Shown piece by piece: positions 1 through 56,266 of a DNA stretch of 56,266 nt. The DNA comes from Desulfamplus magnetovallimortis. GTDB lineage: Bacteria > Desulfobacterota > Desulfobacteria > Desulfobacterales > Desulfobacteraceae. The stretch lies in the NCBI RefSeq assembly GCF_900170035.1, contig NZ_LT828540.1, positions 678,856 through 735,121 of the forward strand, given 5' to 3'. Positions within the stretch are counted from its first letter, which is position 1, and every line of letters starts with the position of its first letter. Made by a program: the position numbers and the translations under genes. The notes beneath the pieces are model-generated. The model saw only the letters and a program-made list of their open reading frames with translations. It did not search any database and had not been told where the DNA came from.

Positions 1-37
1 AAAAAAACAGGCATCCTTCATTTGAACCCAAAAATAC

Positions 38-96
38 TTTACACTTTTTTGTGAGAGATTCCCGCCACACAGACTTTTCTCTCCGGAAAGTGTAAA
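38..96. repeat. Family G inverted repeat, copy 1
   Basis: TTTACACTTT at 38-47 faces AAAGTGTAAA at 87-96, a perfect 10-bp inverted repeat around about 40 bp. Two relatives lie at 10296-10354 and 23746-23857. In all three the sequence beyond one arm continues with a near-identical AATGAARCATGCC motif, so these are copies of one dispersed element and not chance palindromes. It sits in a gene-free leader (1-590) that otherwise holds element A1 and AT-rich sequence. Confidence 0.6.
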
Positions 97-287
97 CTGG
101 GAAATGAAGCATGCCAAAAAACAGAAGAATTATTAATCTTCTCATATCATGCATTTATATACACATATAAATCAGGAATGCAAAAAAAATATCCTACGGT
201 AAAAAACTGGGAAAAAAATTGACAAATCAAATAAAGACTAATAGGATGATTTAAGTCAGTCGATTGACCGACATACTACACTATATA

Positions 288-451
288 CTCAAAGTCGACA
301 CCTATGATCTTGTAAGCCTTGTCAACACTGTCTGAATCAGGATTCCCAAGATTAACAAGATAAGGCAGGTTATCTATCCTGAGCATCCTATCCATCCTGG
401 TTCAGACAACTGCAATAACTTCTGAAAAAGCAATAAGATGTCGATTTTGAG
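288..451 (+). mobile_element. Family A MITE, copy A1 (164 bp)
   Basis: The element starts CTCAAAGTCGACA and ends TGTCGATTTTGAG, so the 13-bp ends are inverted repeats with one mismatch. Inside is a second imperfect palindrome built on CTGAATCAGGAT and its complement. It is flanked by TATATA (282-287) and TTTATA (452-457), a 5/6 match to the 6-bp duplications seen around the other copies. It is about 10 bp shorter than A2 and A3 because one of two adjacent TATCCTGG-like units is missing. No ORF inside, so it is non-autonomous. Confidence 0.75.
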
Positions 452-590
452 TTTATAGTTTGAGTTCAAAATCATGGTTTAAATCATGAAAATTATGGTT
501 TAGAAAAAATGCAAACCAAATAATCAAATATGCAAATAATAATACATCAAAAAAACCAGATGCACTTTCAAAGTAAATACAAGGAGGGTT

Positions 591-1124
591 ATGGAGCAGC
601 AGTTTCAAGAAATAAAACCTCGTAAAAATATTTGGAAACCTATCTATCTGAAATCCATGCTGTGGTTTACAGGACGTGCTGTACAGGCAGCTTCCAGGGT
701 TGACCCTGAAGTAAAAGCAGAATTTGAGGCAATGCCGGAAGGATATACATTCGCTCTTGGAGCATGGCCGTCTGGACCATATATGGTGATTGAGAGGCAA
801 AGCGATGGAACAGCAAAATATATGGGTTCCTCAACTGAAAACATAAAAATTGATCTCAGCCTTTTGTTCAAAAGTTCTGAACACCTTTTCCTTGCTTTTA
901 CATTCAGGGAGAGTACCCCCATTGCCACAGCAAGGGATCGTCTTCTTGTTGATGGAGATATACCCCATGCCTGCGCTGCTGTCAGAATTCTTGATATTGT
1001 CCAGGTTTATCTTTTGCCAAAATTAATTGCAAAACTTGCAATTAAACGCTACCCCCGCTGGTCTTTTAAACGTCACACCATATATCGTGCACTTGTTAAC
1101 CTCCGTGCAATTGCTGGTGTTTAG
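591..1124 (+). CDS. SCP2-like (sterol-carrier-type) domain protein
   Basis: 177 residues. A strong AAGGAGGG ribosome site lies just before the ATG. There is no signal peptide. The middle (about residues 50-160) has the pattern of SCP2-like lipid-binding domains in anaerobes: a beta-rich stretch ending in an IDLSLLFKS-type strand, then a conserved R-L-x-V-x-GDI turn, then a helix running into LLPKLIAKLAIKRYP. The assignment rests on this pattern only and the ligand is unknown. It is the first gene of a same-strand run with two Fe-ADH-family genes and AOR, so a role in handling a hydrophobic alcohol or aldehyde substrate is possible but inferred. Confidence 0.5.
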   Translation: MEQQFQEIKPRKNIWKPIYLKSMLWFTGRAVQAASRVDPEVKAEFEAMPEGYTFALGAWPSGPYMVIERQSDGTAKYMGSSTENIKIDLSLLFKSSEHLFLAFTFRESTPIATARDRLLVDGDIPHACAAVRILDIVQVYLLPKLIAKLAIKRYPRWSFKRHTIYRALVNLRAIAGV

Positions 1125-1180
1125 ACCACTGCCGATTTTCAGAAATCAGGATTTTTAAGATGACCACCATGTTTCTCGTC

Positions 1181-1193
1181 AGTCATAAGTTCT
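1181..1193. repeat. Solo end of family H element
   Basis: AGTCATAAGTTCT matches the terminal inverted repeat of the complete family H element at 44187-44278. No partner arm is seen downstream before the next gene, so this is a solo end or remnant. Confidence 0.4.
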
Positions 1194-1299
1194 CTAATGA
1201 GACCACAGATAGTATTTTTCAGAGAATTGAAAGTACAATATGTGGTGGTGGATTTGAGAAGTTAGGACTCTTGATCATTGTTTTAGGAAAGGAAAAAAA

Positions 1300-2658
1300 A
1301 TGTCCATGACGGAAAGGTTTGAATTTTTATGCCGGACAAAGACCCTGTCCGGAAACCGCTCTATGGAGCATCTTCCCTTTGAGCTATCTTCAATGGATGC
1401 CAAGAAACCCTTTGTTCTTATCAGCAGCAGCGACAGGGAAAGGGGTTGCCATAAATCCCTGGTTCGTGCCTTTGAAGGAAGCGGAGTTTCACTTGGTATA
1501 TCCACTGTTACCTCCCTTGATTCACAAAGCCTTAAAGCTCAATATGCTCTTTTTAACGAAAGGGGTTTTGACAGCATTATTGCCTTTGGAACCGGTGAGG
1601 TAGTGGATATGGCAAAACTTCTCAACATTGTTGCTTTTTATGGGCCTGAGATACTCAGAAATCCGGAAAAATCCTTAAACGGCGGTTTATACCCACTTGT
1701 CTATATCCCCACAGGGGCTGGATGCGGCATGGAAACCTGCAACGAAATTTCTTTTAATGAAAAAACATTTTCTTCTCCTGCTCTTATGCCGGATATTGCT
1801 CTATTTGCGCCTGAAATAATGGATACAACTTCTATTCAGGAAATTTTTGGTATCCGGCTTCAATCTGATATAAATGATTTAGATACAAATTTTTTAAATA
1901 TAAATGAAACCTCAAACAGTAATATTAAAAAAAATTCTGCAAACCCTTTTATAAACTCAGGGTTATCAAGTTTATCAATATGCAGCGAAGCTTATGCCAT
2001 GTCAAACAATCCGCCTGCAAGGGCATATGCCTCGGTTGCCATTTCCATGGTAATGGAAAGTTTTGCATCTTTGATCATGGAAGCAAAAGATATTCTTTCA
2101 TCCAATAAGAATATAAAATCCCACAAAAACTGCATGTTAGGTAAATCAGGAACAAATAAAACATCTATAAAAAAACGCCATTTAAAAAAATCAGATACAA
2201 AGGCCATGCATTTAATAAGCTGCTACTCAAACAAGAAAAGACTATCTGAGAACATGACAAAGATAGCCCAGGCATCAGCAATTTCAGGTTATATAAGAGC
2301 AAACATAAAAGATATAAAATGCATTGAAATTGCCAATTTATTTACGGATAGCCATCCTGATGCCATGAAAAATATACCGGCTGGCCAATGCATGGCAATG
2401 CTACTTCCGGAAATATTAATAACATATGAAGAAAAACAGAATCTGCTTGGCTCCCTGCTTCTGCCCCTGAGTGACCAGCTCACATATGCCGCAACTCCCC
2501 TGCCCCAGCGAAGAGATATGGCATTACACTCCATCCGGACTCTTTTAAACGATCTCTTTATAATAACAGATGGCAGAGTACCAAGAACCATTGATGATAC
2601 TGGAATACCAAGAGATAACCTCTCCACACTTATGGAGCAGGCAGGGAGGCAATCATGA
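1300..2658 (+). CDS. Degenerate iron-containing alcohol dehydrogenase paralogue (metal site lost)
   Basis: 452 residues, related to the next gene along most of its length: a GTGEVVDMAK nucleotide-binding turn, a PTGAGCGMET segment in place of PTTAGTGSEVT, and a shared C-terminal LLLPL...AATP motif. All four metal ligands of the family are replaced: Asp by Ser223, His by Ile227, His by Leu, and the PHG His by Ala361. It also has two Asn/Lys/Ser-rich inserts (about residues 185-224 and 264-322) and lacks the C-terminal 60 or so residues of its neighbour. The frame is intact, and the stop overlaps the next ATG (ATGA), so the two are translationally coupled. Seen: loss of ligands. Inferred: a non-catalytic partner or regulatory subunit. 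A decaying duplicate is the alternative. Confidence 0.8.
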   Translation: MSMTERFEFLCRTKTLSGNRSMEHLPFELSSMDAKKPFVLISSSDRERGCHKSLVRAFEGSGVSLGISTVTSLDSQSLKAQYALFNERGFDSIIAFGTGEVVDMAKLLNIVAFYGPEILRNPEKSLNGGLYPLVYIPTGAGCGMETCNEISFNEKTFSSPALMPDIALFAPEIMDTTSIQEIFGIRLQSDINDLDTNFLNINETSNSNIKKNSANPFINSGLSSLSICSEAYAMSNNPPARAYASVAISMVMESFASLIMEAKDILSSNKNIKSHKNCMLGKSGTNKTSIKKRHLKKSDTKAMHLISCYSNKKRLSENMTKIAQASAISGYIRANIKDIKCIEIANLFTDSHPDAMKNIPAGQCMAMLLPEILITYEEKQNLLGSLLLPLSDQLTYAATPLPQRRDMALHSIRTLLNDLFIITDGRVPRTIDDTGIPRDNLSTLMEQAGRQS

Positions 2659-3905
2659 TAGTTATACCTGATTACTATGAGTTTTATTGCGGAGTCAACA
2701 TTGTGGCAGGTCATGATGTGCTGGAGAGAATTCCAGAGCTTCTTGGAATAATGGGTGCAGATGCCCCCATGATCCTTACGGATAAAGGGGTCAAACTGGC
2801 AGGTCTTGCAGATATTTTAACAAAAGCCATCGGGAATGATATTTCGATAAAAACCATTGAAGATGATGTGCCACCGGATTCTGATCTCAATACTGTCAAT
2901 AATCTTGCCGGCATATACAGGGAAAAAGGGTGTGATTCCATAATTGCCCTTGGAGGCGGCTCTGTTCTTGATACTGCAAAGGGAGTAAACATTCTTGTAT
3001 CTGAAAAGTCGGATAATATTCTTGATTTTAAAGGTTCAGGAGCACTCAAACATAAACTTAAACCTCTGATTGCCGTGCCCACAACTGCCGGAACCGGCTC
3101 TGAGGTTACCATGGCAGCGGTTATTGCGGACAAAGCAAATGACAGAAAACTTCTTTTCGGCTCCCTGTTTCTGCTTCCGGATGCTGCTGTTATTGACTCC
3201 CGCATGACAATGACACTTCCTCCACATATTACAGCTCTCACAGCAATGGATGCTCTCACCCACGCTGTTGAGGCAAGCTACTGCCTTGGAAGAAACCCAT
3301 TGAGTGACAGTTATGCACACGAGGCAATAGAGATGATAAACAGAGATCTTCTCAAGGTGCTCAAAACTCCGGATGATAAAGATGGTCGTCTTGCACTTGC
3401 AACTGCTGCAACCATGGCAGGCATCGCTTTTTCCAACTCCCCTGTGGGTATGGTGCATACCCTTGGTCATTCTGTTGGTTCTGTGTGCCATGCTCCACAC
3501 GGCACATGCATGGCAATACTTCTTCCTTATGGCATGGAGTACAATATGCACAAAAGAGAGGAGAGAATTGGAGAGATTCTTCTTCCACTTGCAGGGCCTG
3601 ATATCTTTGCCGCTACACCTTTTAATCTAAGGGCGGAAAAAGCTGTGGCTCATATCAGAAAACTTAATCAGGAACTTTCAGTGGCCACAGGGGGAATCCA
3701 TGGCACCTCTTTGGGTGAATTAAAGGACAGAGATGGAAACAAAATGGTTTTGAAGGAAAAACTTCCCGATATAGCAAAGACAGCCATGGGTGATGGGACT
3801 CTTTTTTACAATCCTGAAGATATGGACTATGAAGATTTTCTTATGGTTCTGGAAGCTGCATATGAAGGAGTACCCCTGGACAGATCACGGATAAAATGCG
3901 GTTAG
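2655..3905 (+). CDS. Iron-containing alcohol dehydrogenase
   Basis: 416 residues, the usual length for the Fe-ADH (type III) family, which interconverts alcohols and aldehydes with NAD(P). Visible are GGGSVLDTAK (residues 101-109), PTTAGTGSEVT (about 142-152), and the complete metal site: Asp199 and His203 in AMDALTHAVEA, His268 in GMVHTLGH, and His282 in APHG. The start overlaps the stop of the degenerate paralogue. AOR lies downstream, beyond repeats B1/F1/A2, so the pair could link alcohol oxidation to aldehyde oxidation. The substrate cannot be told from sequence. Confidence 0.9.
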   Translation: MIVIPDYYEFYCGVNIVAGHDVLERIPELLGIMGADAPMILTDKGVKLAGLADILTKAIGNDISIKTIEDDVPPDSDLNTVNNLAGIYREKGCDSIIALGGGSVLDTAKGVNILVSEKSDNILDFKGSGALKHKLKPLIAVPTTAGTGSEVTMAAVIADKANDRKLLFGSLFLLPDAAVIDSRMTMTLPPHITALTAMDALTHAVEASYCLGRNPLSDSYAHEAIEMINRDLLKVLKTPDDKDGRLALATAATMAGIAFSNSPVGMVHTLGHSVGSVCHAPHGTCMAILLPYGMEYNMHKREERIGEILLPLAGPDIFAATPFNLRAEKAVAHIRKLNQELSVATGGIHGTSLGELKDRDGNKMVLKEKLPDIAKTAMGDGTLFYNPEDMDYEDFLMVLEAAYEGVPLDRSRIKCG

Positions 3906-3920
3906 GAATTGATTTTCAAT

Positions 3921-4002
3921 AACCAACATGGCGGTTCACAGCCACAATCGAAGAGTAGAAAGTCTTTATAAAAACAGCCATTTGCGGGGACTTTCATATA
4001 AA
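3921..4002 (+). repeat. Family B hairpin repeat, copy B1
   Basis: About 80 bp with two small palindromes: a CATGGCGG/GCCAC-type hairpin at the left and GAAAGTC...GACTTTC at the right, ending in ACTTTCATATAAA. The same unit is at 11621-11783 (two copies), 17801-17884 (reverse), 21989-22074, 41138-41210 and 56071-56266. Confidence 0.75.
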
Positions 4003-4275
4003 CTTGCCCATTCACCTCGCCCCCAGCCACATTTTACAGACTTGGGAGGGGGAGTTTGGGTAAGTTACTCAAAATCGACACCTACAACATCTTGAGCCTT
4101 GTCAATACTGTCTGAATCAGGATTCCCAAGATTAACAGGATAAGGCAGGATTATCTATCCTGAGCATCCTATCCATCCTGGTTATCCTGGTTCAGACAAC
4201 TGCAATAACTTATGCAAAAGCAATAAGATGTCGATTTTGAGAAGTTAATTAAACCCAATTACTTAGTTTCAAAAA
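4003..4275 (+). repeat. Repeat F copy 1, interrupted by MITE A2
   Basis: The stretch from GCCCATTCACCTCGCCCCCAG to TAATTAAACCCAATTAC matches 11787-11870, where it is uninterrupted. Here it is split after GGGTAAGTTA by element A2 (4068-4241). Family B units precede both copies, so B plus F travel together. Confidence 0.7.
4068..4241 (+). mobile_element. Family A MITE, copy A2 (174 bp)
   Basis: Perfect 13-bp terminal inverted repeats: CTCAAAATCGACA at the left, TGTCGATTTTGAG at the right. It is flanked by a perfect 6-bp duplication AAGTTA (4062-4067 and 4242-4247). The paralogous F copy near 11842 reads GGTAAGATAATTAAACCC with no element, which is an empty site and fixes the element boundaries. 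Confidence 0.9.
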
Positions 4276-4304
4276 CTACCCAACAAAAGAATCAGGAGTA
4301 AATC

Positions 4305-6353
4305 ATGCGTGGCTCCCATAGAAAAACAGGCTATATGGGTAAAATAATGGTGGTGGATCTATCCAATGGAACCATAGAAACAGAAACTATACCCCACACA
4401 GTCTATGAATCATTTTTATCAGGCATGGGATTGGCAGCCCATGTGCTTTATCACAGAATTCCCGAGGGTGTTGACCCATTGGGCCCTGACAATATGCTCG
4501 GGTTTGTCTCAGGTCTTTTAACTGGTACAGGCTCCCTTTTTACCGGCCGATGGATGATAGCGTCCAAATCGCCCCTGACAGGTACCTGGGGTGAAGCCAA
4601 CTGCGGTGGCAATTTTTCTCCAGCCATCAAAAGATGTGGTGTTGATGGTATCTTTTTCAAGGGAACAAGCCCCAAACCTGTATATCTTTATGTGGATGAC
4701 AATCGTGCAGAGCTTCGGGATGCCACATTGATATGGGGAAAAGATACTGTTGAAACTGAGGAATATTTTATCGAAAAGCATTTTCTAAATGAAGATGGAT
4801 TTATAAGAAGTGATTCTTCTCTCCAAGATAACTCTTTAAATGAAAAAGAGCTAAAAAAATATCGCCGTAAAAAGGTGGCTGTTGCATGCATAGGGCCATC
4901 TGGTGAAAAGCTCTCCCTTATATCCGGAGTTTCAACAGATAAAGGACGAATGGCGGCAAGATCCGGCCTTGGTGCTGTAATGGGTTCCAAACGCCTTAAA
5001 GCTGTGGTTCTGTCAGGAACAAGGAGAATCCATCCCCACAATCGAGAAGAGATAAAACGTCTCAGCCGCATCTGTAACCGATGGGTTCAGTTCCAGCCAC
5101 CTCTTATGCCAGGATTTCTCACAGCACCTGTGGGAGCCTTGATGAGGCTTATGCCCTGGGTAATGACCCAGGATGGTCTTCTTTATAAAATTTTCCTCAG
5201 AAAATGGGGCACCGTCTCCATGAACCAAATATCAGTTGAGATGGGTGACTCACCAATAAAAAACTGGAAAGGCACAAGCTCAGACTGGGGTTTTTTCAAA
5301 AGCCTTTCATCCAACCCTGACACATTTACCGAAAAAGAGACCCAAAAATACCATTGCTATTCATGCCCTCTGGGATGCGGTGGAATATGTAAAACCACAG
5401 GCAAGTACCAGAAGACCCACAAACCTGAATACGAAACTGTACTCTCTTTGGGCGGTTTTGTGATGAACAAAGATATGGATATCATATTTCAGCTCAATGA
5501 GATGTTGAACCGTGCCGGTATGGATACCATATCCGCAGGTCATGTGGTGGCATTTGCAATGGAATGCTATGAAAATGGGCTGATAACTAAGGAAGATACA
5601 GATGGAGTTCCATTAAAATGGGGAGAGCCTGATGCCATAACCTGGCTTATAGAAAAGATGATATCAAGGGAAGGTATCGGAGATATCCTTGCAGATGGTG
5701 TAAAACGAGCTTCCATGCATATTGGTGAAAAGTCCACAACCTTTGCTGCCCACGCAGGAGGACAGGAGCTTGCAATGCATGACGGCAGAAATGATCCAGG
5801 ATATGCCTTGCACTACAGTGTAGAGGCAGCTCCGGGACGACACACATACGGCTCTGGTATCTATTATGAGATGTACCAATTATGGAAACGTGTAAAGGGC
5901 ATTCCAAAAATAGCCCCATTTTACTCAAAAAAGAGCAAATATGTTCCAGACAAGAAACATGCAAGGATAGGAAAAGCCAACAGTGAATTCATGAACATAA
6001 TGAACGGGTCGGGAGTCTGCATGTTCGGAGGATTCATGGGAGCCAACAGAATCAGAATTTTTGACTGGCTCAACGCTGCCACAGGATGGAATCATACCCC
6101 TGAAAAATATATGGAGATCGGAAGTCAAATCCAGACATTAAAACAGGCTTTTAATATAAAACAGGGCGTTGAACCATCAACTCTTGCGTTAAAAGAGCGT
6201 GTAATCGGCCATCCTCCACAGGAAAAAGGCGCCAATAAAGGTCGAAGCGTACCCCTTGAAACCATGATGGAAGATTACTGGGAGCTTTACGGCTGGGATA
6301 AAAAAACAGGCAAGCCTTCACCGGAGCAGATTGAAGCAGTAAGCCGCATTTGA
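4305..6353 (+). CDS. Aldehyde:ferredoxin oxidoreductase (tungsten AOR family)
   Basis: 682 residues. AOR enzymes oxidise aldehydes to acids (or the reverse) using a tungsten- or molybdenum-bispyranopterin and one [4Fe-4S] cluster, with ferredoxin as partner. The N-terminus has the family GYMGKIMVVDLSNG start, followed by the GEANCGGNFSPAIK pterin-binding region (residues about 96-110). Cluster ligands are visible at Cys351, Cys354 and Cys358 (CYSCPLGC), with a fourth candidate at Cys572 in GSGVCMFGG. CAGGAG precedes the ATG. A four-cluster ferredoxin and a TetR regulator follow on the same strand, consistent with a dedicated electron acceptor and local control. The length is slightly above the 600-residue norm because of an extra loop near residues 165-185. 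Confidence 0.92.
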   Translation: MRGSHRKTGYMGKIMVVDLSNGTIETETIPHTVYESFLSGMGLAAHVLYHRIPEGVDPLGPDNMLGFVSGLLTGTGSLFTGRWMIASKSPLTGTWGEANCGGNFSPAIKRCGVDGIFFKGTSPKPVYLYVDDNRAELRDATLIWGKDTVETEEYFIEKHFLNEDGFIRSDSSLQDNSLNEKELKKYRRKKVAVACIGPSGEKLSLISGVSTDKGRMAARSGLGAVMGSKRLKAVVLSGTRRIHPHNREEIKRLSRICNRWVQFQPPLMPGFLTAPVGALMRLMPWVMTQDGLLYKIFLRKWGTVSMNQISVEMGDSPIKNWKGTSSDWGFFKSLSSNPDTFTEKETQKYHCYSCPLGCGGICKTTGKYQKTHKPEYETVLSLGGFVMNKDMDIIFQLNEMLNRAGMDTISAGHVVAFAMECYENGLITKEDTDGVPLKWGEPDAITWLIEKMISREGIGDILADGVKRASMHIGEKSTTFAAHAGGQELAMHDGRNDPGYALHYSVEAAPGRHTYGSGIYYEMYQLWKRVKGIPKIAPFYSKKSKYVPDKKHARIGKANSEFMNIMNGSGVCMFGGFMGANRIRIFDWLNAATGWNHTPEKYMEIGSQIQTLKQAFNIKQGVEPSTLALKERVIGHPPQEKGANKGRSVPLETMMEDYWELYGWDKKTGKPSPEQIEAVSRI

Positions 6354-6404
6354 TTTTTTTAATTTTATGGATTGTACCTTTTGCAAACACATCGCTTCAT
6401 CCCC

Positions 6405-6491
6405 CTTTATCCCTCGCCCCTGGCTGGAAAGATAAATCACGGGCAAGGTGCCTTGGCAATGAACCTTTATTCCTCGCCCCTGGCTGGAAAG
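6405..6491. repeat. 27-bp direct repeat (two copies)
   Basis: CTTTAT(C/T)CCTCGCCCCTGGCTGGAAAG-type sequence occurs at 6405-6431 and 6465-6491, one difference apart, in the 194-bp gap between AOR and the ferredoxin. Between the copies is an inverted pair around GGCAAGGTGCCTTGGC. No function recognised. It could hold an mRNA processing or stability structure within the operon. Confidence 0.55.
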
Positions 6492-6547
6492 GGGGAAAAT
6501 AATGCAAAAAGATCACAGTCAACTTTAAAGGAGCCTTGATTGGAATA

Positions 6548-6973
6548 ATGTCTTTTTTTATAACAAAAGAGTGTACGGGCTGCATGGCATGCCTGTTAAT
6601 CTGTCCTTCCCAGGCCATAAAAGGGGAAAAAAAAGAACCGCACACCATACAGGATGAGCTATGTATTGATTGTGGCGCATGTGGAAGGGTATGTGCCTTT
6701 CAGGCTGTGCTGGATAATTTCGGCGATATCGCATCCCGTATCCCAAAAAAGGATTGGGATCGTCCGGTATTTAATCTTGATACCTGCATTTCATGCAACA
6801 TATGCACAGATACCTGCCCAACAAATGCACTTGAATCAAAACTTCAAAAACCCAAAAATCTCCACACATACCCCTGGCTTGCAAGGGAGAAAGATTGCAT
6901 TGCCTGTGGCTTCTGCGCCCTGGAGTGCCCGGTTGATGCCATTGAGATGAAAAAAGAAAATGAAGGAATATAA
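6548..6973 (+). CDS. Ferredoxin-type protein with four [4Fe-4S] motifs
   Basis: About 141 residues with four CxxCxxCxxxC motifs: CTGCMACLLICP, CIDCGACGRVCA, CISCNICTDTCP and CIACGFCALECP, enough for four [4Fe-4S] clusters. No signal peptide, so cytoplasmic. Position directly after AOR makes it the likely electron partner. Start choice is open: AAGGAG at 6528-6533 is only 2 nt before an in-frame TTG (6536) and 14 nt before the ATG used here. It ends 8 nt before the TetR gene, so the two are probably co-transcribed. Confidence 0.88.
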   Translation: MSFFITKECTGCMACLLICPSQAIKGEKKEPHTIQDELCIDCGACGRVCAFQAVLDNFGDIASRIPKKDWDRPVFNLDTCISCNICTDTCPTNALESKLQKPKNLHTYPWLAREKDCIACGFCALECPVDAIEMKKENEGI

Positions 6974-6981
6974 AAAAACAG

Positions 6982-7551
6982 ATGGCAAAAACCACAAGAG
7001 GAACCGGAGAAGATAACAGACAGAAAATCCTGGACGCTGCCATGTCACTCATTGCTGAAAATGGTGTGGATAAAACAAGCCTTGCAATGATTGCAAAAAA
7101 ATCAGGTGTCAGTAAAGGAACGCTATACTATTATTATGCCAGCAAAAACGATCTTGTTTTTGATATTGCTGATTTTAATGTTGATAAAATAAGCTCTGCA
7201 ATACTGTCCATCGGCAACATGGAAAACGGGACAGCATCATGGGAGCAACTGGTAAAGGCTTTTTTTGACTATCTTTTATCAGCAGAAGGAAGAAATCGCC
7301 TCCATCTATATCTTGTAAGAGAGGCAATCTCAGGAAATGAACTCCTTCAGAAAAGATTCCGTAAAACATATGCACAATGGTTTTCCATGGTGGAAGATAC
7401 CTATATAAAGCATAATGGAAATGATAAAGATGCACGAACCAAAGCTAAATTTTTTGTTGCAGTCCTGGAAGGATTTATATTGCAGAAGCTTTTAGATGTT
7501 GAAAAAATTGACATAGAAGATATTTTGAAAATGATAAATAAATTATCCTGA
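6982..7551 (+). CDS. TetR/AcrR-family transcriptional regulator
   Basis: 189 residues. The N-terminal helix-turn-helix is clear: ILDAAMSLIAENG, then TSLAMIAKKSGVSKGTLYYYYASKNDLV (residues about 15-60), with the typical YYYY recognition helix. The C-terminal ligand domain has no recognisable subclass. It is 8 nt downstream of the ferredoxin gene, so it is probably the local repressor of the AOR-ferredoxin module. That target is inferred from position. Confidence 0.9.
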   Translation: MAKTTRGTGEDNRQKILDAAMSLIAENGVDKTSLAMIAKKSGVSKGTLYYYYASKNDLVFDIADFNVDKISSAILSIGNMENGTASWEQLVKAFFDYLLSAEGRNRLHLYLVREAISGNELLQKRFRKTYAQWFSMVEDTYIKHNGNDKDARTKAKFFVAVLEGFILQKLLDVEKIDIEDILKMINKLS

Positions 7552-7565
7552 TTCTGATTTATTTT

Positions 7566-7590
7566 GGGGACAGATTTTAAATCTGTCCCC
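7566..7590. repeat. Perfect 12-bp palindrome after the TetR gene
   Basis: GGGGACAGATTT and AAATCTGTCCCC are separated by one base. The stem is strong but no T-run follows on the plus strand, so it is not a textbook terminator. It may still slow polymerase or block exonucleases at the end of the AOR transcript, or be a dispersed REP-like unit. Confidence 0.55.
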
Positions 7591-7610
7591 ATTGCTTGTC
7601 CCTATTGCTT

Positions 7611-7656
7611 GACAACCGCAATAACTCTGAAAAAGTAATAAAATGTCGATTTTGAG
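7611..7656 (+). repeat. Truncated family A element (right end only)
   Basis: GACAACCGCAATAAC through TGTCGATTTTGAG matches the last 46 bp of the complete A copies. The left two thirds are missing. Confidence 0.7.
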
Positions 7657-7693
7657 TATATAAATGACACCAAGCATATGAATTTTAAGTTTT

Positions 7694-10102
7694 TCAAGGC
7701 TCATCCAATATATCCCTGATTTTAACGGCCAGCTCCTGCTTTGAAAATGGCTTGTTTATAAAGTGAACACCTTCATCCAGAATTCCGCGATGGGCAATCA
7801 CGTTTGCAGTATATCCGGACATGAACAAACATTTAAGTTCTGGATATAGTTTTATGAGCGCCCCAGCCAGCTCCTTACCATTCATTTCTGGCATGACAAC
7901 ATCGGTCAAAAGTAAATCAATTTTATGTAAACTGCCATCCTGAACAATCCTGATTGCCTCACCCGGCGTTGAGGCCCCCAATACATTATAACCCGATCGC
8001 TCAAGCATCATTTTGGTCATTTTCAATATTGCTGTTTCATCCTCAACCAGTAAAATTGTGCCATGGCGTTTAACTGCTTCAGTAACAGAACTCTCTTTTT
8101 TTGATCTCTCAACTGCTTCAACAACATGGTGGGGAAGGTATATTTTAAAGGTAGTCCCCTCTCCAAGCTCACTGTACACATTGATAAAACCGTTATTTTG
8201 TTTCACAATACCATAAACTGTTGCCAATCCAAGGCCACTGCCATGCCCGACCTCTTTTGTGGTATAAAAAGGCTCGAAAAGATTTTCAAGAATCTTCTTA
8301 CCCATGCCACACCCATTATCGCTGAAACATACCCTGACATACTCTCCTGGTTTAAAACTAACGTTTTCACGGCAATATTCATAATCAATACGAATATTTT
8401 CCGTCTCTATTGTGACACAGCCCACGCCTTTGATAGCGTCCCGGGCATTTACACAAAGGTTCACAAATATCTGATCAATCTGTGACGGATCTATTTTTAT
8501 GGGCCACAGTCTTTCCGAAGGTGCCCATACAAGTTCAATATCTTCTCCAATAAGGCGATTGAGCATGTTGAGCATACCTTCAAGGGTGCTGTTCAGGTTT
8601 ATTATTTCAGGGGCAATGGTCTGTTGACGGGCAAAAGCAAGCAACTGCCTGACAAAGTCGGTTGATCGTTTTGCCGCATATTGAATCTCCTTAAGATTAT
8701 CAAAAAAAGGACTATCCGAACCTGCATCATCCAGTATGAGTTCGGTATTGCCAAGTATGACACTTAGCATGTTATTAAAATCATGTGCCACACCTCCGGC
8801 AAGCCTGCCAATGGATTCCATTTTTTGAGCCTGCTGCAGTTGTATTTTAAGCTTTAAAAGCGCCTCTTCGGATCGCTTCCGCTTTGTTATATCCTGAATC
8901 ACACCTGATATTTTTAACGGATTCCCATCTCCATCTTTTTCCAATTCAGCAATGGAAATGATAGTTTTCCTTTCATTTGTGTTTTTTGTTATAATATCAA
9001 ATTCCAAATTATACTCTTTACCGCTCTCAACCAAGTCTATTAATGCTTTGTGAACCCTCTCCCTCTCTGGAATGCAGTTTTCCACCTCATCAGTCGTAAA
9101 CGTATCAGCATCAGGTTGAAAACCATATATATTTTTTGCCTCCTCGGATCCCCAGAACTCCATTGTCTGGACGTTGTATTCCCAGTTGCCGACCTTACCG
9201 ATTCGTTGAGCCTTCTGATATCGCTCCTGGTTTTTTCGCAGTAACGCCCTTATTTTGCGATCTTCAGTAATATCATGCATAGTCACAAAAACCTGATGTA
9301 ACTGCTTATCTTCACCCATGAACTGAGGAATTGCATTAATACTCAACCAGACATACCCCTCTTTCAGGGGATTATAAACGCCGACAATCTTGTTCAGTAC
9401 AGGTTGCCCTGTCCGCAATGCCACCATTGACGGGTGGAATTCTCCCTGCAACTCACTGCCATTTTCATTAATGACCTTCCACCTGAAGTCAACAGATGTT
9501 CTTCCCAAAAATTGGTCACGGGTAAGGCCAAACATTTTCAAAGCTGTTGAATTGACATCTATCAGAGTACCATCGCAACTTTGATAAAAAGCCCCCTGTG
9601 CCATATTTTCGAAAAGGAGACGATACTTCAATTCACTTTGCCGCAGTTCATCACCTGCCCTCTTCTGTTGTGTAATATCTCTCCATACACCATGTAATAA
9701 GGGTTCTCCTTTGATTTTGATCTCAGACAACAGCACATCAAGCAATACATCTGAACCATCACATCTTTTACATAACCATTCAAACCGATGGCTCCCTTTT
9801 TCAAATGCCAGGGCAATCATTGATTCTGCTTTCTCCCTTGATGGATGACCATCCGGCTGGTATGGAGGAGAAATATCCCTGGGATGAAGTTTCAGTAACT
9901 GACTTTTTTTCTCAAATCCCAACAAACGAATTGATGACCAATTGCAGTCTATAAAACTATCATTTTTATATATAACATGTGCATCCGCAGAACTGTCAAA
10001 AAGCAATCTGAAACGCTCCTCGCTCTCCTTTAGTGCATTTTCAGCCATCTCCAGCTCCGTGACTTTTTGCTCTAACTTCTCATATGTTAATTTTTCAGGC
10101 AT
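7694..10102 (-). CDS. Hybrid sensor histidine kinase with three PAS domains and a receiver
   Basis: 802 residues from the ATG at 10102, chosen because GGAG lies 6 nt before it. A TTG 4 codons upstream lies within that ribosome site. Order: three PAS/PAC units (about 15-145, 160-285, 300-415), HisKA with phospho-acceptor His440 in GGVAHDFNN, HATPase with the N box NLCVNARDAI and the G boxes SDNGCGMG and GHGSGLGL, then a receiver (about 680-800) with Asp734 in LLTDVVMPE and Lys in NKPF. No membrane segment, so a cytoplasmic sensor. No dedicated response regulator is adjacent, so output may go through the fused receiver to a distant partner. Confidence 0.92.
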   Translation of the reverse strand: MPEKLTYEKLEQKVTELEMAENALKESEERFRLLFDSSADAHVIYKNDSFIDCNWSSIRLLGFEKKSQLLKLHPRDISPPYQPDGHPSREKAESMIALAFEKGSHRFEWLCKRCDGSDVLLDVLLSEIKIKGEPLLHGVWRDITQQKRAGDELRQSELKYRLLFENMAQGAFYQSCDGTLIDVNSTALKMFGLTRDQFLGRTSVDFRWKVINENGSELQGEFHPSMVALRTGQPVLNKIVGVYNPLKEGYVWLSINAIPQFMGEDKQLHQVFVTMHDITEDRKIRALLRKNQERYQKAQRIGKVGNWEYNVQTMEFWGSEEAKNIYGFQPDADTFTTDEVENCIPERERVHKALIDLVESGKEYNLEFDIITKNTNERKTIISIAELEKDGDGNPLKISGVIQDITKRKRSEEALLKLKIQLQQAQKMESIGRLAGGVAHDFNNMLSVILGNTELILDDAGSDSPFFDNLKEIQYAAKRSTDFVRQLLAFARQQTIAPEIINLNSTLEGMLNMLNRLIGEDIELVWAPSERLWPIKIDPSQIDQIFVNLCVNARDAIKGVGCVTIETENIRIDYEYCRENVSFKPGEYVRVCFSDNGCGMGKKILENLFEPFYTTKEVGHGSGLGLATVYGIVKQNNGFINVYSELGEGTTFKIYLPHHVVEAVERSKKESSVTEAVKRHGTILLVEDETAILKMTKMMLERSGYNVLGASTPGEAIRIVQDGSLHKIDLLLTDVVMPEMNGKELAGALIKLYPELKCLFMSGYTANVIAHRGILDEGVHFINKPFSKQELAVKIRDILDEP

Positions 10103-10295
10103 AAAATTCTCCAATTATTGATAGAGTCCTAAACCTATTGATGGCATCTTGCTCAACTCTTTTTCCTGTAATCTCGGTCAATACCGGATCAACGGATTTG
10201 GGACACAACCGATAAAGATATCATTGAAAAGGTTGCAGAATTTGAAGCGGGACAGGAATCATTTGGGAAAAAATTGGGCATGTTTCATTCAGCAG

Positions 10296-10354
10296 TTTAC
10301 ACTTTCCCTATCACTATTCCCGTTTTTAGGGATTAGCATCAAAAAAAGTGTAAA
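10296..10354. repeat. Family G inverted repeat, copy 2
   Basis: TTTACACTTT (10296-10305) faces AAAGTGTAAA (10345-10354). The GGGCATGTTTCATT flank lies on the left here, so the copy is inverted relative to copies 1 and 3. It lies in the 400-bp gap upstream of the PAS kinase. Confidence 0.6.
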
Positions 10355-10379
10355 TTACTTTGGGGTAGATATAAAAAAG

Positions 10380-10470
10380 GGTGGTGTCCCAAATATATTG
10401 ATGAGCTCTTCACAAACCTTGATTCAGCAGGGCTTTCACAAAAAGATATCAACACTTTTATGACACTACC
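10380..10470 (-). mobile_element. Family E MITE, copy E1 (91 bp)
   Basis: Ends GGTGGTGTC and GACACTACC form inverted repeats. A perfect 8-bp duplication TAAAAAAG flanks it (10372-10379 and 10471-10478). A second 91-bp copy in opposite orientation is at 52025-52115. The end sequence and 8-bp duplication recall IS256-like elements, but that family link is a guess and no transposase is in the window. Confidence 0.85.
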
Positions 10471-10500
10471 TAAAAAAGGTCAAAAATTGCACAGTTTTGG

Positions 10501-11505
10501 TTACCCCATTGCATTAAAATCTTCCGGTACAATTCCGGAGTTGTTATAATTATCAATAAAAAGCTTGATATGAAATACCAGCATGTAAAATGCCAAAGGA
10601 TAGATAACCATTTTTTTAACAGCAGGAGTCATGGGTAAAATTTCCTGGGTCCAGAAAGCCATGAAAAAATCAGTTGCCAGAAAAAAAGTAAACAGTAACA
10701 AAATATTTCGTGAACCAATTTTTACGGCAATATAAGCAGCAAGAAACAATCCGGCAATTGTTACACCCGGAATTGCACTAAACCACAAATCAAGGGGAAG
10801 CTCCCTGAAAATAAAATTTAGCAGGGTTCCTGTAACTGACATTGCAGCCATCAGGGAAATACTTGTTACTATTGCAGCAGCAGGATTAATTCTGAAAATT
10901 ATTGTGAGAACAAAATAAAAAATTGTATCAATTCCAAATCCTATCCAGCCACAAAGCAATCCTCCTACAAATGAGAGAAGAAATAAAATTGTGATGTTAA
11001 ATTCATTAAGCTCAACTTTTTTACTGGGATACTGGGAGTTTCTTATCAGAGAAAAAAAGACAATTTGAGTGAAGAGAAAGGCAATAAAATTAAAAATAAG
11101 ACTTAAAAGTTCAGGATTGCTTATGGGAAGATAGACAATACTTACAATTTCCCCCAAAAATCCCCCTGCAATACTTACAGGTATAACATTAAAAATGAAA
11201 AGCTTTCTGTTAAAAAGGAACCACCTGAATGTTCCAAGACCCATTCCATATGCCTGAATCATCAGGCTGAACTGTGAAACGGTAACCGGAGCCATATTGA
11301 TATGGGTAAGGATAGGAAAATATACAATTCCGGCAGCAGCCGGAGTAATGTTTGCTATGGTGGCAGCGATTGCCCCTACAAATGGCATAAAGTAGAGATG
11401 CGATATAAAACTTTCATAGAAAAAAGGGAAGCAGAGCAACCAGAGAACAGCAACAACAACTGAGATAATTATTGGGCTTCTGTACCTGCGTTTTGTAAAT
11501 CTCAT
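10501..11505 (-). CDS. TauE/SafE-family membrane permease
   Basis: 334 residues with about eight hydrophobic segments and the two-halved layout of the TauE/SafE (DUF81) family, which exports or imports sulfonates, sulfite or other organic anions. The half-repeats GAIAATIANITPAAAG (about residues 44-59) and GGLLCGWIGFGIDTIFY (about 180-196) are the visible family signatures, and the second repeat is the better conserved. Inner membrane. There is no partner enzyme next door, so the substrate is unknown. The gene is flanked on both sides by repeat-filled gaps and is likely monocistronic. Confidence 0.8.
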   Translation of the reverse strand: MRFTKRRYRSPIIISVVVAVLWLLCFPFFYESFISHLYFMPFVGAIAATIANITPAAAGIVYFPILTHINMAPVTVSQFSLMIQAYGMGLGTFRWFLFNRKLFIFNVIPVSIAGGFLGEIVSIVYLPISNPELLSLIFNFIAFLFTQIVFFSLIRNSQYPSKKVELNEFNITILFLLSFVGGLLCGWIGFGIDTIFYFVLTIIFRINPAAAIVTSISLMAAMSVTGTLLNFIFRELPLDLWFSAIPGVTIAGLFLAAYIAVKIGSRNILLLFTFFLATDFFMAFWTQEILPMTPAVKKMVIYPLAFYMLVFHIKLFIDNYNNSGIVPEDFNAMG

Positions 11506-11620
11506 TTCAAATCCATTTGTTTTACATTCCTGCCATTGTCCATTAAACAGAATTATTGAAGCATAAAATACTTCTGAAACAATACCAATAATACCGCATT
11601 GCCAAGGAATTTGTTTTTAA

Positions 11621-11783
11621 TAAACGTACATGGCTGATCACCGCCACAATCAAAGAGATGAAAGTCGTTTTAAAAACAGGCTGTTACCGAGACTTTCATA
11701 TAACACCCCATGTTTGCTGACGCATCACAACAAAACATGAAAGTCGTTTTAAAGACAGCTATTTATTGAGACTTTCATATAAA
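11621..11783 (+). repeat. Family B hairpin repeats, copies B2 and B3 in tandem
   Basis: Two consecutive units (11621-11703 and 11704-11783), each ending GACTTTCATATAA. B2 has the GGCTG-ATCA-CCGCC hairpin with one mismatch. In B3 the left hairpin is degraded while the GAAAGTC...GACTTTC stem is kept. Confidence 0.7.
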
Positions 11784-11786
11784 ACA

Positions 11787-11870
11787 TGCCCATTCATCTC
11801 ACCCCCAGCCAACTCTTACAGGCTTGCCATGGGGAGCTTGGGTAAGATAATTAAACCCAATTACCAAGGT
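11787..11870 (+). repeat. Repeat F copy 2 (empty site for MITE A2)
   Basis: Matches 4003-4067 plus 4248-4275 without the intervening element A. The junction reads GGTAAGATAATTAAACCC. It provides the pre-insertion state for A2. Confidence 0.7.
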
Positions 11871-11902
11871 TAAAAAACAAGTGATGACAATACAATAGTT
11901 AT

Positions 11903-13303
11903 TTACCACTCTGCAAGTTTGCAGTCCACAGTAATTCCCTCTTTTCTGTAAGTTTCGATCCTTGTTGTTGCTGAGGCCTTTAACACTCCTACATTCAGGT
12001 CAATATAATCATAAATCAAAGCTTCAGATTTTCCTTCTGCCGGACGCAGAATTCTGCCTATGTACTGTATAAGTCTTCCCTTGAATTTTATTGGCATAAC
12101 AAGAAACAACGTTGCAAGCTCCGGAAGATCAAATCCCTCCCCTATGAGCTGTCCCGTTGCCATCAGTGTTGAAACTTCTCCTCTGCCTAAAGCCTTTACA
12201 ATGCTTTCCCGCTGATTCTTAGGGGTATTTCCGGTTAGCACTTCAGAAGATACTCCATGGTTATTTTCAAGCATATGCTTAAGAGTCAAAGCATGTTCCC
12301 TGCGATCTGTAAGTACAAGCCGGATTCCCGGACGATCTTCCATTGCAATATCCCTGCATATCAGACTGTTTCTAAGGTGATCAAGTGAAAGGGCCTTGAT
12401 CACCGCCGGATAATTAAGGCTTGCATCCAGGATGGTCTCAAATTCAGTCTGACGGCAGACAACCTGTGCGGAACAGAGCTTTCCTGATTCCACAAGAGGA
12501 GTTTTTTCAATGGTATGGCGCAGCTCCCCAAGGGTCATAAATATCAGGGCATCCAGTTTATCCCGTCTATATCCTGTGGCAGTAAGGCCAAGCCGGAATT
12601 TTGCATCAAATCCTGACACTGCCTCGGTAAATGTCTTTGAGGGGCATTTATGGCATTCATCAACAATAATATGACCAAAAATGGGTTTTAGTTCATCAAC
12701 CCTTTTCCTGATACTCTGATAGAGCCCCACAGTTAACTTCTCCCCTGCCCTGAATTTACCACCTCCTATGATACCCACCTCTTCTGCCGGAATCCCCAAA
12801 AATGTTTCAATTCGCTCCTGCCACTGGCGAAGAAGTTCAACTGTATGCACCACCACAAGGGCAGGTTGCCTTCGACTGGCAATAATATAAAGAGCCATAA
12901 CAGTTTTTCCGCTTCCAGTACCTGCCGAGAGTACCCCGTGGGTATTTTTAAAAAGATCGCCTGTGACGGCACGCTTCTGAAAATCATGAAGGGTGCCATA
13001 AAAAGTTATATCAACCGGTTCAAGTACCCTTCTCTCATCCCTTAAAAGAATTTTTTCATTGAATTCCTTACAAATTTTATATGCTCTGTCTGCAAAGCCC
13101 CTTGGACAGCTTAATGTTTGAGGAGACTCTTCACTGTTTTCATAAAATTTCAGTTTTCTTGGAGTATTTCCTGTCCATTTTCCAAGGTTATTCAAAAGTA
13201 TGTACTGTGGATTATCAAGAGTAAGCTGCTGTTTAACCCTGTCTAAGGTGTCTGCGTTTTCAATATCTTTCAGCACAAGCCTGTCATTCAAGATAAACTC
13301 CAT
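11903..13303 (-). CDS. DEAD/DEAH-box helicase, XPB/Rad25-like
   Basis: 466 residues, a compact superfamily 2 helicase. Walker A GTGSGKT is at residues 128-134, the DECH box at 215-218, motif III-like GLTATG at 239-244, and motif VI YIGRILRP near residue 425. LHDFQKRAV (105-113) upstream of Walker A is the Q-motif-like lead-in seen in XPB-type and phage-type helicases. No nuclease domain is fused and none is adjacent, so this is probably a stand-alone repair or unwinding helicase. The ATG is preceded by a weak AGAGG. Confidence 0.85.
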   Translation of the reverse strand: MEFILNDRLVLKDIENADTLDRVKQQLTLDNPQYILLNNLGKWTGNTPRKLKFYENSEESPQTLSCPRGFADRAYKICKEFNEKILLRDERRVLEPVDITFYGTLHDFQKRAVTGDLFKNTHGVLSAGTGSGKTVMALYIIASRRQPALVVVHTVELLRQWQERIETFLGIPAEEVGIIGGGKFRAGEKLTVGLYQSIRKRVDELKPIFGHIIVDECHKCPSKTFTEAVSGFDAKFRLGLTATGYRRDKLDALIFMTLGELRHTIEKTPLVESGKLCSAQVVCRQTEFETILDASLNYPAVIKALSLDHLRNSLICRDIAMEDRPGIRLVLTDRREHALTLKHMLENNHGVSSEVLTGNTPKNQRESIVKALGRGEVSTLMATGQLIGEGFDLPELATLFLVMPIKFKGRLIQYIGRILRPAEGKSEALIYDYIDLNVGVLKASATTRIETYRKEGITVDCKLAEW

Positions 13304-13511
13304 TAAAACCTCTTTTTTCGGGCATCTTCCTTGTCTTAGTCAATTGTCAATTGTAGCGGTGATCCGCAAACAGTCGTTATAAGTTCTCATGTAATCATCA
13401 GGATAACAAGGAGACTTTGAATGTGGGTTTGTAATTTTATCAGCATTATGCCATATTGCAACCGAAATTCATCTTGAAAAGTAAACTCTTCAGAACATAA
13501 GAGGAGACAGT

Positions 13512-14360
13512 ATGGCAAAATTCAAAAATACAATGGAAATTTTCACTCTTCTGGACAAATCAAATTGCCGGAAATGTGGCAAAAAAACCTGCCTTGCCTT
13601 TGCCGCTTCAGTGTTTCAGGGAGAAAAAAAACTTGGGGACTGCCCATTACTTGAAAAAGATATCATTGAGCGTTATGAAAAGGATGAACTTCCAGAAGAC
13701 GGCCATCCGGTACGAAGTATTATTCAGGAAAACCAGGATGCATTCATGGAAGAGATGAAACAAAAGATATCCAAAGTTAACCTTGAAGAGGCAGCCCTGA
13801 GAACAGGAGGCAAATTTGATGGTGGAAAACTGACCATCAAGATTCTTGGTAAGGATTTCAGTGTGGATCAAAACGGTGCAATTTATACAGGAATACATGT
13901 AAACCCATGGATTGCAGCACCTGTGTTCAACTATATTCTCCACTCTGAAGGAAAGGAGCCCACAGGCAAATGGGTAGCTTTTAGAGATCTTAAAGATGGC
14001 AGGGAGAGATATCCTCTTTTTAGACAGAGGTGCGAGATGCCAATGAAAAAGGTGGCAGATATCTACACGGATCTTTTCAGTGATATGGTATCTGTTCTCA
14101 ACGGAAAAGAGGTAGCCAGGGAATTTCAGTCAGATATTTCTGTTGTCATGCATGTATTGCCCAAAGTGCCTGTAATGATATGCTACTGGTTACCAGAAGA
14201 TGGACTTGACTCAAGCCTCAATATATATTTTGATGAAACCGCTGACCGAAACCTGGAAATAGGAGCTATATTTTCCTTAGGAGCAGGTCTGACTCAAATG
14301 TTTACAAAAATGGCCATTACCCACGGGTATGAAGTAAGTTTGGATGCAAACCACCGATAA
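13512..14360 (+). CDS. Iron-sulfur protein with DUF3786 domain
   Basis: 282 residues. The N-terminus has the four-cysteine motif Cys19, Cys22, Cys27, Cys44 (NCRKCGKKTCLAFA...DCP), which resembles the [4Fe-4S] domain of the corrinoid iron-sulfur protein large subunit AcsC/CdhE. The rest matches DUF3786, with the GIHVNPWIAAPVFNYIL and EGKEPTGKWVAFRDL stretches. Such proteins occur in anaerobes and are suspected of corrinoid-linked methyl or electron transfer, but no activity is established. GAGGAGA precedes the ATG. No methyltransferase partner is adjacent. Confidence 0.85.
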   Translation: MAKFKNTMEIFTLLDKSNCRKCGKKTCLAFAASVFQGEKKLGDCPLLEKDIIERYEKDELPEDGHPVRSIIQENQDAFMEEMKQKISKVNLEEAALRTGGKFDGGKLTIKILGKDFSVDQNGAIYTGIHVNPWIAAPVFNYILHSEGKEPTGKWVAFRDLKDGRERYPLFRQRCEMPMKKVADIYTDLFSDMVSVLNGKEVAREFQSDISVVMHVLPKVPVMICYWLPEDGLDSSLNIYFDETADRNLEIGAIFSLGAGLTQMFTKMAITHGYEVSLDANHR

Positions 14361-14470
14361 AAATAGAGGATTGCTTTATACTATCCTAAACTATAATGAC
14401 ATTAGAGATAAAGCGTTCCTTATATCTAAGGCCACCACACCATTATGAAAACAAAGAGGGGACTTTTCAC

Positions 14471-14504
14471 GGTAAACGGGCATGATTGTGTATCAATCAC
14501 CCCC
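14471..14504 (+). repeat. Family I hairpin, copy 1
   Basis: CGGTAAACGGGCAT is followed by the 6-bp stem TGATTG/CAATCA (14483-14488, 14494-14499) and CCCCC. The second copy at 14711-14745 keeps both flanks but has a completely different stem. Confidence 0.5.
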
Positions 14505-14524
14505 AAATATAAAAATAATAGTTA

Positions 14525-14698
14525 CTCAAAGTCGACACCTATGATCTTGTAAGCCTTGTCAACACTGTCTGAATCAGGATTCCCAAGATTAACAAGATAA
14601 GGCAGGATTATCTATCCTGAGCATCCTATCCATCCTGGTTATCCTGGTTCAGACAACTGCAATAACTTCTGAAAAAGCAATAAGATGTCGATTTTGAG
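14525..14698 (+). mobile_element. Family A MITE, copy A3 (174 bp)
   Basis: Left end CTCAAAGTCGACA, right end TGTCGATTTTGAG, one mismatch. Perfect 6-bp duplication TAGTTA at 14519-14524 and 14699-14704. It is inserted between the two family I hairpins and is nearly identical to A1 apart from A1's 10-bp deletion. Confidence 0.9.
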
Positions 14699-14710
14699 TA
14701 GTTATTTCTA

Positions 14711-14745
14711 CGGTAAACCGTCATGGCCGGAGTCCGGCCACCCCC
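14711..14745 (+). repeat. Family I hairpin, copy 2
   Basis: CGGTAAACCGTCA, then the perfect 7-bp stem TGGCCGG-AGT-CCGGCCA (14724-14740), then CCCCC. The flanks match copy 1 while the stem sequence does not. Confidence 0.5.
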
Positions 14746-14876
14746 GATCATGGAAATTATGTATCCATTTCCACGGTAAAAAACGAAAAACCCTGAATGA
14801 AATATGAGAAATTGTACTGACATTTTTTATTACACATGATATGGAAATTATGAATTCCCTGAAAGGAGAAAAAAGA

Positions 14877-15365
14877 ATGCTTAAAGACCAGGAGTCTTTA
14901 CTTCAGTTGCTGTCAAAGCTTGGTATAACTTACGTAAATCATGAACATCCACCAGTATATACTGTTGAAGAGGCTGATAAGCATCATGAAGGCATTGAAG
15001 GCGTTCACAGTAAAAATCTGTTTTTTAAGGATAAGAAAAAAAATCTGTTTCTTGTTGTGACCCTTTCCGACAAGGATATTAATATTAAGGATCTGGCAAA
15101 AAAAATTGGAGCTAAAAGCCCTTCTTTTGGCAAACCGGATCTTCTGATGGAGGTTATGGGCGTAATACCTGGCTCAGTCACTCCGTTTGCTGTTGTCAAC
15201 ATCAAAAATCATGATATAAAAATAGTTCTGGATGAAGATATGATGAAACACCCTCTTTTGAATTTTCATCCTCTGGTAAATACAGCGACGACCACTGTTT
15301 CATCTGCGGATCTTCTCAAATTCATTGAGTATTGCGGGCATAAACCAGAAATAATACAAATATAA
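14877..15365 (+). CDS. YbaK/ProX-type aminoacyl-tRNA deacylase
   Basis: 162 residues from the ATG at 14877, which has AAAGGAG 9 nt upstream; an ATG 12 codons earlier has no ribosome site. The whole protein is one YbaK/EbsC domain: NHEHPPVYTVEEA near the start, the SKNLFFKDKK strand, and the late HPLVNTATTTVSSADLLKF motif typical of the stand-alone ProXp/PrdX branch. These enzymes hydrolyse mischarged tRNA, commonly Ala-tRNA(Pro). Cytoplasmic. Which mischarged pair is edited cannot be read from the sequence. Confidence 0.85.
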   Translation: MLKDQESLLQLLSKLGITYVNHEHPPVYTVEEADKHHEGIEGVHSKNLFFKDKKKNLFLVVTLSDKDINIKDLAKKIGAKSPSFGKPDLLMEVMGVIPGSVTPFAVVNIKNHDIKIVLDEDMMKHPLLNFHPLVNTATTTVSSADLLKFIEYCGHKPEIIQI

Positions 15366-15444
15366 TTCACCAATACAAATACAATTATCTTCCAGCCCCT
15401 AACTTTTTGAAATGCAGTTAACGTAATTCAGAAGGAGAAATATA

Positions 15445-16137
15445 ATGACCGATAATTTAATTCAATCCACAGATGATATCCTAATTATTTTATGCAGGTC
15501 GGTTCAGAAAGTACTCACAAAAGCGTCGGCACAGGTTATATCTTTTTCCCCGATTGTCCAGAAAATAAATAAAACCTGCCTTAAACCGGATATTGGATGC
15601 TTTACAATATTTGAAGGTGGTCTCTCCGGCCTTCTTATCATGAATTTTACCTCTGAAGCTGCAATGGATATTTATACAAGCTATATGACAAATATGGGAA
15701 TGCCAAGGGAGGAGCTATCCATTTTGCACACATCTGATGATGTTGCCAATGTACTGGGTGAGCTTATGAGTCAGGCAATGGGACACTTCCAGACAGATCT
15801 GCGAAAGGAACTCCAGGTATCCATTAAGCAAAGTGTCCCCAAAATGCTTGTGGTGAACAAGGATATCGCAATCTCTATTGATACAAAAATAGACTCTCCC
15901 CAATATCGAAGAGTCTCCTTTGAAACAGAAGATCATCGTCCTTTTTTTCTGGAACTTGGCATAGAGCACACTGAGTTTGAAACACTTTTTCCCTTTGAAA
16001 AAGAAAAAGACGAGAATATTGAAGAGATTCTCCTTGAAGCACAGCAAAAACATCAAAGAGAAGAAGATGAGAGAATGGCACTCTCATCCTTATCTCAATC
16101 TTCAAAGGTTTTTAACAAACTTGATGCAGAAGATTAG
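15445..16137 (+). CDS. DUF3334 family protein (CheX-like fold predicted)
   Basis: 230 residues. The long conserved blocks IVQKINKTCLKPDIGCFT, GGLSGLLIMNF, HTSDDVANVLGELMSQAMG and the late LELGIEHTEF identify the DUF3334 family. The G-E-L-x-x-Q-x-x-G helix resembles that of CheX/CheC phosphatases of response regulators, so a signalling role is plausible but unproven. GAAGGAG lies 8 nt before the ATG. The tail (about residues 190-230) is Glu/Lys/Gln-rich and probably helical or disordered. It is convergent with purB. Confidence 0.8.
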   Translation: MTDNLIQSTDDILIILCRSVQKVLTKASAQVISFSPIVQKINKTCLKPDIGCFTIFEGGLSGLLIMNFTSEAAMDIYTSYMTNMGMPREELSILHTSDDVANVLGELMSQAMGHFQTDLRKELQVSIKQSVPKMLVVNKDIAISIDTKIDSPQYRRVSFETEDHRPFFLELGIEHTEFETLFPFEKEKDENIEEILLEAQQKHQREEDERMALSSLSQSSKVFNKLDAED

Positions 16138-16300
16138 CTTTGATTGCTTTTTCCCATTTATTGAATTTGTCTGAATCAGGATAACCAGGACAAACAAGAT
16201 GTTCAGGATAGATGATACTGCCTTTTCTTTGTTTATCTTGGAAATCCTGATTCAGACATTATTGACAAGGCTCAAAAGGTTATAGGTATCAATTTTTAAT
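16138..16300 (-). repeat. Degenerate family A element, reverse orientation
   Basis: Read on the minus strand it runs AATTGATACC, GAGCCTTGTCAATAATGTCTG, AATCAGG, and CCTGGTTATCCTGATTCAGAC, tracking the complete A copies with many substitutions. The outer inverted repeats are eroded. It starts at the stop codon of the DUF3334 gene and abuts element D1. Confidence 0.6.
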
Positions 16301-16303
16301 ATT

Positions 16304-16403
16304 GATGGTATCGTAAAAAGTCCAAAACGCCAAAGTCGCTATTAATAATTTCAGTGGGTTACGGCTAAAAGAATCCCAAAATCGGACTTTTTACAGGTTC
16401 ATC
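16304..16403 (+). mobile_element. Family D MITE, copy D1 (100 bp)
   Basis: Ends GATGGTATCGTAAAAAGTCC and GGACTTTTTACAGGTTCATC are inverted repeats with a few mismatches. Perfect 6-bp duplication AATATT at 16298-16303 and 16404-16409. The right duplication carries two bases of the purB stop codon, so purB now ends exactly at the insertion. The element may serve as a two-way transcript end between purB and the DUF3334 gene. Confidence 0.9.
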
Positions 16404-16407
16404 AATA

Positions 16408-17781
16408 TTAAGGCTGTCCTTTCTTTTTAAAATATGTATCCACAAGGGTTTCAGCAAGCCCTGTATAACCGGCAGGCGTCAAGGTTCTCATACGTTCTTT
16501 AAATGGTTCAGGAATTTTCTGGAGGCCATTTACAAATTTTTCAAGTTCATCCTTTCCGATTCTGCGCCCACGGGTAAGCTCCTTTAGCCTCTCGTAGGGG
16601 TTTTCCTCTCCATAAACCCTCATGGCGGTCTGAAAGGGTTCAGCAAGAAGTTCAGGATTGGCATCAAGATCCTCTTCAAGTCGCTTCTCATCAATGGCAA
16701 TTTTGCCAAGTCCCCTTAAAGCACTTTTAAGACCAATCAAGTAATAACCAAAAAGCGAGCCAAGGCTTCTCAAGACTGTACTGTCACTCAAGTCCCTCTG
16801 GAAACGTGACTTTTGCAGCTTTACGGCAAGATGCTCCATCAAGGAGATGGCCACACCCATATTGCCTTCACTGTTTTCAAAGTCTATGGGGTTAACCTTG
16901 TGAGGCATTGTTGACGATCCGGTCTCTCCTTTTTTAAGCATCTGCCTGAAATAACCAAGGGAAATATATCCCCACATATCCCTGTCAAAATCCACAACAA
17001 CCGCTGCTGAACGAACCATTGCGTGTAGTATGTATGCAAGATATGCATTGGGGTTGATCTGTGTTGTGTAAATAAGAGGTTCAAGCCCGAGCTTATGTGA
17101 CAGAAATCTTTCTGAGGCAGCTATCCAGTCAATCTCGGGAAAAACAAAATAATGGGCATTATAATTGCCTGTGGCTCCATTGATTTTTGCCTGGATACTA
17201 CAGTTTTGTATCAACTCCCTTTCACGATCCAGCCGCCATGCAAAATTTATAAATTCCTTCCCTGCAGTTGTTGGTGTTGCAGGCTGGCCATGTGTACGTG
17301 ACATCATTGGTAGTGCTTTATATAATTTAGCTTTTTCCTCAATTTTCTCAATCAAAAGAGACAAGGATTCCAGCACCACCGCCCTTCCATCTTTAACCAT
17401 CATGGCATAGGCTGTGTTATTTATATCATCTGAAGTACATGCAAAATGAACCCATTCACGAATGGAAAGAAGGCCGACCTGTTCCAACTGTTCTTTTATA
17501 TAATACTCCACAGCCTTGACATCATGATTTGTGCTGCTCTCAATCTCTTTCACTCTGGATGCAGCCTTATGGTCAAAATTCTCCAAAATGGCATCAATTA
17601 AAGAGATTGCAGCCTCATCTATTTCAAACAGTTTCAGATCAGTGCTGAGAAACTTTAACCACTCTGTTTCCACATGAATTCTATACCTGATTAACCCATA
17701 TTCTGAAAAAATTTCCGTCAATGACTCAATTGCTTTTGAGTATCTGCCGTCAAGTACGGAAAGCGCTTTAAGTGATAGCAT
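16408..17781 (-). CDS. purB: Adenylosuccinate lyase
   Basis: 457 residues, close to the E. coli PurB length. It cleaves SAICAR and adenylosuccinate in purine synthesis. The fumarase/lyase signature GSSTMPHKVNPIDFEN lies near residues 285-300, with TSDD near 115 and SRTHGQPATPTTAGKE near 160 (the catalytic His region). The N-terminus LSVLDGRYSKA is the E. coli-type PurB start. CAGGAGA precedes the ATG. Single gene, no other pur genes nearby. Confidence 0.96.
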   Translation of the reverse strand: MLSLKALSVLDGRYSKAIESLTEIFSEYGLIRYRIHVETEWLKFLSTDLKLFEIDEAAISLIDAILENFDHKAASRVKEIESSTNHDVKAVEYYIKEQLEQVGLLSIREWVHFACTSDDINNTAYAMMVKDGRAVVLESLSLLIEKIEEKAKLYKALPMMSRTHGQPATPTTAGKEFINFAWRLDRERELIQNCSIQAKINGATGNYNAHYFVFPEIDWIAASERFLSHKLGLEPLIYTTQINPNAYLAYILHAMVRSAAVVVDFDRDMWGYISLGYFRQMLKKGETGSSTMPHKVNPIDFENSEGNMGVAISLMEHLAVKLQKSRFQRDLSDSTVLRSLGSLFGYYLIGLKSALRGLGKIAIDEKRLEEDLDANPELLAEPFQTAMRVYGEENPYERLKELTRGRRIGKDELEKFVNGLQKIPEPFKERMRTLTPAGYTGLAETLVDTYFKKKGQP

Positions 17782-17800
17782 AGTTTATTTCTCCTGATTT

Positions 17801-17884
17801 TTTATATGAAAGTCCCCGCAAATGGCTGTTTTCATAAAGACTTTCATCTCTTCGATTGTGGCGGGAATCCGCCATGTACGTTAT
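17801..17884 (-). repeat. Family B hairpin repeat, copy B4
   Basis: Reverse-strand copy: TATATGAAAGTCC at the left and GGCGGGAATCCGCCATGTACGTTATT at the right in plus-strand reading. Both small stems are intact. It lies just upstream of purB. Confidence 0.7.
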
Positions 17885-17900
17885 TCAAAAGTTTACCTAA

Positions 17901-17926
17901 CCCCCTCTCCATGACTGGAGAGGGGG
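17901..17926. repeat. Perfect 10-bp hairpin
   Basis: CCCCCTCTCC-ATGACT-GGAGAGGGGG. The left part resembles the C-rich core of repeat F, so it may be a compact F relative. It lies between the divergent purB and the second kinase. A B-like fragment (ending in AGAAAGCCTCC) follows to about 17995. Confidence 0.6.
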
Positions 17927-18076
17927 AGTTACTAAGGACTTTCATCATTCGTTGTTATGCCCTCGCAATCATGAGGATTTATTAGAAAGCCTCCATTTTG
18001 AGTATATGAAAATCTACACAAATAATCTCCTACAAGAGAAGTCATGGACATTTATATCATATTTTAATAAAATCAT

Positions 18077-18106
18077 TTGACAAAAAGAGTATTTCTCTAA
18101 TAATAA
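18077..18106 (+). promoter_or_regulatory. Probable sigma-70 promoter of the REC-kinase gene
   Basis: TTGACA at 18077-18082, 18 nt, then TAATAA at 18101-18106, in AT-rich sequence 116 nt before the kinase ATG. Consensus match only. Confidence 0.5.
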
Positions 18107-18221
18107 TTTTTTTACAGTTTCATGAAAATCAAAGATTGACAAAGCATTTTTCTGGAAAAACAGAAAAACAGTTATTTCCTACTCATTCCCAAATCTCCTG
18201 GAAGGATCTATAGACAAAATT

Positions 18222-19934
18222 ATGCAAAATCATTCAGACAGCAATACTATTATATTTGCGGAAGAGAACTCATCCTTGCATAAAGAGACAAATCCTGCTT
18301 GGAAAATTCTGATTGTAGATGATGAGCAGGATGTTCACTACATAACTGAAAAAGCCCTTGAAAATTTCACCTATGAAAAACGCCCTATCTTTTTTTACCA
18401 TAGTTACTCAGCCGCAGAGGCAGGAGAACTGCTGCAAAAACACTCTGATATTGCTCTCATTCTCCTTGATGTAACATTAGAAACAGACGACGCAGGACTT
18501 AAACTCATTCACCAAATCAGAAAAAAACTGAACAACAGTATTACACAGATTGTAATACGTACAGGCCAGCCAGGCCAAGCCCCTGAGCAAAAAGTCATAG
18601 AAGATTACGACATAAATGACTACAGACTCAAAACAGAACTTACATCCCAGAAACTCTATACCGTTGTAACTGCATCTCTTCGTTCCTACAGCCTGAAATT
18701 CACACTGCAAAAAGAGCTTGAACAACGGAGAAAAGCTGAAAAAGAGAAAGAAAAACTGCTTTTCAGCCTGAAAGAGGCACAGCGCCTTGAAGCACTTGGC
18801 ACCCTTGCCGGCGGTATTGCCCACGATTTCAACAACATCCTTGGTTCCATACTTGGGTATGCACAACTGCTTCAGATGGATATCAGCGAAAATGAGAAGG
18901 GAATGCGATACACCCAGCAAATCATTAACGGATGCAACCGAGCCAAGAACCTCACCCTTCAAATCCTTGAATTCAGCCGTCAAAAAGAATCAGATAACGC
19001 TTCAAAGATACCCATTCTTGCCTCTGCAATGGTAAAGGAGAAGGTAAAACTTCTACAGGCTTCAATTCCCTCATCCATGAAAATCAGGACACAGATACAA
19101 AAAGATACAGGCTATATTCTTGCATCCCCCACACAGATCCATCAGGTAATAATGAATCTCTCCACCAATGCCCTCCAGGCCATGAAAGAGGAAAACCAGG
19201 GAACACTTACAATCGGCATGGAAAATATCACTCTTACCCCTTTAAATGCTGAGGAATTTGTTGAGCTTGACCTGCCCCATGGAGAGTATGTTACCATCTT
19301 TGTTGAAGATGATGGAAAGGGTATGATGCCTGGCACCAAGGACAAAGTTTTTGACCCTTATTTTACTACAAAAACAGGGGGGGATGGTACCGGACTTGGC
19401 CTCTCTGTTGTTCATGGCATTATTAAACGATGCAAAGGCGGTATCAAAGTGGATAGTACCCCTGACAAAGGTACACGTATTACCCTCTATTTTCCCAAAC
19501 ATATCCGCGAAAACAAACAAAAAACTTCTGATACACTCCTCATTCAGCAAGGTGAAGGCAAGGTGCTTTTTGTTGATGATGAGCAAATGCTTGTTGATCT
19601 CGGAAAAATGATGCTTGAAAAGCTTGGTTACCAGGCTGTTGCACTTAAATCTCCACAAAATGCACTGGAAATCATTAAGAAAAATCCCAAAGGTTTTGAC
19701 ATTGTAATTACAGATTTGACCATGCCAGATATTCAGGGAACCCAGCTTGCAGAAAAAATCAAGTCAATATCCCCTACTCTTCCTGTTGTCCTTATTACAG
19801 GTTTCAGTGATATCACCACTGCTGAAAAAGTCAATTCAGAGTTTATTGATGCTGTTCTCTCAAAGCCTCTGTCAATAAATGCACTTGCCTTGATACTTCA
19901 AAAATTCATTCGCGGAAATAAAAAAACAGTATAG
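18222..19934 (+). CDS. Hybrid histidine kinase, REC-HisKA-HATPase-REC
   Basis: 570 residues. The first receiver (about 27-160) has DD at 33-34, phospho-acceptor Asp83 in LILLDVTLE, and the DYDINDYRLKTELT ending typical of receivers linked to DUF3369-type regulators. A coiled coil (about 165-195) leads to HisKA with His201 in GGIAHDFNN and HATPase with VEDDGKGM and GDGTGLGLSVVHG. The second receiver (about 440-565) has Asp498 in VITDLTMPD and Lys in SKPL. No membrane segment. A receiver at each end suggests it is itself controlled by another kinase. The start is set by the ATG at 18222, with only a weak GGAAGG upstream. Confidence 0.92.
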   Translation: MQNHSDSNTIIFAEENSSLHKETNPAWKILIVDDEQDVHYITEKALENFTYEKRPIFFYHSYSAAEAGELLQKHSDIALILLDVTLETDDAGLKLIHQIRKKLNNSITQIVIRTGQPGQAPEQKVIEDYDINDYRLKTELTSQKLYTVVTASLRSYSLKFTLQKELEQRRKAEKEKEKLLFSLKEAQRLEALGTLAGGIAHDFNNILGSILGYAQLLQMDISENEKGMRYTQQIINGCNRAKNLTLQILEFSRQKESDNASKIPILASAMVKEKVKLLQASIPSSMKIRTQIQKDTGYILASPTQIHQVIMNLSTNALQAMKEENQGTLTIGMENITLTPLNAEEFVELDLPHGEYVTIFVEDDGKGMMPGTKDKVFDPYFTTKTGGDGTGLGLSVVHGIIKRCKGGIKVDSTPDKGTRITLYFPKHIRENKQKTSDTLLIQQGEGKVLFVDDEQMLVDLGKMMLEKLGYQAVALKSPQNALEIIKKNPKGFDIVITDLTMPDIQGTQLAEKIKSISPTLPVVLITGFSDITTAEKVNSEFIDAVLSKPLSINALALILQKFIRGNKKTV

Positions 19935-19948
19935 TTTTGATAAAAAAC

Positions 19949-19990
19949 TTGACAAATCCCCTCATTTTTAGAATTCTTATTCTAAAAATG
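19949..19990. promoter_or_regulatory. TTGACA box overlapped by a 12-bp palindrome
   Basis: TTGACA (19949-19954) is followed by CATTTTTAGAAT-TCTT-ATTCTAAAAATG (19963-19990), a perfect 12-bp inverted repeat covering where a -10 box would fall. That is the geometry of a repressor operator for the acyl-CoA dehydrogenase gene. It could instead be the kinase terminator, with a T-run beginning about 9 nt later. Confidence 0.45.
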
Positions 19991-20023
19991 ATAACGCTGT
20001 TTTTTTTTATAATTTCAATTTAT

Positions 20024-20123
20024 GATGAAGCTGTAAAAAGTCCGATTACGAAAATTTTTCAGTCATAACCCACTGTAATTATAAATAGCGATTTTGGTAT
20101 TTCCGACTTTTTATAAGACCATC
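20024..20123 (+). mobile_element. Family D MITE, copy D2 (100 bp)
   Basis: Begins GATGAAGCTGTAAAAAGTCC, ends GACTTTTTATAAGACCATC. Perfect 7-bp duplication AATTTAT at 20017-20023 and 20124-20130. It lies between the palindromic control region and the acyl-CoA dehydrogenase ribosome site, so it is part of that gene's 5' leader. Confidence 0.9.
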
Positions 20124-20141
20124 AATTTATGGGAGACGAGC

Positions 20142-21839
20142 ATGAAAATTCTTAACACCAAAACAGAGACATTTGATCATCTTGACCCTGAATCCAGAGA
20201 GATCATGAAAAAAACCATTAACTTTTTTGAGACAAAAGGAAAAGAAAAGCTCAAATTTGATTACCATAACAAGGTGTGGTATGCTGATTTTCTGAATTTT
20301 GTTAAAGAAGAAAAGATATTCTCAAAACTTTTAACACCAGCCCAGTATGGCGGTGAAGGATGCAGGTGGGATACCACAAGAAATTGTGATTTCAATGAGA
20401 TTCTGGGATTTTATGGTCTTCCTTACTGGTACACATGGCAGGTAACCATTCTTGGACTTGGCCCCATATGGATGGGTACAAATGAGGAGTTGAAAAAAGA
20501 GACGGCAAAGCGACTTGAAAAAGGTGAAATTTTTGCATTTGGTCTTTCTGAAAAAGAGCATGGTGCTGATCTCTACTCATCTGAAATGATGCTTACAGAG
20601 TTGCCCGACGGAACTTTTGTTGCTGATGGAGGTAAGTATTACATTGGAAATGCCAACGAGGCAGGTCTTGTTTCTGTTTTTGCCAAGGACTCAGACACGG
20701 AAGAGTATGTATTTTTTACAGCCGATCCTAAGCATGAAAACTATGAACTTGTAAAAAATATCATCAGCAACCAGTCCTATGTTGCAGAGTTCGGACTTCA
20801 TGCCTATCCTGTAAAACAATCTGATATCCTCTCCAGGGGTGAACATGCATGGGATTGTGCCCTTAACACCATCAATGTTGGTAAATATAATCTTGGATGG
20901 GCATCCATAGGTATATGCAGCCATGCTTTTCTTGAAGGTCTGAATCACGCTGCACATCGCAATCTTTACGGAAAATATGTGACTGAATTTCCCCATGTAC
21001 AGCAGCTTATGACAGATGCATGGACAAGACTTCTGGCAATGAAACTTTTTGCAAGAAGAAATGCAGATTATATGAGAACAGCATCAAAGGAAGACCGCAG
21101 ATATCTTCTTTTCAACCCCCTGACAAAAATGAAAGTGACCACCCAGGGAGAAGAGGTAATAAACCTTATCTGGGATGTAATAGCTGCAAAGGGTTTTGAA
21201 AAAGATACCTACTTTGAGATGGCCGGCATTGAGATAAGAGGACTTCCAAAACTTGAAGGTACTGTCCATGTTAACATGGCTCTTATTGTAAAATTCATGG
21301 CAAATTACCTTTTTGCACCGGCAGAACTTCCTGAGATACCTGCAACTGATGCTCCTGCCAACGATGATTTCCTTTTTGACCAGGGCGCTACAAAAGGCCT
21401 TGGAAAAACACTTTTCCATGACTTTGAAAAAGCCTATTCAAGTATTGATCTGCCAAATGTTAAAATATTCAGGGAACAGATTGCAACATTGAAAGAGCTT
21501 CTCCTGAATGCTCCTCCGGAAAAAGAGCAGACAAAAGATATTGATTTTCTTCTTATTCTTGGAGAGCTTTTTGCCGTTGTTCCCTATGGTCAGCTTATCA
21601 TTGAAAATGCACTTTTAAGAGATGTTGAGTCTGATATTGTGGATCAGATATTTGATTTCATGATCCGTGATTTTTCAAAACATGCTCTTCAGCTCTATTC
21701 AAAGAGCAGCAGCACAGAAAAACAGATGGAATATGCCCTTAAAATTATTCGTAAACCTCAACAGAACAAAGAACGTTTCAACCGTGTATGGGAAAACCAT
21801 GTTCTCTCCCTTAAAGACACCTATGAAATGAATAAATGA
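20142..21839 (+). CDS. Acyl-CoA dehydrogenase family protein
   Basis: 565 residues from the ATG at 20142, with GGGAGACG 6-7 nt upstream. An ATG 16 codons earlier would lie inside element D2. The ACAD core is clear: LTPAQYGGEG (about 60-70), FGLSEKEHGADLYSSEM (about 127-143, FAD/substrate strand), then the helical C-domain with VGKYNLGWASIGICSHAFLEG (about 243-265). It is longer than the usual 380-400 residues because of a C-terminal extension (about 420-565) of helical character. FAD flavoenzyme, cytoplasmic; electrons normally go to ETF. Substrate unknown. Confidence 0.85.
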   Translation: MKILNTKTETFDHLDPESREIMKKTINFFETKGKEKLKFDYHNKVWYADFLNFVKEEKIFSKLLTPAQYGGEGCRWDTTRNCDFNEILGFYGLPYWYTWQVTILGLGPIWMGTNEELKKETAKRLEKGEIFAFGLSEKEHGADLYSSEMMLTELPDGTFVADGGKYYIGNANEAGLVSVFAKDSDTEEYVFFTADPKHENYELVKNIISNQSYVAEFGLHAYPVKQSDILSRGEHAWDCALNTINVGKYNLGWASIGICSHAFLEGLNHAAHRNLYGKYVTEFPHVQQLMTDAWTRLLAMKLFARRNADYMRTASKEDRRYLLFNPLTKMKVTTQGEEVINLIWDVIAAKGFEKDTYFEMAGIEIRGLPKLEGTVHVNMALIVKFMANYLFAPAELPEIPATDAPANDDFLFDQGATKGLGKTLFHDFEKAYSSIDLPNVKIFREQIATLKELLLNAPPEKEQTKDIDFLLILGELFAVVPYGQLIIENALLRDVESDIVDQIFDFMIRDFSKHALQLYSKSSSTEKQMEYALKIIRKPQQNKERFNRVWENHVLSLKDTYEMNK

Positions 21840-21851
21840 AAAAATAAAACA

Positions 21852-21988
21852 TTGACAAAACCTCAGCAGTTAAAGTATTTTAACTCAACTTTTGTTTGAT
21901 ACTGTTTGTAAATAAAAAACAGCCACTTAAGACAATGAAACGGTTAATTATTCATTCCGTTTTTTATCTGTGTGGCTGTTCCCCTTTT
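21852..21988 (+). ncRNA. Candidate short transcript: promoter, operator-like palindrome and terminator
   Basis: TTGACA (21852-21857), 18 nt, then TATTTT (21876-21881), with a 7-bp palindrome AGTTAAA-GTAT-TTTAACT (21868-21885) over the -10 box. A nested hairpin follows: outer AACAGCCAC/GTGGCTGTT (21918-21926, 21972-21980), inner AAACGG/CCGTTT, then CCCCTTTT. Transcription from here would give an RNA of about 100 nt. Alternatives are an attenuator for the IHF-like gene, or simply the dehydrogenase terminator. Confidence 0.3.
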
Positions 21989-22074
21989 ATAACGGCCATA
22001 GCAGAACTAATCTGCCACAAAGAAACATGAAAGTCGTTGTATGTTAGCATGTTATGGAGACTTTCTAATAAAAC
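21989..22074 (+). repeat. Family B hairpin repeat, copy B5
   Basis: A divergent unit with AATCTGCCAC in the left part and GAAAGTC...GACTTTC at the right, ending TTTCTAATAAA. It fills most of the gap before the IHF-like gene. Confidence 0.6.
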
Positions 22075-22165
22075 TTTGTGTGAACAACACTCTGATCAAG
22101 GCTAATAATGAAAAAAAGGGATTTTTTTAACATCAAAACCATAACTGGCTGCAGGAGGCATTTTC

Positions 22166-22447
22166 ATGGCATTGACCAAGACAGAAATTACAGAAAAGAT
22201 TCAAAAAAAACTTAATATTTCAAGGAACACATCCTATAACATAATGGAAGATTTCCTTGAGATCATTAAAAAGAGTCTGGAACAGGGAGAGGATGTCATG
22301 ATAAGCGGATTTGGAAAATTTTGCGTTAACGAAAAAAAATCCCGTAAGGGAAGAAATCCAGCCACAAACGAAGAGATGAAATTACCTGCAAGACGTGTTG
22401 TTACTTTCAAGTGTTCAGGCAAACTGAGAAACCTTATTAACCAATAG
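22166..22447 (+). CDS. ihfA: Integration host factor/HU-family DNA-binding protein, IHF-alpha-like
   Basis: 93 residues. This is a dimeric, minor-groove DNA-bending protein. The N-terminal helices are followed by the GFGKFCVNEKKSRKGRNPAT arm signature (about 49-68) with the Pro that intercalates DNA, then RRVVTFKCSGKL. The RxGRNPATxEEM and RRVVTFK features favour the IHF-alpha side over HU, but the family split is not certain from one sequence. AGGAGG lies 7 nt before the ATG. The Ste24-type protease follows after 16 nt and is probably co-transcribed. Confidence 0.8.
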   Translation: MALTKTEITEKIQKKLNISRNTSYNIMEDFLEIIKKSLEQGEDVMISGFGKFCVNEKKSRKGRNPATNEEMKLPARRVVTFKCSGKLRNLINQ

Positions 22448-22463
22448 TTGAGATATTTTTGTC

Positions 22464-23711
22464 ATGTCTTTTGAAGGAACCCTGATCACAGCCATTATTC
22501 TGACAACCCTATTATTTGAGTTGATACTCAATATCACTGCTGAATACCTCAATATAGCCAAGATAACACCGAATCTTCCGGATGAATTCAATGACTATTA
22601 TGACCAGGAGCGATATGAAAAATCCCAGGAGTATCTTAGGGTATGTACAAAATTTGGCTTTATTACAACTATGACTGACCTTCTGTTTTTTTTGTGTTTC
22701 TGGTTCCTTAAAGGATTTGATGTCGTTGACACAGTGGTAAGAAACCTTGGTCAGGGTCCTGTGGTAACAGGTCTTGCATATATCGGAACATTGTTGATTC
22801 TCAAGGGAATAATATCTCTTCCATTTTCAATCTATTCAACATTTGTAATTGAAGAGAGATTTGGTTTCAACAAAACAACGCCACTACTTTTTATTAAAGA
22901 TCTTGTAAAATCCATTGTGATATCAGCAATTCTTGGCTCCATTATAATTGGTGCCATACTTGCTTTCCTTGAATCTGCTGGAGAATGGGCGTGGATCATA
23001 TGCTGGGGTGTATCAACCATCTTCATTCTGGCTGTTCAATATATTGTTCCCACCTGGATTATGCCACTTTTCAACAAATTTACACCACTTGAAGAGGGTG
23101 AGCTTAAACACGCCATTCTCAACTATGCTGACAATGTCGGATTTCCTGTTAGTAACATATTTGTAATGGATGGTTCAAAACGCAGTACCAAGGCCAATGC
23201 CTTTTTTACAGGTTTCGGGAAAAACAGGAGAATTGCTCTCTTTGACACCCTGATAGAAAACTACTCCACTGAAGAACTTCTGGCTATAATTGCCCATGAA
23301 ATTGGTCATTACAAAAAAAAGCATATACAAAAGCGAATGATAACAGGTATTCTTCAAATGGGTGTTATCTTTTTCCTGATATCTGTTTTCATCTCATACC
23401 AGGGTCTTTTTGATGCATTTTTCATGACTGAAACCTCAATATATGCAGGGCTTATATTTTTCAGTATGCTCTTTTCTCCAATTGACATGATAATCTCGGT
23501 TATAATGCAGTTTTTATCAAGAAAAGATGAGTATGAAGCAGACCGATTTGCAGTTAAGACAACAGGTCTTGGTACCCCCATGAAAAGTGCCCTTAAAAAA
23601 CTCTCTGTTCAAAACCTGTCAAATCTTAATCCCCACCCTTTTTATGTTTTCCTTAACTACTCCCATCCACCCATCATGAACCGCCTTAAAGCAATTTCAG
23701 AATCTGTCTGA
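22464..23711 (+). CDS. M48-family (Ste24/CAAX-type) membrane metalloprotease
   Basis: 415 residues. The zinc motif is HEIGH (IIAHEIGHYKKKH, about residues 275-287), with the third ligand Glu in the later SRKDEYEADRFAV block (about 353). Several hydrophobic segments flank the catalytic domain, and the N-terminal region with EERFGFNKTT matches the Ste24 branch more than HtpX. Inner membrane, catalytic site towards the cytoplasm by family precedent. In bacteria this branch is thought to act in membrane-protein quality control. The ribosome site before the ATG is weak, consistent with coupling to the gene 16 nt upstream. Confidence 0.88.
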   Translation: MSFEGTLITAIILTTLLFELILNITAEYLNIAKITPNLPDEFNDYYDQERYEKSQEYLRVCTKFGFITTMTDLLFFLCFWFLKGFDVVDTVVRNLGQGPVVTGLAYIGTLLILKGIISLPFSIYSTFVIEERFGFNKTTPLLFIKDLVKSIVISAILGSIIIGAILAFLESAGEWAWIICWGVSTIFILAVQYIVPTWIMPLFNKFTPLEEGELKHAILNYADNVGFPVSNIFVMDGSKRSTKANAFFTGFGKNRRIALFDTLIENYSTEELLAIIAHEIGHYKKKHIQKRMITGILQMGVIFFLISVFISYQGLFDAFFMTETSIYAGLIFFSMLFSPIDMIISVIMQFLSRKDEYEADRFAVKTTGLGTPMKSALKKLSVQNLSNLNPHPFYVFLNYSHPPIMNRLKAISESV

Positions 23712-23745
23712 GAAAAGGGCATTTTTCATATCAACTCAAAAGTAG

Positions 23746-23857
23746 TTTACACTTTGGGGAAATATTGAACCCTGATTAAAGGATTTAAGGATTAACATGA
23801 TTTAAAAATCAGGTTAATCCCTTAATCATGAAAATCATGGTTCAGAAAAAGTGCAAA
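23746..23857. repeat. Family G element, copy 3 (112 bp)
   Basis: TTTACACTTT at the left and AAAGTGCAAA at the right. Inside is a second imperfect inverted repeat based on GAACCCTGATTAA and AATCATGGTTC, similar to the core of family A. It sits in the convergent gap between the protease and the FtsB-like gene and could act as a transcript end. Confidence 0.6.
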
Positions 23858-23895
23858 CCGATAAATGAAACATGCCGAACAAAGCTTGCCAAATT

Positions 23896-24204
23896 TCAAG
23901 GTGTGTTTTCAGAGGGCTGCTTTACATCCTGAAATCTGAAAACCAGTTCATCCTCTGCAAGCATTCCGAGTTCGTGCCTTGCAATGTGTTCAATATAGCT
24001 TAAATCACTTTTAAGGCGCTCAATTTTCAGCTCAACATCTTGATTTTCAGCCTCAATCATCCTACTTTCATTAATCATGAGTTGTTCTTCAGCGTTAAGC
24101 TGCCTTTGATCCAGATAACCATTTTTACCGTAAAGAATCAGAAAAGCCAGAATAACCAATAAAGTAACAGCTCCAAAAAATAGTGATCTGTATAAAATAC
24201 TCAA
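23896..24204 (-). CDS. ftsB: FtsB/DivIC-family septum formation protein
   Basis: 102 residues: a short cytoplasmic start, one membrane helix (about 8-26), then a coiled coil (about 35-70) and the family IEHIARHELGM motif (about 71-82) close to the end. FtsB proteins link FtsL and FtsQ in the divisome. The gene lies 9 nt after murJ on the same strand. FtsB-like proteins are hard to tell from other short septum initiators, but length, topology and the ARxELGM motif agree. Confidence 0.78.
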   Translation of the reverse strand: MSILYRSLFFGAVTLLVILAFLILYGKNGYLDQRQLNAEEQLMINESRMIEAENQDVELKIERLKSDLSYIEHIARHELGMLAEDELVFRFQDVKQPSENTP

Positions 24205-24213
24205 TTTTGCAAA

Positions 24214-25782
24214 TCATCCCTGTTTTTTAACAATTTTCAAGACCATCAGCAATTCGGGCATTTTACAAAAATATGCCCCCAATATATAGAATATACCACC
24301 TGCAATCACTGACACAAAAACCCCTAAAAACATGCTTAGTTTTACAGAATATATTTCTGGGGGGCAAAAAAATAATGAAATTTGCTGAACTAAAATAAAC
24401 ATCATAGCAGAAAGAAGAAGTGACCTGCAAGCTGTACCAATTATCTCCTTCCATTCAAAATGGAAAATAATCACAGTGACACCATAAAAAAGAAGCATAC
24501 AATTTAATATGGACGCAATGGATATTGAAAGGGCAAGCCCTGAAATACCCATAGTTTTCATCAGAAAAAAAGAGACAATTATATTTAAAAGAATTGAGGC
24601 AACAGCAGCCTTTAAAGGTAGTCTAAAATTTGAGAGACTGTAAAAAAGGGGCAGAAACAATCTTGTACCTGAAAAAGCCCAAATTCCCAGGGAGAGAAAC
24701 AAAAGCACATCTCCTGTACGCTGAACATCACAAATTTCAAACGCACCCTGATGAAAAAGCAGTGCTGCTATTGGTTCACGCAGGACAATAAGACCTGCCA
24801 TAGAAGGAATTGTCATAAAAATAGCCATGCGTATCCCCTTTATAAACAGTTCAGATGCGTCAACTCTCTGTTTTGATTTAAAAAGCCTTGTAAGTTCTGG
24901 TAAAAGAGATGTTGAAAGAGATACTGTAAAAAGAGCAAGGGGAAACTGAACAAGCCTGTCTGCATAATAAAGGTATGAAATGCTTCCATCTGCAAGAAGT
25001 GACGCCATAAAAGTAGCAAACAAAAGATTTATCTGATATGCTCCCATCCCCAGCATTGCCGGAAGCATTGTTTTAAATGCCCTGACAGTTGCATTATTAT
25101 AAAATACTAATTTTCCAGGGATTTTAAATCCTCTTTTAAGCAAAAACGGAACCTGAATGGCTGCCTGAAGCAGACCTCCTGCCAAAACTCCAAAGGCCAT
25201 TGGCAAAACAGGCATATCAAAACATGGAGAGACAACAAGCACCACAAAAATCATTACAAGATTAAAAAAAATAGGTGCCATTGCAGGGGCTGCAAAGTGT
25301 CCCATGCTGTTTAGCACTCCCATAAAAACAGCCATTAAAAGCAGAGATATCACATATGGTAACATGATCAATGATAAAGTCACTTTCAAATCAAAATCAT
25401 GCCACTTGAAAATCACAACTATCCCGATTAGAGCTAAAATGACAAATGACGGAAGCATAATCCAGCCAATGGCACAACGTGCCATCCTGAACGCTTCATC
25501 CTGCCCATCTTTTACCATAATCTCTGTAAAAACAGGTATAAATGAAATGCTTAAAGCACCATCTGAAAAAAAACGTCGAAACAGATCGGGAATACGAAAA
25601 GCAGCAAAAAAAGCATCACTGTAAAAGCCAGCCCCAAGTACCATTGCTATAGATGCATCACGCACAAACCCCAAAATCCTGCTTGCAAACATTGCAATGG
25701 TAATAACACCTGCCCCCTTGATTATTTTACTGTAAGCTTCATTAGAGTTTAATTCATCTTCATGGTTCAAAGCAGGCTCCAT
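24214..25782 (-). CDS. murJ: Lipid II flippase MurJ (MviN)
   Basis: 522 residues with about 14 hydrophobic segments, the MurJ count. The diagnostic N-terminal block SRILGFVRDASIAMVLG, then FRIPDLFRRFFSDGALS with the conserved Arg and Asp residues, is present (about residues 34-80). MurJ moves lipid-linked peptidoglycan precursor across the inner membrane. It is followed on the same strand by the FtsB-like gene, so cell-wall and division functions are grouped. A hydrophilic N-terminal extension of about 20 residues precedes the first membrane helix. Confidence 0.95.
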   Translation of the reverse strand: MEPALNHEDELNSNEAYSKIIKGAGVITIAMFASRILGFVRDASIAMVLGAGFYSDAFFAAFRIPDLFRRFFSDGALSISFIPVFTEIMVKDGQDEAFRMARCAIGWIMLPSFVILALIGIVVIFKWHDFDLKVTLSLIMLPYVISLLLMAVFMGVLNSMGHFAAPAMAPIFFNLVMIFVVLVVSPCFDMPVLPMAFGVLAGGLLQAAIQVPFLLKRGFKIPGKLVFYNNATVRAFKTMLPAMLGMGAYQINLLFATFMASLLADGSISYLYYADRLVQFPLALFTVSLSTSLLPELTRLFKSKQRVDASELFIKGIRMAIFMTIPSMAGLIVLREPIAALLFHQGAFEICDVQRTGDVLLFLSLGIWAFSGTRLFLPLFYSLSNFRLPLKAAVASILLNIIVSFFLMKTMGISGLALSISIASILNCMLLFYGVTVIIFHFEWKEIIGTACRSLLLSAMMFILVQQISLFFCPPEIYSVKLSMFLGVFVSVIAGGIFYILGAYFCKMPELLMVLKIVKKQG

Positions 25783-25828
25783 ACAAAGTGCTAATTAGTG
25801 TTTTGAGAGGTATAAATGCAGTTTTTTC

Positions 25829-25857
25829 TTGACAAAACATGCAAATCTATTTAATTT
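25829..25857 (+). promoter_or_regulatory. Probable rpsT promoter
   Basis: TTGACA at 25829-25834 with TAATTT 17 nt downstream, 80 nt before the rpsT start. Also lies 47 nt upstream of murJ on the other strand, so the two are divergent. Confidence 0.5.
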
Positions 25858-25936
25858 TATCCACTTAAATATCAGGATTTATTTTTTAAATTTATTGTTT
25901 GGCACCTAAAATAATTTATCAAGGAGTGAAGAAAAC

Positions 25937-26191
25937 TTGGCTAACCACAAATCAGCACTGAAACGCGCAAAACAGAATGAAGTTAAAAGAATGAGAAACA
26001 AATCTACCCGTTCCGCTATGAAAACAGCTATCAAAAAAGTACAGGCTGCAAAGGATCAGGGAGCTGAAAATATAACTGAATTAATGCAGTATGCACAGTC
26101 TGTAATTTCAAAGGCAGCTAAAAAAGGAATACTGCACCAAAATACAGCATCACGTAAGATTTCAAGACTCTCAAAGTACGTAAGTGCTTAA
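25937..26191 (+). CDS. rpsT: 30S ribosomal protein S20
   Basis: 84 residues, Lys/Ala-rich, with the S20 signature ANHKSALKRAKQNE at the start and NTASRKISRLSK near the end. It binds 16S rRNA. The start codon is TTG, with AAGGAG 10 nt upstream. E. coli rpsT also uses a UUG start, which there takes part in autoregulation, so the same device may work here. A hairpin GAGACGTAC-AACA-GTACGTCTC (26206-26227) lies 15 nt after the stop, without a clear T-run. Confidence 0.97.
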   Translation: MANHKSALKRAKQNEVKRMRNKSTRSAMKTAIKKVQAAKDQGAENITELMQYAQSVISKAAKKGILHQNTASRKISRLSKYVSA

Positions 26192-26205
26192 ATTTATTTA
26201 TATAT

Positions 26206-26227
26206 GAGACGTACAACAGTACGTCTC
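26206..26227 (+). terminator. Hairpin after rpsT
   Basis: A perfect 9-bp stem GAGACGTAC/GTACGTCTC with AACA loop, extendable by A-T pairs. No poly-T tract follows, so it is probably a 3'-end stabiliser or weak terminator. From here to 26381 nothing else is recognised. Confidence 0.5.
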
Positions 26228-26381
26228 AATATATCCTAAAAAAATAAGTTGATTAACCGAAAAAGGTAAAATGCCATAGTGGGGGTTGAGCCTTTACACA
26301 TCAATCATGAAATTTGATAGACCATGAAAATTTAAGAAATTTAAGTATCCCAAATAATTTTGAAATTATATGAAGGATGTA

Positions 26382-27020
26382 TTAAAAATTATCTGCCATA
26401 CGACTTACAATACGTTGTGCCATCCTGTGAAAGACCTTTTCCACCACCTCTTTTTTAGCTGTCTCATCAGCTTCATTTCCCTCCGGAACATAATACCTGT
26501 CACTTTCTGAAAAATGGTTTACAGCAAAGAGAGTATCTCCATCTGAAGACTTCATTTTTAGATTCACAACAGCGGTGACAGTTCTTTCATAAACTGCATC
26601 ATCGGCAGTTCTGCTCAATGCACCAAAGTTTATGTTAACAATTTCACCATAGATTATGGCATCAACACTTTGATTGCCTGAATATTTTTGCCTTTTAGAA
26701 CTACCTTTCCGGTCTCTCTTATTGCTCTTTAAATCTGCATCGTTTTTTGCCAAGTCTGTACCATCTCCCGAACTTTCCTGACTTTGAGAAAACCTGGATA
26801 TACTTACATCACTTATACGCATCAATTCGTCAATCAATGCTGTGGTAAAAGCTGTCTCTGCACCTATATGTGAGCTTCTGTTTTTAAACATCATAACAGA
26901 AACTGAATTAGGATTCCCAGGCAGTGAACTTTGACCGTGCAACTTATATCCGCAGGATGGTAATATGCAGAAAAAAAACACAAAAAGCAGCGAGGTAATA
27001 AAAAGTTGAAATGCTCTCAT
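26382..27020 (-). CDS. lptE: LPS-assembly lipoprotein LptE
   Basis: About 213 residues from the second ATG at 27020. That start gives a lipoprotein signal peptide directly (MRAFQLFITSLL...LPSC), with the lipidated Cys in LPSCGYKLHG. The earlier ATG at 27065 would add 15 residues encoded by a repeat fragment. LptE plugs LptD in the outer membrane. Family features are CGYKLHG, the VSVMMFKNRS strand and the C-terminal amphipathic helix. A hydrophilic Ser/Asp/Lys/Arg-rich insert occupies about residues 75-118. The normal leuS neighbour is separated here by MITE A4. Confidence 0.88.
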   Translation of the reverse strand: MRAFQLFITSLLFVFFFCILPSCGYKLHGQSSLPGNPNSVSVMMFKNRSSHIGAETAFTTALIDELMRISDVSISRFSQSQESSGDGTDLAKNDADLKSNKRDRKGSSKRQKYSGNQSVDAIIYGEIVNINFGALSRTADDAVYERTVTAVVNLKMKSSDGDTLFAVNHFSESDRYYVPEGNEADETAKKEVVEKVFHRMAQRIVSRMADNF

Positions 27021-27041
27021 AAGAAAATTATTCTTTGTTTT

Positions 27042-27062
27042 TATATTAGAAAGTCTCAATAA
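27042..27062 (-). repeat. Family B fragment before lptE
   Basis: On the minus strand TGTTATTGAGACTTTCTAAT matches the right end of family B units such as B5. It supplies the first codons of the longer lptE frame, which argues against that start. Confidence 0.45.
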
Positions 27063-27065
27063 CAT

Positions 27066-27235
27066 CTCAAAATCGACAACTACAACCTCTTGAGCCTTGT
27101 CAATACTGTCTGAATCAGGATTCCCAAGATTAACAGGATAAGGCAGGATTATCTATCATCATCTTTTTTATCCTGTTTATCTTGATTCAGACAAATTCAG
27201 TAACTGGAAAAAAGCAATAAGATGTCGATTTTGAG
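27066..27235 (+). mobile_element. Family A MITE, copy A4 (170 bp)
   Basis: Perfect 13-bp inverted ends CTCAAAATCGACA and TGTCGATTTTGAG, with a perfect 6-bp duplication TAACAT at 27060-27065 and 27236-27241. The element sits between leuS and lptE, which are commonly one operon, and its edge is one base from the upstream lptE ATG. Confidence 0.92.
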
Positions 27236-27252
27236 TAACATACTAATATATT

Positions 27253-27337
27253 CTGAATCACAGATTACCATGATTAATGGATTGCACTGATTATAAAATC
27301 TGTGTGAGCCGTGCTATCTTTTTAACCCGTGATTCAG
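27253..27337. repeat. Inverted repeat CTGAATCAC...GTGATTCAG
   Basis: Perfect 9-bp ends around about 67 bp of AT-rich sequence with internal AGATTAC/TTATAAAATCT-like pairing. Same style as the CTGAATCAGGAT core of family A. It lies in the gap between leuS and A4. Confidence 0.45.
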
Positions 27338-27413
27338 ACAAGTGGACAAAATAAAGTGGACGAAATAAAAATCATTCCCTTTTTTCAATCATGACTCAAT
27401 ATTAGTTCATTCC

Positions 27414-30128
27414 CTACACAACAATATTGACAAGCTTATTTTTAACAACAATAACCTTTCTGACACTCTTGTCCCCAATGTGCTTTTGAACTGTCTCATC
27501 AGCCAATGCTTTTTCACGAATGGTATCCTCGTTGCTGTTGACGTCAATGGAGAATTTTGACCGAAGCTTACCGTTTACCTGTACAACAATGAGCATCTCA
27601 TCGGACACAAGTGCATCTTCTCTGTATGAAGGCCACTTTTGATTCACAATTGATGGGGTATTACCCATTTTTTCCCAAAGCTCCTCGGCAAAATGAGGGA
27701 CAATAGGTGATAGCAGAAGAACAATATTTTTAATGCAAAAATGAGCCACAGCCTTAATTTCATCCATATCTGCGGCTTTTAAATCAGTGCCTGAAGCATT
27801 TTTGCTGTTTTTTCCATCTTTAGAATCGTTCAGGGTGCTTGCAGAAGAGAGGCTTTCAGTTGCATTTTCAGAAGTCAGACCAGAAGCATACATGGCATTT
27901 ACAAGCTCCATTACAGCACTGATCGCAGTATTGAAATGAAAGCTGTTTTCAATGTCCTCGGTAACCTTTTTAATGGTCTGATGTGCCTTGATGTAAAGTT
28001 TTTTTGCATTTTCATCACAGAGATCCGAAAGTGTTCCTGTATATGGAGCAATCTCTTTGCCACTGCCGGATTTTACAAGTTCCATGCATGAGTCAGCAAG
28101 GCGCCAAACACGATTAATAAAACGATAGCACCCTTCCACACCATCATCGTTCCATTCAAGATCCCTTTCAGGAGGTGCTGCAAAAAGACAGAAAAGTCTT
28201 GTAATATCTGCTCCGTACCTTGCAAGCAGATCATTTGGATCAATGACATTTTTCTTTGACTTAGACATCTTTATTACCCTGCCAACGGTCACATCACTTC
28301 CACATTTTTTGCAGGTTACCTTGTCATCTTCGATTTTTGCATCTTCAGGAAAGATATAACCGTGCTCAGAGCATGTCATGGTCTCCTTGCACACCATCCC
28401 TTGAGTCAAAAGATTTGTAAAAGGCTCCTTAAAGTCTATAAGTCCGAGTGTATTGAGTACACGCATGAAATATCTGGAATAGAGAAGATGAAGAATGGCA
28501 TGTTCTACGCCTCCAATATATTGATCCACCGGCATCCAGTAGTTGACAGCATCTTTGTCAAACATTGCTGTGTTGCAGTGGGGGCTGCAGTAGCGAATAA
28601 AATACCAGGAAGACTCAACAAAAGTATCCATTGTATCTGTATCTCTATGTGCGTCGGTGCAACCGCAGGCTGGACATGTTGTCTTTTTGAAATAATCAAG
28701 TGAGGGAAGTGGAGAACCGCCATTTTCAAGAAGATCGGCATCTTCAGGAAGCTTTACCGGCAATTCATTTTCAGGTACAGGAACAACACCGCAGGATGGA
28801 CAGTGAATGACAGGAATGGGACTTCCCCAGTATCGCTGCCTTGATATACCCCAGTCCCTCAAACGGAAACTTACTGTCTTTTTACCGGCTCCTGTCCCTT
28901 CAAGCCACATTGTTATCTCATCCATTGCAGATTTATTGTCCATGCCATCGTATCTGCCGGAGTTGACAAGGTTTCCAGGCCCTGTATATGCCTCTGTCAT
29001 TGCTGCACCGTCAAGAGGAAGAGATTCCCGGGGCTGAATCACCACAACCACATCAAGGCCATATTTCCTTGCAAAGTCAAAATCACGCTGGTCATGGGCA
29101 GGTACAGACATTACAGCACCTGTGCCATACTCCATAAGTGCAAAGTTGGCTGTATAGACAGGCATTCTCCGTCCGCTTGCAGGATTGATACAGAACGCAC
29201 CTGTGAAAACACCCTCTTTTTCATATTTTTCTATACCGGAAGATGATCTCTCCTGCCGTGATATTTTTTCCACAAAAGCAGCAACTTCAGCTTCCTGTTC
29301 CGTGCCTTTGGACAAAGATTCAACCATTGGATGTTCAGGGGCAAGACACATGAAAGTTGACCCGAACAGTGTGTCAGGGCGTGTTGTAAAAACAGTTATT
29401 TTCTCTTCACGTCCTTCAACATCAAAGGATATCTCTGAACCTATGCTTTTACCAATCCAGTTTTTCTGCATCACTGTAACCTTATCCGGCCAGCCGGGCA
29501 GTTTATCACAGTACAGGAGCAGATCTTCAGCATGGTCAGTTATTCTGAAAAACCATTGGAAAAGCTTTTTCTGCAGAACAGGATCTCCGCATCTCCAGCA
29601 GAGATCTGCCTCCACCTGCTCATTGGCAAGTACAGTCTGGCAATGCTCACACCAGTTGACATATGACTCTTTTCTATAGACCATATCCTTTTCAAGCATC
29701 TTTACAAAGAGCCACTGTTCCCATCTGTAATACTCAGGACGGCATGTGGCAATCTCCCGATCCCAGTCATATGAAAAGCCCATTTTTTTTAACTGGCGGC
29801 GCATGGTGGCAATATTCTCATATGTCCATGCAGCAGGATGTGTCTTATTGTCAATTGCGGCATTTTCTGCTGGCATTCCAAAGGCATCCCAGCCCATTGG
29901 ATGGAGAACATTGTAGCCGTTCATTCTTTTATATCTTGCCACAACATCACCAATGGTGTAGTTTCTCACATGTCCCATATGGATTTTGCCGGATGGATAT
30001 GGAAACATCTCAAGAAGATAGTATTTTTCTCTGGACATATCTTCAGATACTTTAAAGATATGATTTTCCTGCCAGTACTGCTGCCATTTTGATTCAACCT
30101 GATCAGGCGAATATCGATCATCCATCAT
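27414..30128 (-). CDS. leuS: Leucyl-tRNA synthetase
   Basis: 904 residues, class I. The HIGH motif appears as HMGH (residues 50-53) and the KMSKS loop near residues 620-624. The CP1 editing domain (about 220-420) has the expected TTRPDT block, and [10 protein letters not shown] follows. The anticodon-binding region is interrupted at about residues 746-785 by a Ser/Asn/Asp/Lys-rich stretch not expected in the family, between NAMYAS and [10 protein letters not shown]. The C-terminal VVQVNGKLR motif is intact, so the enzyme should be functional. Two adjacent Met codons start it, with GGAGG upstream. Confidence 0.97.
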
Positions 30129-30345
30129 AAACTCACTTAACCTCCAAAGCCCAGTGCATAACGCAAAGTCCCATATTAAATGATAAATCTTAAAAGACCC
30201 TTAAATGCCACAATATCATCTAAATAGCAAGTATCCACAATCGGGATATTGAATAAATAATTTGACTTGCCTTTCACAATTTAATAGTTGTTATCAAAAT
30301 TATGCTACCATAAAATTACAGGGAGGATGCAAAAATAAGCATTGA

Positions 30346-31821
30346 ATGACAAGAAAGATATTGATTAACGCACTGGATTCCGGTGAATGTCGAATCGTTA
30401 CCATAAAAGATAATAAACTTGAGGAGCTTCACCTTGAGACATCATCAAGGGAAATGACCCAGGGGAACATCTATAAAGGTATTATCGTCAGAGTTGAACC
30501 CAGCCTACAGGCTGTTTTTGTTGATTACGGAGCAGAAAAAAACGGTTTTCTCCAGAAGCAGGAGATACACTCTGACTATTTCATGGACAGCGATTCAGGT
30601 GACAGAAGCCTTACTACCATTGTCAAAAAAGGACAAGAATTGATTGTCCAGGTCACCAAGGATCCCATAATGCACAAAGGTGCAATGCTCACCACTTTTA
30701 TTTCACTGCCTGGAAGACTTTCGGTGCTGATGCCAGGAAGCACAACCCGTGGTGTTTCAAGACAGATAGAAAGTGAAGATGAGCGCAAGCGGCTAAAGGA
30801 CGTTGTTGAAAAAATGAAGTTGCCCGAAGGGTTTGGATTGATTGTCAGAACTGCAGGAAAAGACGCTAACAAAACAATGCTGACAAATGATCTCAAATAC
30901 CTGTTGAGGGCATGGAAAAACATCAACGAAAAAAGTATTGAAAGCCCTGCTCCGTCACTACTTTACAAAGAACAGAATCTTGCTGTCCGCTCTCTTAGGG
31001 ACTACTTTACAGCAGAGGTCTCGGAGATATTAATTGATGATGCCGAAGTGTTCAGGGAGGTAAAGGATTTCATCAAAATAATTGCTCCGAAACAGCAGAA
31101 AATTGTCAGACTTTTCAAAGGTGAACGCCCAATATTCACAAAATATCAGCTTGAAGATCAGATAGCGTCCATATTTGACACCCATGTTCCTCTGAAATCA
31201 GGTGGTGCAATTGTAATTGACCAGACCGAGGCACTTGTGGCAATTGACGTAAATTCCGGCAAATCCACAGGTATGAAAAATATTGAGCAGACTGCCTATC
31301 ACACAAACCTTGAAGCTGCAGAAGAGGTTGCAAGACAGCTACGGCTCAGGGATATGGGGGGATTGATAGTTGTGGATTTCATAGATATGAAAGACGCTCG
31401 TCACAAGGCTGAAATTGCAAAAGTGCTGAAAAATCACCTTAAATCAGACAAGGCCAAAACAAAGGTTGGAGCTATTTCAAGATTTGGGCTTCTGGAGATG
31501 TCTCGGCAGAGGCTCAGGCCATCCATCACCTTTGGCAGCTTTTCGACATGTATTCACTGCAAAGGCAGAGGCATGGTGCCATCCATTGAAAACACAGCAC
31601 TTGCTTTCATGCGTCAGCTTAACCTGAAAACAATCAAAGGTGACATAAAGTCTATTACTGCAACGCTTCCTGCTGATGTAGCAGAATTTCTGCTAAACAA
31701 AAAGAGAAAGGAGATGGTGGAAATAGAAACCCGAAGAAACATTTCAATATCCATTATCGGTTCTCCTGGTATGATAAGAGGAGAGATGAAATTTTCATGT
31801 GAAAAGGAACATACGGCATAG
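30346..31821 (+). CDS. rng: Ribonuclease G/E family endoribonuclease
   Basis: 491 residues, the RNase G length; the long C-terminal degradosome scaffold of RNase E is absent. The S1 domain (about 38-120) opens with NIYKGIIVRVEPSLQAVFVDYG. The catalytic metal site is in AIDVNSGKSTG and VVDFIDMKD, and the Zn-link is CIHCKGRG. It cleaves single-stranded AU-rich RNA and processes 16S and 5S rRNA precursors. An in-frame stop directly before the ATG fixes the start region. GGGAGG lies rather far (about 19 nt) upstream. Confidence 0.94.
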   Translation: MTRKILINALDSGECRIVTIKDNKLEELHLETSSREMTQGNIYKGIIVRVEPSLQAVFVDYGAEKNGFLQKQEIHSDYFMDSDSGDRSLTTIVKKGQELIVQVTKDPIMHKGAMLTTFISLPGRLSVLMPGSTTRGVSRQIESEDERKRLKDVVEKMKLPEGFGLIVRTAGKDANKTMLTNDLKYLLRAWKNINEKSIESPAPSLLYKEQNLAVRSLRDYFTAEVSEILIDDAEVFREVKDFIKIIAPKQQKIVRLFKGERPIFTKYQLEDQIASIFDTHVPLKSGGAIVIDQTEALVAIDVNSGKSTGMKNIEQTAYHTNLEAAEEVARQLRLRDMGGLIVVDFIDMKDARHKAEIAKVLKNHLKSDKAKTKVGAISRFGLLEMSRQRLRPSITFGSFSTCIHCKGRGMVPSIENTALAFMRQLNLKTIKGDIKSITATLPADVAEFLLNKKRKEMVEIETRRNISISIIGSPGMIRGEMKFSCEKEHTA

Positions 31822-31851
31822 TTTTTTTACCGTCAAAGAAAAAACTCAACC

Positions 31852-31880
31852 TTGACAGACTGCACGCTTTTGTGTATCTG
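31852..31880 (+). promoter_or_regulatory. Possible promoter of yajC-secD-secF
   Basis: TTGACA (31852-31857), 17 nt, TATCTG (31875-31880). It would give a leader of about 120 nt before yajC. Consensus match only; the -10 box is weak. Confidence 0.35.
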
Positions 31881-32009
31881 AGACAGTCGCAACTGAGTAA
31901 TTACCATTTTCGGTTATCTGAAAAATTATATTAATATTTTCAGGATATTATCTCCTGAAAAGAGCTGAAACAGGACTTTTTTTGAAGTTCGTTAAAAATG
32001 GAGGGATTA

Positions 32010-32360
32010 ATGATTAGTACCGCATATGCAATGGGACAGGCAGGCGCACCAGGTGGTCAGGCAGGAGGTTTTACAGCATTTGTGCCTTTGATTCTGATGT
32101 TTGTTATCTTCTACTTTCTTTTGATAAGACCCCAACAGAAAAAAGCTAAAGAGCACCAGAACATGATCAACAATCTGAAAAAAGGTGACAGAATAATAAC
32201 TTCAGGAGGTGTTCACGGCACCATTACATCGCTTGGAGATACCACCGTATCCCTTGAGATTGCGGAGAATGTCAAGATTAAAATTAACAGGGGAAATGTT
32301 GCAGGTCTCATGCAGAAGCCCTCTTCCGCACCTTCTAAAAAAGATAAAAACAGCAAGTAA
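32010..32360 (+). CDS. yajC: Preprotein translocase subunit YajC
   Basis: 116 residues from the ATG with GGAGGG 6 nt upstream; the ATG four codons earlier overlaps that ribosome site. One membrane helix (about 24-42: FVPLILMFVIFYFLLIRP) is followed by the family QQKKAKEHQNMI motif and a small basic domain with GDRIITSGGVHGTI. YajC associates with SecDF. The Gly/Ala/Gln-rich residues before the helix are normal for the family. Confidence 0.95.
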   Translation: MISTAYAMGQAGAPGGQAGGFTAFVPLILMFVIFYFLLIRPQQKKAKEHQNMINNLKKGDRIITSGGVHGTITSLGDTTVSLEIAENVKIKINRGNVAGLMQKPSSAPSKKDKNSK

Positions 32361-32396
32361 TTCGGAAATATTAAGGGTATCTTAATATGAAATTCT

Positions 32397-32496
32397 GATG
32401 AACCTGTAAAAAGCCCGTTTTCAGGATTTTTTAAGCTTTAACATACTGAAATTACTAACAGCGTCTCTGGTGTTCGTGACTTTTTACAAAACCATC
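32397..32496 (+). mobile_element. Family D MITE, copy D3 (100 bp)
   Basis: Begins GATGAACCTGTAAAAAGCCC and ends CTTTTTACAAAACCATC. Perfect 6-bp duplication AATTCT at 32391-32396 and 32497-32502. It lies inside the yajC-secD spacer. Confidence 0.9.
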
Positions 32497-32547
32497 AATT
32501 CTGAAAGCTGAAAAAAATACAAGATACCATTTTCAGGAGCAGACAAA

Positions 32548-34125
32548 TTGAAAAAAATTACATGGAGAGGGATGAGCATTGCAACCGTAATATTGGTTGC
32601 CCTGATATATGTCCTGCCCACACTGGCCAATAATTGCTGGCCCCATAAAAAAATAAATCTTGGACTTGACCTTCAGGGTGGAATGCATCTTGTGTTGGAA
32701 GTCCAGACAGAAAAAGCTGTTGAAACAACAATTGAACGCACTATCCACGAAATTAAGCAGGAGTTGAGAAAAAAGAATATAAAACATCTTGGTGTTTCCC
32801 ATAACTCTGATAACTCAATCTCTATTCAAGTGCAGAACCAGGCAGATCTTGAATCTGTAAATCCTGTTATTGCTGATGAGTTTGGAAATTTTGAAGTCTC
32901 CTCAACCCAGAAACAGGGTGAAAAAAGAACAGTTGTTCTGAAACTTCCCCATGCTGAAGTTGTAAATATCAAAAAAATGGCCACTGATCAGGCACTTGAA
33001 ACCATCAGAAACAGAATAGATGCCTTTGGAGTAAGTGAGCCTGATATAAGACTTCAGGGAGAAAACAGGATTCAGGTTCAGCTTCCTGGCATACAGGAAA
33101 CCCAGAGAGCAAAGGAGCTTATTGGAAGAACTGCAAGGCTTAACTTTCAGCTTGTTGATGAGACAGGTGATGTAAAAAGTGCAGAAACCAGCAGCCCTCC
33201 GCCAGGAGATGAAATTCTCTACCAGATACAGGAGGATCCTGTAACTGGTGCAACATCAAAGGTACCCTACCTGATTCAGAAACGTGTACTGCTTGATGGA
33301 AGCTCACTGACTGATGCAAAGGTAATGATTGACTCCCAGTTCAACGAGCCCTATGTAAGTATTGAGTTTGATAGAAAAGGGGCACGTATATTTGAGCAGA
33401 TCACAGGTGAAAACATCAAGAAAAGACTGGCCATTGTCCTTGATAAAACCGTATATTCTGCACCGGTTATTCAGGATCGCATTGCCGGTGGTCAGGCAAG
33501 AATAACTGGAAACTTTACAACTGAAGAGGCAAGGGATCTTGCCATCGTCCTTAGAGCAGGAGCATTGCCTGCCCCTGTCAACATAATTGAAGAGAGAACA
33601 GTAGGGCCAACTCTTGGTGCTGACTCAATCCGTATGGGACTTCTTTCCATGGTGGCCGGCGGTATCCTGGTGATTATCTTCATGGTTATTTACTATAAAG
33701 GGGCAGGAGTTATAGCAGATATTGCCCTTCTGGTTAACATCCTTCTGATTGGAGGAGGACTTGCAGCCTTTCAGGCAACCCTTACCCTTCCGGGTATTGC
33801 AGGCATCATACTTACAATTGGCATGGCTGTGGATGCAAATGTTATCATCTTTGAAAGAATCAGGGAAGAGCTTGCCTCCGGCAAAACCCCTGCTGCCTCA
33901 ATAAATGCAGGATTTGACAGAGCTGCTCTTACAATTCTTGATGCCAATGTCACAACGCTCATTGCAGCAGTTGTGCTGTTTCAATTTGGGACAGGTCCTG
34001 TTAAAGGTTTTGCAGTCACCCTTGGCCTTGGAATAGTTGCAAGCCTCTTTACAGCACTTGTTCTGTCAAAGAGTATCTTCCAATCCATGGTTTCCGGCAA
34101 AAAAACAGCCACTTTAAGCATTTAA
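32548..34125 (+). CDS. secD: Protein translocase subunit SecD
   Basis: 525 residues. TTG start with CAGGAG 8 nt upstream. Topology: one N-terminal helix (about 7-24), a large periplasmic region with the GLDLQGGMHLVLEV signature (about 37-50), then five membrane helices from about residue 355. The conserved membrane motif AVDANVIIFERIREEL is intact (about 428-443). With SecF it uses the proton or sodium gradient to pull proteins through SecYEG. Confidence 0.96.
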   Translation: MKKITWRGMSIATVILVALIYVLPTLANNCWPHKKINLGLDLQGGMHLVLEVQTEKAVETTIERTIHEIKQELRKKNIKHLGVSHNSDNSISIQVQNQADLESVNPVIADEFGNFEVSSTQKQGEKRTVVLKLPHAEVVNIKKMATDQALETIRNRIDAFGVSEPDIRLQGENRIQVQLPGIQETQRAKELIGRTARLNFQLVDETGDVKSAETSSPPPGDEILYQIQEDPVTGATSKVPYLIQKRVLLDGSSLTDAKVMIDSQFNEPYVSIEFDRKGARIFEQITGENIKKRLAIVLDKTVYSAPVIQDRIAGGQARITGNFTTEEARDLAIVLRAGALPAPVNIIEERTVGPTLGADSIRMGLLSMVAGGILVIIFMVIYYKGAGVIADIALLVNILLIGGGLAAFQATLTLPGIAGIILTIGMAVDANVIIFERIREELASGKTPAASINAGFDRAALTILDANVTTLIAAVVLFQFGTGPVKGFAVTLGLGIVASLFTALVLSKSIFQSMVSGKKTATLSI

Positions 34126-34129
34126 ATAG

Positions 34130-34329
34130 GATGACCTGTAAAAAGTCCGGTTTAAAGAGTTTTAAGGAATGGGGTTTAAACAACTTGCCCATTTAAACAC
34201 GAGACCCCGGGCATCCCGCCCGCTTCGTTGATCAAAATGGGAAAGTTATTTTGTACTCATTCATAAATCAATGAGACTTTGAATTTATTAACATATGGAT
34301 TTGATTTTTGGACTTTTTGTAAGACCATC
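34130..34329 (+). mobile_element. Family D element, enlarged copy D4 (200 bp)
   Basis: D-type ends GATGACCTGTAAAAAGTCC and GGACTTTTTGTAAGACCATC, with near-duplication AAATAG/AAATAA outside. It is 200 bp, twice the standard length, because unrelated sequence with GGGCATCCCGCCCGCTTC replaces the core. It fills the secD-secF spacer. Confidence 0.7.
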
Positions 34330-34352
34330 AAATAAAAGGATTTTAACAGATA

Positions 34353-35381
34353 ATGCAGTTCATAAAACCTGATATTAATATTGATTTTACAGGGAAAAGA
34401 GTGAAAGGATTCATTTTTTCCATTTCCCTTATCATCATAAGTCTTGTATCTCTTCTATTTCATGGAGGACCCAACTATGGCATCGACTTTGCCGGAGGAA
34501 CTCTTATACAGGTAAAATTCACTCAGAGTGTTTCTGTGGAAAATATCAGAAATGGATTGAGTACCATAGGACTTGAAAACAGCTCTGTACAAAATTTTGG
34601 CAAACATGGAGAGAATGAGTTTCTGATAAGAACAAGTACTCCTGAGATGACAGGAGAGGGCTTTTCACAGTCAATTAAGGAGTCCCTGAACTCATCAACC
34701 GGCTTTGAACCTGAAATAAGGCGCATTGAAATGGTGGGACCCCAGGTTGGTCAGGATCTCAGAAAACAGGCTCTTCTTGCAATTTTTTACTCTCTTCTGT
34801 TTATTACAATATATATTTCCGGAAGATTTGAAATGAAATGGACACTTTCAGGCATAACTGCCGGCGCCATGATGTCCGCTGTCTATTTTCTTTCAGCTTT
34901 TAATGTAAGCATTCCCTTTGTTATTACAGCAGCTCTGGCTGTCTCCCTTGTGCTTTTCTGGTATCTCAACCTGAAATATGCCATGGGAGCAATTGTTGCT
35001 CTTATACATGACATTTTTATAACTATTGGAATTTTTTCCATTTTTGGCATGGAGTTCTCTTTGCCAATCATTGCTGCACTTTTAACAATCATTGGATATT
35101 CCCTTAATGATACCATCATTGTCTTTGACAGAATAAGGGAAAATACTACGCACTCAAGAAAGCTTTCCATGGAAAAAATCATCAACAGGAGCATCAATGA
35201 AACCCTCAGCAGGACAATCCTTACCTCATTGACGACCCTGATTGTTCTTTTCTCACTGTTCTTTCTTGGGGGTGATATTATCCATGATTTTGCATTTGCA
35301 ATGATCACAGGTGTTATGATTGGAACTTATTCATCAATATTTGTTGCAAGTCCAATCCTTCTTTTAACATCACGGGAGTAA
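34353..35381 (+). CDS. secF: Protein translocase subunit SecF, with extra membrane hairpin
   Basis: 342 residues. The N-terminal helix, then NYGIDFAGGTLIQVKF (about 41-56), and the membrane motif SLNDTIIVFDRIREN (about 250-264) identify SecF. Between the family RFE segment (158-160) and YAMGAIVALIHD (209-220) there are about 46 additional residues that form two hydrophobic segments (about 164-181 and 187-204). They resemble the following helix pair (FNVSIPFVITAALAV against FGMEFSLPIIAALLTI), so an internal duplication is possible. The stop lies in a 20-bp tandem repeat (35365-35403). Confidence 0.93.
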   Translation: MQFIKPDINIDFTGKRVKGFIFSISLIIISLVSLLFHGGPNYGIDFAGGTLIQVKFTQSVSVENIRNGLSTIGLENSSVQNFGKHGENEFLIRTSTPEMTGEGFSQSIKESLNSSTGFEPEIRRIEMVGPQVGQDLRKQALLAIFYSLLFITIYISGRFEMKWTLSGITAGAMMSAVYFLSAFNVSIPFVITAALAVSLVLFWYLNLKYAMGAIVALIHDIFITIGIFSIFGMEFSLPIIAALLTIIGYSLNDTIIVFDRIRENTTHSRKLSMEKIINRSINETLSRTILTSLTTLIVLFSLFFLGGDIIHDFAFAMITGVMIGTYSSIFVASPILLLTSRE

Positions 35382-35403
35382 ATTTAACATCACGGGAGTA
35401 AAT
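35365..35403 (+). repeat. 20-bp tandem duplication at the secF stop
   Basis: TAACATCACGGGAGTAAATT is followed by a second copy differing only at the last base. The secF stop codon is in the first copy. Further CGGGAGTAAAT fragments follow to about 35450. Confidence 0.7.
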
Positions 35404-35488
35404 ATACTTTTCAGGATTCAAGTCCTGATCCCGGGAGTAAATCTCCTTTTTCGTGATCACTCCCTAACCTTGAAACAAAGGCAAAATA

Positions 35489-36526
35489 ATGACTTACCTC
35501 TCCAGGTCGATCTCAATACTTTTTTATCTTTTTATTGCCGGGTCCATTTTTATATCTGGATGTATGCCAATGAAAAGTGTTGATTCAGAAGTTTATCGAC
35601 CTGGAGACTATATTGATGCAGAGAGAGAGACCCTGGCAGCCGAGCTTGACTCCAATTTGAGTGACCGCCTGGATACAATAGACGCATCCCTTAAAAAACT
35701 TGAACAGCTCCTGGCAAAACAGGAGAATTCTCTTAAGCAGCTCTCTTCCAGGTATGAAACATTGCACAATGAATACCAGAAACGCAAAACCGCCGATTAC
35801 CAAGGAACACAAGCCCTTGCACAAAACATAAAACAAGCCACTGGCAAGACTGTGGAATCAACCGCTGAGACTATACAATCAACCACAGGACAAGCTATAC
35901 AATCCACCTCAGGGCAAGCTATACAATCCACTGATCAAACCATACAAGCCACTGGTAAAACAGTGAAATCCACCGGAGAGGCTATACAATCCGCCACCGG
36001 GCAAGCAATACAGTCAACGGACCATGCCCTTTCCCAGATTTCAGAATCCATTAAATCCACTGCTCAACAAAACAGAGAAAATATCAAATCGACACCCAAT
36101 GCCATTAGCGAAAAATATGCAAAACTTTCAGAAACTGCGTTTTCAAATAGTGAGGATCCTGAAATAATATATACAAAGGCACGGTCTCTTCTCCTTGAAA
36201 ACAACCCTGAAAAGGCCGAAGAACTCTTTTCAGAGTTTTCCAAAAGATACCCTGATCATGCACTTGCAGTAAACGCACTCTACTGGAAAGGAGAGTGTCG
36301 ATATACACTGCGTGACTACAACGGAGCAATTGCCATATTTAAGTCTCTTGTGGAAAAATATCCTGATGGAGTAAAAGTGCCTGATGCGCTCCTAAAAACT
36401 GCCTATGCCTATCTATCTATGGACGATACTGACAGGGGATATCACTTCTTGAAAACAGTTGTAAAACAGTATCCATTCTCCTATGCCGGAGAAAAAGCGG
36501 CAGAAAAACTTAAAACGCTCCAATAA
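35489..36526 (+). CDS. Lipoprotein with octad repeats and C-terminal TPR (CpoB/YbgF-like)
   Basis: 345 residues. Signal peptide with lipobox ISGC (Cys25), so lipid-anchored. Residues about 45-95 form a coiled coil. Residues about 115-195 are low-complexity repeats of an eight-residue unit like TGQAIQST, with GKTVKST and TDQTIQA variants, encoded by 24-bp DNA repeats (35840-36030). Residues about 225-345 are TPR repeats of the tol-pal/CpoB type (KYPDGVKVPDALLKTAYAYLSM). CpoB-like proteins couple outer-membrane constriction to wall synthesis. No tol-pal genes are adjacent. The repeat region looks like a recent expansion. Confidence 0.82.
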   Translation: MTYLSRSISILFYLFIAGSIFISGCMPMKSVDSEVYRPGDYIDAERETLAAELDSNLSDRLDTIDASLKKLEQLLAKQENSLKQLSSRYETLHNEYQKRKTADYQGTQALAQNIKQATGKTVESTAETIQSTTGQAIQSTSGQAIQSTDQTIQATGKTVKSTGEAIQSATGQAIQSTDHALSQISESIKSTAQQNRENIKSTPNAISEKYAKLSETAFSNSEDPEIIYTKARSLLLENNPEKAEELFSEFSKRYPDHALAVNALYWKGECRYTLRDYNGAIAIFKSLVEKYPDGVKVPDALLKTAYAYLSMDDTDRGYHFLKTVVKQYPFSYAGEKAAEKLKTLQ

Positions 36527-36566
36527 CAACCAAATTGTGCAGATGTTGTGCGAACTTATTGATAAT

Positions 36567-36577
36567 CCTCTATGAGG
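36567..36577 (+). promoter_or_regulatory. Hairpin over the toxin ribosome site
   Basis: CCTC-TAT-GAGG. The right arm is the GAGGG ribosome site of the next gene (start TTG at 36586), so the site is hidden when the hairpin forms. The stem is short and its strength in vivo is unknown. Confidence 0.4.
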
Positions 36578-36585
36578 GTAACTAA

Positions 36586-36897
36586 TTGAGCTCATTATTA
36601 AAGAAAATTAAAAGACTTATCATAAAAGGTAATTATCAATTTACTCTGAAAGCAGAAACAGAACTTGAATCTGATGGCTTAATAATTGAAGATGCGCTTG
36701 AATCAATACTTAATGCTGAAGATATTTATAAAATTTTAAACAGTAGTAATCCTAAAACTTACAAAAAAGAAAAATTATATATTATTAAAAGTCTCACTTA
36801 TGATGATATTTTAATCTACACAAAAGGTAAAATAGCTAAAATAAACAAACAGGATCAATTTTATATCTTAATTTCTTCAAAAAGGTCATTATCATGA
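36586..36897 (+). CDS. DUF4258-type (MqsR-like) probable toxin
   Basis: 103 residues, basic, strongly AT-rich compared with the neighbours. The pattern is that of DUF4258: an N-terminal IKRLIIKGNYQFTLKAETELESDGL helix region (with Thr where many family members have His), IIEDALESILN, then strands LYIIKSLTYDDILIYTKGKIAKI. DUF4258 proteins belong to the MqsR/RelE-like RNase fold. The start is TTG. Its stop overlaps the ATG of the zinc-ribbon gene (ATGA). Toxin function is inferred from family and pairing. Confidence 0.7.
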   Translation: MSSLLKKIKRLIIKGNYQFTLKAETELESDGLIIEDALESILNAEDIYKILNSSNPKTYKKEKLYIIKSLTYDDILIYTKGKIAKINKQDQFYILISSKRSLS

Positions 36898-37097
36898 ATC
36901 GAGATACAATAAAATTATGCCCGATGTGTAACAGTAGTAATATAGAGCATATAGTTGGTGATCATTTCAGTAAAATAAGAGGTATAGCGCATAATGTACC
37001 ACAAACTATTTGTCACGATTGTGGTGAAGTATTCTTAGGGCCTGATAGCTTAGAAGTAATTCGTCTATACGAAAATCAAATGAAAGAAGCATCATAA
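36894..37097 (+). CDS. YgiT-type zinc-ribbon antitoxin (MqsA-like, N-terminal domain only)
   Basis: 67 residues with paired cysteines Cys9/Cys12 (CPMC) and Cys40/Cys43 (CHDC), the YgiT-type zinc finger of MqsA. MqsA itself has a C-terminal helix-turn-helix of another 60 or so residues that is missing, so this protein should bind the toxin but is unlikely to bind DNA as MqsA does. Overlap with the toxin gene by 4 nt ensures coupled translation. Confidence 0.75.
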   Translation: MNRDTIKLCPMCNSSNIEHIVGDHFSKIRGIAHNVPQTICHDCGEVFLGPDSLEVIRLYENQMKEAS

Positions 37098-37246
37098 TAC
37101 CCTTGATTTGCTTATTTTTTTTGTAAGTGATTGATTTTATTAATAGTGGAATAATTAGATAGCAGTTTTATCTTTAATTACAGTGTTTTATAAAAATGAG
37201 CTAAAAATTGGACAATAAGAAACAAACAATGTGAACAACAGAATTT

Positions 37247-38608
37247 GTGAAAAACTTTTCATACCCTATGCTGATACCTCACTCAATGATGCAATACAAA
37301 TCATGGCTTCTTCTTAAATCTGTTCCAGGTCTTGGTAATATCCTATACAAAAGGCTTATCGAAAGATTTGAACACCCTGATAATGTCTTCTCGGCTCATA
37401 TTTATGACCTTGGACAGATCAACGGCATGGGTAAAAGAGTTATATCAGCCATTAAAAACTGTCGTATTACAAAAGAGATAGAAGATGAACTTAATCAAAT
37501 ACACAACAAAGGTTTCAGAATTATCACCTTAATTGACGAAGAATACCCTCCTCTTCTGAAACAGATTCCCGACCCTCCACCTTATTTTACCTGCCTTGGC
37601 AACCTTGATAACAGCTATCCTTCCATTGCAATTGTGGGATCACGAAAAGCAACTGCATATGGCCTGGGAACTGCTGAAAAACTTGGATATGATCTTGCAT
37701 CAAGAGGCTTTCAGGTTACAAGCGGAATGGCTCTCGGAATTGACACTGCTGCCCATGAAGGAGCGCTCAAGGCAGGGGGGAAAACAATTGCTGTTCTTGG
37801 AAGCGGCCTTGCCAACATATATCCACGAGGAAACAGAGATCTTTTCAAAAAAATAGCCGCCAACGGTGCTGTTATTTCTGAATTCAAGGTACATGCCATA
37901 CCTGACCCCAGGCACTTTCCCATAAGAAACCGCATAATATCAGGCATATCCACTGGCACGATTGTGGTTGAGGCGGCTGCAAAAAGCGGTTCCCTGATTA
38001 CTGCAAGGCTTGCTGCCGAATATGACCGCGAAGTTTTTGCTGTTCCCGGCAATATCCAGTCATCCAACACCACAGGAACCCATGCTCTTCTGAAACAGGG
38101 AGCAAAACTTGTTGAAAATTATGAAGATGTCATGGAAGAGCTCCATCATATGATTCATGAGCGACCATCCATAAATGGAGATAATCCGGATATAGATACT
38201 ACTCCAGCAAGAGGAGAGGGTTTTCAAAATCTTGATATATGTACAAATTCAACAAGAAGAGAGAACGTCCATAATCCAAATAACTGTACAACTTCAACAA
38301 GAACAAAAACATCTTCTTGCGATGCTGAAGTGACTGCTCAAAATTCAAGCATCAAAAAAATCGCCGGAAGAAGTTCAAAACAATCAATTCCCATTACCCA
38401 ACAATCCCTTTTTACACAAGATAAGCATCAAAATGAAATTATAACAATGCTTGAGAACTCCTCTCCTCTGCATATTGATGTCATAATAGATAAATCATCT
38501 GCAAGTACAGCCGAGGTAACGGCTGCCTTGCTGGATCTTGAACTATCCGGAATCATAATGCAGAAACCCGGAAAAATGTTTTGTTTAGCATATCCGGCAC
38601 CCCATTGA
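37247..38608 (+). CDS. dprA: DNA-processing protein DprA
   Basis: 453 residues from GTG at 37247. An ATG 7 codons later is equally possible, as no clear ribosome site supports either. It protects incoming single-stranded DNA and loads RecA. Order: SAM-like helices with SVPGLGN (about 25-31), then the Rossmann-like DprA fold with IVGSRKATAYGLG (about 128-140), SGMALGIDTAAHEGAL and VLGSGLANIYPRGN, then a Ser/Thr/Asn-rich insert (about 305-385), then a winged-helix C-terminal domain (about 390-450). The insert includes repeated TSTRT-like bits. topA follows after 38 nt, the usual dprA-topA order. Confidence 0.95.
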   Translation: MKNFSYPMLIPHSMMQYKSWLLLKSVPGLGNILYKRLIERFEHPDNVFSAHIYDLGQINGMGKRVISAIKNCRITKEIEDELNQIHNKGFRIITLIDEEYPPLLKQIPDPPPYFTCLGNLDNSYPSIAIVGSRKATAYGLGTAEKLGYDLASRGFQVTSGMALGIDTAAHEGALKAGGKTIAVLGSGLANIYPRGNRDLFKKIAANGAVISEFKVHAIPDPRHFPIRNRIISGISTGTIVVEAAAKSGSLITARLAAEYDREVFAVPGNIQSSNTTGTHALLKQGAKLVENYEDVMEELHHMIHERPSINGDNPDIDTTPARGEGFQNLDICTNSTRRENVHNPNNCTTSTRTKTSSCDAEVTAQNSSIKKIAGRSSKQSIPITQQSLFTQDKHQNEIITMLENSSPLHIDVIIDKSSASTAEVTAALLDLELSGIIMQKPGKMFCLAYPAPH

Positions 38609-38646
38609 GGAGTTTAAGGAGAGTAACCCAGACTTGAGGAGTAAAT

Positions 38647-41112
38647 GTGAGTAAACCACTGTTAATTGTAGAGTCCCCCACCAAAGTTAAAACACTTAAA
38701 AAATACCTTGGCAAAAAATATAATGTTGCAGCCACAGCCGGCCATATTAAGGATCTTCCACAAAAGGATCTTGGAATCGACATTGAAGATGATTTCAAGG
38801 CAAAATATATTACCATAAAAGGCAAATCAAAAATTGTTCAGGAGCTTAAAAAAGCAGCAGGCGATACTGACATTGTATATCTTGCCCCTGACCCTGATCG
38901 TGAAGGTGAAGCAATTGCTTTTCATGCTGCTGATGTATTAAAAAAAAAGGGACGTCAATTTTACAGGGTTCTTATTCATGAACTGACACAAAAAGGTATC
39001 CAGGAAGCCCTCAATTCACCAATGGAACTGAACTTTGACCGCTATGAAGCACAGCAGACCCGCAGAACACTTGACAGACTTGTTGGATACCAGATATCTC
39101 CCCTTTTATGGAGAAGGGTTCAAGGAAGCCTGAGTGCCGGCAGGGTTCAGTCTGTTGCAGTTAAAATAATTTGCGACAGGGAGAGGGAGATAAGGGCATT
39201 TGAACCTGAAGAGTATTGGAGCATAACAGCCCATCTTGAGGCGCAATCTCCGCCTGCTTTTCTTGCATCACTTACACGCAAAAAAGGCAAAAAAATATCC
39301 ATTGCAAATGAAGATGAATCAAACTTTATTCTGAATGAACTTCAAAATTCAGATTTTATCGTGGATCGTATCACCATAAAGACAATCAAACGCAATCCAC
39401 TGCCCCCCTTTATCACAAGCAAGCTCCAGCAGGATGCAATTAACAGGCTTAAATTTTCGGCAAAAAAAACCATGATTGTTGCCCAGCAACTGTACGAGGG
39501 AATTGATATAGGAAAAAACGGTCCCGAAGGTCTTATTACCTATATGCGTACAGACTCCACCCGTATTGCAGCCGAAGCAGCACATGAAGCACTGGAACTT
39601 ATCCGTGAAAAATTCGGCTCAGAATATGCTCTTGACCAACCCCGTTTTTTTAAAAACAAAAGCAAAGTGCAGGATGCCCATGAGGCCATTCGCCCCACTT
39701 CTGTATTTAATACTCCTGGAAAGGTTCAGCCATTTCTCACTCCCGATCAATTCAGGCTTTACGACCTGATATGGAAAAGGTTCATGGCATCACAGATGGC
39801 CCAGGCCATAATTGACCAAAAAAATATATCAATACAGGCCAGTGACTATACATTCAGCGTTGGGGGAAGCACAACCAGATTTGAAGGGTTTATGGCCCTC
39901 TATTCTCCCACTGAAAATAGACCTGACGACGCTGGTAAAGATGATAACGGCAATGACAATAAGAATAACAGCCCGAATAATTCCAGCGAAAGTGTCAATA
40001 TTGATAATGACACTGATGATTTCAGCAGAAATGGTGAAACTGAATCCGGAAAAATGAGCGTGAATTATGGATTATCAACAACTGATGAGGAGAGCAGCTC
40101 CAAATCTGCCACAACAACCGCCAGTAAAGATAAACAGGTACTTCCCCACCTTGAGGAGGGTATGAAACTTGGGGTTAAAGAGATCATACCAAAGCAGCAT
40201 TTCACAAAGCCGCCACCTCGATTTTCTGAGGCATCACTTGTAAAGGAGCTTGAAGAGAACGGAATAGGCCGACCCAGTACATATGCAACAATTCTATCCA
40301 CCATCAGGGACAAAGGATATGTGGATCTTGTTAAACGCTATTTTATACCAAGCGAGCTTGGCTTTATTGTAAATGACCTTCTTGTTGACTCATTTCCGGA
40401 AATCCTTGATGCTGCATTTACCGCAAATATGGAGAGTCTTCTTGATAATATTGAAACAGGATCAAAAAAATCCATTGAGGTACTAAACGAATTTTACCAA
40501 CCATTCAACAAAAAACTGGAACATGCAAAAGAGCACATGCTCAGTGTTAAAGGGGTAGGTATTGCAACTGACCTGAAGTGCCCTGAATGTGAAAAACAGC
40601 TCAATATAAAAATTGGTAAAAATGGTCAGTTCATTGCCTGTACAGGATATCCGGAATGCACCTTTTCAAGTAATTATTCACGTGATGAAAAGGGAAACAT
40701 TGAAATTCTGGAGACTAAAATTGATAACACAAAGGTGAAGGATTGTGATTTGTGCGGTAAACCCATGGTCAGAAAAGAGGGAAGATACGGAGAGTTTCTC
40801 GCTTGCACAGGTTACCCCGAGTGCAAGCATACTGAATCTCTTTTTGCCGCAGAACCTGCTAAAGCGACAGACATTAAATGTCCACTTGAAGGATGCGATG
40901 GTACAATCGTAGAAAAAAAATCCAGGCGCGGCAAAGCATTTTTTGGTTGTAACAGCTACCCGGAGTGCGATTTTGCATCATGGGATAAGCCTGTTAACAA
41001 ACAATGCCCAGAGTGTGGATCAACTTTTCTTGTGGAAAAAGAGACCAAAAAAGAGGGACTTATTTTGAAATGCCCTGTAAAGGGCTGTAAGTATAAAGAG
41101 AGTCAGCAGTAA
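38647..41112 (+). CDS. topA: DNA topoisomerase I
   Basis: 821 residues. GTG start with GAGGAG upstream. The Toprim domain has Glu9 (IVESPTK) and DPDRE (82-86). The catalytic tyrosine is Tyr299 in TYMRTDSTR. Four zinc-ribbon units end the protein (CPECEKQ, CDLCGKP, CPLEGCDG, CPECGST, each with CTGYPEC-like second halves). Between the core and the EASLVKELEENGIGRPSTYA block lies an acidic Asn/Ser/Asp-rich insert of about 75 residues (about 420-497) that is not part of the family fold. It relaxes negative supercoils. Confidence 0.97.
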   Translation: MSKPLLIVESPTKVKTLKKYLGKKYNVAATAGHIKDLPQKDLGIDIEDDFKAKYITIKGKSKIVQELKKAAGDTDIVYLAPDPDREGEAIAFHAADVLKKKGRQFYRVLIHELTQKGIQEALNSPMELNFDRYEAQQTRRTLDRLVGYQISPLLWRRVQGSLSAGRVQSVAVKIICDREREIRAFEPEEYWSITAHLEAQSPPAFLASLTRKKGKKISIANEDESNFILNELQNSDFIVDRITIKTIKRNPLPPFITSKLQQDAINRLKFSAKKTMIVAQQLYEGIDIGKNGPEGLITYMRTDSTRIAAEAAHEALELIREKFGSEYALDQPRFFKNKSKVQDAHEAIRPTSVFNTPGKVQPFLTPDQFRLYDLIWKRFMASQMAQAIIDQKNISIQASDYTFSVGGSTTRFEGFMALYSPTENRPDDAGKDDNGNDNKNNSPNNSSESVNIDNDTDDFSRNGETESGKMSVNYGLSTTDEESSSKSATTTASKDKQVLPHLEEGMKLGVKEIIPKQHFTKPPPRFSEASLVKELEENGIGRPSTYATILSTIRDKGYVDLVKRYFIPSELGFIVNDLLVDSFPEILDAAFTANMESLLDNIETGSKKSIEVLNEFYQPFNKKLEHAKEHMLSVKGVGIATDLKCPECEKQLNIKIGKNGQFIACTGYPECTFSSNYSRDEKGNIEILETKIDNTKVKDCDLCGKPMVRKEGRYGEFLACTGYPECKHTESLFAAEPAKATDIKCPLEGCDGTIVEKKSRRGKAFFGCNSYPECDFASWDKPVNKQCPECGSTFLVEKETKKEGLILKCPVKGCKYKESQQ

Positions 41113-41137
41113 AAAGCTTTTCATAACCAATCAGCTA

Positions 41138-41210
41138 AATGATTGCGAGGGCATAACAACGATGCATGAAAGCCTTTATATGTCAGTATGTTATGAAAGC
41201 TTTCTAACCT
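41138..41210 (+). repeat. Family B-related repeat, copy B6
   Basis: AATGATTGCGAGGGCATAAC then ATGAAAGCC...GAAAGCTTTC, related to the fragment at 17935-17995 (reverse) and to B5. Located 25 bp after topA. Confidence 0.5.
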
Positions 41211-41228
41211 ACGGGTTGTAAACGACAA

Positions 41229-41262
41229 AAGGGTTACAGTATCTAACTGCAACCCTTGTATT
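41229..41262. terminator. Probable topA terminator
   Basis: AAGGGTTACAG-TATCTAA-CTGCAACCCTT followed by GTATTTT. A closely similar hairpin sits at 41378-41409, so the pair looks duplicated. Confidence 0.6.
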
Positions 41263-41377
41263 TTCGGCAAATAAACAGGGAAGCCATTGGCAAACTGGAT
41301 GAATGTTTCACAAAAAATTGTAGTGCGAAAAGAAAAACAAAATCAATTTTTGCTACATTTTCACTACATAAACAAAA

Positions 41378-41409
41378 AAGGGTTACAGCTTATTGACTGT
41401 AACCCCTTG
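41378..41409 (-). terminator. Terminator of the tRNA-His/tRNA-Arg transcript
   Basis: On the minus strand GGGGTTACAGTC-AATAAG-CTGTAACCC is followed by TTTTTTGTTT, a good intrinsic terminator 8 nt after the tRNA-Arg 3' end. Confidence 0.75.
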
Positions 41410-41416
41410 AAATCAT

Positions 41417-41493
<77 letters not shown>

Positions 41494-41533
41494 ATATTGA
41501 ACCTGCAAATAGCTGTAATAATCAGCTAAAGAA

Positions 41534-41610
41534 TGGGGTGAGTGACGGGACTTGAACCCGCGGCCACCAGGGCCACAACCTGGTGCTCTACCAACTGAGC
41601 TACACCCACC
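41534..41610 (-). tRNA. tRNA-His (anticodon GTG)
   Basis: Includes the encoded extra G at position -1 (opposite C73) that marks tRNA-His, and CCA. Acceptor GTGGGTG/CACTCAC, anticodon loop TTGTGGC, T arm CGGGTTCAAGTCCCG. It lies 41 bp upstream of tRNA-Arg on the same strand, so the two share a transcript. Confidence 0.95.
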
Positions 41611-41695
41611 GCAAAAAAACAACTCGGCCTATATATCAATTTTTATCTGCCATTGCAACAATTTTCTTTTATGGCAAAAGAATATGGTAACATCT

Positions 41696-41795
41696 CTGCA
41701 AAAAACCTTTGCAGTTCTGCGACAATAATTACCGATCCTGCAAAAAACCTTTTCAATTCCGAAATAATCACTTCCGATCCTGCAAAAAAAAAATT
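41696..41795. repeat. 42-bp tandem repeat, 2.4 units
   Basis: Units start at 41696, 41738 and 41780 with CTGCAAAAAACCTTT, then CCGA..AATAAT.AC..CCGATC. A period of 42 keeps reading frames open on both strands, which explains two short ORFs here, neither with a ribosome site. It lies upstream of tRNA-His. Confidence 0.65.
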
Positions 41796-41948
41796 TCCGG
41801 TGCAGGAAACACAAAAAGAGGTTAAAAATCTGTCTGAATTGCAAAATATTTGCAAATGCCTCATCACTTACCAAAATCATATTGACCCATGAATGAAGTT
41901 TGTTTATTATTTTTCGGCGTACACACCAAATGGTAAATAATTCATTTT

Positions 41949-41989
41949 AACATAAATGGCGGATATCCACCACAAACGAAGTTATGAAA
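41949..41989 (+). repeat. Family B left-end fragment
   Basis: AACATAAATGGCGGATATCCACCACAA... matches the left hairpin part of B units. It forms the leader of the next small gene. Confidence 0.45.
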
Positions 41990-42003
41990 AAGAGAACCCC
42001 ATT

Positions 42004-42180
42004 ATGAATACTTTTTATGTATTTATTGCAAGGATTATACTTGGCATGGTTTTCGGCATTCTTATTACAAGAATATTCAGGCCGGAATGGACAATTTTTC
42101 ATGGAGTTGCAATGGGTGCAGGACTTGTTGCTGTTGCCTATGTTATGTCCATGATACGACAAAAGAACAAAAAAGGTTAA
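42004..42180 (+). CDS. Small two-helix membrane protein, unknown
   Basis: 58 residues from the internal ATG at 42004: two hydrophobic segments (about 3-20 and 30-48) with a short RIFRPEW loop between and a KKG tail. The longer frame from 41956 would add 16 residues encoded by a family B fragment, so it is less likely. It ends 48 nt before selB on the same strand. No family recognised. Confidence 0.5.
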
Positions 42181-42228
42181 AGTAAAGACCTGCACGATGG
42201 CAAAAAACAATTAAGGAGCTGTTGCAAA

Positions 42229-44148
42229 TTGAAACAGATTATCTTGGGAACCGCAGGACATATTGACCATGGCAAGACAAGCCTTATAAGGGCTCTCACC
42301 GGCATTGAAACTGACCGTCTCAAGGAAGAGATAAAGCGGGGAATTACAATTGAACTTGGCTTTGCATCAATAACACTTTCCGACGGTAATGTGATCGGTA
42401 TTGTGGATGTTCCGGGCCATGAAAAATTTGTCAAGAACATGGTTGCAGGTGCAAGTGGAATTGATCTTGTATCAATGGTTATTGCAGCAGATGAAGGCGT
42501 TATGCCCCAGACCCGGGAACACATGGAGATATGTACCCTCATGGGCATCAAACATGGCTTTATTGCAATGACCAAAATTGACCTTGTGGATGAAGATCTG
42601 ATGGAACTTGCCATGGATGATGTCAGGGAATTTACAAGGGGTACATTTCTTGAGGATGCTCCTGTTGTTCCGGTATCTTCCACAAAAAATCTTGGACTTG
42701 ACCTTTTCAGGAGCACTCTTGAAAAAATATGCAATGAGATACCAGAACGACCTTACTCTCCGATTTTCAGGCTTCCTGTTGACAGAGTTTTTTCCATGAA
42801 GGGGTTTGGAACAGTAATAACAGGTACCCTGGCTTCAGGAAAAATTGATGTTGGTGAAAATATAATGGTATTTCCATCAAGGGTTACCTCAAAAGTCAGG
42901 GGTATTCAGGTGCATGGAAAAAGTGTGGAATCTGCATCATCAGGAACCAGGACGGCAATAAATTTTCAGGGGCTTGACAGGGAAAATGTAAACAGAGGAG
43001 ATATACTCTCCACACCAGACACCCTTAAACCATCGTATATGGTTGATGCCCATCTTCATTTCCTTTCCAGTAATACAAAGCCTGCAAAGGCTCGCACAAG
43101 GGTGAGATTTCATTCCGGAACAAGTGAAATCATGGGAAATGTCATTCTCCTTGACAGAGAAGAACTTATGCCCGGAAGTTTAGCCCCGGTACAGATACGC
43201 CTTGAAAACCCCATTTGTGTAATGCATGGAGACCATTTTGTAATAAGAAGCTACTCTCCTGTAAGAACCATAGGAGGAGGTCATATTCTCAATCCTTTTC
43301 CTGGAAAACACAAGCTGTTCAATCAGGAAATTATTGATGGCCTTAACGGCCTTCTTGACAATGATCCACAACAGAATATCTCCTTTTTTTCAAAAATGGG
43401 CAGACATAATGGTGTTTCATTTGGAGAACTTCGTCTAATGACTCCTCTGCCTGACAAAAAACTTGACGGGATTCTACAGAAAATGCTTGCATCAAGATCC
43501 CTTGTGTTGAGTGACAAAGAGAAAAGAACCTATATTCATGGAGAAATTTTCGATGCCCTGTCAAACGATGTATTAAAGCTGCTTTCCGCATATCATGAGG
43601 AGAATCCTCTTAAGGAAGGTATCTCTAAAGAGGAGCTGAAATCAAAATTCAGAGCATTTAAGTCCAAGGACTCAAAGCTTTTCCCGCTTGTCACCTCAAG
43701 GCTTGTCAAGGATGGCAACATTGTGCAGGAGGGAAACACCATACGTCTTGCAACACACAAGGTCGCACTACAGGTTGACCTTAAAGCTGTAAAGGAGAAA
43801 ATCGCTAAAATATATGAAAGGGATGGCCTTACTCCTCCATTTTTCAGAACAATATGCAGTGAACTCGAAGTTGATCCAAAAATAGCAAGAGATGTCCTCC
43901 AGATGCTGATTGACGAAAAACGCATCGTAAAAACCAAGGATGATCTATACTTTGATATCCAGGCCATCAAAAAAATTGAAGCTCAGCTTTTAGAGTTCCT
44001 TACCCGTGAAAATGAAATTACAACCCCACAGTTCAAGGATATGACCGGAATTTCCAGAAAATATGTGATTCCTCTGATAGAGTATTTTGATGCAATCAAT
44101 TTCACCATTCGTGTAGGTGATACAAGGCAGCTCAGAAAAAAAATATAG
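42229..44148 (+). CDS. selB: Selenocysteine-specific elongation factor SelB
   Basis: 639 residues. TTG start with AAGGAG 10 nt upstream. GTPase motifs: GHIDHGKT (10-17), DVPGHE (about 62-67), TKIDL (about 114-118). Domains II and III follow ([19 protein letters not shown]), then four winged-helix domains from about residue 375 that bind the SECIS hairpin. SelB brings Sec-tRNA to in-frame UGA codons. No selA, selC, selD or recognisable selenoprotein gene is in the window, so the selenoprotein targets lie elsewhere. Confidence 0.96.
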
Positions 44149-44186
44149 TAACCTGTTGTCAACCCCAATTTTTTATCCTTCATCTA

Positions 44187-44278
44187 TAGTCATAAGTTCT
44201 CATAACTGCTACCTGATATTGTGTTTTTGTTTGTCTCAAAACCCCATGGATGGTGGACGATGAAAGAACTTATGACTA
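44187..44278. repeat. Family H inverted-repeat element (92 bp)
   Basis: TAGTCATAAGTTCT (44187-44200) faces AGAACTTATGACTA (44265-44278), a perfect 14-bp inverted repeat. No clear target duplication. A solo end is at 1181-1193. It lies between selB and the carbonic anhydrase gene. Confidence 0.65.
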
Positions 44279-44318
44279 ACGAGATCATTCAAACCATTTT
44301 AATACAGGAGAAGAGTCA

Positions 44319-45554
44319 ATGAGCAACAAAACAAACCAGATTATTTTTGCAGGCTACATTATCTTGATGGTTATTGTGGCAGCTATTTTTAACAGCCAGA
44401 GTACAACGCATTCTGATGGCGAAGCTGTGACATCCCACGCTGAAACAGTAGTATCTGCAGAACAGCATGCTACAGATACCGCTGAACAACCTGTGGCTGA
44501 CCACTCCCCATCCAGCAAAACCCAGACTGCAGATGCGTCCCATGAGCAAGACCCCACACCATCAGATGACCCGGCAGCACATAAGGAGGCTGTTGAACCT
44601 GATGCTGACACTGCAAAACAAAATGAAAAGCTTGCCATGCTGAGTCAGGCACTGAAAAAAATTGCAGAAATTGATAACCGAAAACCTATAATCTCCGAGC
44701 AGGAGGGAAATCCCTTTGCAGGCAAACCATCTCCTGACCTGGCAATTGCAAAACTTCAACAGGGTAACGACAGGTTTGTAAATGGAGAGGCCATCCATCC
44801 CAACTTAGATGCTGCAAGGCTTAAACTTGCTGCAATTGAAAACCAGGGAGACCATGCCTATGCAACAGTAATAACCTGTTCTGACTCTAGGGTTCCTGTT
44901 GAAGCCCTTTTTGATGCTGGAATCATGGATATCTTTGTTATCCGTGTTGCAGGAAATGTGTGTGATGTGGATGAAAGAGGTTCCATTGAATATGGCCTTG
45001 CCCATGTACACACTCCTGTTCTTGTGGTTCTTGGACATACCCAGTGTGGTGCTGTAACAGCCGTTACCCATGCTGTTCAGGGTCATGGCCATCCACTTGA
45101 AAGAAACATACCTGATCTTGTTGCCAATATTGAACCTGCTGTCAAAAAAGCCATGGATTTGAATCCTGATATAAAAGGAGATGATATTATCCCCTTTGCA
45201 ATTGAGGAGAACGTATGGACAGGTATTGAAGAACTTTTCATGGAAAGCCCTGTAACAAGGGATTTTGTTAAAAAAGGATTTGCAAAGGTTGTTGGTGCAA
45301 TTTACGATGTAGGCACTGGAAAGGTAAGCTGGCTGCCCGAGGATAAAACTTTCGAAATCCTTGAAAAAGTTGAAGCATCTCCGGAAAAAGCTGTCATAAG
45401 TGACTCTGAAGAATCATCTGCACAGAAGAACCATGAAGAGACCTCAGATCAAAAGAAACAGGAAGAGCCATCAGAGCAAGAGAGCCAAGAAGCACCTCCT
45501 GCGGAAGATGCACAGGATAAAGTGACAGAAGACCCTGCCGTAAGCCATACATAA
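44319..45554 (+). CDS. Membrane-anchored beta-class carbonic anhydrase with disordered flanks
   Basis: 411 residues. The beta-CA core (about 138-355) has the zinc site Cys187 in CSDSR (with Asp189 and Arg191), His240 and Cys243 (GHTQCG). It interconverts CO2 and bicarbonate. The N-terminus carries one hydrophobic segment (about 9-24) without a clear cleavage site, so the enzyme is probably anchored and periplasmic. About 75 Ser/Thr/Glu/His/Pro-rich residues link anchor and core, and an acidic Glu/Gln/Ser-rich tail of about 50 residues ends it. Typical beta-CAs are about 200-230 residues. CAGGAGA precedes the ATG. Confidence 0.9.
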   Translation: MSNKTNQIIFAGYIILMVIVAAIFNSQSTTHSDGEAVTSHAETVVSAEQHATDTAEQPVADHSPSSKTQTADASHEQDPTPSDDPAAHKEAVEPDADTAKQNEKLAMLSQALKKIAEIDNRKPIISEQEGNPFAGKPSPDLAIAKLQQGNDRFVNGEAIHPNLDAARLKLAAIENQGDHAYATVITCSDSRVPVEALFDAGIMDIFVIRVAGNVCDVDERGSIEYGLAHVHTPVLVVLGHTQCGAVTAVTHAVQGHGHPLERNIPDLVANIEPAVKKAMDLNPDIKGDDIIPFAIEENVWTGIEELFMESPVTRDFVKKGFAKVVGAIYDVGTGKVSWLPEDKTFEILEKVEASPEKAVISDSEESSAQKNHEETSDQKKQEEPSEQESQEAPPAEDAQDKVTEDPAVSHT

Positions 45555-45592
45555 TGCATTTTTTGGGTTTGGCTCTAACGTCACCCACTGTA

Positions 45593-45618
45593 GGGGGCAA
45601 TCCTGTGCGATTGCCCCC
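45593..45618. terminator. Bidirectional terminator between CA and hemW
   Basis: GGGGGCAATC-CTGTGC-GATTGCCCCC, a perfect 10-bp stem in a convergent gap. It is the core of a dispersed TAGGGGGCAATC palindrome, and its far CCCCTACA edge appears about 65 bp later, beyond three 20-bp repeats. Confidence 0.55.
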
Positions 45619-45678
45619 TTGAAGAGCAGACATACAGCTTGAAGAGCAGGCACACAGCTTGAAGAGCAGACACACAGG
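45619..45678 (+). repeat. Three 20-bp tandem repeats
   Basis: TTGAAGAGCAGACATACAGC and two near-identical units (45639, 45659). They split the palindrome whose left part is at 45588-45618. Confidence 0.75.
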
Positions 45679-45744
45679 TGTCAGCCCCTACAAAAAAGGC
45701 CAACCTTTAAATCAATTCAATCCCGAGACTATCACCTAAAAAAA

Positions 45745-47130
45745 CTATATTTCATCAACGAACCAGGATACCACGCTATCAAGAAATATCCACCCTTCAA
45801 CGTTAAGATGAAAAAATTCTTGTGCAATCCCCTCCCCTTTTGTTTCATGATTAATCTCATATGTGCTTTTTCCACTGCATAGCTCACCCCAGGATCTGGA
45901 TTTTACCCTTTCCATTACCGTACCAAAAAGTTTATCAAAATCGCAATTAAACTTATGCTCAAAATTTTTGATATTTATCCCTTCAGCAGTTCTTAGTCCA
46001 AGCATTACAGTTTCTATCATTTTCTGTTCTATTGTGAGTTTTTCCTCCATTTTTAAAGGCAACTTTCCTCTATTTAATCGTGCAATATAGGTTTTAACGC
46101 TGGAATCATTGGAAAAACGATTAATTCCGTCATATGAATGGGCAGATGGGCCAAATCCCAGATAAGGTACCATATTCCAGTATTTCCTGTTATGCTTGGA
46201 TTGACAGCAAAGTTCTTTCTCTTTTTTCTTCATACATCGGGCAAAATTTGATATTTCATAATGGTAAAAATCGTGGGAAGCAAGATAGCCTGATGTCTGC
46301 TTAAAAAGTAATGAGACCTTTTCATCATCAAGTGGTTTGAATTTATTTCCGGCAACTTCATCATACATTGGAGTTCCAGGCTCATAGGTGAGCATATAGC
46401 ATGAAAGATGTTCACAGTTCATGCTGATTGCAACATCAAGATCATATTTCCAAGAATTCTGGGTCTCGCCAGGAAGGCCATACATAAGATCAATGCTGAT
46501 ATTATCAAAACCTGCCTTTCTTGCTGATTCGATGGTGTTGATTGCAGTTCCGGCAGAATGGATTCTTTTTAAAAAAGAGAGCTTATGATCCTGAAAGGAC
46601 TGCACCCCTATGCTTAAGCGATTAACGCCTATACTCCTTATATTTTCAAGCTTTCTGGTTATCTCAGCAGTTGTACCGGTATCTGTGCCATTGCCCAGAG
46701 CTTTTGCGTAGTTATTCTTATTACTATGCCCATTAAATCCTTGCTGTTTAATTTGGGCAATATCTGAAATGCACAATGTTCCGGGATTGATCTCCATTGT
46801 TATCTGGGGGTTATCCATAACATTAAAGCATTTTATTATATGTGCTATAATTTTTTCGGTCTGGCCACAAGAAAGCAGAGACGGGGTTCCTCCGCCAATG
46901 TAAATGGTATCAATATTTAGATCTGGCTCAGCCCTGAACTCAAGCTCATGGAGAAGAGCATCCATAAAAATATCTAAATAGCTAAGTTCAGAGACAGAAT
47001 AAAAATCACAATATGGACATTTCCTTGCACAAAATGGGATATGAATATAAATTCCCGCAGGAATTGAATTAGTAATAATGTTTGACATTTTTGTATTATT
47101 AGCACCGTCTGTGTTTCTCAAAATCGACAT
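45745..47130 (-). CDS. hemW: HemW-type radical SAM protein (heme chaperone)
   Basis: 461 residues from 47130, or 447 from the second ATG at 47088, which fits HemW length better. The radical SAM cluster is Cys-x3-Cys-x2-Cys in IHIPFCARKCPYCDF, followed by IYIGGGTPS and INPGT. An Asn/Gly/Thr-rich insert lies at about residues 131-163, before RLSIGVQSF. The C-terminal HemN-like region with GLRTAEGI is present. HemW binds heme and is not a coproporphyrinogen oxidase in characterised cases. The first five codons from 47130 (ATGTCGATTTTGAG) are the end of a family A element. Confidence 0.88.
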   Translation of the reverse strand: MSILRNTDGANNTKMSNIITNSIPAGIYIHIPFCARKCPYCDFYSVSELSYLDIFMDALLHELEFRAEPDLNIDTIYIGGGTPSLLSCGQTEKIIAHIIKCFNVMDNPQITMEINPGTLCISDIAQIKQQGFNGHSNKNNYAKALGNGTDTGTTAEITRKLENIRSIGVNRLSIGVQSFQDHKLSFLKRIHSAGTAINTIESARKAGFDNISIDLMYGLPGETQNSWKYDLDVAISMNCEHLSCYMLTYEPGTPMYDEVAGNKFKPLDDEKVSLLFKQTSGYLASHDFYHYEISNFARCMKKKEKELCCQSKHNRKYWNMVPYLGFGPSAHSYDGINRFSNDSSVKTYIARLNRGKLPLKMEEKLTIEQKMIETVMLGLRTAEGINIKNFEHKFNCDFDKLFGTVMERVKSRSWGELCSGKSTYEINHETKGEGIAQEFFHLNVEGWIFLDSVVSWFVDEI

Positions 47131-47166
47131 CTTGTTGGCTTTATCTGCATTTATTGCATTTGTCTC
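47117..47166 (-). repeat. Truncated family A end at the hemW start
   Basis: On the minus strand ATGCAATAAATGC...AACAAGATGTCGATTTTGAG matches the right third of family A. The ATG of the longer hemW frame lies inside its terminal inverted repeat. Confidence 0.6.
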
Positions 47167-47288
47167 AATTAAATTAGCGCCCTTCGGGCGTGCTTTTACA
47201 TAACTACTTGCTTTAGCAGTAGAAAAAATGGTAACCCATCAAATATTAAATTATAGATTGCTGTTTTACTCATTTTTGCGAGAAATTT

Positions 47289-48524
47289 ATGTTTAAAAAA
47301 ATATTCATTGCCTTTTTTATGATACTCTTTGTTTCAGGTGCCTGTGTGTCAGGCGGTATATACATGTTTCAACAATTTATATCTACCCCTGCAAATTTGA
47401 CATTGCACAAACAGGCCGCTGAATTTTACAATAAAAACAGTGATTCCGGAAAAGATATTACATCTTCAAAATTAACTGTAAAGCATATAAAAGAGACAAA
47501 CAGTCAAGAATCAGTTAGCCTTCATGAAAAAAAGGCCAACAGTCAGGAATCAGTTGACCTCCATGAAAAAGAGATCAATGTTCAGGAATCAGTTGATTCC
47601 CATGAAGAAGACAATTTATTTATCATTAAACCAGGGGAAAGTCTTCAACACATGGCAAAAAGGCTTGAAGAGAGAGGGTTGATAACAAACAGGCATCTTT
47701 TCAGGTTACTTGCAATGGTAAGGGGAAATGCAAAAAAAATTCAGGCTGGAGAATATAAGATATCTTCAACTGAAACCCCTGAAGTAATACTTAAAAAATT
47801 TGTAGAAGGCAAGGTTCATCTCCACCGGATAACCATACCAGAGGGGCTTACTGTAAAGGAGATTGCAGAGATTGTTGAAAAGGCAGGATTTGGAAACAGG
47901 GCAGATTTTATAAGGCAGGCTTCAGATCCACTGTTTATCGCCAGGATCGGTATTTTTATAAATGAAAACAAGGACAAACTTTCACTGTCAATGGAAGGCT
48001 ATCTGTTTCCTGACACATATTTTTTTCCAGCAGGAGCTACCCATAAGGAGATCATGGCAACAATGATTTCACGATTTAAGGAGATTTTCAAGCCTGCCTG
48101 GTTTGAGAGATGTAAAAAACTTGGTTTTTCTCCCCATGAGATAGTCATCCTTGCTTCAATAATCGAAAAAGAGACAGGGGCTGACCATGAACGCCCCATT
48201 ATATCATCGGTTTTCCACAACAGATTAAAAAGAAATATGCGCCTTCAGAGCGACCCCACAGTCATATATGGTATTCCTGATTTTAACGGCAACATAACAC
48301 GCAAAGATTTAAAAAAGGCTACACCTTACAATACCTACGCAATCTCAGGTCTTCCGGCAGGTCCCATTGCAAATCCCGGAGAACACTCCATAAAGGCTGC
48401 CCTCTTCCCTGACAAAAGCGATTTTATCTATTTTGTCTCAAAAAATGATAAAACACATCATTTTTCAAAGACATTAAGGGCACATAACAGAGCAGTTAAA
48501 AAATATCAGCTTGGCAATTTATGA
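47289..48524 (+). CDS. mltG: Endolytic murein transglycosylase MltG
   Basis: 411 residues. N-terminal membrane helix (about 4-25), then a LysM-like start of the catalytic region (FIIKPGESLQHMAKRL, about 114-129). The catalytic Glu is in SIIEKETG (Glu293 or Glu295), with SDPTVIYG and the late GLPAGPIANPG motif following. It cuts nascent glycan strands and sets their length. Between helix and domain lies a hydrophilic linker with three 13-residue tandem repeats (NSQESVSLHEKKA type, residues 71-109), encoded by 39-bp DNA repeats at 47499-47615. Confidence 0.94.
   Translation: MFKKIFIAFFMILFVSGACVSGGIYMFQQFISTPANLTLHKQAAEFYNKNSDSGKDITSSKLTVKHIKETNSQESVSLHEKKANSQESVDLHEKEINVQESVDSHEEDNLFIIKPGESLQHMAKRLEERGLITNRHLFRLLAMVRGNAKKIQAGEYKISSTETPEVILKKFVEGKVHLHRITIPEGLTVKEIAEIVEKAGFGNRADFIRQASDPLFIARIGIFINENKDKLSLSMEGYLFPDTYFFPAGATHKEIMATMISRFKEIFKPAWFERCKKLGFSPHEIVILASIIEKETGADHERPIISSVFHNRLKRNMRLQSDPTVIYGIPDFNGNITRKDLKKATPYNTYAISGLPAGPIANPGEHSIKAALFPDKSDFIYFVSKNDKTHHFSKTLRAHNRAVKKYQLGNL
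47499..47615 (+). repeat. 39-bp tandem repeat, 3 units, inside mltG
   Basis: Units at 47499, 47538 and 47577, each encoding NxQESVxxHExxx. In-frame expansion in the membrane-proximal linker. Confidence 0.85.
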
Positions 48525-48556
48525 GGCAATGGACAGGGGCGCAAAATAACGTAATA

Positions 48557-49468
48557 TCAGTCAAATTGATTCAAATAGACAATTAAAGCTCCACTCTGGC
48601 TTTTTCGTTTTCTGTCCCACTCAAACCAGAGTACAACACCTTCTTTTTTTAGGCGAATCAAGATATCTTCAACAACATCAGGCAGAACAGCTCCAAATTC
48701 AGAGTGAATGCCGCGTCCAACAATTATCTGCAACGTAAAAAAGCCGTTTCTCCAGAGCCTCCTCAACCACTGCTCCACTCTTTGTCTGGCAGCAGCGGAG
48801 GTCATTCCATGCAGGTCAAGTACATTCTGGGCAGGAGGATAACGTTTTAATCTTTTTTTAAGAGGTAGTGGCTCAGGTACTCCTCTATCACTTTTTTCAC
48901 GCATGATGGCATCTCTGTTCTTGCCTTTAAGTGAATCTTCAAGAAGCTTTGGAAATACCTCTTCTTCTCCAGTTTCATAAGATTTTTCTCTAAAAAGTCT
49001 GGAAAGGCTTTCTGAACCGTCAAGAAAAGGAATTCCATGTTTGTCTTTTCTCATGGCTAATCGAGATGCAGAAGGAAGCTCGGAAGATCTGTTTCTGAAA
49101 ACTGAATTCCCACTTCTTTTACCGTGAAAATCCTCCCCATGAATTTCATGATCCGGAGAGACCTTTGAATTCGGCCTTGAATGCTTAGCATCTTTTATTA
49201 CATGCTTAACATCTTTTATTACAGATATGGATGAAGTTGCTCCAGAAGAGCCGGAAGATGCTGAATCTGCTATATTTGGATGAACATCAGATTCATAAGA
49301 GTAGCCATGGTCAGGTGAAATTTTTGGATCAAGTTCATCTTCCATGTCCGAAAAAATTTTGTATAAATCGGTATTGCCATCAAAAACAGCAATACCGTTC
49401 CTGTTTTTTCGAGGATTTTCAGATGGTTTTCCTGAAATATTTTTTATATTTTTATTTTTTCTAAACAT
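48557..49468 (-). CDS. Smr-domain protein with long repeat-bearing N-terminus
   Basis: 303 residues. The C-terminal Smr domain (about 215-300) has LDLHGM (217-222) and VGRGIHS (250-256), the nuclease-associated motifs of Smr proteins. The first 200 residues are hydrophilic and mostly disordered, but a motif of about 21 residues occurs twice, 120 residues apart: RKNRNGIAVFDGNTDLYKIF (20-39) and RKDKHGIPFLDGSESLSRLF (140-159). Such a repeated short motif suggests a docking site for a partner. The gene is divergent from the RNB nuclease. Confidence 0.85.
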   Translation of the reverse strand: MFRKNKNIKNISGKPSENPRKNRNGIAVFDGNTDLYKIFSDMEDELDPKISPDHGYSYESDVHPNIADSASSGSSGATSSISVIKDVKHVIKDAKHSRPNSKVSPDHEIHGEDFHGKRSGNSVFRNRSSELPSASRLAMRKDKHGIPFLDGSESLSRLFREKSYETGEEEVFPKLLEDSLKGKNRDAIMREKSDRGVPEPLPLKKRLKRYPPAQNVLDLHGMTSAAARQRVEQWLRRLWRNGFFTLQIIVGRGIHSEFGAVLPDVVEDILIRLKKEGVVLWFEWDRKRKSQSGALIVYLNQFD

Positions 49469-49560
49469 CTTGCCATACTACTTCACAAGGGTGTTTTTTT
49501 CAAGGATAATGACGTTCTCACGATTGACTTTAACAGCACATACTGATATTGTATCCGCTT

Positions 49561-51552
49561 ATGAATATAGGAAATATTGTAGAATACATCGACCAGCAAA
49601 AAATCATATGTGCTGTTGTGCTGCAGATAAAAAAGCAGCGATTAAGGCTTCTTACGGAATTTAACCGTGAAGTTAATATCTCTGTTGGCAGGCTCTCTCA
49701 CCTGTCAGGAGAAAGCCTTGACATGACAGCATCAAGGGATGCCCTTGTCCGGAATCTTAAGCAGTGTGCTTTATCAAGACAAGAACTCTCAAAGGATATA
49801 AACATACAGGAGTTATGGGAACTTCTACATGAAGATGAAGAGCCAATAGATCTTGAAACCATGACATCTTTCTGTTTCGATCCGCCGGTCACCCCTGACC
49901 ATGAAACAGCAGTTGTCAGGGCATTCTTCAATGACAAGCTCTACTTTAAATTCAGTAAGGATATCTTTTTCCCCAATACTCCTGACCAGATTGACAACAA
50001 GCTGAATCAGCTTCGGGAAGCAGAACGAAAGGAAAAGCTTGTTGAGCAAGGAGCCTTATGGCTCAATACTATTGATAAAGGCTCTTTTTCAGACTCAGAA
50101 CCATCCCCTTCTCCACCAGATCCTGAAATTGTGACCATCCTCAAGGATTACTATATATATGACAAGGATAGCCGTGCAGCAGCAGATGCAAGGGCAATCA
50201 TGTCACGAGGCGGCATTGATTCCCCGCATCAGGTGTTTAATCTGCTGGTAAAGTCAGGGATATGGAATGAACATGAAAATCTTGACATTATCCGCATGGA
50301 TATACCTGTTGATTTTCCGGAATCTGTACATAAAAACACTGCAGGGCTTATAGCAAACCACGATGATTTTCTAAATGATCCAAAAAGAATGGATCTTCAG
50401 GATATCCCGCTAATTACCATAGACGGCCAGTCCACACTTGACTATGACGATGCCATAAGCCTTCAGAAAGAAGATGACGGTTATATACTTGGTATCCACA
50501 TAATTGATGTTGGCTTTTTTATCAAAAATGATGATCCAGTGGATCGTCACGCAAGGCTCAGGGGAAGCTCAATTTATATGCCGGATGATAAAATTCCGAT
50601 GCTGCCCCCTGATCTGTCCGAAGATCTTTGCAGCCTTGTGGAAGAAAAAATCAGACCCGGAATCAGCACTATTGTAAGGCTTAACCGCTTTTTCGAGATA
50701 ATCGACTATGATATTGTGCCAAGTATTATAAAGGTTCATCACCAGATGACATATACAGAAGCCAATATTCTTAACGGGGAAGATGACCCGATAACCACTC
50801 TGTACAGAATTGCTACAGTACTTCGGGAAAAACGCATAAAGGCAGGTGCGGTGCAGATCACCCTTCCTGAAGTAAATCTCTGGATTGAAGAGAATGGAGA
50901 TATTGGAATATCAAAAATTGACAGAGAAAACCCTTCAAGAATGCTCATATCAGAGCTTATGATTCTTGCCAACTCACTTATGGCTGAATTTTTGTCAAAA
51001 CACAATGTCCCTGCTGTATTCAGATCCCAGCCTGATCCAAAACAGCGTCTGTTTCAGGGTGTTGAAACATCACTTTTTCTCAACTGCATGCAGCGCAGGC
51101 AACTTAACAGAGCAATAATAGGCACATCCCCGGAACATCACTCCGGACTTGGAGTGGATGCCTATGTCACAGCAACATCACCCATCAGAAGATATTATGA
51201 TCTCCTTACCCAGCGTCAAATAAGGGGAATTTTAGGGTACGAGCCCGCCTACTCAAAGGATGAACTTCAACATATACTGCACACCATTGAAACCGCTGTG
51301 GGCAACACCGGAAGAGTTCAATACCAGAGACGAAGATACTGGCTGCTTAAATACCTTGAAGGAATGAAAGGCTCAAAGGAAGACGCCCTTGTTCTTGATG
51401 CAAGAAGGGATAATTTCACTGTCCTTTTAAAAGAGTATATGCTTGAGTGGCGTATCCCCTCCAGCAACATTAATGCAAAACCAGGTGATATAATTCAGGT
51501 GACAATTCAACATGCAGATGCCCGCCGTGATCAATTATCTCTTTTGCTATGA
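49561..51552 (+). CDS. RNB-domain exoribonuclease (RNase II/R family)
   Basis: 663 residues from the ATG at 49561; a TTG four codons earlier is possible but neither has a good ribosome site. The RNB core (about 280-590) holds the catalytic aspartates in IDGQSTLDYDDAISL, with all four present, then the family ATSPIRRYYDLLTQRQ (about 540-555). The N-terminal region (about 1-110) replaces the usual cold-shock domains with a helical domain seen in short bacterial RNB proteins, and the S1-like end is brief. It degrades RNA 3' to 5'. Cytoplasmic. Confidence 0.88.
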   Translation: MNIGNIVEYIDQQKIICAVVLQIKKQRLRLLTEFNREVNISVGRLSHLSGESLDMTASRDALVRNLKQCALSRQELSKDINIQELWELLHEDEEPIDLETMTSFCFDPPVTPDHETAVVRAFFNDKLYFKFSKDIFFPNTPDQIDNKLNQLREAERKEKLVEQGALWLNTIDKGSFSDSEPSPSPPDPEIVTILKDYYIYDKDSRAAADARAIMSRGGIDSPHQVFNLLVKSGIWNEHENLDIIRMDIPVDFPESVHKNTAGLIANHDDFLNDPKRMDLQDIPLITIDGQSTLDYDDAISLQKEDDGYILGIHIIDVGFFIKNDDPVDRHARLRGSSIYMPDDKIPMLPPDLSEDLCSLVEEKIRPGISTIVRLNRFFEIIDYDIVPSIIKVHHQMTYTEANILNGEDDPITTLYRIATVLREKRIKAGAVQITLPEVNLWIEENGDIGISKIDRENPSRMLISELMILANSLMAEFLSKHNVPAVFRSQPDPKQRLFQGVETSLFLNCMQRRQLNRAIIGTSPEHHSGLGVDAYVTATSPIRRYYDLLTQRQIRGILGYEPAYSKDELQHILHTIETAVGNTGRVQYQRRRYWLLKYLEGMKGSKEDALVLDARRDNFTVLLKEYMLEWRIPSSNINAKPGDIIQVTIQHADARRDQLSLLL

Positions 51553-51612
51553 TCTTTTATGTTGTACCCTTTAATAAATAACGTAACTATTTCCAAAAGT
51601 TTAAAATATTGC

Positions 51613-51641
51613 TTGATTTCCTTTTAATTAACATATACGAT
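51613..51641 (+). promoter_or_regulatory. Possible promoter of the cold-shock gene
   Basis: TTGATT (51613-51618), 17 nt, TACGAT (51636-51641), giving a leader of about 150 nt, as is usual for cold-shock genes. The leader holds a direct repeat TAAGC(T/G)TTTCATGAGCTTGC (51651-51670 and 51679-51698). Confidence 0.4.
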
Positions 51642-51800
51642 TCTTACCCATTAAGCTTTTCATGAGCTTGCTTTATCTTAAGCGTTTCATGAGCTTGCAA
51701 TTGCAAAGTTTCGTTCTACAGGGAAGACCATTTTGCTAAAGTGGCATGAACCTTGAGTTTGGAACTATTATTTTTTATTTTTTTTTAGGAGATTGTCCAC

Positions 51801-52001
51801 ATGGCAGAAGGTATTGTAAAATGGTTTAACGATTCTAAAGGTTTTGGTTTTATTGAGCAGGAAAATGGTCCGGATGTATTTGTACACCACACAGGAATAA
51901 ACGCTTCTGGTTTCAAATCCCTGAATGAAGGTGACAAAGTAACATTTGAGATTAAACAGGGCCAAAAAGGTCCTTCCGCTGTGGATGTTACCGTTAAATA
52001 A
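51801..52001 (+). CDS. Cold-shock protein (CspA family)
   Basis: 66 residues, a single OB-fold. RNP1 is KGFGFI (13-18) and RNP2 is VFVHHT (26-31). The start [11 protein letters not shown] and end GPSAVDV are typical. It binds single-stranded RNA or DNA. AGGAG lies before the ATG in a T-rich leader. The transcript should end at the hairpin at 52156, after passing through MITE E2. Confidence 0.97.
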
Positions 52002-52024
52002 AAGCCACTATGTCTTAAATATAT

Positions 52025-52115
52025 GGTAGTGTCATAAAAGTGTTGATATCTTTTTGTGAAAGCCCTGCTGAATCAAGCTTTGTGAAGAGTTCATCAACAT
52101 ATTTGGGACACTGCC
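52025..52115 (+). mobile_element. Family E MITE, copy E2 (91 bp)
   Basis: Ends GGTAGTGTC and GACACTGCC. Perfect 8-bp duplication AAATATAT at 52017-52024 and 52116-52123. The same length as E1. It is inserted between the cold-shock stop codon and its terminator, so it should be part of that mRNA. Confidence 0.88.
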
Positions 52116-52155
52116 AAATATATAATCATTGAAAAAAGCGTACTTAAGTTTTTAT

Positions 52156-52195
52156 GGCACCCTCCATTTTTTTGCAGGGTGCCTTTTTTATTTTT
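52156..52195 (+). terminator. Intrinsic terminator of the cold-shock gene
   Basis: GGCACCCT-CCATTTTTTTGC-AGGGTGCC followed by TTTTTTATTTTT. A decayed family A left-end fragment (AAAGGCGACACCCATGATCTT) follows near 52248-52270. Confidence 0.85.
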
Positions 52196-52382
52196 GAGCC
52201 AAATAATTTTTAACGTTTTGAAAAACAAAGCTTAAACAGGCCATAAATCAAAGGCGACACCCATGATCTTTTGAGCATCATCTCATCCATGCTTCCAGAT
52301 ATTTCACCCACAAATTATTTTTTCTTCCTGTAAAGCATTTTTGTTGTTTATACTTTTACAATGCTGTGCTACTTAAGCAGTC

Positions 52383-52817
52383 ATGTATATTACAGCAACA
52401 ATACTTTTTATTATTGGCATGGCTATGGGTGCCGTTTACGGCTACTTCTATCTTCAAACTACCCTTGAAAGATTTTTCTCCTTTATTGCAGGAGGATTTT
52501 TTGGAAGCTGCGCCGGTGCCATCTGTTTTATCTATCTCTATTTTTCATCAGGCTCCAATGACCTGGATGAAGAAAGTGATAAAAAAACTTATCATACAAC
52601 TCCTATCTCGCCTGAACCCGTAGCTTTGGAGACGGAAAAAGCGAATAACCTTCCCACACTTGCCTGTAACGGCAATGGCGTAGAACAGCCACAAAGCAAT
52701 ATTAAACTTCCAGAGGCCTTAAAAAAAGAGGAATCTAACATAAGAGGGGAATCCAATATAAAAAATGGACTTTTTGCAAAAACAAAAGATCTATTTGACC
52801 CAAAACAGCAAAAATAA
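52383..52817 (+). CDS. Two-helix membrane protein with hydrophilic tail, possibly frameshifted
   Basis: 144 residues. Two membrane helices (about 3-22 and 33-55) with a short loop, then a disordered hydrophilic tail with the echo SNIRGESNIKNG. The frame stops at 52815 in CAAAAATAA. The -1 frame continues from the same point with KIKKLEKELRKLKKKQNQN and stops at 52880-52882, 14 nt before the next gene. That continuation is a convincing coiled coil, so either the gene has a frameshift in the A-run or the two forms are made by slippage. No clear ribosome site precedes the ATG. Family not recognised. Confidence 0.6.
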   Translation: MYITATILFIIGMAMGAVYGYFYLQTTLERFFSFIAGGFFGSCAGAICFIYLYFSSGSNDLDEESDKKTYHTTPISPEPVALETEKANNLPTLACNGNGVEQPQSNIKLPEALKKEESNIRGESNIKNGLFAKTKDLFDPKQQK

Positions 52818-52896
52818 AAAAACTTGAAAAAGAGCTTCGCAAGCTGAAGAAAAAACAGAACCAGAACAATATCAACAGATAGAGACAGCGCACCTT

Positions 52897-53826
52897 ATGA
52901 CTATACAGTGGTTCCCGGGACATATGCAGGAGACCGAAAAGTTTCTTAAAAAAGCGGTTTCCAGTGTAGATACAATAATGGAGATCCTTGATGCAAGGCT
53001 TCCCTATTCAAGTGCAAACCCTCTTCTTGACAAAATATGCAAAAATGTTTTTCGATTAAAAATCCTTAACAAACAGGATCTTGCAGACCCTGATGTCACA
53101 CTCTCATGGCTCCATCATTACAGAGATATTGGGGAAAACGCAATTGCTGTTACAGGTACAAGCCCTGTCGAGACCTGGCGTGCGGCAGAGTATGCCCTTG
53201 CCGGAATAAACAGATCAAAATCGAGACGTATTCGCGTAATGGTGGCAGGAATTCCAAACACCGGAAAATCAACCATAATGAACTCTCTGGCCGGAAAAAA
53301 AATTGCCAAAACCGGAAATACCCCGGCAATAACCCGTCATCAGCAAAGAACAAGCCTCAAAAAGCAAATTGATATTTATGATACTCCAGGCATTTTATGG
53401 CCAATCCTGGAAAATAAAAATGGTGCATATCGCCTTGCTGTCAGCGGAGCTATCTCCGACACAGCCATTGATTATTCAGACATTGCCATGTTTGCCATTG
53501 CACTTATGATAAAAAGATATCCTGAAAGATTAAAACAAAGATATGGAATATCCATTCAGGAGCCTGAAAACAGTCAATCTGCGGATTTTGAAGAAACTGA
53601 ACCTCTTAAGATACTTGAAGAGATAGGAACAACAAGGGGATGCCTTAAAAAAGGCGGTGTAATTGATTATCAAAAAGCATCGGAACTTTTTATCAGGGAA
53701 CTTAGAGCCGGAAAGCTTGGGAGAATATCATTTGAAACCAACCAGGAGGCAATGGAAGAGCAGAAAGCTCTGTTAGAGGAGTGGAAATCTCAGGTACAAT
53801 ATAATGATTTAACATCCACAAAATAA
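52897..53826 (+). CDS. rbgA: Circularly permuted ribosome-biogenesis GTPase (RbgA/YlqF family)
   Basis: 309 residues. The order of motifs is G4 (LNKQDL, about 57-62), then G1 (GIPNTGKST, about 117-125), then G3 (DTPG, about 166-169), the circular permutation that defines this group. The start IQWFPGHMQE is the RbgA/YlqF signature. It acts in late 50S assembly. C-terminal domain with GCLKKGGVIDYQKA follows. The next gene begins 13 nt after the stop, so it may be co-transcribed. Confidence 0.94.
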   Translation: MTIQWFPGHMQETEKFLKKAVSSVDTIMEILDARLPYSSANPLLDKICKNVFRLKILNKQDLADPDVTLSWLHHYRDIGENAIAVTGTSPVETWRAAEYALAGINRSKSRRIRVMVAGIPNTGKSTIMNSLAGKKIAKTGNTPAITRHQQRTSLKKQIDIYDTPGILWPILENKNGAYRLAVSGAISDTAIDYSDIAMFAIALMIKRYPERLKQRYGISIQEPENSQSADFEETEPLKILEEIGTTRGCLKKGGVIDYQKASELFIRELRAGKLGRISFETNQEAMEEQKALLEEWKSQVQYNDLTSTK

Positions 53827-53839
53827 TTGAGTAATTCCA

Positions 53840-56056
53840 ATGAAAAAAAGTACTTTATCAAATTTTTTACACACTGTCGCAAAACCTGCAAAAATTTTCA
53901 GAAATCATTCAGCACAGACTCTTGCATCAATTTTTATTATGATGCTATCTATCACTTTTTCTATACCTTCAGCATCAGCAGACGGCAAGGTTGCATTCTC
54001 CTTTGAGAACGGTCTTCCAGGAATTGAGAGCCTGGAAAAAATGACATTCACCCGGGAAGATTCTATTTTATGCAAAAGCATTGTTCATGCACTTGAGAGA
54101 TATCACTATTCCAATCTTGAGTTCAATGATGAACTCTCATCCAGAATTCTGGATCAATATTTAAATACACTTGATCCGTCAAAAAGCCTTTTTACAAAAA
54201 GTGAGATAAACGAATTTGAAAAGGTACGTTACTGGCTTGACAATACCCTGGAAAAAGGTGAACTCACCCCTGGATATGCAATATTCAACATATACCTTGA
54301 AAGGTCATTCATAAGGCTTACCCATATCCTAAACTCCATTGAAAAATGGGAAACACTTTTTGATTTTAATGCAGAGGAAGAGATAATTCTTGACCGCACT
54401 GATCTTCCTTGGCCGGAAAATTTGGAAGAGCTTAAAAAAATATGGGACAGCGAGCTTAAAAATACAATCCTTTCCCTGAAACTTGATGGAGAAAGTAACG
54501 AAGATATTACAAATCTTCTTTCAAAACGCTATAAAAGCAGGCTTAACAGGCTGCTCCAAACAGATACAGCAGATACATTTAAGATATATATAAACTCCGT
54601 GGCCATGACTTTTGATCCCCATACCCAATTTTTTCCACCAAGGATGTCAGAGGATTTTGACATACAGATGAGTCTCTCACTGGAAGGGATAGGCGCTGTT
54701 CTGCAGAGTGAATATGAATACACAAAAGTGGTAAGCCTTGTTCCGGCAGGCCCTGCTGACAAGTCAGGGCAGCTTATGCCGGGAGACAAGATTATCGGCG
54801 TGGGACAGGGGGTGCAAGGGCCATTTCAGGATACAGTGGGTTGGAGAATTGACGAGGTTGTCAACCTTATCCGCGGCCCAAAGGATACAATGGTCAGACT
54901 CAGGGTAATACCGGCGGCCCAGAAAGGGGTACAAAATGCACGCACAGTCAGCATTAAACGTGACAAGGTAAAACTTGAAGAGCAGGCTGCAAGCAAGGAG
55001 ATTGTTACCATAAACCGGAATGGCAGAACTTTAAGGGTTGGCACAATTACCATTCCCACATTTTACCTTGATTTCAAGGGCATGCAGGAGGGTTCAACTG
55101 ATTACAAAAGCACCACAAGAGATGTTATGAATCTGCTCAATGACCTTAAAAATGAAAAAATAGACGGCTTGATCATTGATCTGAGGGACAATGGGGGCGG
55201 AGCACTTCAGGAAGTTAACCAGCTTACAGGGCTTTTTATTAAATCTGGCCCTACTGTGCAGATAAGATCCAGAAACGGCTATATGTCAAGACTTGAAGAC
55301 CCAGACCCTGTCATATATTACAGAGGGCCTCTCATGGTGATGATAAACCGCATGAGTGCATCTGCTTCTGAAATATTTGCAGGTGCAATCAAGGATTATC
55401 ACCGCGGCATTATTGTGGGTACCCGAACATTTGGCAAGGGAACAGTTCAGGCTCTTCAACCGATTGAAGATGGACAGCTTAAACTTACAACCTCAAAATT
55501 TTACAGGGTATCAGGAGAGAGCACCCAGAACCTTGGAGTTCTTCCTGATATTGAATTTCCGTCCATTTATAACAGTGATGAGACAGGAGAAAGCTCCCTC
55601 GATGGTGCCCTGCCCTGGGATAAATCCATAAAAGCAAACTACAACTCTTATAAAAGCATGACCCCTTTAATCACAGCTCTTAAACAGAAACATACCAAAA
55701 GGGTGGATAACCAACCAGGATTTACCTATCTTAAAAAACGGTTTGAACTCTCAAAGGAGCTATATACATTAAAAACTCTTCCATTAAATATTGAAAAAAG
55801 AAAGGCATACAAGGAACGAATGAACAGTATGGAACTTGAGATAGAAAATCATCTGAGGGTTTCAAAGGGTCTTGAACCTGTCTCATCCATTGAAGAGATT
55901 CACCAGGATGACGAAGAGACAGAAGAGCTTTCTGACAATTCACAGAAAAACACCTCAAGTAAGAAAAAAGATAAAGATGATATACTCCTTGATGAAGCCC
56001 GTGAGATGATGGCTGATTTGATTACAGAATCTGAGGCAAAAAGATACAGGTGGTAA
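53840..56056 (+). CDS. prc: Carboxy-terminal processing protease Prc (Tsp), S41 family
   Basis: 738 residues. A signal peptide or anchor with a long basic start precedes a hydrophobic stretch (about 28-46) ending SASA, so it is periplasmic. The N-terminal helical domain, then PDZ (about 280-370, with SLEGIGAVL and GPADKSGQLMPGDKIIGVG), then the S41 core with IIDLRDNGGG, catalytic Ser508 (SASASE, middle Ser) and Lys533 (FGKGTVQ), exactly 25 residues apart as in E. coli Prc. The C-terminal DUF3340-like region has coiled and Lys/Asp-rich ends. In E. coli Prc degrades MepS and trims FtsI. Confidence 0.95.
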   Translation: MKKSTLSNFLHTVAKPAKIFRNHSAQTLASIFIMMLSITFSIPSASADGKVAFSFENGLPGIESLEKMTFTREDSILCKSIVHALERYHYSNLEFNDELSSRILDQYLNTLDPSKSLFTKSEINEFEKVRYWLDNTLEKGELTPGYAIFNIYLERSFIRLTHILNSIEKWETLFDFNAEEEIILDRTDLPWPENLEELKKIWDSELKNTILSLKLDGESNEDITNLLSKRYKSRLNRLLQTDTADTFKIYINSVAMTFDPHTQFFPPRMSEDFDIQMSLSLEGIGAVLQSEYEYTKVVSLVPAGPADKSGQLMPGDKIIGVGQGVQGPFQDTVGWRIDEVVNLIRGPKDTMVRLRVIPAAQKGVQNARTVSIKRDKVKLEEQAASKEIVTINRNGRTLRVGTITIPTFYLDFKGMQEGSTDYKSTTRDVMNLLNDLKNEKIDGLIIDLRDNGGGALQEVNQLTGLFIKSGPTVQIRSRNGYMSRLEDPDPVIYYRGPLMVMINRMSASASEIFAGAIKDYHRGIIVGTRTFGKGTVQALQPIEDGQLKLTTSKFYRVSGESTQNLGVLPDIEFPSIYNSDETGESSLDGALPWDKSIKANYNSYKSMTPLITALKQKHTKRVDNQPGFTYLKKRFELSKELYTLKTLPLNIEKRKAYKERMNSMELEIENHLRVSKGLEPVSSIEEIHQDDEETEELSDNSQKNTSSKKKDKDDILLDEAREMMADLITESEAKRYRW

Positions 56057-56070
56057 AGGATTTTTTATAT

Positions 56071-56266
56071 AACGTACATGGCGGATAGCCGCCACAATCG
56101 AAGAGATGAAAGTCGTTTTAAAAACAGCCACTTACTGAGACTTTCATATAAACCAACATGGCGGTTCACCGCCACAATGGAAGAGTTGAAAGTCTTTATA
56201 AAAACAGCCATTTGCGGGGACTTTCATATAAATGGCCATGGCAGAGCCATCTGCCACAACGAAGCA
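56071..56266 (+). repeat. Tandem array of family B units (B7, B8, partial B9)
   Basis: Period exactly 80 bp (starts 56071, 56151, 56231), running off the window edge. Left hairpins are GGCGG-ATAG-CCGCC, GGCGG-TTCA-CCGCC and GGCAGA-GCCA-TCTGCC in successive units: the arms change together. Each complete unit also has GAAAGTC...GACTTTC. Confidence 0.85.

Follow-up and report, generated by a model that had tools for sequence, protein, structure and literature searches.

In the draft genome of Desulfamplus magnetovallimortis (6.68 Mb in 108 contigs), a short repeat, of which four full copies lie in the 56,266 nucleotides analysed here (bases 678856–735121 of contig 1; "the window"), is a MITE family, i.e., a non-autonomous transposable element. 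This had been proposed earlier from the letters of the window (the sequence-only reading), and inverted ends, target duplications, empty sites and an interior devoid of a transposase gene all agree with it. The ends are probably (at a rough probability of 0.8) used by an IS4-superfamily DDE transposase with a complete YREK motif; this enzyme would act in trans and cut its target with a stagger of 6–7 bp. A candidate for such an enzyme, with IS4-type motifs and a pairing of motif and duplication length which is not listed for known groups, is described below as new, together with an end signature which is common to unrelated interiors.

Copies in the window and empty sites

The features of the window, numbered from its first base, are as follows.

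288..451, forward strand: MITE copy A1, 164 bp; imperfect duplication TATATA/TTTATA (5 of 6 positions)
4062..4067: left target duplication of A2, AAGTTA (from the sequence)
4068..4241, forward strand: MITE copy A2, 174 bp (from sequence, duplication and empty-site comparison)
4109..4123, forward strand: 5' arm of the inner hairpin of A2, TGTCTGAATCAGGAT (from sequence and copy alignment)
4185..4199, forward strand: 3' arm of the inner hairpin of A2, TCCTGGTTCAGACAA (from sequence and copy alignment)
4242..4247: right target duplication of A2, AAGTTA (from the sequence)
7644..7656, reverse strand: truncated MITE copy, right end (end-pattern scan)
11757..11878, forward strand: repeat F, uninterrupted, empty site within the window, reading AAGATA (sequence comparison)
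14525..14698, forward strand: MITE copy A3, 174 bp; duplication TAGTTA at 14519–14524 and 14699–14704
27066..27235, forward strand: MITE copy A4, 170 bp; duplication TAACAT at 27060–27065 and 27236–27241
47117..47129, forward strand: truncated MITE copy, single end (end-pattern scan)

The four full copies, the perfect 6-bp duplications of A2, A3 and A4 and the imperfect one of A1, as well as the existence of truncated copies, were thus found as the sequence-only reading had given them. The right end is exactly TGTCGATTTTGAG in all four copies; on the left, A2 and A4 carry CTCAAAATCGACA, and A1 and A3 carry CTCAAAGTCGACA. The 13-bp inverted repeats claimed for the ends are therefore present, but with one mismatch in A1 and A3. 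In some of the end scans (among them those for window copies and truncated copies) the pattern letters R and Y were taken literally, which consumed the one mismatch allowed. A3 shares 100% identity with 6 further copies among 14 places scored. Matches to DDE_Tnp_1, rve, Transposase_mut, NF033593 and NF033594 were absent from the window, as expected from the statement that the transposase is not encoded there. The gene adjoining A2 (4305–6353), which we take to be aldehyde-ferredoxin-oxidoreductase-like, has relatives of 56–71% identity at 33 loci, nearly all from metagenome assemblies (Desulfobacteraceae, other Desulfobacterales and Deltaproteobacteria); in these 33 loci, neither an exact MITE end nor an end pair was found.

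A2 is inserted in a second repeat, F, between two AAGTTA words, in accordance with the earlier description. The other F copy of the window, which had been put forward as the empty site, is indeed uninterrupted, but contains AAGATA instead of AAGTTA. Better empty sites are provided by F copies in other parts of the genome (L046, L036, L062 and L050/L035, the latter being one place in two records), which possess a single AAGTTA and read through as TAAGTTAATTAAACCC; A2 is defined to the base by these copies. Repeat F itself (window 3976–4067 and 4242–4290; L046, L050, L036, L062) is a diverged repeat which recurs across the sampled genome, and an F-like stretch was seen by eye to flank an insertion sequence (IS) in another genome of the genus (L153 in G001). 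Beside F stands a 27-base sequence, AGCCATTTGCGGGGACTTTCATATAAA, with exact copies at window positions 17801–17827 and 56206–56232 and also in L061, L075 and L034; since it recurs without the rest of F, this repeat is apparently composed of separable modules.

Abundance, target duplications and position relative to genes

Exact ends of the form CTCAAARTCGACA occur 486 times in the genome (251 + 235), while the reversed pattern occurs 0 times. Copy density was estimated from the contiguous block C1:400001–910000 (510,000 bases) only, because the first 20 tiles had mostly been picked for having ends; a profile search of this block yielded 52 places, 23 of them full copies, which scales to an estimate of about 300 full copies genome-wide. 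The element is thus abundant, as had been suspected. Among 67 two-ended copies, counted after removal of one duplicate of A1 (from tile overlap) and of 3 full-length places without recognisable ends, there were 54 distinct sequences, including sets of 7, 6 and 3 identical copies; median identity to the consensus was 95%, and the length ranged from 164 to 253 bp, with 174 bp in 47 copies. The identical sets suggest that movement was recent, so a transposase should have been present not long ago or should be hidden.

Several single copies deserve description. The copy at L034 19537–19771 carries two internal tandem expansions, of GGTTATCCT-like and AATTCAGCA-like units; its interior grew by slippage. 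Lone exact ends without a detected MITE interior were present at L039 13075, L043 9531 and 9582, L074 7584 and L040 6772; two of these stand in tandem, and they could be remnants or recombined ends. The copy at L166 2354–2526 has a 585-aa frame on one side and a Cas1-like frame on the other (names assigned by eye), and farther on in the same contig a frame repeats VSIPSNRGSVSD, by eye resembling translated CRISPR repeats.

Target duplications could be tabulated for 64 of the 67 copies, 3 being excluded due to gaps or edges. Perfect duplications flanked 42 copies (34 of 6 bp, 7 of 7 bp and 1 of 8 bp), a duplication with one mismatch was present in 9, and 13 were without any. When right flanks were redealt against left flanks in 1000 shufflings, the mean was 0.58 perfect duplications and the maximum 4. 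The target resembles TAWWTA: of the 64 copies, 44 have T at position –6, 38 have A at –5, 57 have T at –2 and 43 have A at –1. The duplication length, given as 6 bp in the sequence-only reading, is therefore mainly but not strictly 6 bp, since 7 bp occurs as well; for most copies the flanks are not homologous, the duplicated words varying from copy to copy.

Positions relative to genes were examined in 840 kb of sampled DNA (851,145 bases, less 10,000 and 1,145 of overlap). Of 47 full copies there, not one lay inside a called ORF, compared with about 80% of random points; gene calling followed a simple longest-ORF rule, by which a gene broken by an insertion would escape. When the flanks were joined and one duplication was removed, an ORF spanned the site in 1 of 45 copies (two with less than 300 bases of flank being left out), versus 1369 of 2000 random points; the sole case is the copy at L068 6422–6595, with an ORF of 621 bases. 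In gaps between tandem genes, 15 copies were oriented along the genes and 16 opposite to them, and the types of gaps were near those of random points. Copies are thus rare in genes, and a directional role is not apparent.

Common ends on different interiors

The interior of the type found in the genus is a long hairpin; for A3 the z value was –6.35, with 0 of 200 shuffles as good. The hairpin arms are among the most conserved parts of the MITE and are conserved across the genus. Covariation was limited to 2 of 38 pairs in an alignment of ten sequences from the genus, which falls short of showing selection on the structure as such, and a search of the whole window against Rfam at gathering score returned two tRNAs and nothing else. 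Sequences like the inner hairpin, without MITE ends, were also noticed in two genomes outside the family (G045, G052).

Ten genomes of the genus were scanned for exact CTCAAARTCGACA ends, several of the nine others being incomplete; besides the 486 of D. magnetovallimortis, there were 27 in G001, 23 in G008, 4 each in G006 and G002, 2 in G003 and 0 in the remaining four. With a slightly wider end pattern, most of 291 genomes of the order showed 0–4 matches, and higher numbers were obtained for G133 (19), G221 (13) and G040 (7). Since another genome of the order, G106, had repeated matches to the reversed control pattern (10 + 9), counts alone are no proof of an element, and the places in G133, G221 and G040 were therefore read. 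They contain short elements of 128–242 bp, with ends such as CTCAAAAACGACACCTT. Outside D. magnetovallimortis, 30 end pairs were recorded in eight genomes, 22 with perfect duplications of 6–7 bp, 5 with one mismatch (one of these, in G221, being an alternative left end of the neighbouring entry) and 3 with none. At L235 2235–2476 in G221, two left ends are 43 bp apart and the perfect duplication belongs to the outer one.

The interiors from G000, G001, G002 and G008, all of the genus type, matched each other strongly. Those of G003, G133, G221/G040, a second type from G221 and G171, compared with one representative per type, matched neither each other nor the genus type better than the best of 200 shuffles, except for the pair G221–G040. 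About six unrelated interiors with CTCAAARWCGACAYCTT-like ends and 6–7 bp duplications thus exist in genomes of the order. Since the ends are common to unrelated interiors, it is the ends which define the system; what is needed for movement (the ends) becomes separable from what is not (the interior). When relatives are compared, the conserved end extends to about 17 bp. A search of 395 genomes of the phylum with this 17-mer gave single matches in 4 genomes besides D. magnetovallimortis, which is chance level, and no convincing partner end. A tandem end-like repeat in L256 proved to be a different repeat, and nothing convincing was found in two further stretches of G171.

Transposases, rival explanations and known systems

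The search for a transposase in the genome of D. magnetovallimortis covered DDE_Tnp_1 (6 matches), rve (2, partial), Transposase_mut (0) and two ISNCY models, NF033594 (2 below the cut-off) and NF033593 (0). The flanks of these matches contained no pair of MITE ends and no end match with fewer than 2 mismatches, only scattered ones with 3 and a single one with 2 (L309). Fifty contigs of up to 2,570 bases are read as N, and a collapsed multi-copy IS could therefore hide there. Several other potential parents were dismissed. The long end pairs of 2.7 and 3.4 kb (L032, L031) have ordinary genes between them and represent independent MITEs or remnants. For the ISNCY-type ISs of this order (NF033593, 98 genomes), 30 loci were scanned without a pair of MITE ends being found; one of them (L132) possesses one end match in the right orientation with 2 mismatches, without a left partner, and at nine loci the IS ends, as read by comparison, differed from those of the MITE, e.g., TAGTATCTGCTGATTTTC. 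A DDE_Tnp_1 family of 499 aa in G171 has ends, CCATAGGTGTAAAG, which are unlike those of the MITE. Border repeats of 6–7 bp were seen in 3 of 5 copies of this 499-aa element that were read, and at L325 the element appears to be nested in, or duplicated beside, itself.

A concrete candidate for the mover of the MITE, from one damaged locus with the right end only, is a transposase gene in G003 (L260, contig 66). Its ORF extends from 96 to 1289, and 35 bp past the stop codon an exact MITE end follows (1325–1337), the outer flank of which, TATTTA, fits the TAWWTA target. A spacing of 35 bp between gene and end is usual for IS elements. The 5' part of the gene is cut by another IS, the first 131 bases of the contig being the end of a different DDE_Tnp_1 element which is found in contig 104 (99% over 131 bases). 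The remaining 385 residues match DDE_Tnp_1 with 47 bits (cut-off 23). The residues D85, D171 and E300 are spaced as D(85)D(128)E, inside the IS4 range of D(60–110)D(100–150)E, and Y293-R296-E300-K307 (YQRRWSVEVIFKELK) form a complete Y-2-R-3-E-6-K motif, as in IS4 elements. All nine NCBIfam IS models listed for the protein were below their cut-offs, the best among them being transpos_IS701_3 (75.9 bits; cut-off 170).

No relative of the protein was found at E 0.001 among the loci of D. magnetovallimortis examined; outside that genome there was only a family in G171, as a weak match (7.8e-5 over 71 residues), and searches of plasmids and phages gave 0 relatives, with none confirmed in viral contigs. 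Sequence comparison with the PDB gave 4 weak matches, including Tn5 transposase (3 chains, E 0.56–0.57) over the YREK stretch, and a single-sequence fold prediction reached a pLDDT of 33.

According to the explanation preferred here, the MITE ends, which are near CTCAAARWCGACAYCTT reading inwards, would be bound and cut by an IS4-superfamily DDE transposase with complete YREK, supplied in trans. Cuts with a 6- or 7-bp stagger in AT-rich, TAWWTA-like targets would give rise to the duplications. The interior would be dispensable for movement, so that, in several lineages of the order, these ends could carry unrelated interiors, and in the genus one hairpin interior would have spread most. It appears that transposases of the G003 type move the MITE in trans, and that D. 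magnetovallimortis has lost its own cognate gene or that this gene is not visible. Counting against this explanation are the single, 5'-truncated locus that links transposase and end, the chance that this end is a MITE remnant (see below), the 13 of 64 copies without a duplication, and the failure to find a relative of the G003 protein among the loci of D. magnetovallimortis examined although the identical sets imply recent movement.

A considerably less likely alternative is that the MITE is moved by a transposase of another family and that the end at L260 is the remnant of a chance MITE insertion. L260 is a single truncated locus, the genome of D. magnetovallimortis yielded no relative of its transposase in the loci examined, and the stretch between gene and end resembles 15–22 nt of a hairpin arm of the G001/G008 MITEs (shuffle fractions 0.0035, 0.004 and 0.0125, i.e., 3 of 12 tests, uncorrected), so that the end could derive from such a copy. 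The same stretch, however, has no match to the MITE of G003 itself. The end is, moreover, one of only four exact matches to the wider pattern in this genome, of which two belong to one MITE and one (C12) was rejected as an element, since it sits in an open frame of 312 aa without a partner end; by a rough estimate, the chance of a correctly oriented end falling so near to one of the eight DDE_Tnp_1 matches in G003 is about 1 in 5,000–10,000.

The remaining two alternatives would dispense with transposition as the main process. A structured functional element under selection (terminator, regulatory RNA or REP-like protein site), with mobility being incidental, could account for the strong hairpin, for the conservation of its arms across the genus and for the rarity of copies in genes; it is nevertheless disfavoured and seems improbable, considering target duplications and empty sites, neutral orientation and near-random gap types, covariation in 2 of 38 pairs only, the lack of Rfam matches beyond the two tRNAs in the window, and the rarity or absence of exact ends in the nine other genus genomes searched, several of them incomplete. 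Duplication of larger blocks or gene conversion as the origin of the copies would be compatible with the identical sets and with the 13 copies lacking duplications, but the flanking words differ between copies and yet agree on the two sides of a given copy (42 of 64, compared with a shuffling mean of 0.58), which refutes it for most copies, and the empty sites argue in the same direction; the odds of this explanation are minimal. Movement of the MITE by an IS4-superfamily transposase with complete YREK thus remains the preferred reading. The chances appear about even that the elements represent a distinct, undescribed IS4-superfamily group, characterized by full YREK, TAWWTA duplications of 6–7 bp, portable ends, some six interiors and about 300 copies in one genome, with no related transposase in the loci of that genome examined. 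A MITE of about 300 copies beside few visible transposases would also be a case for studying how passengers outlive or outnumber their drivers.

Among the papers found on MITEs in connection with Desulfobacter, Deltaproteobacteria or the IS4 family and on high-copy bacterial MITEs, none dealt with a like element, judging from titles and beginnings of abstracts. The BrickBuilt MITE of Porphyromonas gingivalis, as described in PMC4596501, is also small and intergenic, with inverted-repeat ends and possible internal repeats; it is present in 19 copies in one strain, whereas the MITE of D. magnetovallimortis is estimated at about 300 copies and has a candidate parent and ends on unrelated interiors.

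For the parent, the duplication length was regarded as an unusual clue, and it falls indeed between the ranges given for IS1634 (5–6 bp) and ISPepr1 (7–8 bp) by De Palmenaer (2008; PMC2266710). In the scheme presented there, full YREK goes along with repeats of 7–13 bp, while the YREK-poor families IS701, ISH3 and IS1634 have repeats of 4, 4–5 and 5–6 bp, respectively. The perfect duplications reported here, which were measured on the MITE and not on its parent, are of 6 (34 of 42), 7 (7 of 42) and 8 bp (1 of 42), and thus do not follow the IS4 range. IS701 provides the best listed NCBIfam match of the G003 protein, at less than half of its cut-off, but its duplications are of 4 bp compared with 6–7 bp on the MITE, and the Y of YREK is mostly missing (PMC2266710). 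IS1634 shares AT-rich duplications of 5–6 bp and a C as the first base of the end; its transposases are long, with an extended N3–C1 spacer, and mostly without complete YREK (PMC2266710), whereas the G003 protein has a complete motif and a spacer of 128 at this place, and scores 39.1 bits with the IS1634 model of NCBIfam (cut-off 100). ISPepr1, for which the same source reports preferred 5'-CT ends, AT-rich targets, 7–8 bp direct repeats and the end signature YT-AA-YTT---A, agrees with the present system in its 5'-CT ends and AT-rich targets and in the full YREK and D(60–110)D(100–150)E arrangement of the G003 protein; it differs in repeat length (7–8 bp versus mainly 6 bp), and CTCAAAAACGACA agrees by eye with the signature at 5 of 8 set positions, so that the signature as a whole is not reproduced. 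None of the ten IS4-related groups, as described in PMC2266710, fits the combination of full YREK and 6–7 bp duplications, the latter taken from the MITE, and the parent is therefore left outside the named subgroups, with ISPepr1 as its nearest neighbour. If the G003-type enzyme is the mover, a transposase with full YREK which leaves 6–7 bp would blur the divide between YREK content and duplication length that is drawn there.
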